Below are positions 1 to 34,608 of a stretch of DNA of 34,608 nt, one piece after another. Source of the stretch: Candidatus Cloacimonadota bacterium (lineage in GTDB: Bacteria; Cloacimonadota; Cloacimonadia; Cloacimonadales; JAMOQM01); the NCBI GenBank assembly GCA_027064005.1, contig JAMOQM010000112.1, positions 1-34,608 of the forward strand. The letters run 5' to 3'. A model generated the notes under the pieces. It was not told the origin of the DNA, ran no database searches, and saw nothing but the letters and a program-made list of their open reading frames with translations. The position numbers and the translations under genes were made by a program. Each line of letters begins with the position of its first letter. Within the stretch, counting starts at the first letter, position 1.

Positions 1-161
1 TAAATAAATCTCCGGAAATTGCAATTGCTCAAATTAAAGAAAAAGAATATTATCAAAAATATTTATTAGATAAACGCGAACTTATTTTAATCGGCGTTAA
101 TTTTACTTCAAAAACAGGCGAAATTGAGAATTGGAAAGTTGAAGAAAAGAGGAAATCATGA
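1..161 (+). CDS. C-terminal end of an AAA-ATPase / PD-(D/E)XK nuclease superfamily protein (partial)
   Basis: An open frame runs in from the window edge (first complete codon at base 3) to a TGA at 159-161, giving 52 visible residues. The peptide has the closing pattern AxxQIKEKxYxxKY, then ELILIGVNF and a final W. This matches my memory of the C-terminus of the large AAA-ATPase-like proteins that end in a PD-(D/E)XK nuclease domain (PDDEXK_9 type), which are often present in many copies in Bacteroidetes, Clostridia and related anaerobes. The ATPase domain and the nuclease active site lie outside the window, so activity cannot be judged. The stop overlaps the panB start as ATGA, suggesting translational coupling. 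The family call rests on pattern memory of a short tail. Confidence 0.6.
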   Translation, partial: NKSPEIAIAQIKEKEYYQKYLLDKRELILIGVNFTSKTGEIENWKVEEKRKS

Positions 162-985
162 GAAACATAAAATCTTTTAAAAAAATGAAAAAAAATGGTT
201 CAAAGATATCAATGATTACTGCCTATGACTATTCATCAGGAAAAATAACTGAAGAAGCGAATATAGATTGTATCCTGGTAGGTGACAGTTTAGGGATGGT
301 TGTTTTGGGATATGAAAATACTCTTGAAGTTACACTTGAAGATATCATTCATCACACAAAAGCTGTTAGACGCGGGGCAAAAGATACCTTTATTATTTCT
401 GATATGCCCTACATGTCTTACCATTTATCTTTAAACGACACAAAAGCGAACGCTTCAAAATTAATTATTGAGGGAAAAGCAAATGCAGTAAAACTTGAAG
501 GTGGTACAAAATCCAGATTAGAGGCAATCTCGGCAATTGTTGATTGTGAAATACCTGTTGTTGCTCATCTGGGTTTGACACCTCAATCGATAAATAAATT
601 CGGTGGTTACAAAGTTCAAGGTAAAACAAATGATCGATTTAATAAGATTCTCGATCAAGCATTGGAAATTCAAAAAGCGGGAGCTTTTATGTTGGTATTA
701 GAGGGAGTTCCTGAAAAGCTTGGTAAAGAAATATCTGAAAAGTTGTCCATTCCCACAATTGGAATTGGTGCCGGACGTTATACAGATGGACAGGTTTTAG
801 TTTGGCACGATCTTTTAGGTTTATCTGAATTTGATTTTAAGTTTTCAAAAAAATACAAAAATTTAAGCTTGCAAATAAAAAATGCTTTAGAAAATTATGA
901 TAATGATGTTAAAAATAAAAAATTTCCAACAAAAGAAAATGTATATTTTCCAATTGAGGATGAGAAAACGGAGCAGAAAATATGA
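158..985 (+). CDS. panB: 3-methyl-2-oxobutanoate hydroxymethyltransferase
   Basis: Cytoplasmic enzyme of pantothenate (coenzyme A) synthesis. It transfers a hydroxymethyl group from 5,10-methylene-tetrahydrofolate to 2-oxoisovalerate, making ketopantoate. The 275 residues match the usual family length and form one TIM-barrel domain. Visible motifs are MITAYDY (19-25), the metal/substrate loop VGDS (Asp43), DMPY (Asp82), VKLEGG (Lys112, Glu114), HLGLTPQ (137-143), the catalytic glutamate in LEGVP (Glu182) and GIGAG (202-206). All expected active-site residues are present. The ATG overlaps the preceding stop by 4 nt, and the panB stop overlaps the next ATG by 4 nt, so it sits inside an operon. 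No panC or panD is visible nearby, so the rest of the pathway must be elsewhere or missing. Confidence 0.95.
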   Translation: MRNIKSFKKMKKNGSKISMITAYDYSSGKITEEANIDCILVGDSLGMVVLGYENTLEVTLEDIIHHTKAVRRGAKDTFIISDMPYMSYHLSLNDTKANASKLIIEGKANAVKLEGGTKSRLEAISAIVDCEIPVVAHLGLTPQSINKFGGYKVQGKTNDRFNKILDQALEIQKAGAFMLVLEGVPEKLGKEISEKLSIPTIGIGAGRYTDGQVLVWHDLLGLSEFDFKFSKKYKNLSLQIKNALENYDNDVKNKKFPTKENVYFPIEDEKTEQKI

Positions 986-1596
986 ATGAAAATGATTTTA
1001 AAGAAATAGAAATGACACCTGATGAAAAATTCTCAGCGATAGCAAATTTGAAAAAAAATTTAGAAGAAGAATTTATTCAATTAGGACAATTATTGTCTGA
1101 AATTAAACGCGTAAAAACATTTCGATTAAAAGGCTACAAATCTTTTAAAGAATTTGTTGAAGAAGAATATAACATGGCCGGTTCATTTGCATCTAAAATT
1201 ATTTCTATTTATGATTTATTTATCAAAGAATTGGATGTTGACGAAATGACGGTTAAATCTATCGGAGTTGATAAATTAAGCATGATTAAAGGTTTTGTAA
1301 AAGATAGTTCTTTTGAAGAATCTGAAAAATGGATTGATCGTGCTGAAACTATGCAAACAGTTGATCTAAGAGAATATATAAAAGATGTGAGAGAAAAACA
1401 AAAAGAAAAATCCTTAAAAGATGTATTCATCGAACAATTTAAGGAAAGGATGGTGGTATTTTTCAATTGTTCCCAAAAAGAGCTGAACTTTAAATTAGCC
1501 TTATATTTCCAGGATATGAACCTAGAAGAGGTAAAACAAATAATTAAAGAAAAACAGCAAAGATTTGAAGAAACTGATAATTGGGATTCCCAATAA
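982..1596 (+). CDS. Conserved hypothetical protein, possibly helix-turn-helix / DNA-binding-like
   Basis: A 204-residue acidic, lysine- and glutamate-rich protein, predicted almost wholly helical and cytoplasmic, with no signal peptide or membrane segment. Residues about 15-85 contain a Glu-rich helix, then GYKSFKEFVEEEYNM and FASKIISIYDLF. This arrangement resembles a segment of phage or plasmid proteins in which a short 'level of activity, then GYxSFxEWxEE, then kinase-like helix' stretch is thought to bind DNA. I cannot name a family with confidence. The C-terminal half (about 120-200) is probably coiled-coil. The start overlaps the panB stop by 4 nt, and the gene ends 13 nt before the porX ATG, so the three are probably cotranscribed. 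Function unknown. Confidence 0.7.
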   Translation: MNENDFKEIEMTPDEKFSAIANLKKNLEEEFIQLGQLLSEIKRVKTFRLKGYKSFKEFVEEEYNMAGSFASKIISIYDLFIKELDVDEMTVKSIGVDKLSMIKGFVKDSSFEESEKWIDRAETMQTVDLREYIKDVREKQKEKSLKDVFIEQFKERMVVFFNCSQKELNFKLALYFQDMNLEEVKQIIKEKQQRFEETDNWDSQ

Positions 1597-1609
1597 AAAA
1601 GGAGAACAA

Positions 1610-3175
1610 ATGCACAAAATGAAAATATTATGGGTTGATGATGAAATTCAATATCTCATCCCATTCAAAATGTTCCTGGAAGAAAAAGGTTACGATGTAA
1701 CTACTGTTTCAAACGGTTCCGACGCTCTTGAATTACTTATTAAAAAGAAAATTGATTTAATTCTTCTTGATGAAACAATGCCCGGATTGGATGGTTTAAC
1801 TACTTTGACAGAAATTAAGAAAATAAATGCCTCTATCCCGGTAATTATGGTAACCAAAAATGAAGAAGAGGGTTTGATGAATGAGGCTATTGCCAGCCAA
1901 ATTTCAGATTATTTAATCAAACCAATTAATCCAAATCAAATTATCCTTGCTATAAAAAAGATTTTCCAAGCTGATGAGATTAGACAAAATAAAGTTGGAG
2001 AAGATTATAGCAAATTCTCAGCAAAATTAAATCAAAAACTGTTCAATACACCTGATTGGAATGATTGGTCTAAAATCTACACTGATATTTGTCGATGGGA
2101 TAGTGTAATTGATGAAATAAAAGAACCGGCTTTGACGCATATGCATTTTTTGGAAAAGAAAAATTGTAACACCGAATTTGGAAATTTCATTGAAGAAAAT
2201 TACCTCGATTGGTTAGAATCCGATGATCGTCCACTGCTTTCATTTGATATTGTAGCAGAAAAAGTACTTCCTTATATTAATTCAAAAGGTCCCGTATATT
2301 TCATTGTTTTGGATTGCATGAGATTAGATCAATATATGGCAATTGAACCTTATCTTAAAGAATTATTTGATGTAGATTTAGACCTCTATTATTCAATATT
2401 ACCAACCGCAACTCCGTATTCGAGAAATTCCATTTTCAGCGGAATGTTACCGGTTGATATTGAAAGAAGTTTCCCTGAATATTGGACAAATTATTCAGAT
2501 TTAGAAAATTCTAGAAATCGTAACGAACACCAATTATTAGACGCTTTGATTAGTGATTTAGGTTACGATTTGAATCCTTCCAGTAAATACATCAAAATAT
2601 TTAATATGGAAGAAGGGAAATTTGTTTTAAGAAAAATCGATAGTTGGAAAAAAGAAAAATTGGTCGTGCTAGTGATTAATTTCCTCGATTTATTGGCTCA
2701 TCATCGTTCAAAAGATCAAATCCTACAAGAGGCAATCCCGGACGAATCAGCTTTAAGAGCTTTCACAAAACATTGGTTTATGCATTCATCATTATACGAA
2801 TCATTAAAACTAATTAGCAAACAAAAAGATGCAACCGTCATCATCAGCACTGATCACGGAAGTATTAGGGTTAATCGAGCAACTCAGGTTGTCGGTGATC
2901 GTGAAACAACTTCTACTGTAAGATACAAAATCGGAAAAAATTTAAGCGTGAATGAACGTCATGCAATGTTTTTAAAGGAACCGGAAAGAATGGGATTACC
3001 AACCGGAAACATTGTTGAAAATTATGTTTTTGCCAAAGATGATTATTATTTTGTATATCCAAATTCTTATCATCAATATCAAAATCAATATAATGGTACT
3101 TTCCAGCATGGTGGTATTTCTTTACAAGAGATGTTACTTCCAATAGCTGTTTGTAAATCCAAGAAAAATGACTAA
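1610..3175 (+). CDS. porX: PorX-like response regulator with PglZ (alkaline-phosphatase superfamily) domain
   Basis: A two-domain cytoplasmic regulator of 521 residues. Residues about 4-122 are a receiver domain with the acidic pair Asp10-Asp11, phospho-acceptor Asp54 (LLDETMPG), a Thr in IMVTKN and the conserved Lys in YLIKP. After a helical linker, residues about 225-515 form a PglZ domain with metal-site motifs VLDCMRLD (Asp235), PTATPYSRN (Thr266/Thr268), STDHGS (Asp415-His416) and FQHGG (His500). PorX in Porphyromonas partners the PorY kinase and controls type IX secretion; its PglZ domain is a zinc phosphodiesterase. I chose ATG 1610, preceded by AAAAAAGGAG, over an in-frame TTG at 1565 that lies inside the previous gene. 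It overlaps tsaE by 8 nt, a pairing common in FCB genomes. No PorY-like kinase is present here. Confidence 0.88.
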   Translation: MHKMKILWVDDEIQYLIPFKMFLEEKGYDVTTVSNGSDALELLIKKKIDLILLDETMPGLDGLTTLTEIKKINASIPVIMVTKNEEEGLMNEAIASQISDYLIKPINPNQIILAIKKIFQADEIRQNKVGEDYSKFSAKLNQKLFNTPDWNDWSKIYTDICRWDSVIDEIKEPALTHMHFLEKKNCNTEFGNFIEENYLDWLESDDRPLLSFDIVAEKVLPYINSKGPVYFIVLDCMRLDQYMAIEPYLKELFDVDLDLYYSILPTATPYSRNSIFSGMLPVDIERSFPEYWTNYSDLENSRNRNEHQLLDALISDLGYDLNPSSKYIKIFNMEEGKFVLRKIDSWKKEKLVVLVINFLDLLAHHRSKDQILQEAIPDESALRAFTKHWFMHSSLYESLKLISKQKDATVIISTDHGSIRVNRATQVVGDRETTSTVRYKIGKNLSVNERHAMFLKEPERMGLPTGNIVENYVFAKDDYYFVYPNSYHQYQNQYNGTFQHGGISLQEMLLPIAVCKSKKND

Positions 3176-3623
3176 ATTAGAAATAATCTTGCAAGATAAA
3201 GAACAGAGTAAGAAATTTTCTCAAGCAATTTCTCAGGAATTAAAGTTAGGCGACGTTTTAGCTTTATACGGAGAATTAGGTGCGGGAAAGACATTCTTCA
3301 CCCAAAATCTATGTTCATATCTAAATGTAAAAGATTATGTTAACAGTCCAAGTTATGTTTTGATGAATGAATATTATGGTGATTTCAACATTTATCATCT
3401 GGATTTATATCGATTAAATGATTCTGAAGAAGTTTTAGAATTAGGTTTAGAAGAACTTATCCCGCAAGGTCTAACAATTATTGAATGGCCGGAAATTGCC
3501 GAAGATTTTTTACCAAAAGAAACAATAAAAATATATTTTTCCTACTTTGAAGATTGTCGAAAAGCAATAATTCATAGTCGGGAAAGTATCATTGAAAGCA
3601 TAAAAAAAATCCTCCCTTTATAG
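3168..3623 (+). CDS. tsaE: tRNA threonylcarbamoyladenosine biosynthesis ATPase
   Basis: TsaE is the small ATPase that, with TsaB and TsaD, installs the threonylcarbamoyl group on A37 of ANN-decoding tRNAs (t6A) in the cytoplasm. The protein is 151 residues, the normal size. It has a P-loop GELGAGKT (35-42), the family signature SPSYVLMNEY (60-69), HLDLYRL (77-83) containing the Walker-B-like aspartate, and the conserved IIEWPE segment (104-109). The ATG lies within the end of porX (8-nt overlap), so translation is probably coupled. It is the last gene of the operon; its stop codon lies inside the loop region of the terminator hairpin that follows. Confidence 0.95.
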   Translation: MTKLEIILQDKEQSKKFSQAISQELKLGDVLALYGELGAGKTFFTQNLCSYLNVKDYVNSPSYVLMNEYYGDFNIYHLDLYRLNDSEEVLELGLEELIPQGLTIIEWPEIAEDFLPKETIKIYFSYFEDCRKAIIHSRESIIESIKKILPL

Positions 3624-3637
3624 AGAGGATTTTTTGT
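3603..3637. terminator. Bidirectional intrinsic terminator between tsaE and gcvPB
   Basis: The inverted repeat ATCCTC (3609-3614) / GAGGAT (3625-3630) is flanked by an A-run on the left and a T-run on the right, with a 10-nt loop holding the tsaE stop codon. It can end the plus-strand panB-tsaE transcript and, read from the other strand, the gcvPA-gcvPB transcript that finishes at 3652. Confidence 0.85.
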
Positions 3638-3651
3638 TTTTTACAATTTAA

Positions 3652-5100
3652 TTAAAACTCATATTTCACATTTAAGTGTTTTACGGAATAAGCATCATCG
3701 ACTCTTTTTGTTGGAGTATTTGTTGGTGCATTTTTAACCAATTCCGGAGTTTCTTTACATTCTTTATCAATCTCAATCATAGAATTAATAAATTCATCTA
3801 AAGTTTGTTTACTTTCGGTTTCAGTTGGTTCAATCATAATTGCTTCATGAACAATATTCGGGAAGTAGATTGTTGGAGCATGATAACCTTTATCTAACAA
3901 TCTCTTTGCAATATCCAAAGTTTTAATTCCATAAGCTTTTTTATGTTTTTCACCACAAATTACAAATTCGTGCATACAATTATCCATAAACGGAACATCA
4001 TAAATATCTTGAAGTTTTGCTTTAATATAATTTGCATTAATAATCGCATTCTCTGAAATTCTTTTCAAACCGTCAGATCCCAACATTTTAAGATAAATAT
4101 AAGCTTTTAAATTTACAGCAAAGTTTCCGAAAAAAGCTTGAACTTTACCAATTGAAGAATCTTCATGAGAATAATCAAGATAGAATTTATCCTCATCCTT
4201 TTTAATCATCGGTACAGGTAAATATTTTTCTAAGAATAATCTTACTCCAACAGGACCGGCACCAGGACCACCACCACCGTGAGGAGTGGCAAATGTTTTG
4301 TGAAGGTTGAAATGCATCACATCAAATCCAATTCTGCCAGGTTGAACTAATCCGAGAAGAGCATTAAAATTCGCCCCGTCCATATACATTAAACCGCCAA
4401 CCTCATGGATAATTTCAGCAATTTCTTCGATTTGTGATTCAAAAATACCTAAGGTATTTGGATTAGTAAGCATAAATCCGGCTGTATTTTCATTAGCAAC
4501 TTTTCTTAATTCTTCAATATCAACCATACCTTTATCATTAGATTTAATTTCAACTACTTTATAGCCGTTCAATGTTGATGAGGCAGGATTTGTACCGTGA
4601 GCAGAATCAGGAAGAATAATAGTATCTTTAAAATCATTTCCATTTGCAGCATGAAAAGCGCGAATAACTTTAATTCCGGTAAATTCACCGTGAGCTCCGG
4701 CAACAGGTTGAAGAGAAACTGCATCCATTCCGGAAATTTCAGTTAAATCTTTTTGGAGTTCATAAAGAACTTCTAAAGCACCTTGAACAGACTCTTCATT
4801 TTGAAGAGGATGGAGATTGTTAAACTTTTCATTATTAACAAGAGTTTCATTAAGTTTAGGATTGTACTTCATTGTGCAAGAGCCAAGTGGATAGAAACCT
4901 TTTTCAATAAAATGATTTAATTGAGATAATTTAATAAAATGTCTCATAACATCCAATTCACTAACTTCCGGTAAATGTGTTTCATTTTGACGGAGAAATT
5001 TTCCGGGAATTGCTTTTTCAACAGGATAATTTATATCATTTTTAGGAAGAGTAATTGCTTTTCTTCCTTTTACGCTCATTTCAAAAATTGTTTTAGGCAT
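3652..5100 (-). CDS. gcvPB: Glycine dehydrogenase (decarboxylating) subunit 2, P-protein beta
   Basis: C-terminal half of the two-subunit P-protein of the glycine cleavage system. This PLP enzyme decarboxylates glycine and passes the aminomethyl group to lipoylated GcvH. The 482-residue length is typical of the split (alpha2beta2) form. The PLP lysine is Lys268 in LHKTFATPHGGGG, a glycine-rich signature unique to this family. Other markers are the SCTMKYNP segment near residue 73 and PVAGAHGE near residue 127. A strong GGAGG precedes the ATG by 4-5 nt. The start overlaps the gcvPA stop by 8 nt (ATGCCTAA). GcvT, GcvH and the lipoamide dehydrogenase are not in the window. Confidence 0.95.
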   Translation of the reverse strand: MPKTIFEMSVKGRKAITLPKNDINYPVEKAIPGKFLRQNETHLPEVSELDVMRHFIKLSQLNHFIEKGFYPLGSCTMKYNPKLNETLVNNEKFNNLHPLQNEESVQGALEVLYELQKDLTEISGMDAVSLQPVAGAHGEFTGIKVIRAFHAANGNDFKDTIILPDSAHGTNPASSTLNGYKVVEIKSNDKGMVDIEELRKVANENTAGFMLTNPNTLGIFESQIEEIAEIIHEVGGLMYMDGANFNALLGLVQPGRIGFDVMHFNLHKTFATPHGGGGPGAGPVGVRLFLEKYLPVPMIKKDEDKFYLDYSHEDSSIGKVQAFFGNFAVNLKAYIYLKMLGSDGLKRISENAIINANYIKAKLQDIYDVPFMDNCMHEFVICGEKHKKAYGIKTLDIAKRLLDKGYHAPTIYFPNIVHEAIMIEPTETESKQTLDEFINSMIEIDKECKETPELVKNAPTNTPTKRVDDAYSVKHLNVKYEF

Positions 5101-6436
5101 TTGTTACCTCCTTAAGACTTTTAACAAAGAAATCAAGTTGTTCTTTTGTTTTTTTCTCAGTAACAGCGATTAAAATCATATTTTCTTTACCATATTTTTT
5201 TAGATCAATACCGGCAAAAATATCTTTTTGCTCTAATTTAGAGATTATTTCAGCAGCCGGTTTAGGAGTTTTTATGGCAAATTCTTTAAAAAAAGGAGCT
5301 GAATAAGCTTTTGAAAATCCTTCCAATTTAGAAATTTCATCAGCCAAATAATGTGCTTTATCAAAGGATTGTTTAGCTATTTCTTGCATTCCTTCTTTTC
5401 CCATCAAACTTAGATAAACTGCCGAAGTTGTAATACATAATGCTTCATTTGAACAAATATTTGATGTTGCTTTTGCACGTCTGATGTGTTGCTCTCTTGT
5501 TTGAAGAGTTAAAACATAAACAGGATTGTTATCAGCATCAATTGTTTTCCCGACGATTCGTCCGGGCAATGTTCTTTGTAAATTGGATTTGCAAGCAAAG
5601 AAACCATAAAGCGGACCGCCAAAATTCATTTCATTTCCTAAAGCTTGACCTTCACCAACAACGATATCAGCGTTATATTCTGCCGGGCTATTAAGCATAA
5701 ATAATGAAATTGGGTCAACAGCAACTACAAAAAGTGCTTTTTTATTTGAATGAACAATTTTTTCAATTTCAAATGCTTCTTCGAGATTACCATAAAAATT
5801 TGGGGTTTGAAGCAATAAACATGAAGTTGGTTCAACCATCAATTCTTTTAATTTTTCTAAATCTATTTGACCGTCTTTTTCAGGAACTATTTGCAAATCA
5901 ATCTTAACGCCTTCAGTGTAAGATTTGATAACTTGCAAATAAAGAGGATTAATTGTTCCGGCAATAACAGCTTTATGGATTTTAGTTTTTCTTACAGCCA
6001 TCAAAATTGCTTCAGCAGCTGCAGACGCACCATCATACATTCCGTCATTAGAAAGGTCCATTCCGGTCATATCACAAATCATTGATTGATATTCATAATG
6101 AGTTTGTAATGTTCCCTGACTAACCTCCGCTTGATATGGAGTATAAGCTGTTAAAAATTCCGGACGATTCACAATATGTTGAACTGCTGCCGGAATAAAG
6201 TGGTCATAAATTCCACCCCCCAAAAAAGAAATTACATCATTATTAGATAAATTTTTCTTTGCTAAATCTTTTACTTTTTTTGTAATTTCCATTTCGGAAA
6301 GACCAGGTTCTAATAAGTATTCCTTATTATGAATAAATTTTTCCGGAATGTTAGAAACAAGTTCGCTAAAGGTTTTAACACCAATTTCTTTTAACATTTC
6401 TTGTCTTTCTTCATCAGTATTTGAAATGTACGGCAT
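5093..6436 (-). CDS. gcvPA: Glycine dehydrogenase (decarboxylating) subunit 1, P-protein alpha
   Basis: N-terminal half of the split glycine decarboxylase, partner of GcvPB. It adopts the same aminotransferase fold but has no PLP lysine. From the chosen ATG it is 447 residues, the usual length. It begins with MPYISNTDEERQEML, the standard family N-terminus, and shows FLGGGIYDHFIP, YTPYQAEVSQG and YDGASAAAEA, the conserved core signatures. I place the start at 6436 because a clear GGAGAT lies 6-7 nt upstream of that codon. An in-frame ATG 33 nt earlier would add a non-conserved, Lys/Asn-rich leader and has no ribosome site. Together the subunits supply methylene-tetrahydrofolate from glycine, or run in reverse to make glycine. 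Confidence 0.95.
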   Translation of the reverse strand: MPYISNTDEERQEMLKEIGVKTFSELVSNIPEKFIHNKEYLLEPGLSEMEITKKVKDLAKKNLSNNDVISFLGGGIYDHFIPAAVQHIVNRPEFLTAYTPYQAEVSQGTLQTHYEYQSMICDMTGMDLSNDGMYDGASAAAEAILMAVRKTKIHKAVIAGTINPLYLQVIKSYTEGVKIDLQIVPEKDGQIDLEKLKELMVEPTSCLLLQTPNFYGNLEEAFEIEKIVHSNKKALFVVAVDPISLFMLNSPAEYNADIVVGEGQALGNEMNFGGPLYGFFACKSNLQRTLPGRIVGKTIDADNNPVYVLTLQTREQHIRRAKATSNICSNEALCITTSAVYLSLMGKEGMQEIAKQSFDKAHYLADEISKLEGFSKAYSAPFFKEFAIKTPKPAAEIISKLEQKDIFAGIDLKKYGKENMILIAVTEKKTKEQLDFFVKSLKEVTNA

Positions 6437-6493
6437 CGATATCTCCTTATTTTTATTTTTTAAATTCATACTAACTTTTCATTCGAGATTTTA

Positions 6494-6523
6494 TTTTTAT
6501 TTTTTTCTGTCAAGTAAAGTCAA
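6494..6523 (-). promoter_or_regulatory. Possible promoter of gcvPA-gcvPB
   Basis: On the minus strand, TTGACT (6523-6518) is followed after 18 nt by TAAAAA (6499-6494). A second -35-like hexamer, TTGACA (6513-6508), lies 10 nt closer to the gene. Either could drive gcvPA. The -10 boxes are weak in this AT-rich DNA. I saw no glycine riboswitch between here and the gene. Confidence 0.3.
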
Positions 6524-6830
6524 ATTAATTATTTAGAAGATATTTTTTGATAATAATCAGAATAATTTCTCAACATTTTATCATTAAAAAATAGTCTTAA
6601 TTACAGGAAAAAACTCATTTTATTCAAATTAATGAATGAATTAAAAACGATGCCGGGGAAAAAAGATATTCTTTACAAACAAGAAATATTTTGCTTTATG
6701 AAATTCAAAGTAGAATTCTTCTTTTAATGCCAAATTCTGAACAAATATTTCTATATCTCACACTAAAAATCGAAGTATCTGATACAATATTTAATAAATA
6801 ATCTTTATCAGTTTTGAAAGGAAAAATTGA
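6524..6830. other. Non-coding region between the divergent gcvPA and ddl genes
   Basis: About 300 nt of very AT-rich sequence with no gene I can support. The longest plausible reading (ATG near 6632, 32 codons) has no ribosome binding site. I looked for glycine and other riboswitch cores, tRNA-like folds and terminators and found none. It probably holds regulatory DNA for both flanking operons. Confidence 0.5.
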
Positions 6831-6860
6831 TTGACATAAATAGTACAGAGGACAATATCT
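6831..6860 (+). promoter_or_regulatory. Possible promoter of the ddl operon
   Basis: TTGACA at 6831-6836 begins 56 nt before the ddl ATG. The -10 position is ambiguous in AT-rich sequence: ATATCT or TATCTT at 18-19 nt spacing. The hexamer and the following bases (TTGACATAAAT) are shared with the queD promoter at 18987. Its position inside a possible upstream TTG extension of ddl also argues for the downstream ATG. Confidence 0.4.
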
Positions 6861-6886
6861 TAAAATATATATCTAAAGAGGAAAAA

Positions 6887-7813
6887 ATGAATAAAAATGA
6901 AAATATCGTTGTTCTAAATGGTGGAAATTCTCCCGAAAGAGAAATTTCTTTAATCAGTGGGAAAGAAGTATTTAAAGCATTAAAAAATGTTTATAAAAAC
7001 ACTCAACGTATTGATCCTTCCGATTTCAAATCATACAGTGAACTAATAATATCGCTAAAAAAAAATAACCCGATAGTCGTAAATATGCTTCACGGTGGAT
7101 TCGGTGAAAATGGTCATCTTCAAAGTCTTTTAGAAATGGAAAAAATCCCTTTCACAGGCTCCGGAGCAAAAGCCAGTATGATTGCAATGGACAAATTTAT
7201 CAGCGGATTATTGGTTAATTCCATTGGAATACCTGTGCCGGAGAAAAAACTATTTTCTAAACTTTCGGAAATTCCTTTAAAAATAATTGAAGATTTTGAC
7301 GGAAAAATCGTAATCAAACCCATAGATGCCGGTTCATCTGTTGGAATTCATATTATTGATGATAAAGATAAAATAATTACTGCTGCTGAAGATGCTTTTA
7401 AATATTCTCACAATATCATCATCGAAAAATTCATCGAAGGTCGAGAATTGACGGTAACTGTTTTAGATGGAAAAGCCAAACCGGTGGTAGAAATTAAACC
7501 AAAAAACGGTTGGTATGATTTCAAGAATAAATATTCAAAAGGTAATACCGAATACATTTCTCCGGCAAAATTGTCTGAAAATGAAAAAGCTACAATTCAA
7601 TCTTATGCTGAGAGAATTTTCTCCCTATTTGGTTGTTTTGCCTATAGTAGAATTGATTTTAGATATGATGGAGAAAATTTCTATTTTTTAGAAGTAAACA
7701 CACTCCCGGGAATGACACCCTTGAGTCTCACGCCAATGTCTGCTAAAGAAAGCGGAATGGAATTTATTGATTTGCTTAACCTATTAATAAACTTAGCTAC
7801 CAAAAGGAGTTAA
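6887..7813 (+). CDS. ddl: D-alanine--D-alanine ligase
   Basis: An ATP-grasp ligase that joins two D-alanines for peptidoglycan precursors in the cytoplasm. It has 308 residues from the chosen ATG, the standard size. The N-terminal signature NGGNSPEREISLISG (11-25) includes the substrate-binding Glu and Ser. MLHGGFGENGHLQ, the P-loop-like PIDAGSSVGI, the Mg-binding LEVNTLPGMT and SLTPMSAKESG follow in family order. An in-frame TTG 60 nt upstream is rejected because ATG 6887 has AAAGAGGAAAA before it and starts just ahead of the conserved domain. It leads a run of six further plus-strand genes spaced 1-9 nt apart. That makes ddl the first gene of an operon otherwise devoted to envelope and second-messenger functions. 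Confidence 0.95.
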   Translation: MNKNENIVVLNGGNSPEREISLISGKEVFKALKNVYKNTQRIDPSDFKSYSELIISLKKNNPIVVNMLHGGFGENGHLQSLLEMEKIPFTGSGAKASMIAMDKFISGLLVNSIGIPVPEKKLFSKLSEIPLKIIEDFDGKIVIKPIDAGSSVGIHIIDDKDKIITAAEDAFKYSHNIIIEKFIEGRELTVTVLDGKAKPVVEIKPKNGWYDFKNKYSKGNTEYISPAKLSENEKATIQSYAERIFSLFGCFAYSRIDFRYDGENFYFLEVNTLPGMTPLSLTPMSAKESGMEFIDLLNLLINLATKRS

Positions 7814-7815
7814 AA

Positions 7816-8883
7816 ATGAAAAAGATTCTCATACTTTTTTTACTAATTATTACATCATTTCTTTTCGCAAATGATTTACAGCTTTCGTTAACCGGAATTG
7901 GAAATTTTAACGAATTTTATGCATCATATTTGGATCCTGATAATGTTTCAAATCAACCTATTCTATTCACCGGTAATATTCAAAACACAACTTCTGAAAG
8001 CTTCGAATTTTATCTTACTTTGCAAATTCTTTGGAATAATCAACATCTTTTAGATGAATCGGACGGAAAAATTAATTCCAGAATTCCGATTAATGCAAAC
8101 CAGACTTGGACATTTACAAATCAGGATATAATTAATAACATTGCATCCGGATATTTTAAAGCTCATCTTGATGTTGACAATATTCAAAATAAAATTTCCG
8201 AATTTAAAGATGTTTTAATGGAAACCGGAAAATTCCCGGATGGAGAATATATCCTTAGATTTAAAGCTTATGATTTGGACAATAATCAGATTTCCAACAC
8301 GGAAGAATATTCGTTTACAATTATCAATTATTCTTCCATAACGTTAATTCAACCCGGATTACAATTAGGAAATGGAGTCTTAGAAATTCCGGATAATGAA
8401 CCTTTTTTTATTTGGAACTCCAACGCCTCAACTTATACATTCAAATTATATCATCTCCAATCTGATAATAATTCCGCAGATCAATTGGATTCAACTTCAC
8501 CTCTTTATGAAACTACAGTTCAAACAAACACTTTTAGATATCCACCCTCAGCACCTGCTTTAGAAAATAATCAATTATATGCTTGGAAAGTTGAATTTGA
8601 AAATCAAACAGGTACCGGTTCAACCAGCACTATTTCGAGTAATTATTTTGTTTTTAAAATTCATTCAGGAACATCTCAAACCGGAGAATATAACCAAATT
8701 ATTACTTTTTTACAAAATTTAGGAATTAATTCATCACAAATACAAAATTTATTCCAAAACGGATACGCTCCCACCGGAATAATTACTTTTAATGGAAAAA
8801 TAATAACTCAAGATGAATGGAACGAAATTCTGGATAAAATAATTTCGGGTGAATTAACCATCAAATCAGTAAATGTAAATTAG
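7816..8883 (+). CDS. Secreted hypothetical protein with beta-rich repeats
   Basis: A 355-residue exported protein I do not recognise. It begins with a clear Sec signal peptide (KK, then a Leu/Ile-rich core to about residue 17, ending SFLFA). The body is Asn/Thr/Ser-rich and looks all-beta. Residues about 20-165 are one domain holding alternating hydrophobic strands and YILRFKAYD; residues about 175-280 are a second domain with a fibronectin-like feel (FIWNSNASTYTFKLYHL, YAWKVEFEN). The tail (about 290-355) contains a short helical segment, FNGKIITQDEWNEIL. There is no lipobox cysteine and no sorting domain, so it is probably periplasmic. It starts 2 nt after ddl and is 9 nt from the FecR-like gene; it may be an accessory or ligand-binding part of that module. 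Confidence 0.75.
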   Translation: MKKILILFLLIITSFLFANDLQLSLTGIGNFNEFYASYLDPDNVSNQPILFTGNIQNTTSESFEFYLTLQILWNNQHLLDESDGKINSRIPINANQTWTFTNQDIINNIASGYFKAHLDVDNIQNKISEFKDVLMETGKFPDGEYILRFKAYDLDNNQISNTEEYSFTIINYSSITLIQPGLQLGNGVLEIPDNEPFFIWNSNASTYTFKLYHLQSDNNSADQLDSTSPLYETTVQTNTFRYPPSAPALENNQLYAWKVEFENQTGTGSTSTISSNYFVFKIHSGTSQTGEYNQIITFLQNLGINSSQIQNLFQNGYAPTGIITFNGKIITQDEWNEILDKIISGELTIKSVNVN

Positions 8884-8892
8884 GAGCACAAA

Positions 8893-9561
8893 ATGAAAAA
8901 AATAATTATTACAATAGTCAGTGTTATGAGTATCTTAATTTTAAATTCTCTCGAACCTTCCGCAATCACAATAACTACAAAAGGAGATGTTACTTTATCT
9001 CACGCTAAAACTACCAGCAAATTAAAAAAAGCTGATTTATTATATAATGAAGACGAATTAACTTCTTCTGATAAATCTTTTGCCGCATTTAAGTTTATCG
9101 ACGGAAGCGGAATTATCAAATTGTTCCCAAATAGTAATATCGTAATCAATACCAAAAAAGAATCAGGAAAATTATCTAAAACAACTTTTATCTCAAAAGG
9201 TTCATTATTATCCAAAGTAAATAAACATTTTGGAATTTTTGATGTTGAAACACCAACAACTGTCGCTTCCATAAAAGGAACACAATTTTATCTTAAATAT
9301 CTTGATTCCGGTGAAACAATTCTTTATACAATTGAAGGCTCAATTCTTTTCTCAAATAAAAATAACGGCAAAAATGCTTACGTTCACAAGGGAGAAGTTG
9401 GAAGAAGTGACGGGGCAGGTAATATCGTTGTGAAAAAATATTCTAGTCGAGATTTACCAAATGGTGTCAATGACCAACTTTTTAAAGAAACCAAAACTTT
9501 GAATATTCAAATAAGAAACGCAACCGGCGACACCAAACAAATCAGCATTGAATTAGAATAG
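8893..9561 (+). CDS. FecR-domain periplasmic protein
   Basis: A 222-residue protein with an N-terminal signal peptide (about 1-22) and a FecR domain over about 30-190. Typical elements are GDVTLSHA, LxxxDEL, FAAFKFIDGSGIIKLFPNS, the strand block ISKGSLLSKV, then VETPTTVASIKGTQFYLKY and TxLYTIEGSILFSN. It lacks the cytoplasmic anti-sigma segment and inner-membrane helix of classical TonB-linked FecR, and no sigma factor gene is nearby. It therefore belongs with the stand-alone FecR proteins often found beside CHASE2 cyclases. In this operon it sits between a secreted protein and an outer-membrane barrel and just upstream of a CHASE2 cyclase. A role in relaying an envelope signal is a reasonable inference, not shown by the sequence. 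Confidence 0.8.
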   Translation: MKKIIITIVSVMSILILNSLEPSAITITTKGDVTLSHAKTTSKLKKADLLYNEDELTSSDKSFAAFKFIDGSGIIKLFPNSNIVINTKKESGKLSKTTFISKGSLLSKVNKHFGIFDVETPTTVASIKGTQFYLKYLDSGETILYTIEGSILFSNKNNGKNAYVHKGEVGRSDGAGNIVVKKYSSRDLPNGVNDQLFKETKTLNIQIRNATGDTKQISIELE

Positions 9562-9569
9562 GAGAAATC

Positions 9570-11888
9570 ATGAAAAAATTTACCGTACTATTGATGATAA
9601 TTCTAAGTTCATCATTCTTGTTTGGATTAAATATTCAACAAACAGTCCCGAAATTAATTGAGACGGAATCCAAAGCAAAATTTATTATTGATATTACAGA
9701 ATTTTCTGAAATTTCTTCGATTGATATGTTTTATAAATTCTCTCAAGATAATATTTTTAAAAAAGAGACGGTTGATCTTAATGGTAATACCGGTAGATAT
9801 GGAATTGAATTAACCATCCCGAAAGCTGTTACAGAGCTCGAATATTACTACAAAATTTATACTACAAATGGAACCATTTATTCTTACCCTGAATTCAATC
9901 CTGAAATGCAACCTTTTAGGCTTCAAATACTTCCTAATCATACTAATTTTCAGAGCATTTTTACTCTTTTAAATCCGAGCTCATTCAAATTTAATTCTAA
10001 AGATGAGATTATGTTTGCCATTTCATATTTCCCTGTTTCCGACAGAGTTAATATAAACAAATCTTACATGATGTTAGATGGCAAAAAAATAAAAGATGCA
10101 AAAGTTACAAAAAATGTTGCGGTAAAAAATTTTCGACAACTCCCAAATGGAAATCATACAATTGAAATGGTGATTAAATTAAACAATAATAAAACAATTA
10201 CATCTCCGAAATGGAAGGTTAATGTTGGTAAAAATATTCATCGAGCAATAAAATACAATGGAAATATCTCGTATTTTTCTTATTACAATAAAAAAAATTA
10301 TGATAATAATGAAGACTCTAAAAATACTCAAAACGATCTAACATTAAATTTTAACTCAACTTATTTAAAGAATAGATTAAACGGCAAAATCTATGTTTCG
10401 TCTTTGGAGTCCGGGCAAAAACAAGCAATAAACCGATTTTCATTACTTTATGATTCTCCTGTTTTAGAAATTGATATAGGCGATAATACACCTCATTTTT
10501 CTCAATTAGGAATTACTAATAATGTTAGAGGAATTACATCAAATCTGCATTTCCATTATTTCAGATTATTATCTACCTACGGTTATTTAAAGCGAAATAT
10601 TGCTTGCAAACAAATTGGTGACAAGTCTTATTCTTCGGGAAGTTTTGATAGAAAAATTATAGCCGGAAGAATAGAAATAGGAGCTAAAAATGGCTTTGAA
10701 TTAGGGCTTTCAGTTACTAAAAATAAAGACATTATTTCATCTTTAGATGAGAATCAATTTACCACAAACGATTCATTGAAGTCTTTAATTATCACTCCAA
10801 AAGACAATATTCTGATTGGTTCCGATTTCAATTATTCTTTGTTGGAAAATAGATTACATTTTTATGGAGAGATATCGGTAAGTATGTATAATAACAATAT
10901 TTACGAGGGAGCAATCTCAAAGGATGATCTTGAAGATTATGGAATTGATTTACCATTTGATCCTCAAGACTATGAGCAATTGTTTGTTATAAATAAAAAT
11001 GTAGCTCCTTATAAATTAGGACTTTCAATGGCAGCGATAACTTCAGGAATTAGATATTATGATAGAATAAATAACTTTAATTTTACCTTTGGACAATACG
11101 GAAGTGCTTATAATTCCCTATCTTCAAATCTTCCTCAGGATAAAAGAATTTTATCATTCTCCGACCAACTTAATCTTCAAAACAAATTTTTCTTATTATT
11201 AGGAGGTTCATTTTCACAAAACAATCTTTCAGATAATAAAGTAACCACGAATAAAGGGAAAAATATCTATTCTAATATTTTGATTAAAACCGGTAACGCC
11301 CAAACTCTTCATTTCAGAGGTCAATATTCTCTTAATGAAAACGATGACAAATCAATGAAATCAAGCTATAATTTGATTGAAAGCGGATACGATTTTTCCA
11401 TTCTCAATCAATCAGATTATCCGACAAATATGTCTGTTTCAATTTCCAGAGCTTATAATAACAATGAAACTTTAGACAATTCTGAAAACACAAAGACTAA
11501 TATCAATGTATTCTCAATCAGTAAATTGGCATATTTCCCTGTTGATATTAAACTCGGTTTCACTTTGAATAATGTTAAAGATGTTACCGATTTTGCAGAA
11601 ACAACCTTAGATGATATTAATAACAAATATTGGAATAATAATTATCTTTTGGGAGCAAAATTTCATTTTTTAAGAGACAAAGTTGTCCCGTATATTAATT
11701 ACCAATACACCAATGTTTCGGAAAAAGATTCACAAAATAAACACAATATCAGCATCGGAACCTCATATATCCCATTCGAAAAAACAAGCATTTCAACCAA
11801 ATATTCATTTTATTCTTACAACACTGATGCCGGAGAAAATGATTATAAAAACAATGTTTTTTCATTGAATATTACTCAAAGATTCTAA
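9570..11888 (+). CDS. Predicted outer-membrane beta-barrel protein
   Basis: A 772-residue exported protein with a signal peptide (about 1-19). Residues about 20-215 look like two Ig-like all-beta domains ending in WKVNVGKN. From about 225 onward the sequence alternates polar and hydrophobic/aromatic residues in many 8-12-residue strands separated by Asn/Asp/Ser-rich loops. It ends with Phe (LNITQRF), the usual last residue of an outer-membrane barrel recognised by the BAM machinery. I cannot assign it to a named porin or TonB-receptor family; there is no TonB box or plug domain. It lies 8 nt downstream of the FecR-like gene and 1 nt upstream of the CHASE2 cyclase, so it is a candidate surface sensor or export pore for this operon. 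Confidence 0.75.
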   Translation: MKKFTVLLMIILSSSFLFGLNIQQTVPKLIETESKAKFIIDITEFSEISSIDMFYKFSQDNIFKKETVDLNGNTGRYGIELTIPKAVTELEYYYKIYTTNGTIYSYPEFNPEMQPFRLQILPNHTNFQSIFTLLNPSSFKFNSKDEIMFAISYFPVSDRVNINKSYMMLDGKKIKDAKVTKNVAVKNFRQLPNGNHTIEMVIKLNNNKTITSPKWKVNVGKNIHRAIKYNGNISYFSYYNKKNYDNNEDSKNTQNDLTLNFNSTYLKNRLNGKIYVSSLESGQKQAINRFSLLYDSPVLEIDIGDNTPHFSQLGITNNVRGITSNLHFHYFRLLSTYGYLKRNIACKQIGDKSYSSGSFDRKIIAGRIEIGAKNGFELGLSVTKNKDIISSLDENQFTTNDSLKSLIITPKDNILIGSDFNYSLLENRLHFYGEISVSMYNNNIYEGAISKDDLEDYGIDLPFDPQDYEQLFVINKNVAPYKLGLSMAAITSGIRYYDRINNFNFTFGQYGSAYNSLSSNLPQDKRILSFSDQLNLQNKFFLLLGGSFSQNNLSDNKVTTNKGKNIYSNILIKTGNAQTLHFRGQYSLNENDDKSMKSSYNLIESGYDFSILNQSDYPTNMSVSISRAYNNNETLDNSENTKTNINVFSISKLAYFPVDIKLGFTLNNVKDVTDFAETTLDDINNKYWNNNYLLGAKFHFLRDKVVPYINYQYTNVSEKDSQNKHNISIGTSYIPFEKTSISTKYSFYSYNTDAGENDYKNNVFSLNITQRF

Positions 11889-11889
11889 A

Positions 11890-13743
11890 ATGAAATATCT
11901 AAGTAAGTCTTTTGTCCCGCTGGTCTTAATTATAATTTCGAGCATTTTTTTCTCAACAAATCTATGGAAAAATCTGGAATTAAAGGCTTACGATATTTTA
12001 TTTTCATTGCGTAACAATAGAGAAATTTCCAATGATGTGGTTATTGTTTCTATTGATGATGAAACTTTTGCGTCATTAGATACGAGGTGGCCATTTAAAA
12101 GACAGTTGTACGCAAAATTAATTGATAATTTAGAAAATGCCGGAGCAAAAACAATTGTTTTTGATATTGAATTTACCGAAAAATCAGATACTTTTAATGA
12201 TTCATTATTTTCAAATGAATTAAATAAATATAACAATATCATTTTAGCAGGCAAAATTTATAAATATCAGGATGGAAATTATACTAAATTACAATTGGTT
12301 CAGCCTTTGGAAAGGTTTAGGAAAACTAATGATTGGGGAATTGTAAATATTATCCCTGACATAGATCAATTTGTCAGAAACTACTCTATTTATGATTTTG
12401 TCGGGCATGATATTTATTATTCTCTGGGATTATCTGCTTACGGAAATTATCTGTTTGGAAATAATTGGCAATCTAAAATCAAATCAAACAATCGATTTTT
12501 CAGTTTGGGGAATTTGAATTTTGAGAAAAAAAACGCCCATAATTTCCTCATTAATTTTGCAGGTCCATCCGGGTCTATTAAGAGTTATCCTTTTTCTCAA
12601 GTTATTGATGATTCGACATTTACCCTGCCAGTTCTTGACATAAATAGTTTTTATGATTTGAAAAACGCAAATGCTTTCAAAAATAAAATTGTTTTTATCG
12701 GAGCGACTTCCGATGAACTTCACGACGTTTTTCCAACGCCATTTTTAAGCGGTAAAAAATTAATGGCCGGAGTAGAAATTCATGCCAATTTTGTTGATTC
12801 AATTTTGATGAATAAATTTCTTCATAAACTTAATTTACTCCGGATTTTAATCCTAATCTTAATCACAAATATAGTTTTCTATTTAATCAATTCTAAGATA
12901 AAGCCATCGCGTTCTATTTTTATTTCACTTCTTTTTATTATTGGATATTGGTTAGTTGTCTATTATTTCTTTAGCCATAAGTTACTTATTTTACCTATTT
13001 TAATCATACCGGGATACGTAATAATTTCTTATCTCTACGGTTTTATTTTTCAACATTCAAAATTAAGAAAAGAACGTAAGTTTATAAAATTTGCTTTTGA
13101 GAGATATTTATCCGCCGATGTTGTAGAAGAACTTTTGGAAGATCCGAAAAAACTAAAATATGGCGGTCAAGAAAAAGAGATATCGATTTTATTTACCGAT
13201 ATTAGGTCATTTACAACCTTCACCGAATCTCATAATCTAAATGAAACAATTCCGCAATTACGAGAATATTTTACCGAAATGGTAAAAGCAATCAAAGATA
13301 ATCGTGGAATGATTGATAAATTTATTGGTGATGCAATAATGGCTATTTTCGGTGATCCTATTTATGATGAAAATCACGCATTAAATGCTTGTAAAGCTGC
13401 CTTAGCAATGCAAGTTAACTTAAAAAAATTACAAGAAAAATGGCAAAAAAAAGGAGTGGATATTTTCGTGAACGGAATTGGAATTAATTCCGGAAATTGT
13501 ATTGTTGGAAATTTGGGTTCAGAGCAGATCTTTGATTATACAGCTATTGGGGATACAGTTAATCTTGCATCGAGGCTTGAATCTGCTAATAAAAAATATC
13601 CGACTGAATCAAAAATAATAATTAGCGAATATACTTTTGAACTTGCAAAAGAAAAAATTATTGCCAAATATTTAGATGAAACAAAAGTTAAAGGAAAAGA
13701 AAAGTCTGTAAAAATTTATGAACTAATTGGAATTAAAGAATAG
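11890..13743 (+). CDS. CHASE2-domain class III adenylate/guanylate cyclase
   Basis: A 617-residue inner-membrane receptor cyclase. One N-terminal helix (about 8-23) leads to a periplasmic CHASE2 domain (about 30-305; VVIVSIDDETF, RWPFKRQLYAKLIDNL, KNKIVFIGATS, FPTPF and GVEIHANFVDSIL are typical). Three transmembrane helices follow (about 310-395), then a short linker (FERYLSADVVEELL) and the catalytic domain (about 430-600). Metal ligands are Asp437 (FTDIRSFT) and Asp481 (KFIGDAIMAIFGDP). Lys477 is the purine-selecting lysine and Asn558/Arg562 stabilise the transition state. The second selectivity position is Thr551 (DYTAIGD), the class IIIb pattern. All residues for a homodimeric active site are present. 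cAMP is the likely product, but specificity cannot be proved from sequence. The ATG follows the barrel gene by 1 nt. Confidence 0.92.
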   Translation: MKYLSKSFVPLVLIIISSIFFSTNLWKNLELKAYDILFSLRNNREISNDVVIVSIDDETFASLDTRWPFKRQLYAKLIDNLENAGAKTIVFDIEFTEKSDTFNDSLFSNELNKYNNIILAGKIYKYQDGNYTKLQLVQPLERFRKTNDWGIVNIIPDIDQFVRNYSIYDFVGHDIYYSLGLSAYGNYLFGNNWQSKIKSNNRFFSLGNLNFEKKNAHNFLINFAGPSGSIKSYPFSQVIDDSTFTLPVLDINSFYDLKNANAFKNKIVFIGATSDELHDVFPTPFLSGKKLMAGVEIHANFVDSILMNKFLHKLNLLRILILILITNIVFYLINSKIKPSRSIFISLLFIIGYWLVVYYFFSHKLLILPILIIPGYVIISYLYGFIFQHSKLRKERKFIKFAFERYLSADVVEELLEDPKKLKYGGQEKEISILFTDIRSFTTFTESHNLNETIPQLREYFTEMVKAIKDNRGMIDKFIGDAIMAIFGDPIYDENHALNACKAALAMQVNLKKLQEKWQKKGVDIFVNGIGINSGNCIVGNLGSEQIFDYTAIGDTVNLASRLESANKKYPTESKIIISEYTFELAKEKIIAKYLDETKVKGKEKSVKIYELIGIKE

Positions 13744-13751
13744 GAGTTTAA

Positions 13752-14600
13752 ATGCATATCTTTTATAATTTCAACAAAAAGATACTTGATAAAATCAAAG
13801 TTGACCACCAACTTTTTGAATACACAGAATCTGAAAATCCTAATTTAACAAAATACGATATTTTTCTGAAATTAAAGGATAACAATTCCTATCAAATTAT
13901 TTATCAGAAAAATAAAATTATCAATTCTAATGATAAAGACATTAACAATTTCCTCAAAATAGTTATCGAACTCCAAAACGCATTATTTGAGAGGGATTTA
14001 AATCAAAAAAAATATCTCTTTGAGATCAAAAACAAACTAATTATTAATAAAGAGAATACCAGATTACAAAAGAAATTAATTTATGATAGCAAATTTGATT
14101 GTTATAACTTTGGATATTTTAAATCTCAATGCCAAAAAGAAATTGAGAAATATAGAAGATATTTAGAACCATTTACAATTCTGCTTCTTGATATTGATAA
14201 TTTTAAGAAAATTAATGATGAATATGGGCACGATGTTGGAGACATTGCGTTAGAAAAATTTATAGAAGCTATCAAAAAAAATATCAGAACGGTTGATATG
14301 GTTTTTAGATTTGGTGGTGATGAATTTGTCGTGCTTCTCCATAAAGCAATGATGGTCGGCTCATTTATCGTCTCAAAAAGAATTCAAGATTCTATCAACA
14401 AAATCTCATTTATGGCAAACAATGTCTTGGTTAAAAATAAAATAAAAACATCTATCGGTATTGTAACTGTCTCTGAAGAAGTCGAAGAAAATATTTTAGA
14501 TGTTGATAGCTTATTCAAAAAAGCAGATAGAGCTCTTTATAATGCTAAAGATTCAGGGAAAAACAGAATTATCCATATTGAACATTGCAAGAGGTGCTAA
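13752..14600 (+). CDS. GGDEF-domain diguanylate cyclase
   Basis: A cytoplasmic protein of 282 residues with no membrane helix or signal peptide. The first 115 residues are an unrecognised segment rich in Lys, Asn and Asp, ending in a likely coiled coil. The GGDEF domain spans about 118-278: ILLLDIDNFKKINDEYGHDVGD carries the metal-binding Asp and the substrate Asn/Asp, and the signature loop is GGDEF at 188-192. An RxxD inhibitory site (Arg179-Asp182) lies exactly five residues before GGDEF, so product feedback by c-di-GMP is likely. ADRALYNAKDSGKNRI closes the domain. It starts 8 nt after the CHASE2 cyclase with a TAGGAG ribosome site, placing synthesis of two second messengers in one operon. 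No EAL or HD-GYP partner is present. Confidence 0.93.
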   Translation: MHIFYNFNKKILDKIKVDHQLFEYTESENPNLTKYDIFLKLKDNNSYQIIYQKNKIINSNDKDINNFLKIVIELQNALFERDLNQKKYLFEIKNKLIINKENTRLQKKLIYDSKFDCYNFGYFKSQCQKEIEKYRRYLEPFTILLLDIDNFKKINDEYGHDVGDIALEKFIEAIKKNIRTVDMVFRFGGDEFVVLLHKAMMVGSFIVSKRIQDSINKISFMANNVLVKNKIKTSIGIVTVSEEVEENILDVDSLFKKADRALYNAKDSGKNRIIHIEHCKRC

Positions 14601-14603
14601 AAA

Positions 14604-15125
14604 ATGTTTTCCAGAATACTTATTCTTTTCAGTATAATTTTTCTCCCTTTGATGATTTTCGGACTGCCAAAATTCACAATAAAAAGTAATAGCTTTGAAA
14701 ATAACGGCGATATTCCTTCAAAGTATTCTTATCACAATTCCAATATCTCTCCGGAATTGCACTGGTCAAATTTTCCCCAAAAAACAAAATCTTTTGCCAT
14801 CATTGTTGATGATCCTGATGCTCCGGTTAAAACATGGGTTCATTGGGTAATTTATAATATACCTAAAACAACAACATCTCTCAAAGAACATTTAACTCAT
14901 GAAAAAATATTTCCATCCGGCATAACTCAAGGAAAATCTGATTTTAAAAATTTTGGTTATGATGGTCCTGCTCCACCTTATGGAACTCACCATTATCATT
15001 TTAAAATTTATGCTTTAGATGCTGAATTAAATTTGCCGCCGGGACTTACTAAAAGTCAGTTAGAAGAAAAAATCAAACATCATATTTTAGCGAAAAGTGA
15101 AATTATCGGACTATTCGCAAAGTAA
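14604..15125 (+). CDS. YbhB/YbcL-family (PEBP, Raf-kinase-inhibitor-like) exported protein
   Basis: A 173-residue member of the phosphatidylethanolamine-binding protein family. It has an N-terminal hydrophobic signal (about 4-20), so it is probably periplasmic. The conserved anion-binding pocket is complete: Asp69-Asp70-Pro-Asp72 (DDPDAP), TWVHWVIYNIP with His80, GxNDFxxxGYDGPxPP-like residues 110-125, and GTHHYHFKIYALD (127-139). Bacterial members have no settled function; ligand binding or inhibition of proteases/kinases has been proposed for the family. It starts 3 nt after the GGDEF gene and uses a GAGGTG ribosome site inside that gene's end. It is the last gene of the ddl-led run; no clear terminator follows, only AT-rich sequence before the next promoter. 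Confidence 0.9.
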   Translation: MFSRILILFSIIFLPLMIFGLPKFTIKSNSFENNGDIPSKYSYHNSNISPELHWSNFPQKTKSFAIIVDDPDAPVKTWVHWVIYNIPKTTTSLKEHLTHEKIFPSGITQGKSDFKNFGYDGPAPPYGTHHYHFKIYALDAELNLPPGLTKSQLEEKIKHHILAKSEIIGLFAK

Positions 15126-15243
15126 ATCTTCGTTCCCAAAATTTATTGAGATTTATTCAAATAGACAATCCGATAATCAAATTATTTTTCAGATATTTTT
15201 TCATTAGAAATTCATTAAACAACCATAATTCACCTATTTAACC

Positions 15244-15272
15244 TTGACGAAATAGACAGTTTTAAATAATTA
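15244..15272 (+). promoter_or_regulatory. Predicted promoter of kamD-kamE
   Basis: TTGACG (15244-15249), a 17-nt spacer and TAATTA (15267-15272) lie 53 nt upstream of the GTG start. It lies in the 171-nt gap after the PEBP gene, which otherwise contains only AT-rich sequence with no gene or RNA element that I can see. Confidence 0.5.
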
Positions 15273-15296
15273 AGAAAAAATATTTTTGGAGGATTT

Positions 15297-16853
15297 GTGA
15301 TTAAATTAACTATTGATCAATCAAAAATTGATGAAGCTAGAAATTATGCAAAAAATATAGTTGATTCTTTAAAATGGTTACTGAATGACTATAGCTCAGA
15401 CACTATCGAAAGAACAATTGTACGTTTATTTGGAATTGATGGAGCAATTGACGAAACCCCAATTCCAAACCTCGTTGTCGAACACCTTAAAGAAAAAAAC
15501 GTTATCGATCGTGGTGCAGCCTATTGGATTGCCAATTCAATGCTTGCTACAAATTTATCAGCTCAAGAAGTTGCTGAAGAAATTTCTAACGGGAAATTAG
15601 ATGTTACAAGTTTAGATGCTCAACCTGATAAAAAAATAATCAAATTAATAGATGAATTAACTGAAAAAATGTTAAACCACATTAAAGCTCAGAAAAAGTT
15701 TAGAGAAAATAAATTTGAGGAATTTGGACCTCGCAAAAAACCATCTATTTACGTTATTGTTGCCACCGGTAATATTTATGACGATGTTGTTCAAGCAAAA
15801 TCTGCGGCTCGGGAAGGTGCTGATATTATTGCGGTTATCCGCTCAACAGCTCAATCATTATTAGATTATGTACCTTACGGAGCAACTACTGTCGGTTTTG
15901 GCGGAACTTTCGCAACGCAAGAAAATTTCAAGATAATGAGACAAGGATTAGACGAAGTTGGTGATGAATTACACAGATATATTTCATTAACAAATTATGC
16001 TTCCGGTTTATGTATGCCTGAAATCGCAGTTATGGGTGCAATTGAACGACTCGACGTAATGTTAAATGATGCAATGTACGGAATTCTTTTTAGAGATATC
16101 AATATGAAGAGAACATTGTTGGATCAATATTTTTCCCGAATGATTAATGCTTATGCAGGTATAGAAATTCAAACCGGTGAAGATAATTATCTCACAACTT
16201 CGGATGCAATTGAAAAAGCATACACTGTTACCGCCTCGCAATTAATCAATGAACAATTCGCTTACGTTTCCGGAATTAAAAAAGAAAAATTGGGAATCGG
16301 ACACGCTTTTGAAATCAACCCCGACATTACGGACAGTTTCAGTTATGAATTTGCTCACGCACTTTTAACAAGCAGACTATTCCCGGATTCTCCTTCAAAA
16401 TATATGCCTCCAACAAAACACGCAACCGGAAATATCTTCAAAGTATATATTATGAATGCAATGTTCAACCTTGTTTCTCAAATGACAAATCAAGGTGTTC
16501 AACTTCTTGGAATGATGACGGAAGCAATTCATACTCCGCATTTGGTTGATCGAGCTTTAGCAATTGAAAATGCAAATTATGTTTTCAATACTGCTAAAAA
16601 CTTTGCTCAAAATTTTGATTTATTGCCGGATAGTTTCATTAATAAAAGAGCCGAAACTGTTTTGGATGAAGCAAGATTATTCTTAAAAAAAGTATCTGAA
16701 CAAGGTCTTTTTGAATCGATGTCAAAAGGTGATTTCGCCGATATCAAACGAACCGAATTTGGTGGAAAAGGTGTTCAAGGTATCTTTAAAAAATCAGAGA
16801 ACTACTTCAATCCTTTTATGGATAGAATGAAAGCTGAATTAAATTTAAAATAA
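15297..16853 (+). CDS. kamD: Lysine 5,6-aminomutase alpha subunit
   Basis: Large subunit of the adenosylcobalamin- and PLP-dependent lysine 5,6-aminomutase. It moves the terminal amino group of D-lysine or L-beta-lysine to carbon 5 during lysine fermentation. It has 518 residues, about the family length, as a TIM-barrel catalytic domain. Segments I recognise from this family include RTIVRLFGIDGA-like residues 42-52, RGAAYWIANSMLA, YVIVATGNIYDDVVQAKSAAREGADIIAVIRSTAQS-type residues, YGATTVGFGGTFATQENF, and IEIQTGEDNYLTTSDA. Translation starts at a GTG with GGAGGA 4 nt upstream. It is followed 21 nt later by kamE. It needs a B12 cofactor, so the cell must make or import cobalamin. Confidence 0.93.
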   Translation: MIKLTIDQSKIDEARNYAKNIVDSLKWLLNDYSSDTIERTIVRLFGIDGAIDETPIPNLVVEHLKEKNVIDRGAAYWIANSMLATNLSAQEVAEEISNGKLDVTSLDAQPDKKIIKLIDELTEKMLNHIKAQKKFRENKFEEFGPRKKPSIYVIVATGNIYDDVVQAKSAAREGADIIAVIRSTAQSLLDYVPYGATTVGFGGTFATQENFKIMRQGLDEVGDELHRYISLTNYASGLCMPEIAVMGAIERLDVMLNDAMYGILFRDINMKRTLLDQYFSRMINAYAGIEIQTGEDNYLTTSDAIEKAYTVTASQLINEQFAYVSGIKKEKLGIGHAFEINPDITDSFSYEFAHALLTSRLFPDSPSKYMPPTKHATGNIFKVYIMNAMFNLVSQMTNQGVQLLGMMTEAIHTPHLVDRALAIENANYVFNTAKNFAQNFDLLPDSFINKRAETVLDEARLFLKKVSEQGLFESMSKGDFADIKRTEFGGKGVQGIFKKSENYFNPFMDRMKAELNLK

Positions 16854-16874
16854 CTTATCTGTTTTGGAGGAAAA

Positions 16875-17621
16875 ATGAGTTTAAATATAGATCCAACAAA
16901 AATCAAACCTTACGGTGATACATTAGATGACGGAAGAATGCAATTTTCTTTCGCTCTCCCTGCTCCTGCCAATGAACAAGGTAAAGAAGCTGCCAAACAA
17001 CTTCTTCAGCAAATGGGTTTAACCGAAATTGAAATATCTTATTATAGCGATTTAGGGGAAGGATTTACTCACTTTGTTGCTTATGCAAATACAAATATAA
17101 GCGTTGATCTCACAAAAATAAAAGTCAAAGTTGTCGATACTCCCATTATGGAAATGGAAGAAAATGACAAATACTTAGACGAAAATTACGGCAAAAAAAT
17201 CACAATTGTAGGTGCTTGTATTGAATCAGACGCCCACACGGTTGGAATTGATGCAATTATGAATATGAAAGGTTATAACCACCGATTCGGTTTGGAAAGA
17301 TACCGTAATTTTATTACTTATAATCTTGGTGCTCAAGTTTCATCTGAGGAATTATTAAAAAAAGCTGTCGAAGTAAATGCCGATGTTATTTTAGTTTCTC
17401 AAGTTGTAACTCAGAAAAATATTCATATAAAAAATTTAACAAAATTAATCAATCTTGCAGAATCTGAAGGTCTTCGTGATAAATTTTTATTTATCTGCGG
17501 TGGTCCGAGAATTAGTCATGAATTAGCAATTGAACTCGGTTATGATGCCGGTTTCGGCTCAGGTTCATATTCAACTGATGTTGCGTCATTCATATCTTTT
17601 CACTTTGCAGAAAAAAAATAA
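16875..17621 (+). CDS. kamE: Lysine 5,6-aminomutase beta subunit (cobalamin-binding)
   Basis: Small subunit of lysine 5,6-aminomutase, 248 residues. Residues about 105-245 form a Rossmann-like B12-binding domain with the base-off motif DxHxxG at Asp119-His121-Gly124; His121 would coordinate cobalt. Downstream, SQVVTQ and CGGPRISHELAIELGYDAGFG complete the cobalamin pocket. Lys132 in MNMKGYNHRFGLERY corresponds by pattern to the lysine that forms the PLP Schiff base in the Clostridium (Acetoanaerobium) sticklandii enzyme. The N-terminal 100 residues are the dimerisation region. A GGAGG site precedes the ATG and a hairpin terminator follows the stop. The usual partners kamA, kdd, kce, kal and kat are not in this window. 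Confidence 0.93.
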   Translation: MSLNIDPTKIKPYGDTLDDGRMQFSFALPAPANEQGKEAAKQLLQQMGLTEIEISYYSDLGEGFTHFVAYANTNISVDLTKIKVKVVDTPIMEMEENDKYLDENYGKKITIVGACIESDAHTVGIDAIMNMKGYNHRFGLERYRNFITYNLGAQVSSEELLKKAVEVNADVILVSQVVTQKNIHIKNLTKLINLAESEGLRDKFLFICGGPRISHELAIELGYDAGFGSGSYSTDVASFISFHFAEKK

Positions 17622-17632
17622 TGAAAAAAATC

Positions 17633-17668
17633 AAACATCCTGTCAAACAGATGGGATGTTTTTTATTT
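17633..17668 (+). terminator. Intrinsic terminator after kamE
   Basis: AAACATCC (17633-17640) pairs with GGATGTTT (17654-17661) across a 13-nt loop, and is followed by TTTTATTTTA. It lies 11 nt after the kamE stop and just before trmFO. Confidence 0.75.
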
Positions 17669-17678
17669 TAGGAAAATA

Positions 17679-18983
17679 ATGAAAAAAATTAATATCATTG
17701 GTGGCGGTCTTGCCGGAACAGAAGCAGCTTTGCAATTTTCTAAAAACAATTGGAAAGTTAATCTTTATGAAATGCGTCCTAAAAAAATGACTGACGCTCA
17801 CAACACCGGTAATCTCGCTGAAATAGTTTGCAGCAACTCCTTCAAATCAAAATTAATGGGAACTTCTTCAGGCGTTTTAAAAGCTGAAATGAATTTATTA
17901 GGTTGTGAATTATTAAAAATTGCTGAAGAAACCGCTGTTCCCGCCGGAAATGCTTTGGCAGTGGATCGCGATAAATTTTCTCAAAAAGTAACGGATATAA
18001 TTTCTAAAGATAATAACATTACCGTTATTAATGAAGAAATTAATGAAATTGGTAATGATTTGACTATTTTGGCATCCGGACCTTTAACTTCTCCGGCTTT
18101 AACGGAATATATTTCTAAACTTTTAGGAAAAGAACAATTGTATTTTTTTGATGCTATTGCACCGATTGTCGCAGCCGATTCTCTAAATTATGATATAGTT
18201 TTTAGAAAATCTCGCTATGATAAAGGTGAAGCGGATTATTTGAATTGTCCTTTTTCCAAAGAAGAATATTATCGGTTTGTCGAGGCTCTGAATTCCGGAG
18301 AAAAACACGAAGCAAAAGAATTTGAGACTAAGTTATTTAAAGAAATTAGCTTTAATTTTTATGAAAATTGTACACCGATTGAAGAACTTGCAAGACGCGG
18401 AAAAGATACTTTGAGATACGGAGTTATGAGACCGGTCGGATTAATAGATCCTAGAATTGGTAAACGTGCTTTTGCCGTTTTACAATTACGAACAGAAAAC
18501 AAAGAAAAATCATACTATAACCTTGTCGGTTGCCAAACTATGTTAAAATATGGTGAACAAAAGGAAATTTTCAGACTTATTCCCGGAATGGAAAATGCCG
18601 AATTTTACAGATATGGTTCTATTCACAGAAATACTTATTTGAACTCACCGGAAATAATTAATCCAAATATGTCGTTCAAAAATAAAGATAATTTATTTGT
18701 GGCAGGACAAATTGCCGGTGTTGAAGGTTATACGGAATCTATTTTTAGCGGATTATTGACAGCAAAAATTATTATTGATGATTTACCAATGCTTCCTGAA
18801 ACGACAATTTCCGGGCAATTATGGCGACATCTGATTAGTCCTTCTAAAAATTTCCAACCCATGAATTCCAATTTTGGACTGCTTCCGGAAATTAAAATGG
18901 AAAAGAAAAACAAACGTTTAAAAAAAGAATTATTAGGAAAGAGAGCTGTCGAATCCTTATCTGAATTCTTAAAAAATTTATAA
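17679..18983 (+). CDS. trmFO: Methylene-tetrahydrofolate--tRNA-(uracil-5-)-methyltransferase
   Basis: A flavoprotein that methylates U54 of the tRNA T-loop using methylene-tetrahydrofolate as carbon donor and FADH2 as reductant. It has 434 residues, the expected length. The FAD-binding GGGLAG (8-13) is followed by the family signatures YEMRPKKMTDAHNTGNLAEIVCSNSFKS-type residues (30-57, containing the conserved Cys), AVDRDKFS, YFFDAIAPIV, CPFSKEEYYRF, RPVGL, and GQIAGVEGYTES near the C-terminus. The ATG has a short AGGA site 8 nt upstream. The gene lies between the kamE terminator and the queD promoter, so it probably forms its own small unit, perhaps fed by read-through past that terminator. 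Confidence 0.95.
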   Translation: MKKINIIGGGLAGTEAALQFSKNNWKVNLYEMRPKKMTDAHNTGNLAEIVCSNSFKSKLMGTSSGVLKAEMNLLGCELLKIAEETAVPAGNALAVDRDKFSQKVTDIISKDNNITVINEEINEIGNDLTILASGPLTSPALTEYISKLLGKEQLYFFDAIAPIVAADSLNYDIVFRKSRYDKGEADYLNCPFSKEEYYRFVEALNSGEKHEAKEFETKLFKEISFNFYENCTPIEELARRGKDTLRYGVMRPVGLIDPRIGKRAFAVLQLRTENKEKSYYNLVGCQTMLKYGEQKEIFRLIPGMENAEFYRYGSIHRNTYLNSPEIINPNMSFKNKDNLFVAGQIAGVEGYTESIFSGLLTAKIIIDDLPMLPETTISGQLWRHLISPSKNFQPMNSNFGLLPEIKMEKKNKRLKKELLGKRAVESLSEFLKNL

Positions 18984-18986
18984 TAA

Positions 18987-19014
18987 TTGACATAAATGAA
19001 GACATACATATATA
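18987..19014 (+). promoter_or_regulatory. Predicted promoter of queD-engB-dxs-mnmE
   Basis: TTGACA (18987-18992), a 16-nt spacer and TATATA (19009-19014) begin 4 nt after the trmFO stop and 56 nt before the queD ATG. This is the best sigma-70-like promoter in the window. Confidence 0.6.
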
Positions 19015-19042
19015 GAAACAAAATTATCGGAGGTAATATAAA

Positions 19043-19411
19043 ATGTATAGATTAAATGTAAGAACAAATTTCTCAGCCGCACATCAGTTGAGAGGATATA
19101 ACGGTGCTTGCCAAAGATTGCACGGACACAATTGGCAAGTTAGAGTTTCCATAAAATGCAGTAAATTAAACGAACTTGGTATGGCGATAGATTTTACCAT
19201 TATCAAAAAATATTTAGATTCATTAATGAATGAAGTTGATCATCGTTTTCTAAATGACCTTGAACCATTCAAAAATATAAATCCTACTTCCGAAAATATC
19301 GCAAAATATTTTTATGAAAGACTCTCTGAAATGATTGAAGAAGAGGAATGTTCTGTTGATGAAATTGAAGTTTGGGAATCCGAAAAATCTTCGGTAATTT
19401 ATTCAAAATAA
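19043..19411 (+). CDS. queD: 6-carboxy-5,6,7,8-tetrahydropterin synthase
   Basis: A zinc enzyme of the PTPS/QueD fold that converts dihydroneopterin triphosphate to 6-carboxytetrahydropterin, the second step of queuosine (7-deazaguanine) synthesis. It is 122 residues, the standard size. Zinc ligands are His14 (SAAHQL), His27 and His29 (CQRLHGHNW), with catalytic Cys23. The Asp66-His67 pair (EVDHRFLND) and Glu112 complete the active site. The Cys-x3-His-Gly-His spacing favours QueD over eukaryotic-type PTPS. A strong GGAGG precedes the ATG. The rest of the queuosine pathway (QueE, QueC, QueF) is not nearby. engB starts 1 nt after the stop. Confidence 0.93.
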   Translation: MYRLNVRTNFSAAHQLRGYNGACQRLHGHNWQVRVSIKCSKLNELGMAIDFTIIKKYLDSLMNEVDHRFLNDLEPFKNINPTSENIAKYFYERLSEMIEEEECSVDEIEVWESEKSSVIYSK

Positions 19412-19412
19412 G

Positions 19413-20021
19413 ATGATTAGAATAGTAGATTCGGTTTTCATAAAAAGTGCCGTAAAAATTCAAGATTACCCTTCTTCAGAATTTGTCGATATCGCTTTTG
19501 CCGGCAAATCAAACGTGGGAAAATCTTCAATGATAAATACAATTCTTAAAAGGAAAAAAATAGCCAAAGTCAGTTCTACTCCGGGAAAAACAAAGCTCGT
19601 GAATTTTTTTAAAATAACCTGTAAAACAGAATCAAACGATAACGCATATTTTAATTTGGTTGATTTACCCGGGTATGGATTTGCTAAAGTTAGTAAAAAA
19701 GAGAAAAATTCTTGGAAAAAAATGATAGACGACTATTTCACATCCAGAGTCCAGCTTCGCGGAATTGTTATCCTAATCGATATCAGACATAAAGCTGATG
19801 AAAAAGATAAAGTTATGATTAATATGGCTAAAGAAAGAAAAATCCCTTACCTTGTTGCTGCCACTAAAGCTGATAAAATTCCAAAATCTAAAATTAAAGC
19901 TACAATTAAACAAAGATCAGTTGAACATCAAATTAATGAATCGGAAATAATAGCTTTTTCTTCCCTAAAAAATATTGGATATAATGATTTGTTAATTTGG
20001 ATGGAAAGCAGAACACTGTAA
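19413..20021 (+). CDS. engB: Ribosome-biogenesis GTP-binding protein EngB/YsxC/YihA
   Basis: A small essential GTPase that helps assemble the large ribosomal subunit, 202 residues, cytoplasmic. All G motifs are present: G1 GKSNVGKSS (31-39), G2 Thr in SSTPGKTK (about 51-58), G3 DLPGYGFAKV, G4 TKADK, and a terminal AFSS-like G5. The phenylalanine in FFKI and the KKEKNSWKKMIDDYF segment after G3 are family hallmarks. It begins 1 nt after the queD stop and is followed 14 nt later by dxs, consistent with one transcript. Confidence 0.95.
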   Translation: MIRIVDSVFIKSAVKIQDYPSSEFVDIAFAGKSNVGKSSMINTILKRKKIAKVSSTPGKTKLVNFFKITCKTESNDNAYFNLVDLPGYGFAKVSKKEKNSWKKMIDDYFTSRVQLRGIVILIDIRHKADEKDKVMINMAKERKIPYLVAATKADKIPKSKIKATIKQRSVEHQINESEIIAFSSLKNIGYNDLLIWMESRTL

Positions 20022-20035
20022 ATTTGGAGTAACTT

Positions 20036-21910
20036 ATGTTAGAAAAAATAAAAAGCCCAAATGACGTACAAAAATTAACTTATAGTGAACTTGCAATTCT
20101 TGCCGCTGAAATTAGAAAACGAATTGTAGATGTAACATCCGAGATTGGTGGACATATCGCTCCAAGCCTTGGTGCTACAGATATTAGCATCGCTTTACTA
20201 AAAGTTTTCTCGCCTTTAAAAGACAGAATTGTTTGGGATGTCGGGCATCAATCCTATGCCTACAAAATCCTCACCGAAAGAAATGATAGATTTGATACTA
20301 TCAGACAATTCGGTGGTTTAGGAGGATTTAACGATCCGGAAGAAAGCAAATATGACGCTTTCAGAGTTGGACATTGCAGTACATCGGTTTCAGCAGCTTT
20401 AGGTATTGCAATGGCAAAAGAAAAACAAAATCTCCCGGGAAAAACAATTGCAATTATCGGAGATGGAGCTTTGACAGGCGGAATGGCTTTTGAAGGCTTA
20501 AACTATGCCGGACACGTCCAACAAAAAGATATGATTGTAATTCTCAACGATAATAAAATGTCGATCTCAAAAAATATTGGCGGACTGCAAAGATATTTAA
20601 CCAATATGTTAGTTAGCAAATCCTACAATTCCTTAAAAAAACAAGTTTGGGATATTTCAGAAAAGTTACCCGATAGATTACGAAATAAATTTGTTTTTGG
20701 AGCTCAAAAAGTTGAAGAAAGTCTAATAAACATTTTAGTCCCGAATATTATTTTTGAAGATTTAGGATTCAAATATGTCGGTCCGGTTGATGGTCATGAT
20801 ATTCCCAGACTTGTTAGAGTATTTAACAAAGTTAAGAATTTTATGCACGGTCCCATTTTTATTCACGTAGTTACCCAAAAAGGAAAGGGTTTCAAATTTG
20901 CCGAACAGAATGCTACTAAATTTCACGGTCTCGGACCTTTTTCAGAATCTACCGGTGAAAATATTGCCAAGAAATCCGAATCGTTCTCATCTTTTTTTGG
21001 AAACAAATTATCCGAATTGGCTGATAAAAATCCTAAAATTGTTGCCATCACAGCAGCAATGACCGACGGTACAGGTCTCAAATCTTTTGCTAAAAATCAT
21101 CCTGATAAAATTTATGATGTCGGTATTGCCGAACAACACGCTGTTACTTTTGCCGGAGGATTGGCAATTCAAGGTCTAAAACCATTTGTTGCAATATACT
21201 CAACCTTCTTGCAACGAGCTTACGATCAAATAATTCATGATGTGGCATTACAAAATTTACCGGTTGTCTTTTGTATAGACAGAGCCGGATTAGTTGGCGA
21301 AGACGGTCCGACCCACCATGGTTCGTTTGATATTTCATTTTTAACCCCTGTCCCGAATTTAGTAATTATGGCTCCTTCTTCCGCTGAAGATTTCGGATTA
21401 ATGTTAGATTTCTGCGAACAATATAATGATGGTCCAACCGCAATACGCTATCCGCGAGGAAAGATTAATTATTGCAAAAAAACTTTACCAAAAGTTGAAC
21501 TTGGTAAATCCCAAACAATTCATGGGGGAGATAAAATCGCCTTAATTGGATTGGGAACCGGCGTAAGAATGGCTGAAAATGTGGAAAAAATATTAAAAGA
21601 AAAATATCCTGAAGCTAATTTTTATTTAATCAACGCCAGATTTTCAAAACCTTTGGATTTAGAAATGCTCAATAATCTGAAATCTAAAGTAAAATACATT
21701 TTTACTTTTGAAGAAAATTCTGAAATAGGCGGTTTCGGTTCAATGGTTAAAGATTATTTTTCAGAATCAGACATCAAAGTAAAATCTTTCGGATTACCCG
21801 ATAAGTTTGTAACTCACGGTAAAGTTAATAAGTTATATGAATCTATCGGGTTTACACCGGAAAATTTTGCGGAAGAAATTTCAGAAAAAATCAAAGGCTA
21901 TTATGAATAG
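20036..21910 (+). CDS. dxs: 1-deoxy-D-xylulose-5-phosphate synthase
   Basis: First enzyme of the MEP (non-mevalonate) isoprenoid route. It condenses pyruvate and glyceraldehyde-3-phosphate to DXP with thiamine diphosphate. It has 624 residues, the usual length. Domain I has GGHIAPSLGATD, VGHQSYAYKILT and the ThDP/Mg motif GDGALTGGMAFEGLN (Asp143). Domain II carries the catalytic Glu366 in VGIAEQHAVTFAGG and RAYDQIIHDVALQNLPV, then RAGLVGEDGPTHHG. Domain III ends with EENSEIGGFGS. The ATG has a TTGGAG site 6 nt upstream. Its last 8 nt contain the mnmE start, suggesting coupled translation. Confidence 0.96.
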   Translation: MLEKIKSPNDVQKLTYSELAILAAEIRKRIVDVTSEIGGHIAPSLGATDISIALLKVFSPLKDRIVWDVGHQSYAYKILTERNDRFDTIRQFGGLGGFNDPEESKYDAFRVGHCSTSVSAALGIAMAKEKQNLPGKTIAIIGDGALTGGMAFEGLNYAGHVQQKDMIVILNDNKMSISKNIGGLQRYLTNMLVSKSYNSLKKQVWDISEKLPDRLRNKFVFGAQKVEESLINILVPNIIFEDLGFKYVGPVDGHDIPRLVRVFNKVKNFMHGPIFIHVVTQKGKGFKFAEQNATKFHGLGPFSESTGENIAKKSESFSSFFGNKLSELADKNPKIVAITAAMTDGTGLKSFAKNHPDKIYDVGIAEQHAVTFAGGLAIQGLKPFVAIYSTFLQRAYDQIIHDVALQNLPVVFCIDRAGLVGEDGPTHHGSFDISFLTPVPNLVIMAPSSAEDFGLMLDFCEQYNDGPTAIRYPRGKINYCKKTLPKVELGKSQTIHGGDKIALIGLGTGVRMAENVEKILKEKYPEANFYLINARFSKPLDLEMLNNLKSKVKYIFTFEENSEIGGFGSMVKDYFSESDIKVKSFGLPDKFVTHGKVNKLYESIGFTPENFAEEISEKIKGYYE

Positions 21911-23258
21911 TTTTTTAAAAACTGATACAATTGTCGCAATTTCAACTCCACAAGGTACGGGTGGAATTCATATTCTGAGAATTAGCGGAAAAGATTCTAT
22001 CAAAACAGTTAATGAATATTTTGAGGGAAAAAATCTTCTTACTTTGAAATCACATAGCCTGACTTTTGGGAAATTCCATAATAAAGGAGTAATAATTGAT
22101 GAAGTTTTGATTTCGGTATTCAAAGCTCCTAAAACCTTTACAGGCGAAGATGTTGTAGAAATTTCTTGTCATGGAAATTATTTTATAGCTACCCAAATTT
22201 TAGAAACATTACTCCAAGATTTAAGATTGGCGGAACCGGGAGAATTTACAAAACGTGCTTTTATAAATAACCGCATAGATTTGACAAAAGCTGAAGCTAT
22301 CGGTGATCTTTTGGAAGCACAAACAAAATCTGCTCATCAATTGGCAATCAATCAATTAGAAGGAAAATTATACGACAAAATTAACTCTCTAATAAAATTT
22401 ATAACTGAATTAAGAATGCTTCTTGAATTGGAAATTGATTTCGTTGAACAAGGATTGGGTGCACTCAATCATGACCTGTTTTTAACAAAACTTCAAAATC
22501 TAAAATCCAAAATTATTACTTTGATAAATTCAGGCAATGAAGGATTGATTATTAAAGACGGTTTGAAAATAGCCTTAGTCGGTGCTCCAAATGTTGGTAA
22601 ATCAAGCATATTTAATAAATTTCTCAAAAGTGAAAGAGCAATTGTAACGCCTATCCCCGGAACGACGCGAGATTATTTGGAAGAATCAATCGCAATGAAT
22701 GGGTTTTTACTTAAAATCTTTGATACGGCCGGAATTCGGAAAACTGATGATCAAATAGAAATTTTAGGAATCGAACGATCCCTTCAAATCATAAAGAAAT
22801 CTCATCTTGTTTTCTTTATTTCCGATTTTGATGATGAAGCAAATTACGAAAAATTGAGCAAAATTATTCCTAAAGAAAAAATCTGGAAAATTGCTAATAA
22901 ATCCGATAAGATGGACTTTGAAATGCGTCAAAATCTGAAAGATAAAAACTTCATTTTAACAAATACCGTTGATGAAGACGGAATGGATGATTTAAAAAAA
23001 GAAGTTCTCAATTACATCAAAAATGACAATTATGATCTCGAATCAGGCATTTTGACCAATCTCCGTCAAATTGAAGCAGTAAGGAAATCTTTGGAATCGT
23101 TAAACAAAGCAATTGACTCTTTTAAAAATAACTTAGGTTATGAATTTACCGCTTTTGATTTAAAAGAGGCAAGTGAATATTTGGAAGAAATTGTTGGAAA
23201 AATTACAAACGAAGATATTTTAACAAACATTTTTTCAAACTTCTGTGTTGGAAAATAA
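21903..23258 (+). CDS. mnmE: tRNA modification GTPase MnmE (TrmE)
   Basis: A GTPase that, with MnmG, adds a (carboxymethyl)aminomethyl group at C5 of the wobble uridine (U34), using methylene-tetrahydrofolate. From the chosen ATG it has 451 residues. The N-terminal folate-binding domain (1-120) shows [22 protein letters not shown] and [14 protein letters not shown] helical domain follows, with an inserted G domain: G1 GAPNVGKSS (227-235), G2 [10 protein letters not shown]3 DTAG (274-277), G4 NKSD. The catalytic Cys448 lies in the C-terminal CVGK, a variant of the usual CIGK. I rejected an in-frame ATG at 21837, which would place 22 residues of dxs-overlapping, non-conserved sequence in front of the family's standard N-terminus. 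Confidence 0.95.
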
Positions 23259-23295
23259 ATATCTTTCAAAATTTATAAAAATATAAGGAGGAATT

Positions 23296-24651
23296 ATGAT
23301 TAATCCACTAATTTTCAGACAGTATGATGTGAGAGGAATCGTCGATAAAGATCTGACAAATGAGTCAGTTTATCTTTTAGGAAAAGGATTCGGAACTTAT
23401 CTTAGAAATAAAGGATTAAAATCTGTTTCAATTGGAGGTGATGCCAGATTAAGCTCACCTAGGTTTAAAGATCAATTTACAAAAGGTCTTTTAGAAACAG
23501 GTTGTGATGTTAAAGATGTAGGAATTTTAGCAACTCCGGTTCTATATTTTTCCATTCAAGATTTAGGAACTGATGCCGGCGTTATGATTACCGGAAGTCA
23601 CAATCCCCCGGAATATAATGGATTCAAATTAAACTTGGGATTAATGAGTATTTACGGCGAAGAAATTCAAAAAGTTTACCAAATAATTAAATCTAATAAA
23701 TTTTCAGAAGGTAAAGGTGAATTAAAAATAATCCCGGGAATGATCGATAAATATATGGATTATGTAGTTAGTGTTGTCAAAATTGACCGTCCGGTAAAAG
23801 TAATTGTTGATGCCGGAAACGGTGCCGGCGGACCAATATTACCACCAATTTTAAGAAGATTGGGCTGTGAAGTTACCGAAATGTATTGCGAAATGGATGG
23901 AAATTTCCCAAATCATCATCCGGATCCAACTGTTGCCGAATATATTAAAGACTTAATTAAAGCTGTTAAAGAAAGTGATAACGAACTCGGAATCGGTCTC
24001 GATGGTGATGCTGACAGAATTGGCGTGATTGATGAAAATGGAAATCCATTATTCGGAGATCAAATTTTGGATATTTATGCTCGTGATTTTTTAACAGACA
24101 ATCCCGGTGAAAAAGTAGTAGCTGATGTGAAATGTTCAAAAAATTTGTTTGATGATATAAAAAAATTCGGAGGAACTCCGATTATGCACAATACCGGTCA
24201 CGCAATGATTAAACAAAAAATGCATGAGGATAATATCAAAATGGGTGGAGAAATGAGCGGGCATATTTTCTTTGCCGACAGATTTTTCGGATTTGATGAT
24301 GCCATTTATGCTTCCTGTAGATTTATAGAAATCGTGGCAAAAAGTAAAAAGAAAGTTAGTGAATTTCTATCAGATCAACCGAAAATGTTTAACACTCCTG
24401 AAATCAGAGTTGATTGTCCTGACGACGTAAAATTTGAGCTTGTGGAAAAAGTTAAGGACGAATTTATTGCCGAAAACTATGATGTGAACGGAATAGATGG
24501 AGTTCGCGTAACTTTTGAAGATGGCTGGGGATTGGTAAGAGCATCCAACACTCAACCGGTTTTAGTTATGAGATTTGAAGCATTATCTGAAAACAGATTA
24601 AAAGAAATTAAAGATTTGTTTGAAGCAAAAATAGCAAAACACAATAAATAG
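23296..24651 (+). CDS. Phosphomannomutase/phosphoglucomutase (alpha-D-phosphohexomutase family)
   Basis: A four-domain phosphohexomutase of 451 residues that interconverts hexose 1- and 6-phosphates for sugar-nucleotide and polysaccharide synthesis. The phosphoserine is Ser101 in TGSHNPPEYNGFK. The Mg-binding loop is DGDADR at 236-241, the sugar-binding loop is GGEMSGHIFF, and domain 4 has the phosphate-binding RASNTQPVLVMRFEA. The N-terminal FRQYDVRGI is typical of the AlgC/ManB-like PMM/PGM branch; substrate preference between mannose and glucose cannot be read from sequence. A GGAGGA site precedes the ATG. It lies 37 nt after mnmE with no terminator between, so it may be the last gene of the queD operon. 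A strong hairpin terminator follows. Confidence 0.93.
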   Translation: MINPLIFRQYDVRGIVDKDLTNESVYLLGKGFGTYLRNKGLKSVSIGGDARLSSPRFKDQFTKGLLETGCDVKDVGILATPVLYFSIQDLGTDAGVMITGSHNPPEYNGFKLNLGLMSIYGEEIQKVYQIIKSNKFSEGKGELKIIPGMIDKYMDYVVSVVKIDRPVKVIVDAGNGAGGPILPPILRRLGCEVTEMYCEMDGNFPNHHPDPTVAEYIKDLIKAVKESDNELGIGLDGDADRIGVIDENGNPLFGDQILDIYARDFLTDNPGEKVVADVKCSKNLFDDIKKFGGTPIMHNTGHAMIKQKMHEDNIKMGGEMSGHIFFADRFFGFDDAIYASCRFIEIVAKSKKKVSEFLSDQPKMFNTPEIRVDCPDDVKFELVEKVKDEFIAENYDVNGIDGVRVTFEDGWGLVRASNTQPVLVMRFEALSENRLKEIKDLFEAKIAKHNK

Positions 24652-24668
24652 AATATATATTTTTAAGC

Positions 24669-24704
24669 AAAAAAAGAGAACTTTAAAGTTCTCTTTTTTA
24701 TTTA
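24669..24704. terminator. Bidirectional intrinsic terminator
   Basis: GAGAAC (24676-24681) pairs with GTTCTC (24688-24693) around a TTTAAA loop. The stem is flanked by six or more A on the left and six T on the right, so it works in either direction. It separates the phosphohexomutase gene from the convergent chemoreceptor gene. Confidence 0.9.
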
Positions 24705-24728
24705 TTCGGGTTATAAAACCAAGTTAAT

Positions 24729-26636
24729 TTACAATTTGAATTTTGAAACAACACCATTCAGTTTTTCTGTCAAATTAGCAACTGTTTCAGCAGTTGAGTG
24801 TGTATTATCCGAAACATTTGTTACCTCAGATGTTGATTCGGCAATATTTTCAACATTTGCTCTAACAGCCTCAAGTGTTTTTGCAATATTGTTGAATCTT
24901 TCCGTAATCTCATCCATCGATTTTTTACTATCATCGCTTTTTGCACTAACTTCTTGAGCCAATCCCGAAACATCGGCAGAATTTTTACTAATTTCCCCAA
25001 CTCCAATATTTGCTTCTTCAATATTTCTGGCAATTTGAGTAGTATTATTAGTCAATTCGTTACTTCTTTCATTAACATTTTGTGCTCCTTCGGAAGCAAT
25101 CATGACAGAGGATGAAATTTCGCTCATGGTAGCAGTTTGTTCTTCAACAGCGGAAGCAATTGTCATATTAATGTTATTTAATTCTTCAATTGTTTTCCCT
25201 ACCACAGAAATTGAATCTACTGCTTGTTGAGTAGCTTCTTGCATTTCATCAACTTGAGCGGAAATTTGTTCAGTTGCACTGGCAGTTTGTTTTGCCAATT
25301 CCTTAACTTCATTAGCAACAACGGCAAAACCTTTTCCAGCTTCTCCGGCACCGGCAGCTTCAATAGTAGCATTAAGAGCCAGCATATTTGTCTGGTCAGT
25401 AATATCACCGATTAGTTTAACAATTTTGCTTACGGAATCAGCTGTAACTTTTAATTTTTCCATTATTGCTTGAGTCTCATTAGATTTTACATTTGCATCT
25501 TCGGAGATACTGCTTGCTTCAGCTGTTTTTCGAGAAACTTCGGTAAGTGTAGCTGTCATTTCTTCAATTGCAGCAGCGGAAGTATTGATTCCACTATTAA
25601 CATTATCAATTTCACCGGAAATTTCAGTAACCATATTATTCATCGATTGAACAGCATCAGTTACTTCGTTAACATTTACGGAAGTTTGCTCTGCAGCAGC
25701 AGCAATCATATTCATATTAGCAGCCATCTGATCTGAATTTGTAGCAACTTCGTTACTTATATCAGTAGCTTTTTCAGCTTCAGAAACAGCAATTTCAATA
25801 TTTTTATGAACATCGGTAATAGCATCTTTTGTAATTTGTACTTTTTCATCTACATCATCAGTTTCTACATTAATCAAGTGCGAATTGGAAAGTAATTCTT
25901 CCGACATATCGTTTAATGATTTTGCGTAAGTAGCAGTATCCGAAATCAAACCATGCAGTTTTTCAATAAAAAGATTAAATCCTTCCGCAAGAGCTCCAAT
26001 TTCATCTTCAGCCCCAACTTCCAATCTAACGGTGAGATCCCCTTCACCTTGAGCTAAATCATTAATAGCCTCTTCTAATTTTTTAATTCTCTCAATAACC
26101 ATTTTTTTCATTAAGACAAAAATCAAAACAACTACAATTATAATAATTAAAATATTTGTTAAAACACTTCCGAGAATTGCCTTGGATAGTTTTTGCTTTA
26201 TAACTTTGTCAGAAATATAAACTTCAGCTTTAGCAACAACTTTAGTATCCTTATCATTTTTCTTAATTTCTAAAATGTGTTTTGTAATTCCTTTACCGGT
26301 AAAGTTAGACATATCGACAATTTTACCCGCATCATCTTTTCCCCGAGCTAAAAATGGGGTAGTATTGCCTGTCTCATAAACTACAACACCGGCAAGATTT
26401 GGATTTTTTAATTTTTTATTCACGTATTTTATTGCTGATTCTTTGTCATAATTCCAAATATCATTATACAATTTTAAAGGTAGGTCTTGTTCAATAAGCC
26501 CAATCTCTTCCCTTGAACCTTGTATTAACAATTTCTTTTGACTATTAATTTGAATTATTGTAAAAATCAATTCTATCGCAATAAATGATATTGCCACCAC
26601 CAAAATTATTTTCATCAGCAGAGATTTTTTTTTCAT
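24729..26636 (-). CDS. Methyl-accepting chemotaxis protein
   Basis: A transmembrane chemoreceptor of 635 residues. TM1 (about 9-29) and TM2 (about 154-176) bracket a periplasmic sensor of about 120 residues with [22 protein letters not shown] and a GVVVYE strand. That layout is seen in small Cache-like sensors that respond to unknown ligands. A HAMP domain (about 177-230; [13 protein letters not shown]) leads into a long coiled coil (230-635). Its hairpin tip, near residues 405-440, has the CheA/CheW-binding signature [15 protein letters not shown] followed by [15 protein letters not shown]. The two coiled-coil arms are about equal, as expected. There is no obvious C-terminal CheR-tethering pentapeptide. 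An AAAGGAG site precedes the ATG. No other chemotaxis, flagellar or pilus gene is in the window, so its output pathway is unknown. Confidence 0.95.
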
Positions 26637-26703
26637 CTGAAACTCCTTTGCTTATTAATTACCATATTACTTTATTTTATCATTTATGATTAGACTTTAA
26701 GTC

Positions 26704-26733
26704 AGTTTACTTTTCTTACAGTCCGACTGTCAA
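26704..26733 (-). promoter_or_regulatory. Possible promoter with overlapping palindromic operator for the chemoreceptor gene
   Basis: On the minus strand TTGACA (26733-26728) and TAAACT (26709-26704) are 18 nt apart. The perfect palindrome ACAGTC-C-GACTGT (26718-26730) overlaps the -35 box and the start of the spacer. A one-base loop cannot fold into a terminator hairpin, so a dimeric regulator's binding site is more likely. It is 97 nt upstream of the receptor's ATG and 12 nt from the end of the upstream oxidoreductase gene. Confidence 0.4.
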
Positions 26734-26741
26734 TGAAATAA

Positions 26742-27890
26742 TTATTTAAAAGCTTCCATCCCTGAAAAATCACGGTATAAGTCAAAACTTTTTAATGTCC
26801 GTAAATCATTTTCAGTTTCCGTATTCATAACTATTCTTGTTAGTAATTCTCCTAATCCCGGACCGAGCATAAAGCCTTGTCCGCTCATTCCAACAGCATT
26901 AATATAATTAGGAATAGCTTTAAATCTTCCGACAATTGGGAAACCATCCGGAGTCATTGGATATTGTCCACGCCATGAACGACGAATTTTTATTGCAGCC
27001 AATTTTGGATATAGTTCCACCATTCTTTTTGCAACACTTGGGAAAAATCCGGAAGTAGAATCACTATCTATTCCTTCTATTGATGGATCCGGAGTTATGC
27101 AAAATACAACTTGACCTTCACTATTTTGATAGAAATAGTAATTTTTAGAATCTTTACCCGGTCTCATATCAACTACCATCGGACCAAAAAATCTTTTCAT
27201 CGGTTCAGAAATAGCAGCTTCATGATTATCAGGATTAACCGGTAATTTACAGCCGACCATCTCTCCGATTTCCTTTGCATATCCGCCGGCAGCATTAATA
27301 ATTTGTTTTGAATAATACTTCCCTTTATTGGTTGTAACCAAGAATTTATCATTGGCTTTTGCAATATCAATTACTCTTTCTTCAAATTTATACTGAGCTC
27401 CATATTCCAAACTTTTAAAGTAAAAAGCGTTTATTGCCAATAATGGAGAACAAGATCCATCATATTGTGAATAAGTTGAGCCACGCAAACCTTTAGAATT
27501 TATGCCAGGAACCAATTCTAGGTATTCTTCTTTAGATAACCATTTAATATCCAAATTAAAGGATTTTTGAATCTTCATTAAATCTTTCAGTTTTTTTTCA
27601 TCTTCTTCATTATAAGCAGGATAACTGTAACCATTTGAAATCCAACCGATATCATCTCCGAATTTTTCTTTCCAAGTCGAGAAAATTTCAATACTTCGTT
27701 GGGAAACAGATATTTTACCAAAATCCGAGTGAGTTGCTCTTACTCCGCCGATCGCTTTTTTATTGTTGTCTTGTCCCGGAGAAGAATTAATATCAATCAC
27801 TAAAGTTTTTATTTTATTTTCAGCCAAAGACATTGCAGTTGGAACACCAACTGAACCGGCGCCAATTACTATCACATCAAAATTATTCAT
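26742..27890 (-). CDS. FAD-dependent amine/amino-acid dehydrogenase, DAO family (sarcosine oxidase beta-like)
   Basis: A flavoprotein of 382 residues in the D-amino-acid oxidase/sarcosine oxidase-beta superfamily. It begins with the FAD dinucleotide fold VIVIGAGSVGVPTAMSLAE (GxGxxG at 10-15). The middle has YDGSCSPLLAINAFYFKSLEYGA and INAAGGYAKEIGEMVG, and the C-terminus has the FAD-closing RSWRGQYPMTPDGFPIVGR and NAVGMSGQGFMLGPGLGELLT. Such subunits oxidise sarcosine, proline, hydroxyproline, glycine or opines. The substrate here cannot be named. It overlaps the upstream iron-sulfur flavoprotein gene by 8 nt (ATGAATAA) with a strong GGAGGAG site, so the two almost certainly form one complex passing electrons from amine to FAD to iron-sulfur clusters. 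Confidence 0.88.
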   Translation of the reverse strand: MNNFDVIVIGAGSVGVPTAMSLAENKIKTLVIDINSSPGQDNNKKAIGGVRATHSDFGKISVSQRSIEIFSTWKEKFGDDIGWISNGYSYPAYNEEDEKKLKDLMKIQKSFNLDIKWLSKEEYLELVPGINSKGLRGSTYSQYDGSCSPLLAINAFYFKSLEYGAQYKFEERVIDIAKANDKFLVTTNKGKYYSKQIINAAGGYAKEIGEMVGCKLPVNPDNHEAAISEPMKRFFGPMVVDMRPGKDSKNYYFYQNSEGQVVFCITPDPSIEGIDSDSTSGFFPSVAKRMVELYPKLAAIKIRRSWRGQYPMTPDGFPIVGRFKAIPNYINAVGMSGQGFMLGPGLGELLTRIVMNTETENDLRTLKSFDLYRDFSGMEAFK

Positions 27891-29958
27891 TTTCTCCTCC
27901 TTCCTTTCCAGCTAAAACACCGAGAGGAACCTCAACATACAGCGGTCTTCTCGTGTTATCAACAATTGTAGAAATTCCTTCTTCCCTGAAAATTTGCTTG
28001 ATTAAATTGTCGCATGTTTTTGCTCCGCACGGACCCATTCCTGCTCTGGTAATTGCTTTAATTTGATTCAAATCGTAAATGCCTTCTTTAATAAGTTTTC
28101 GGATTTCTCCGGCAGTAACTCTTTCACAAAGACAAACCATTGCGTCATCTTTCATTTTTGTAGGAATAATCGGATTATCCAAAGGTTTGGAGATTTCATC
28201 GGCTTGTACTTTGAAAGCAACAATTTTTTTAACATTTTCCTTATCTGCTTTTACAGAGACTATTTGAGTTAATTTCTTCTTATTTTTTTCAATGTTAACA
28301 ACTTCAAATTTATCAATAAAATTACCGTCAATATCAACACAATCTACTTTATCTCCAATATTAACTATAATATTTCCAATTTCATAAGGAATTTTAACTA
28401 TTGGATTATCAGCATCTTTACGATAATCGGAAAGAGTAATTGCCAAGCCCGGACAAGTTACAACGCACAATCCGCAACCGATACACCCGCCGGTATAAAC
28501 AGGTTTTCCCGTGATTGGATCTCCTTGCATTTGGATAGCATTTACAGGACAAACCGTTGAACACGGATTACAAGGAATTTCCTGAATACAATTAATTATC
28601 GGCATAATTCCTTTTTCATCTTTAGGATATTCTAATTTGGAAATTTCACCCGGATGTTTTTTGAGGATTTGAGCTTTTTCATACCAACTTTCAGGAACAT
28701 CATTGATCTCGGCTCCAAGAAATTTTGCTATTTTTAAACCAACTATTTTACCGTTAAACATTGCAGAAGAAGCTTCGGCAATTGCTTCCGCATCACCGGC
28801 AGAAAATATATTCATTCCGGCTTTTTCTGCTTCATCAGTAAATTCTTTAACAGATTCAAGACCAACAGCAATTAGAATTGTATCGCATTTAAAAGATTTT
28901 TCCGTACCCGGAATAAGATTAAATTTATCATCAATCTGTCCGATTGTAACGGAATCAACACTTTCTTCTCCGTTCGCTGAAACTATTGTATGAGAAGTAT
29001 AAATTGGTACGCCAAATCTTTTTAATTTATCAGCGTGAACTTTATAACCACCGCATTTAGGCATTGCTTCAATTAATCCAACTACTTCAATTCCCGCTTG
29101 TAAAGCGTGATAGCCGGCAATTAATCCAACGTTTCCACCACCGACAATAAATAATCTCTCACTTGCTTTTATCAAATCTCTATTTACTAATGTTTGAAAA
29201 GCACCGGCACCATAAATTCCGGCTAATGTATTTCCCGGAAAACGTAAAAATTTTTCTCTGGCTCCGGCAGCATTTAAGATAACTTTAGGCTCAATAATTT
29301 TATATTTTCCTTTAGAAAAAACACCGACTTTTTTATCTTTAAATACAAAAATCGCCGTACTTTCAGTCCAAACATCTATATTACTATTTTCATTAACTTT
29401 ATTTGCCAACAATTCTCCGATTTCAATTCCGCGAGTTCCGGCATAAGAATCTTCTACGGAACCAAAAAATTTATGTGTTTGAAGAACTAATTTCCCACCG
29501 AGTTTTTCTTTATCGTCTAAAATTATTGACTTAATATTATTTTCAGCAATTTGTAATGATGCTGATAAACCGGCCGGACCGCCACCAATAATTAGAACAT
29601 CCGTTTTAATTGATTCAATATCTTCCAAAACAGGTTCTTTTTCAACATCGGGAAGCTCCGGCAAACCCTCAGCCGGCATTACAATCATATTTTCTTTTAC
29701 AGCAGTCATACAAGATTTAACCGGAACGCCGTTGGCAATAACCGTACATTTTGAACATTGTCCGTTAGCGCAGAAAATACCTTGAGCAGAATTGTCTTTT
29801 TCATGATGTCCGAAAATCTTAATTCCATTTGCAAACAAAGCGGAAGCTATTTTTTCACCTTTGACAGCTTTAAGAGGTTTATTTTCCCAGTAAAAAGTAA
29901 CTTTATTTTTATCTTCAACCGGTAAAATAGGATGAGTAGTTAAACGAAAAGTATCCAT
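27883..29958 (-). CDS. Multi-domain FAD / iron-sulfur oxidoreductase, partner subunit of the amine dehydrogenase (SoxA/HcnAB-like)
   Basis: A 691-residue fusion. Residues 15-95 are a [2Fe-2S] ferredoxin-like domain (Cys63, 68, 71, 83), as in the N-terminus of sarcosine oxidase alpha and HcnA. Residues 120-420 are a disulfide-reductase-type flavoprotein with GGGPAG (125-130), a second nucleotide motif GGGNVG (273-278) and the FAD motif FSAGDA. Residues 455-510 carry ferredoxin motifs: Cys463/466/470, with Cys457 in place of the usual first position, and Cys492/495/498/502. Residues 608-660 are a BFD-like [2Fe-2S] domain (Cys609, 611, 644, 649). Classical systems spread these parts over several subunits. 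Ferredoxin or a membrane carrier is the probable acceptor. GGAAGGA precedes the ATG. Confidence 0.85.
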   Translation of the reverse strand: MDTFRLTTHPILPVEDKNKVTFYWENKPLKAVKGEKIASALFANGIKIFGHHEKDNSAQGIFCANGQCSKCTVIANGVPVKSCMTAVKENMIVMPAEGLPELPDVEKEPVLEDIESIKTDVLIIGGGPAGLSASLQIAENNIKSIILDDKEKLGGKLVLQTHKFFGSVEDSYAGTRGIEIGELLANKVNENSNIDVWTESTAIFVFKDKKVGVFSKGKYKIIEPKVILNAAGAREKFLRFPGNTLAGIYGAGAFQTLVNRDLIKASERLFIVGGGNVGLIAGYHALQAGIEVVGLIEAMPKCGGYKVHADKLKRFGVPIYTSHTIVSANGEESVDSVTIGQIDDKFNLIPGTEKSFKCDTILIAVGLESVKEFTDEAEKAGMNIFSAGDAEAIAEASSAMFNGKIVGLKIAKFLGAEINDVPESWYEKAQILKKHPGEISKLEYPKDEKGIMPIINCIQEIPCNPCSTVCPVNAIQMQGDPITGKPVYTGGCIGCGLCVVTCPGLAITLSDYRKDADNPIVKIPYEIGNIIVNIGDKVDCVDIDGNFIDKFEVVNIEKNKKKLTQIVSVKADKENVKKIVAFKVQADEISKPLDNPIIPTKMKDDAMVCLCERVTAGEIRKLIKEGIYDLNQIKAITRAGMGPCGAKTCDNLIKQIFREEGISTIVDNTRRPLYVEVPLGVLAGKEGGENE

Positions 29959-29970
29959 AATTCCTTCCTT

Positions 29971-30009
29971 ATTTTTTTTTATTTTTTTTTTTTAAAAAAT
30001 ATGTGTCAA
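29971..30009 (-). promoter_or_regulatory. Possible promoter of the amine dehydrogenase operon, with long A/T homopolymers
   Basis: Minus-strand TTGACA (30009-30004) lies 51 nt before the ATG at 29958. The spacer, -10 and leader are nearly all homopolymer: plus-strand runs of nine T (29972-29980) and twelve T (29982-29993). With a 17-nt spacer the -10 would be AAAAAT, which is weak. Confidence 0.35.
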
Positions 30010-30174
30010 GTAGAATTAACCTTTTAACAATTTTTTTAGGACTGCACCGACAGAAAATTATCTTTTCATAGCAATCGATAAATTCATAAAAGATTAAGAA
30101 TAAGATATTTAAACTCGGAATAACAATAATTAAAACGACTTTTTATTTTTTTATCAAATTTATTGAAAAAACAC

Positions 30175-30203
30175 TTGACATTCAAATATGTATATTTTAA
30201 AAA
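30175..30203 (+). promoter_or_regulatory. Possible promoter of the T9SS-sorted surface protein gene
   Basis: TTGACA (30175-30180), a 17-nt spacer and TAAAAA (30198-30203) lie 57 nt before the ATG at 30232. The hexamer fits the other promoters here; the -10 is only a moderate match. The 165 nt between this and the opposing promoter hold nothing else I recognise. Confidence 0.4.
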
Positions 30204-30231
30204 AATAAATTATAAAAAAACTGGAGGAAAA

Positions 30232-32916
30232 ATGAAAAAACTGCTTACTATTGTAGCACTAATTTTATCTACTTTCTTATTTGGAGAATTAGATAATTTT
30301 ACAATCGTCAATCCGGACAATTCAAACGTTAAAATTTCTAACAACTGCTTTGTTTCTCAAAACAACACCTTCTTTTTTACCTATCGACAAAAAAATACGA
30401 ATGATGAATCTATAATACTTTCAAAATCAACTAATCTCGGTGAAAACTATACATACAAAGAAATTTATACTGCGAACGAATTAAGCGAACCTAACATCAC
30501 AATTTTCAATAATAAAATCATTGTTTTCTTTGCAGATAAAAACACGGGACAAATGATTAGAGCAATTTCCGATAATGACGGAGAAGATTTTACCCTAAAT
30601 GAAAATACTGATTCGGAAATTTATAACAGCGGTACTGAAATTGTCGCAAACAATAAGCTTAATGTTTTATATCAAAGAGGAAGAACTTTACCTGCTTCAA
30701 GATATTCATTATTTTTTGACAATTCTATTTTTGAAAATGGCTCACCTGTTCCCTATACCGGATATCATTCAATCAACGGAAAATTTCACTCCAATACAAA
30801 TATCGAGATAATTAATACCAGTGGAACTTCAAATCCTGATGCACCCGGCTGGCCATTATTTTTAGGATATACCAGTACAAGCGGAACAATAAATTATCAA
30901 GGCGATAATCCTCCAATATCAGAAATTTTTCAAGGCGGATATTCTGAAAACGTTGCTCAACTTCAATTTAACAAACAAGATTTATTATTGAATTCCATTC
31001 ACCCTTTTGGAACCGTACCAAATGAAAACTTCGTAATTTATATGAGAATGACGGGGAATTCCTGTGTTAGTTATATTGGTCAAATTCAATCTGTTGGTAT
31101 AGACACGTTAGTTATCTATGATTCTTACCCACCTTATGGACCGGTTGGTGATTCTATAGGTGTAAATTATGTTCCGGTAAAAGATACTGTTTGGACTCAG
31201 GTCGATATTCCCTTTCAAAACAACCAATCAATTTATGTACCTGATGTTCTTTATTTACAGGGAAGTGTAAGCGGAAAACATACTATTTATTCTTACAAAT
31301 CAACTTATCTTACCGGGGATATCACATACACGGGGACCAATGTTGGCGAGGCTCCTGATGATGTAGAAAATCCAAATGAAAATGATTTCTTCGGTTTGAT
31401 TTCCAACGATAAAATATATATTTCATACGGGTATTTTTCTCCGGAATTAGGTACACGCCAGAAAGTAAATTGCAACGGAATAAATCTTTACGGATCTTAT
31501 GCCGCAATTAAAGATAATGATGATCCTGTGGGAAATAGCGTCTTTACATTTGAATATCAACATCCTCATCCGTCCACAGAGCCTTGTGTTTACAATAACG
31601 AAAGCTATGATAAAATAGATTTGCATATGCACAAATTCCCTCAAGATGCAGACAATCCTTGGCCGGCAGATCTTGATTATCCTTATTATAACCCACTTTG
31701 GCCGGAATCGTCAGAGCACATAACTTTTGAACGTGGTATAATTAATCTTTTCGGAAGCGTAGCTCAAATAAATGCAGGTAATATTCACTGTTCAGGAAGC
31801 GATTCTTTTAATCATTCAACTCCGGCGGTTTGGGATTTTGAAAATCATCTTTATGGTACAACTCATCCTTCTACCGGATACGCAAAAAATTATCATTTAG
31901 ATTCGAGATTAAAATATTCCGCTCCTCCAAATTTCTGCCAATTAGAAAATGTTCCTGCCGATGTTGACCCGCAATTTATATTATCTTCTTCAGAAGATGG
32001 TAATAATTTCACGGAAAATTATTCTAATAATGATAATTCCGTAGTAAAATCTGTAAAATTTGATATTAAAAATAATGAAATAGCTATCGTAAGATCAACT
32101 GACTCGGGTACAACTATTTTATACTCTAATAATTCAGGTGAAGATTTTTCTACTGAACAACTTAGTATCCATATTTTAAAAATTATAAATGTCAAAATCA
32201 CAAATAGGGTTTATATTTTAGCAAAGCCATATTATGGAATAGGTCATACTCTTTATTGCTTCAATCCGGAAACTCAAAATGTTGAAACAATTTATGAAAA
32301 CACTGAAGAAAATTATCCTCAAAATATTGCTTCCGATATAAACCAAAATCTGTTTTTAGCAAAAACAACAAACGAAAATATTGTTTTTTATGAATTACAA
32401 GGAAACGAATTGGTAAATATTTATTCAAAATCTCTTTCCGAATTACCTTCTCCAATCCAAAGTGATGACAAATTGATTTTCACATTCGATAACGATAATC
32501 AGATGTATTTAATCTACAATCTTGATAATGAAAATTCCTATCTTCCTTTCGGCAATGTTTATATTTCCAAAGGTGTTTTGGAAAATGTTGGGAACCAACA
32601 CGATGAAGTCAATCCTGTAAAACCGACAATTACAAATTATCCAAATCCATTTGTCCTGTCCGGAAATAAACGCTCGGCAAATACAACTTTCAAATTCACT
32701 TTAAACAAAAATTCCAAGGTGGAAATTAACGTTTATAACTTAAAAGGTCAAAAAGTGGCTGAAGTTATAAATAAAAATATGACTAAAGGTGAACATAAAA
32801 TTAATTGGAACGCCAGAAATTCATCTAATAAAATCCTTTCTTCAGGAATTTATTTTTATGAATACAGAATTGATAATAAAGTTAATTCCGTAAAAAAATG
32901 CATCATCATTAAATAA
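30232..32916 (+). CDS. Large secreted protein with Asp-box repeats and T9SS type A C-terminal sorting domain
   Basis: A predicted exported surface protein of 894 residues. A Sec signal peptide covers about 1-18. Residues 30-200 and 580-790 contain Asp-box (BNR-like) turns of the form SxDxGxxF: 66-73, 113-120, 587-593, 622-626 and 632-639. This suggests a sialidase-like beta-propeller scaffold. Between them (about 220-575) is a different all-beta region with VLYLQGSVSGKHTIYSYK and LTGDITYTG then GLISNDKIYISYG; this pattern resembles DUF4900-type beta-helix domains. The last 95 residues (from TNYPNPF at 801) form a type A sorting domain with VYNLKGQKVAEV, GEHKINW and SSGIYFYEY, ending in basic CIIIK. 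I chose ATG 30232, with CTGGAGG before it, over an upstream TTG. No sialidase active site could be identified. Confidence 0.82.
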   Translation: MKKLLTIVALILSTFLFGELDNFTIVNPDNSNVKISNNCFVSQNNTFFFTYRQKNTNDESIILSKSTNLGENYTYKEIYTANELSEPNITIFNNKIIVFFADKNTGQMIRAISDNDGEDFTLNENTDSEIYNSGTEIVANNKLNVLYQRGRTLPASRYSLFFDNSIFENGSPVPYTGYHSINGKFHSNTNIEIINTSGTSNPDAPGWPLFLGYTSTSGTINYQGDNPPISEIFQGGYSENVAQLQFNKQDLLLNSIHPFGTVPNENFVIYMRMTGNSCVSYIGQIQSVGIDTLVIYDSYPPYGPVGDSIGVNYVPVKDTVWTQVDIPFQNNQSIYVPDVLYLQGSVSGKHTIYSYKSTYLTGDITYTGTNVGEAPDDVENPNENDFFGLISNDKIYISYGYFSPELGTRQKVNCNGINLYGSYAAIKDNDDPVGNSVFTFEYQHPHPSTEPCVYNNESYDKIDLHMHKFPQDADNPWPADLDYPYYNPLWPESSEHITFERGIINLFGSVAQINAGNIHCSGSDSFNHSTPAVWDFENHLYGTTHPSTGYAKNYHLDSRLKYSAPPNFCQLENVPADVDPQFILSSSEDGNNFTENYSNNDNSVVKSVKFDIKNNEIAIVRSTDSGTTILYSNNSGEDFSTEQLSIHILKIINVKITNRVYILAKPYYGIGHTLYCFNPETQNVETIYENTEENYPQNIASDINQNLFLAKTTNENIVFYELQGNELVNIYSKSLSELPSPIQSDDKLIFTFDNDNQMYLIYNLDNENSYLPFGNVYISKGVLENVGNQHDEVNPVKPTITNYPNPFVLSGNKRSANTTFKFTLNKNSKVEINVYNLKGQKVAEVINKNMTKGEHKINWNARNSSNKILSSGIYFYEYRIDNKVNSVKKCIIIK

Positions 32917-32928
32917 GAAAAATAAAAA

Positions 32929-32960
32929 AATAAACCCGTCAATTTGGCGGGTTTATTTTT
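32929..32960 (+). terminator. Intrinsic terminator
   Basis: AATAAACCCG (32929-32938) pairs perfectly with CGGGTTTATT (32948-32957) around a 9-nt loop and is followed by more T. It lies 12 nt after the surface-protein stop. Confidence 0.88.
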
Positions 32961-33068
32961 ACTAAATTTCCATTAACATCAAAGTTCCCCTTCTAAAAAC
33001 CAACTTATTTATTGCCAATAATCTTGCTTTAATTTCTATCGCCAAATAAAAAATCATAAGGAAAAAAT

Positions 33069-33326
33069 ATGAATAAAAATCAAAATAATCCCATGCATGG
33101 AATGACTTTAGAAAAAATATTAAACAACCTTTTTGAATATTACGGATGGAAAGAACTTGGAATGAAAATCAACATTCGTTGTTTTAATGAAAATCCATCG
33201 ATAAAATCCAGTCTAAAATTCCTCAGAAAAACTCCTTGGGCTCGAAAAAAAGTGGAAGATTTATTCATTTACACGGAAAAAATCAAGTCCAAAGAAAAAG
33301 TCTGGAATCAAAAAAACAACTCTTAA
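33069..33326 (+). CDS. VF530-family (DUF2132) putative DNA-binding protein
   Basis: A small cytoplasmic protein of 85 residues that matches the VF530/DUF2132 family along its whole length. The signature runs [21 protein letters not shown], then [22 protein letters not shown] and [17 protein letters not shown]. The Vibrio fischeri member has a solved structure with a DNA-binding-like fold; its function is unknown. An AAGGA site lies 7 nt before the ATG. The gene stands alone after a strong terminator. Its stop is separated by one base from the stop of a convergent broken permease gene. Confidence 0.9.
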
Positions 33327-33327
33327 T

Positions 33328-33877
33328 TTATTTAGTTTTTTTGTCCTTCCAAATAGAGAAGGATAAAGTCGCAATTGCATAACTTACCAAAATCAAAAGC
33401 GGTTCAATTATTGCACAATAGTTGATCCTTTCAATACTGTATTTCTCATTACTTCAATAAAATATGAAATTGGAATTATATAAGCCAAAAACTGAGCCCA
33501 ATTGGGCATACTCGCAATCGGTGTAAAAAGTCCTGATAAGAAAATAAAAATCATCATCAAAAAATAAGCAACAAACATTGCCTGCTGTTGAGTATCAGAA
33601 TTGCTGGAAATAATAAGTCCGATTGAAAGCATAGAAATAAGATAAATTCCTCCAAACACAAATATTGTGGTCAAACTGCCTAAAATTGGGATCTGATAAA
33701 TTAATTTACAAATTAACAAACCAAAAGCCAATTCCATCATTCCAATTAACCAAAGCGGTATCAATTTCCCGACAATAAACTGCGTCTTTTTCAAAGGTGT
33801 AACATTTAATTGTTCAATCGTACCCAATTCTTTTTCTCGGGCAATATTCATTGAATTTACGAAAACTCCAATCATTC
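33328..33877 (-). pseudogene. ABC-2 type transporter permease, 5'-truncated and frameshifted
   Basis: About 180 codons of the C-terminal half of an ABC-2 family permease (drug or polysaccharide exporter). The conserved part runs from MIGVFVNSMNIAREKELGTIEQLNVTP (33875 leftward) through four membrane helices to PISYFIEVMRNTVLKGS. The frame then stops at a TAA (33408-33410), but a shifted frame immediately continues IIEPLLILVSYAIATLSF and ends SIWKDKKTK with TAA at 33328-33330. That is a typical last helix and basic tail, so an indel has broken the 3' end. Upstream of 33877 the frame continues about 20 codons without family similarity to a TAA, so the N-terminal half (about 200 residues, with the first helix and large loop) is gone. 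Sequencing error could explain the frameshift but not the truncation. Confidence 0.8.
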
Positions 33878-33879
33878 TC

Positions 33880-34397
33880 TCTATTATTTGTAAAATAATA
33901 TATTTTCTTGACGCAAAAGTAAATGAAATATTGTTTAGGAAAATTGTTTAAGAAGATTCAATAAAATATTATGGATGATGTCTTAAAAATTAAGTGAGTT
34001 AACAAATGGCTTTTTTGCCAATTTTTTTACACCAAATTTTGGGACGTTATCTAATGAAAAAAATCTCATATTTTTCAGCTGAGGTTGAAGAACATATTGA
34101 CCATGTGTAAAATCAATAACAGATAAAACAATAATATGTGATTATCTTGCAGCATTTACCGTATTAACTCTTCTATATTAGACTCACGACACTTTGAAAA
34201 TATTTGGTAAATCATTAGATCATCGACGTTTTTCTCAGATAAAAAAGATACTCCTTTTAATGAGCACCTAATGATTTTGGTTTAGTTTACATTGGTTAAA
34301 CTATTTAGACGATAATATTCTATCAATTTTTTTAGAAACAAGTATTTAATTCAAAGATTTTTTATTGCGTAATTTATCCTCTATTAATAAATTACAA
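33880..34397. other. Decayed non-coding region, possible remnant of an insertion sequence
   Basis: About 520 nt with no open reading frame I can support; all frames are broken by stops. A plus-strand frame near 34175-34245 reads THDTLKIFGKSLDHRRF after a stop. This weakly echoes the SHDTxxRVFxxLDPxxF segment of ISAs1-family transposases. No terminal inverted repeats or target duplications were found. It borders the truncated permease, so it may be scar tissue of the rearrangement that removed the permease's 5' half. Confidence 0.35.
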
Positions 34398-34608
34398 CTA
34401 TAGATAATTTTCGTCTAATTCCTTTCTTCTCTTATGATTTTCATTATACCATTTTATTGTTTCCGAAAGTTGTTCTTCGATGGAATGTTTTTGGATGTAT
34501 CCGTCCTTCCTTATTTTCTCTGAATAGTATTCGGTTGAGGTTGCAAATTTCCTCATTCTATCACTGTTAATCGGAATATCTTTATGCAAAACTTTCGCTA
34601 AAACATCA
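34398..34608 (-). CDS. C-terminal part of an NAD-dependent epimerase/dehydratase family protein (partial)
   Basis: The frame is open to the window edge, so only the last 69 residues are seen (first complete codon at 34607-34605). The peptide DVLAKVLHKDIPINSDRMRKFATSTEYYSEKIRKDG, then SIEEQLSETIKWYNEN, is the usual closing part of extended short-chain dehydrogenases acting on nucleotide sugars (UDP-glucose 4-epimerase-like). In these the final helix 'SLEEGLxxTIxWY' packs on the substrate-binding domain. The Rossmann fold and the YxxxK active site lie beyond the edge. The true start is outside the window; an internal TTG at 34589 is not a real start. Confidence 0.8.
   Translation of the reverse strand, partial: DVLAKVLHKDIPINSDRMRKFATSTEYYSEKIRKDGYIQKHSIEEQLSETIKWYNENHKRRKELDENYL

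Follow-up and report, generated by a model that had tools for sequence, protein, structure and literature searches.

In the FecA–FecR–FecI (FecIRA) ferric citrate system, an outer-membrane barrel and a periplasmic FecR domain signal as a pair. This FecIRA pair has been noted in PMC5498481, and FecR proteins also occur beside CHASE2 receptors: in Burkholderia, the gene for a FecR–LysM protein lies directly before that for a CHASE2 histidine kinase (PMC5192318), and in Campylobacterota, the gene cluster of the CHASE2 adenylate cyclase includes one for a FecR-domain outer-membrane protein (PMC9239204). The closest described system is that of Sinorhizobium, where cAMP signalling depends on the outer-membrane receptor NsrA together with CyaK or CyaD1/D2 (PMC7529298, PMC13001267).

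Here we describe a locus from Candidatus Cloacimonadota bacterium, a member of a little-studied phylum (assembly GCA_027064005.1, contig JAMOQM010000112.1, positions 1 to 34,608 of the forward strand; this 34,608-nucleotide stretch is called the window). An earlier note, made from the sequence alone, had read seven consecutive genes as a trans-envelope relay in which cAMP and c-di-GMP outputs are coupled, and had cited the pairing of FecR with CHASE2 cyclases as known. Comparison over the phylum shows the conserved unit to be the first five genes: ddl, a gene for a secreted protein (which we call sec), fecR, a barrel gene and a CHASE2 adenylate cyclase gene. Our preferred reading, to which we give a probability of roughly 0.6, is that these five are a split form of the NsrA–CyaK system, a conserved module for cAMP signalling across the envelope.

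A compact locus of seven genes

The seven open reading frames all lie on the plus strand (Table 1), and the gaps between them, from ddl to the PEBP gene, are 2, 9, 8, 1, 8 and 3 nt, as the earlier note had it. The start of ddl is placed at the ATG at 6887, which is preceded by AGAGG; an upstream TTG at 6827 is also present. A consensus scan found no terminator-like site on the plus strand inside the seven-gene run, in a promoter and terminator scan whose sites overall were not in excess of those in shuffled sequence. A signal-peptide-like N-terminal segment is found on each of the Sec, FecR, barrel and PEBP proteins.

Table 1 Genes of the locus, with coordinates in the window
Product	Position	Strand	Evidence
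ddl, D-alanine–D-alanine ligase	6887..7813	+	PF07478 166 bits; NF002378 above cut-off
sec, secreted 355-aa protein, two Ig/FnIII-like domains and helical C-terminal part	7816..8883	+	model; fold neighbours
Periplasmic FecR-domain protein, without anti-sigma or TM part	8893..9561	+	PF04773 34 bits (cut-off 24)
Outer-membrane beta-barrel, 772 aa, two N-terminal Ig-like domains	9570..11888	+	model, fold search, C-terminal Phe
CHASE2 class III cyclase, predicted adenylate cyclase	11890..13743	+	PF05226 181 bits; PF00211 (Guanylate_cyc) 88 bits
GGDEF protein, intact GGDEF and RxxD; local addition	13752..14600	+	PF00990 128 bits
Exported PEBP (YbhB/YbcL) protein; local addition	14604..15125	+	PF01161 (PBP) 144 bits

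The barrel protein matched no family. In its model (mean pLDDT 86), two Ig-like domains are followed, after residue 228, by about 26 strands, and a C-terminal Phe is present in 41 of 41 relatives. The solved structures nearest to it in Foldseek were MtrB, ushers, LptD, porins and TonB receptors, at TM 0.2–0.4, so we class it as a large barrel without an assigned family; by sequence, its N-terminus matched among solved structures only the Ig domain of peptidylarginine deiminase. Sec likewise matched no family; DUF928 came below the cut-off (3 of 40 members, best E 0.017). Its model (mean pLDDT 89) shows two Ig/FnIII-like domains and a helical tail, with RbmA and other tandem FnIII proteins as the first fold neighbours, at low TM. 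FecR carries no TM segment beyond its N-terminal one and therefore no anti-sigma part; against solved structures, its sequence gave a weak FecR match.

The cyclase has an N-terminal TM segment and a TM block at 315–383. Its residues D437, K477, D481, D549, N558 and R562 are conserved in 34–35 of 35 relatives, so that a CHASE2 sensor domain is combined with the two metal Asp, the Lys/Asp pair for adenine and the Asn/Arg pair of class III enzymes; these catalytic residues predict an adenylate cyclase, with cAMP as product. The genome holds one other class III cyclase, of TPR type, and three cNMP-binding proteins, one of them a histidine kinase with the phosphate-binding motif GEMAL-x5-RSA. A classical CRP was considered as cAMP target and rejected, as no CRP-like protein with a DNA-binding domain was seen among the three, of which the histidine kinase was scanned against Pfam.

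These results agree with the earlier note on a FecR protein lacking the anti-sigma part, an outer-membrane barrel with N-terminal Ig-like domains (through the model, the Foldseek neighbours and the terminal Phe) and a CHASE2 class III cyclase. The note described Sec as a secreted beta-rich protein and missed that it is a conserved partner of the module; it also missed that, in another family, ddl is linked to the cyclase alone.

Five genes recur across the order

We searched for the cyclase and the barrel in 59 genomes of the order and compared neighbourhoods of up to 20 kb. The order ddl–sec–fecR–barrel–cyclase recurs in many families, and, of the 43 genomes (the window's among them) in which adjacency could be judged, 41 have the barrel next to the cyclase. 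Both orthologs are present in 45 genomes, again including the window, and lie at most 500 nt apart in 40; G001 is the 41st adjacent case, with a true gap of 7 nt (the distance first reported came from a split match). Barrel and cyclase are on different contigs in G002 and G010, while G038 and G051 were left out of the count because the module runs into contig ends. Both sec and fecR were found in 49 of the 59 genomes.

When every open reading frame of the window was compared by blastp with the neighbourhoods of 54 relatives, the five genes of the unit were present in 37–45 of them and the genes immediately flanking the five in 0–1 (1 each for the upstream GcvPA and GcvPB), counts that are limited for flanking genes by some short loci, most loci extending several kilobases past the module. 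The earlier note had proposed a search for conserved neighbours in related genomes; the five-gene unit survives it, and the GGDEF and PEBP genes do not (see below).

Across the phylum, the barrel was found in 101 of 125 genomes, a few matches covering the Ig domain only, and the cyclase in 97 of 125 at E <= 1e-50, a threshold that also admits longer CHASE2 paralogs. Two MAGs labelled Spirochaetes carry sec–fecR–barrel–cyclase, scoring 134–143 bits for fecR, 259–264 for the barrel and 60–84 for sec with profiles built without them.

The set also occurs rearranged or in part. In family f9 (G008, G020), ddl follows the cyclase instead of standing at the head, and in G005, G006 and G014 it does not adjoin the unit. 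Family f13 has sec–fecR–barrel on one contig and ddl–cyclase on another, and therefore two blocks exist. G022 and G034 have ddl–cyclase only and G007 has ddl–sec–fecR–cyclase; these three thus hold a cyclase without a barrel, while G048, G054 and G068 hold a barrel without a cyclase, so neither strictly needs the other. G071 and one copy in G072 (G072a) have sec–fecR–barrel–cyclase without ddl, and their barrels group with those of G084 and G085, which is consistent with joint movement of the four genes, whether by transfer or through duplication followed by loss.

Comparison with described systems

The module shares with NsrA–CyaK/CyaD1/D2 of S. meliloti the gene order FecR, barrel, CHASE2 class III cyclase: in both, the CHASE2 class III cyclase gene has a FecR domain and an outer-membrane barrel encoded beside it. 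The cyaK gene on S. meliloti pSymB is preceded by one for a protein of 1190 aa that has FecR at 66–160, TPRs and the C-terminus KVRF; from its position before cyaK and its architecture, we take this gene to be nsrA. Two further rhizobial plasmids have a like arrangement before the cyclase. Profiles built for FecR and for the cyclase hit their rhizobial counterparts, and the barrel profile detected no sequence similarity in the C-terminal part of the NsrA-like protein. Whereas NsrA joins FecR, TPRs and barrel in a single protein, two genes encode FecR and barrel here and TPRs are lacking, and the Cloacimonadota module adds the secreted Ig/FnIII-like protein and, at its head, ddl. The partner Sec, the split of FecR from barrel and the recurrent link to ddl are new here.

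The Campylobacterota cluster (PMC9239204) also holds a phosphodiesterase and a TPR protein, both absent here, and ddl is not reported there. The Burkholderia operon (PMC5192318) likewise has its fecR gene directly before the CHASE2 receptor gene, but its output is a histidine kinase and a response regulator, and no barrel gene is described. An ECF anti-sigma system of the FecIRA type was rejected, because FecR here has no cytoplasmic anti-sigma part or second TM segment; the barrel also has no Pfam match to a TonB-dependent receptor with plug domain, and the predicted output is a cyclase, not a sigma factor. In fold, the barrel model comes closest to MtrB, the 26-strand barrel of the Mtr complex (6r2q_B, E 4.5e-11, TM 0.41), which has a like number of strands. 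An MtrB/PioB porin–cytochrome conduit was rejected as well: the similarity is one of fold, with no family match, and Sec and FecR have no Cys and thus no cytochrome partner is seen here.

FecR decays where the cyclase is lost

Four modules lack the cyclase, all in genus g18: those of G048, G054 and G068, whose genomes are without a cyclase ortholog, and one of the two copies in G072 (the second, G072b). The FecR motif TPTxVASVKGT is lost in all four. It is kept, or replaced by a close variant, in the 17 further FecR proteins compared and in the remaining 39 of our alignment A2, the cyclase-bearing copies of G071 and G072 among them. Scored over the columns that are conserved in the other modules, the four retain 14–19 of 29 in FecR, as against 39–42 of 45 in the barrel and 14–15 of 15 in Sec (a count made only once loss of the motif had caught our attention in two of the sequences), while cyclase-bearing relatives keep at least 27 of 29–31 FecR columns. 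As the four form one clade (support 100), the decay amounts to one event, and there is one exception: G004 keeps the motif, with no cyclase ortholog detected in its 500-contig draft. That FecR decays far more than barrel or Sec without the cyclase points to FecR as the cyclase-facing part; with one event and one exception, the pattern is suggestive of a FecR constrained by the cyclase.

Cloacimonadota also have FecR domains of this family within open reading frames of about 700 aa (G022, G036, G040, G049, G053 and G025; that of G027 is cut by the contig end). Their C-terminal part ends in Phe and is barrel-like in length, composition and end, with no match to a barrel family. That two lineages have FecR joined to a barrel-like part speaks for joint action of the separate FecR and barrel proteins.

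These losses bear on the strongest alternative, which we consider unlikely: Sec, FecR and barrel would build an outer-membrane structure of their own, serving export, assembly or envelope tethering, the cyclase would monitor that structure or the cell wall, and the barrel would be no receptor. Such a structure would fit the persistence of sec–fecR–barrel in the four cyclase-less modules with barrel and Sec well conserved, the ddl–cyclase pairs that stand without the block in f13, G022 and G034, and the ushers and LptD among the barrel's fold neighbours. However, it is FecR that decays on loss of the cyclase, not barrel or Sec, and the rhizobial precedent puts a FecR–barrel protein upstream of CHASE2 cyclases.

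The link to ddl

In most relatives ddl adjoins the unit or the cyclase, and in f13 it is tied to the cyclase with no sec–fecR–barrel block beside them. The link of ddl to the module is thus real and recurrent, and its reason is unexplained. Our literature search found no paper joining CHASE2 with a D-alanine ligase, and the sole paper that it returned naming both Cloacimonadota and CHASE2 appears to concern a trait-prediction program. One speculative extension, which we hold improbable, is that the module reads the state of cell wall and envelope: a ddl-tied CHASE2 cyclase would hear barrel and Sec through FecR, merging peptidoglycan supply and outer-membrane status into one cAMP signal. On this reading, the ddl–cyclase pairs without the barrel block in f13, G022 and G034 would make ddl more than a bystander.

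Less probable still is that these genes have no joint function and are only co-transcribed with a housekeeping gene or its stable neighbours. That ddl is such a gene, and that some genomes keep part of the set only, would suit this explanation, but the set recurs rearranged (ddl last in f9, two blocks in f13, four genes without ddl in G071 and G072a) and its flanking genes do not recur with it.

GGDEF and PEBP are local additions

The sixth and seventh genes encode what the earlier note had said: a GGDEF enzyme whose sequence retains the active site and, five residues before it, an intact RxxD inhibitory site (RTVD), as in diguanylate cyclases, with no TM segment, and an exported PEBP protein (PF01161 and the signal-peptide-like N-terminus). 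The blastp comparison found neither of them, nor either of the two downstream lysine-aminomutase genes, in any of the 54 neighbourhoods, all of which come from outside the window's own family. Since GGDEF and PEBP stand beside the unit only in this window, the coupling of cAMP to c-di-GMP is unsupported, and we rejected it. A seven-gene relay with both outputs is accordingly very improbable: the spacing of the two genes makes one transcript probable and the GGDEF protein's sites are intact, but the pair is absent from every relative's neighbourhood and the genome holds three other GGDEF proteins.

Discussion

The trans-envelope system proposed in the earlier note stands in part, as FecR, barrel and CHASE2 cyclase are conserved together as one unit and have a precedent in NsrA; its extent of seven genes falls away. 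For the five-gene module we infer, as that note did for its relay, a direction from barrel to FecR to CHASE2. The outer-membrane barrel, with Sec as a likely partner, would perceive a signal from the surface or envelope; periplasmic FecR would pass it, by physical contact, to the CHASE2 domain of the inner-membrane class III adenylate cyclase, which would then make cAMP.

Little is known of what the widespread sensor domain CHASE2 responds to. With barrel, FecR and cyclase as separate genes throughout the phylum, each step of a relay from the outer membrane to cAMP could be tested singly. The module also raises the question of why the gene for a cell-wall ligase travels with a cAMP receptor. 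If our reading is true, the NsrA principle would reach beyond plant symbionts into a largely uncultivated phylum.

FecR and CHASE2 proteins in related genomes

ORFs of approximately 700 aa containing a FecR of the window's FecR family were present at seven loci in seven genomes (L135-L141; G022, G036, G049, G053, G040, G025 and G027), and their C-terminal parts are predicted from sequence to be barrel-like. In G036, TatD and ThiF-family genes adjoin this ORF.

Another, longer CHASE2 cyclase family (~720 aa; L123-L128) was present in many relatives; at these loci the cyclase genes did not adjoin a barrel gene. At L127, the cyclase lay 12 nt after a gene whose product weakly matched FecR and TPR.

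Simple ORF calling missed the barrel and cyclase genes of genome G003, which were masked by an open frame of 1010 aa antisense to the barrel-cyclase region (locus L102), probably a chance shadow frame.

Possible type IX secretion genes and a candidate cAMP target

The response regulator shares its domain architecture with PorX, a regulator of type IX secretion. The 917-aa protein scored below the curated cut-offs in two of three type IX C-terminal domain models.

Features in the window and elsewhere in its genome (G000; C, contig; L, locus)
Location	Coordinates	Feature
Window	1565-3175	Response regulator with PglZ domain
Window	30163-32916	917-aa protein, weakly matching type IX secretion C-terminal domain models
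G000:C59	L131:151-1881	576-aa protein, cNMP-binding-like domain at its end
G000:C10	L129:745-1863	Histidine kinase fused to cNMP-binding domain

The N-terminal part of the 576-aa protein looks like a glycosyltransferase. The histidine kinase retains an intact phosphate-binding motif and, judged by its sequence, is a candidate cAMP target.
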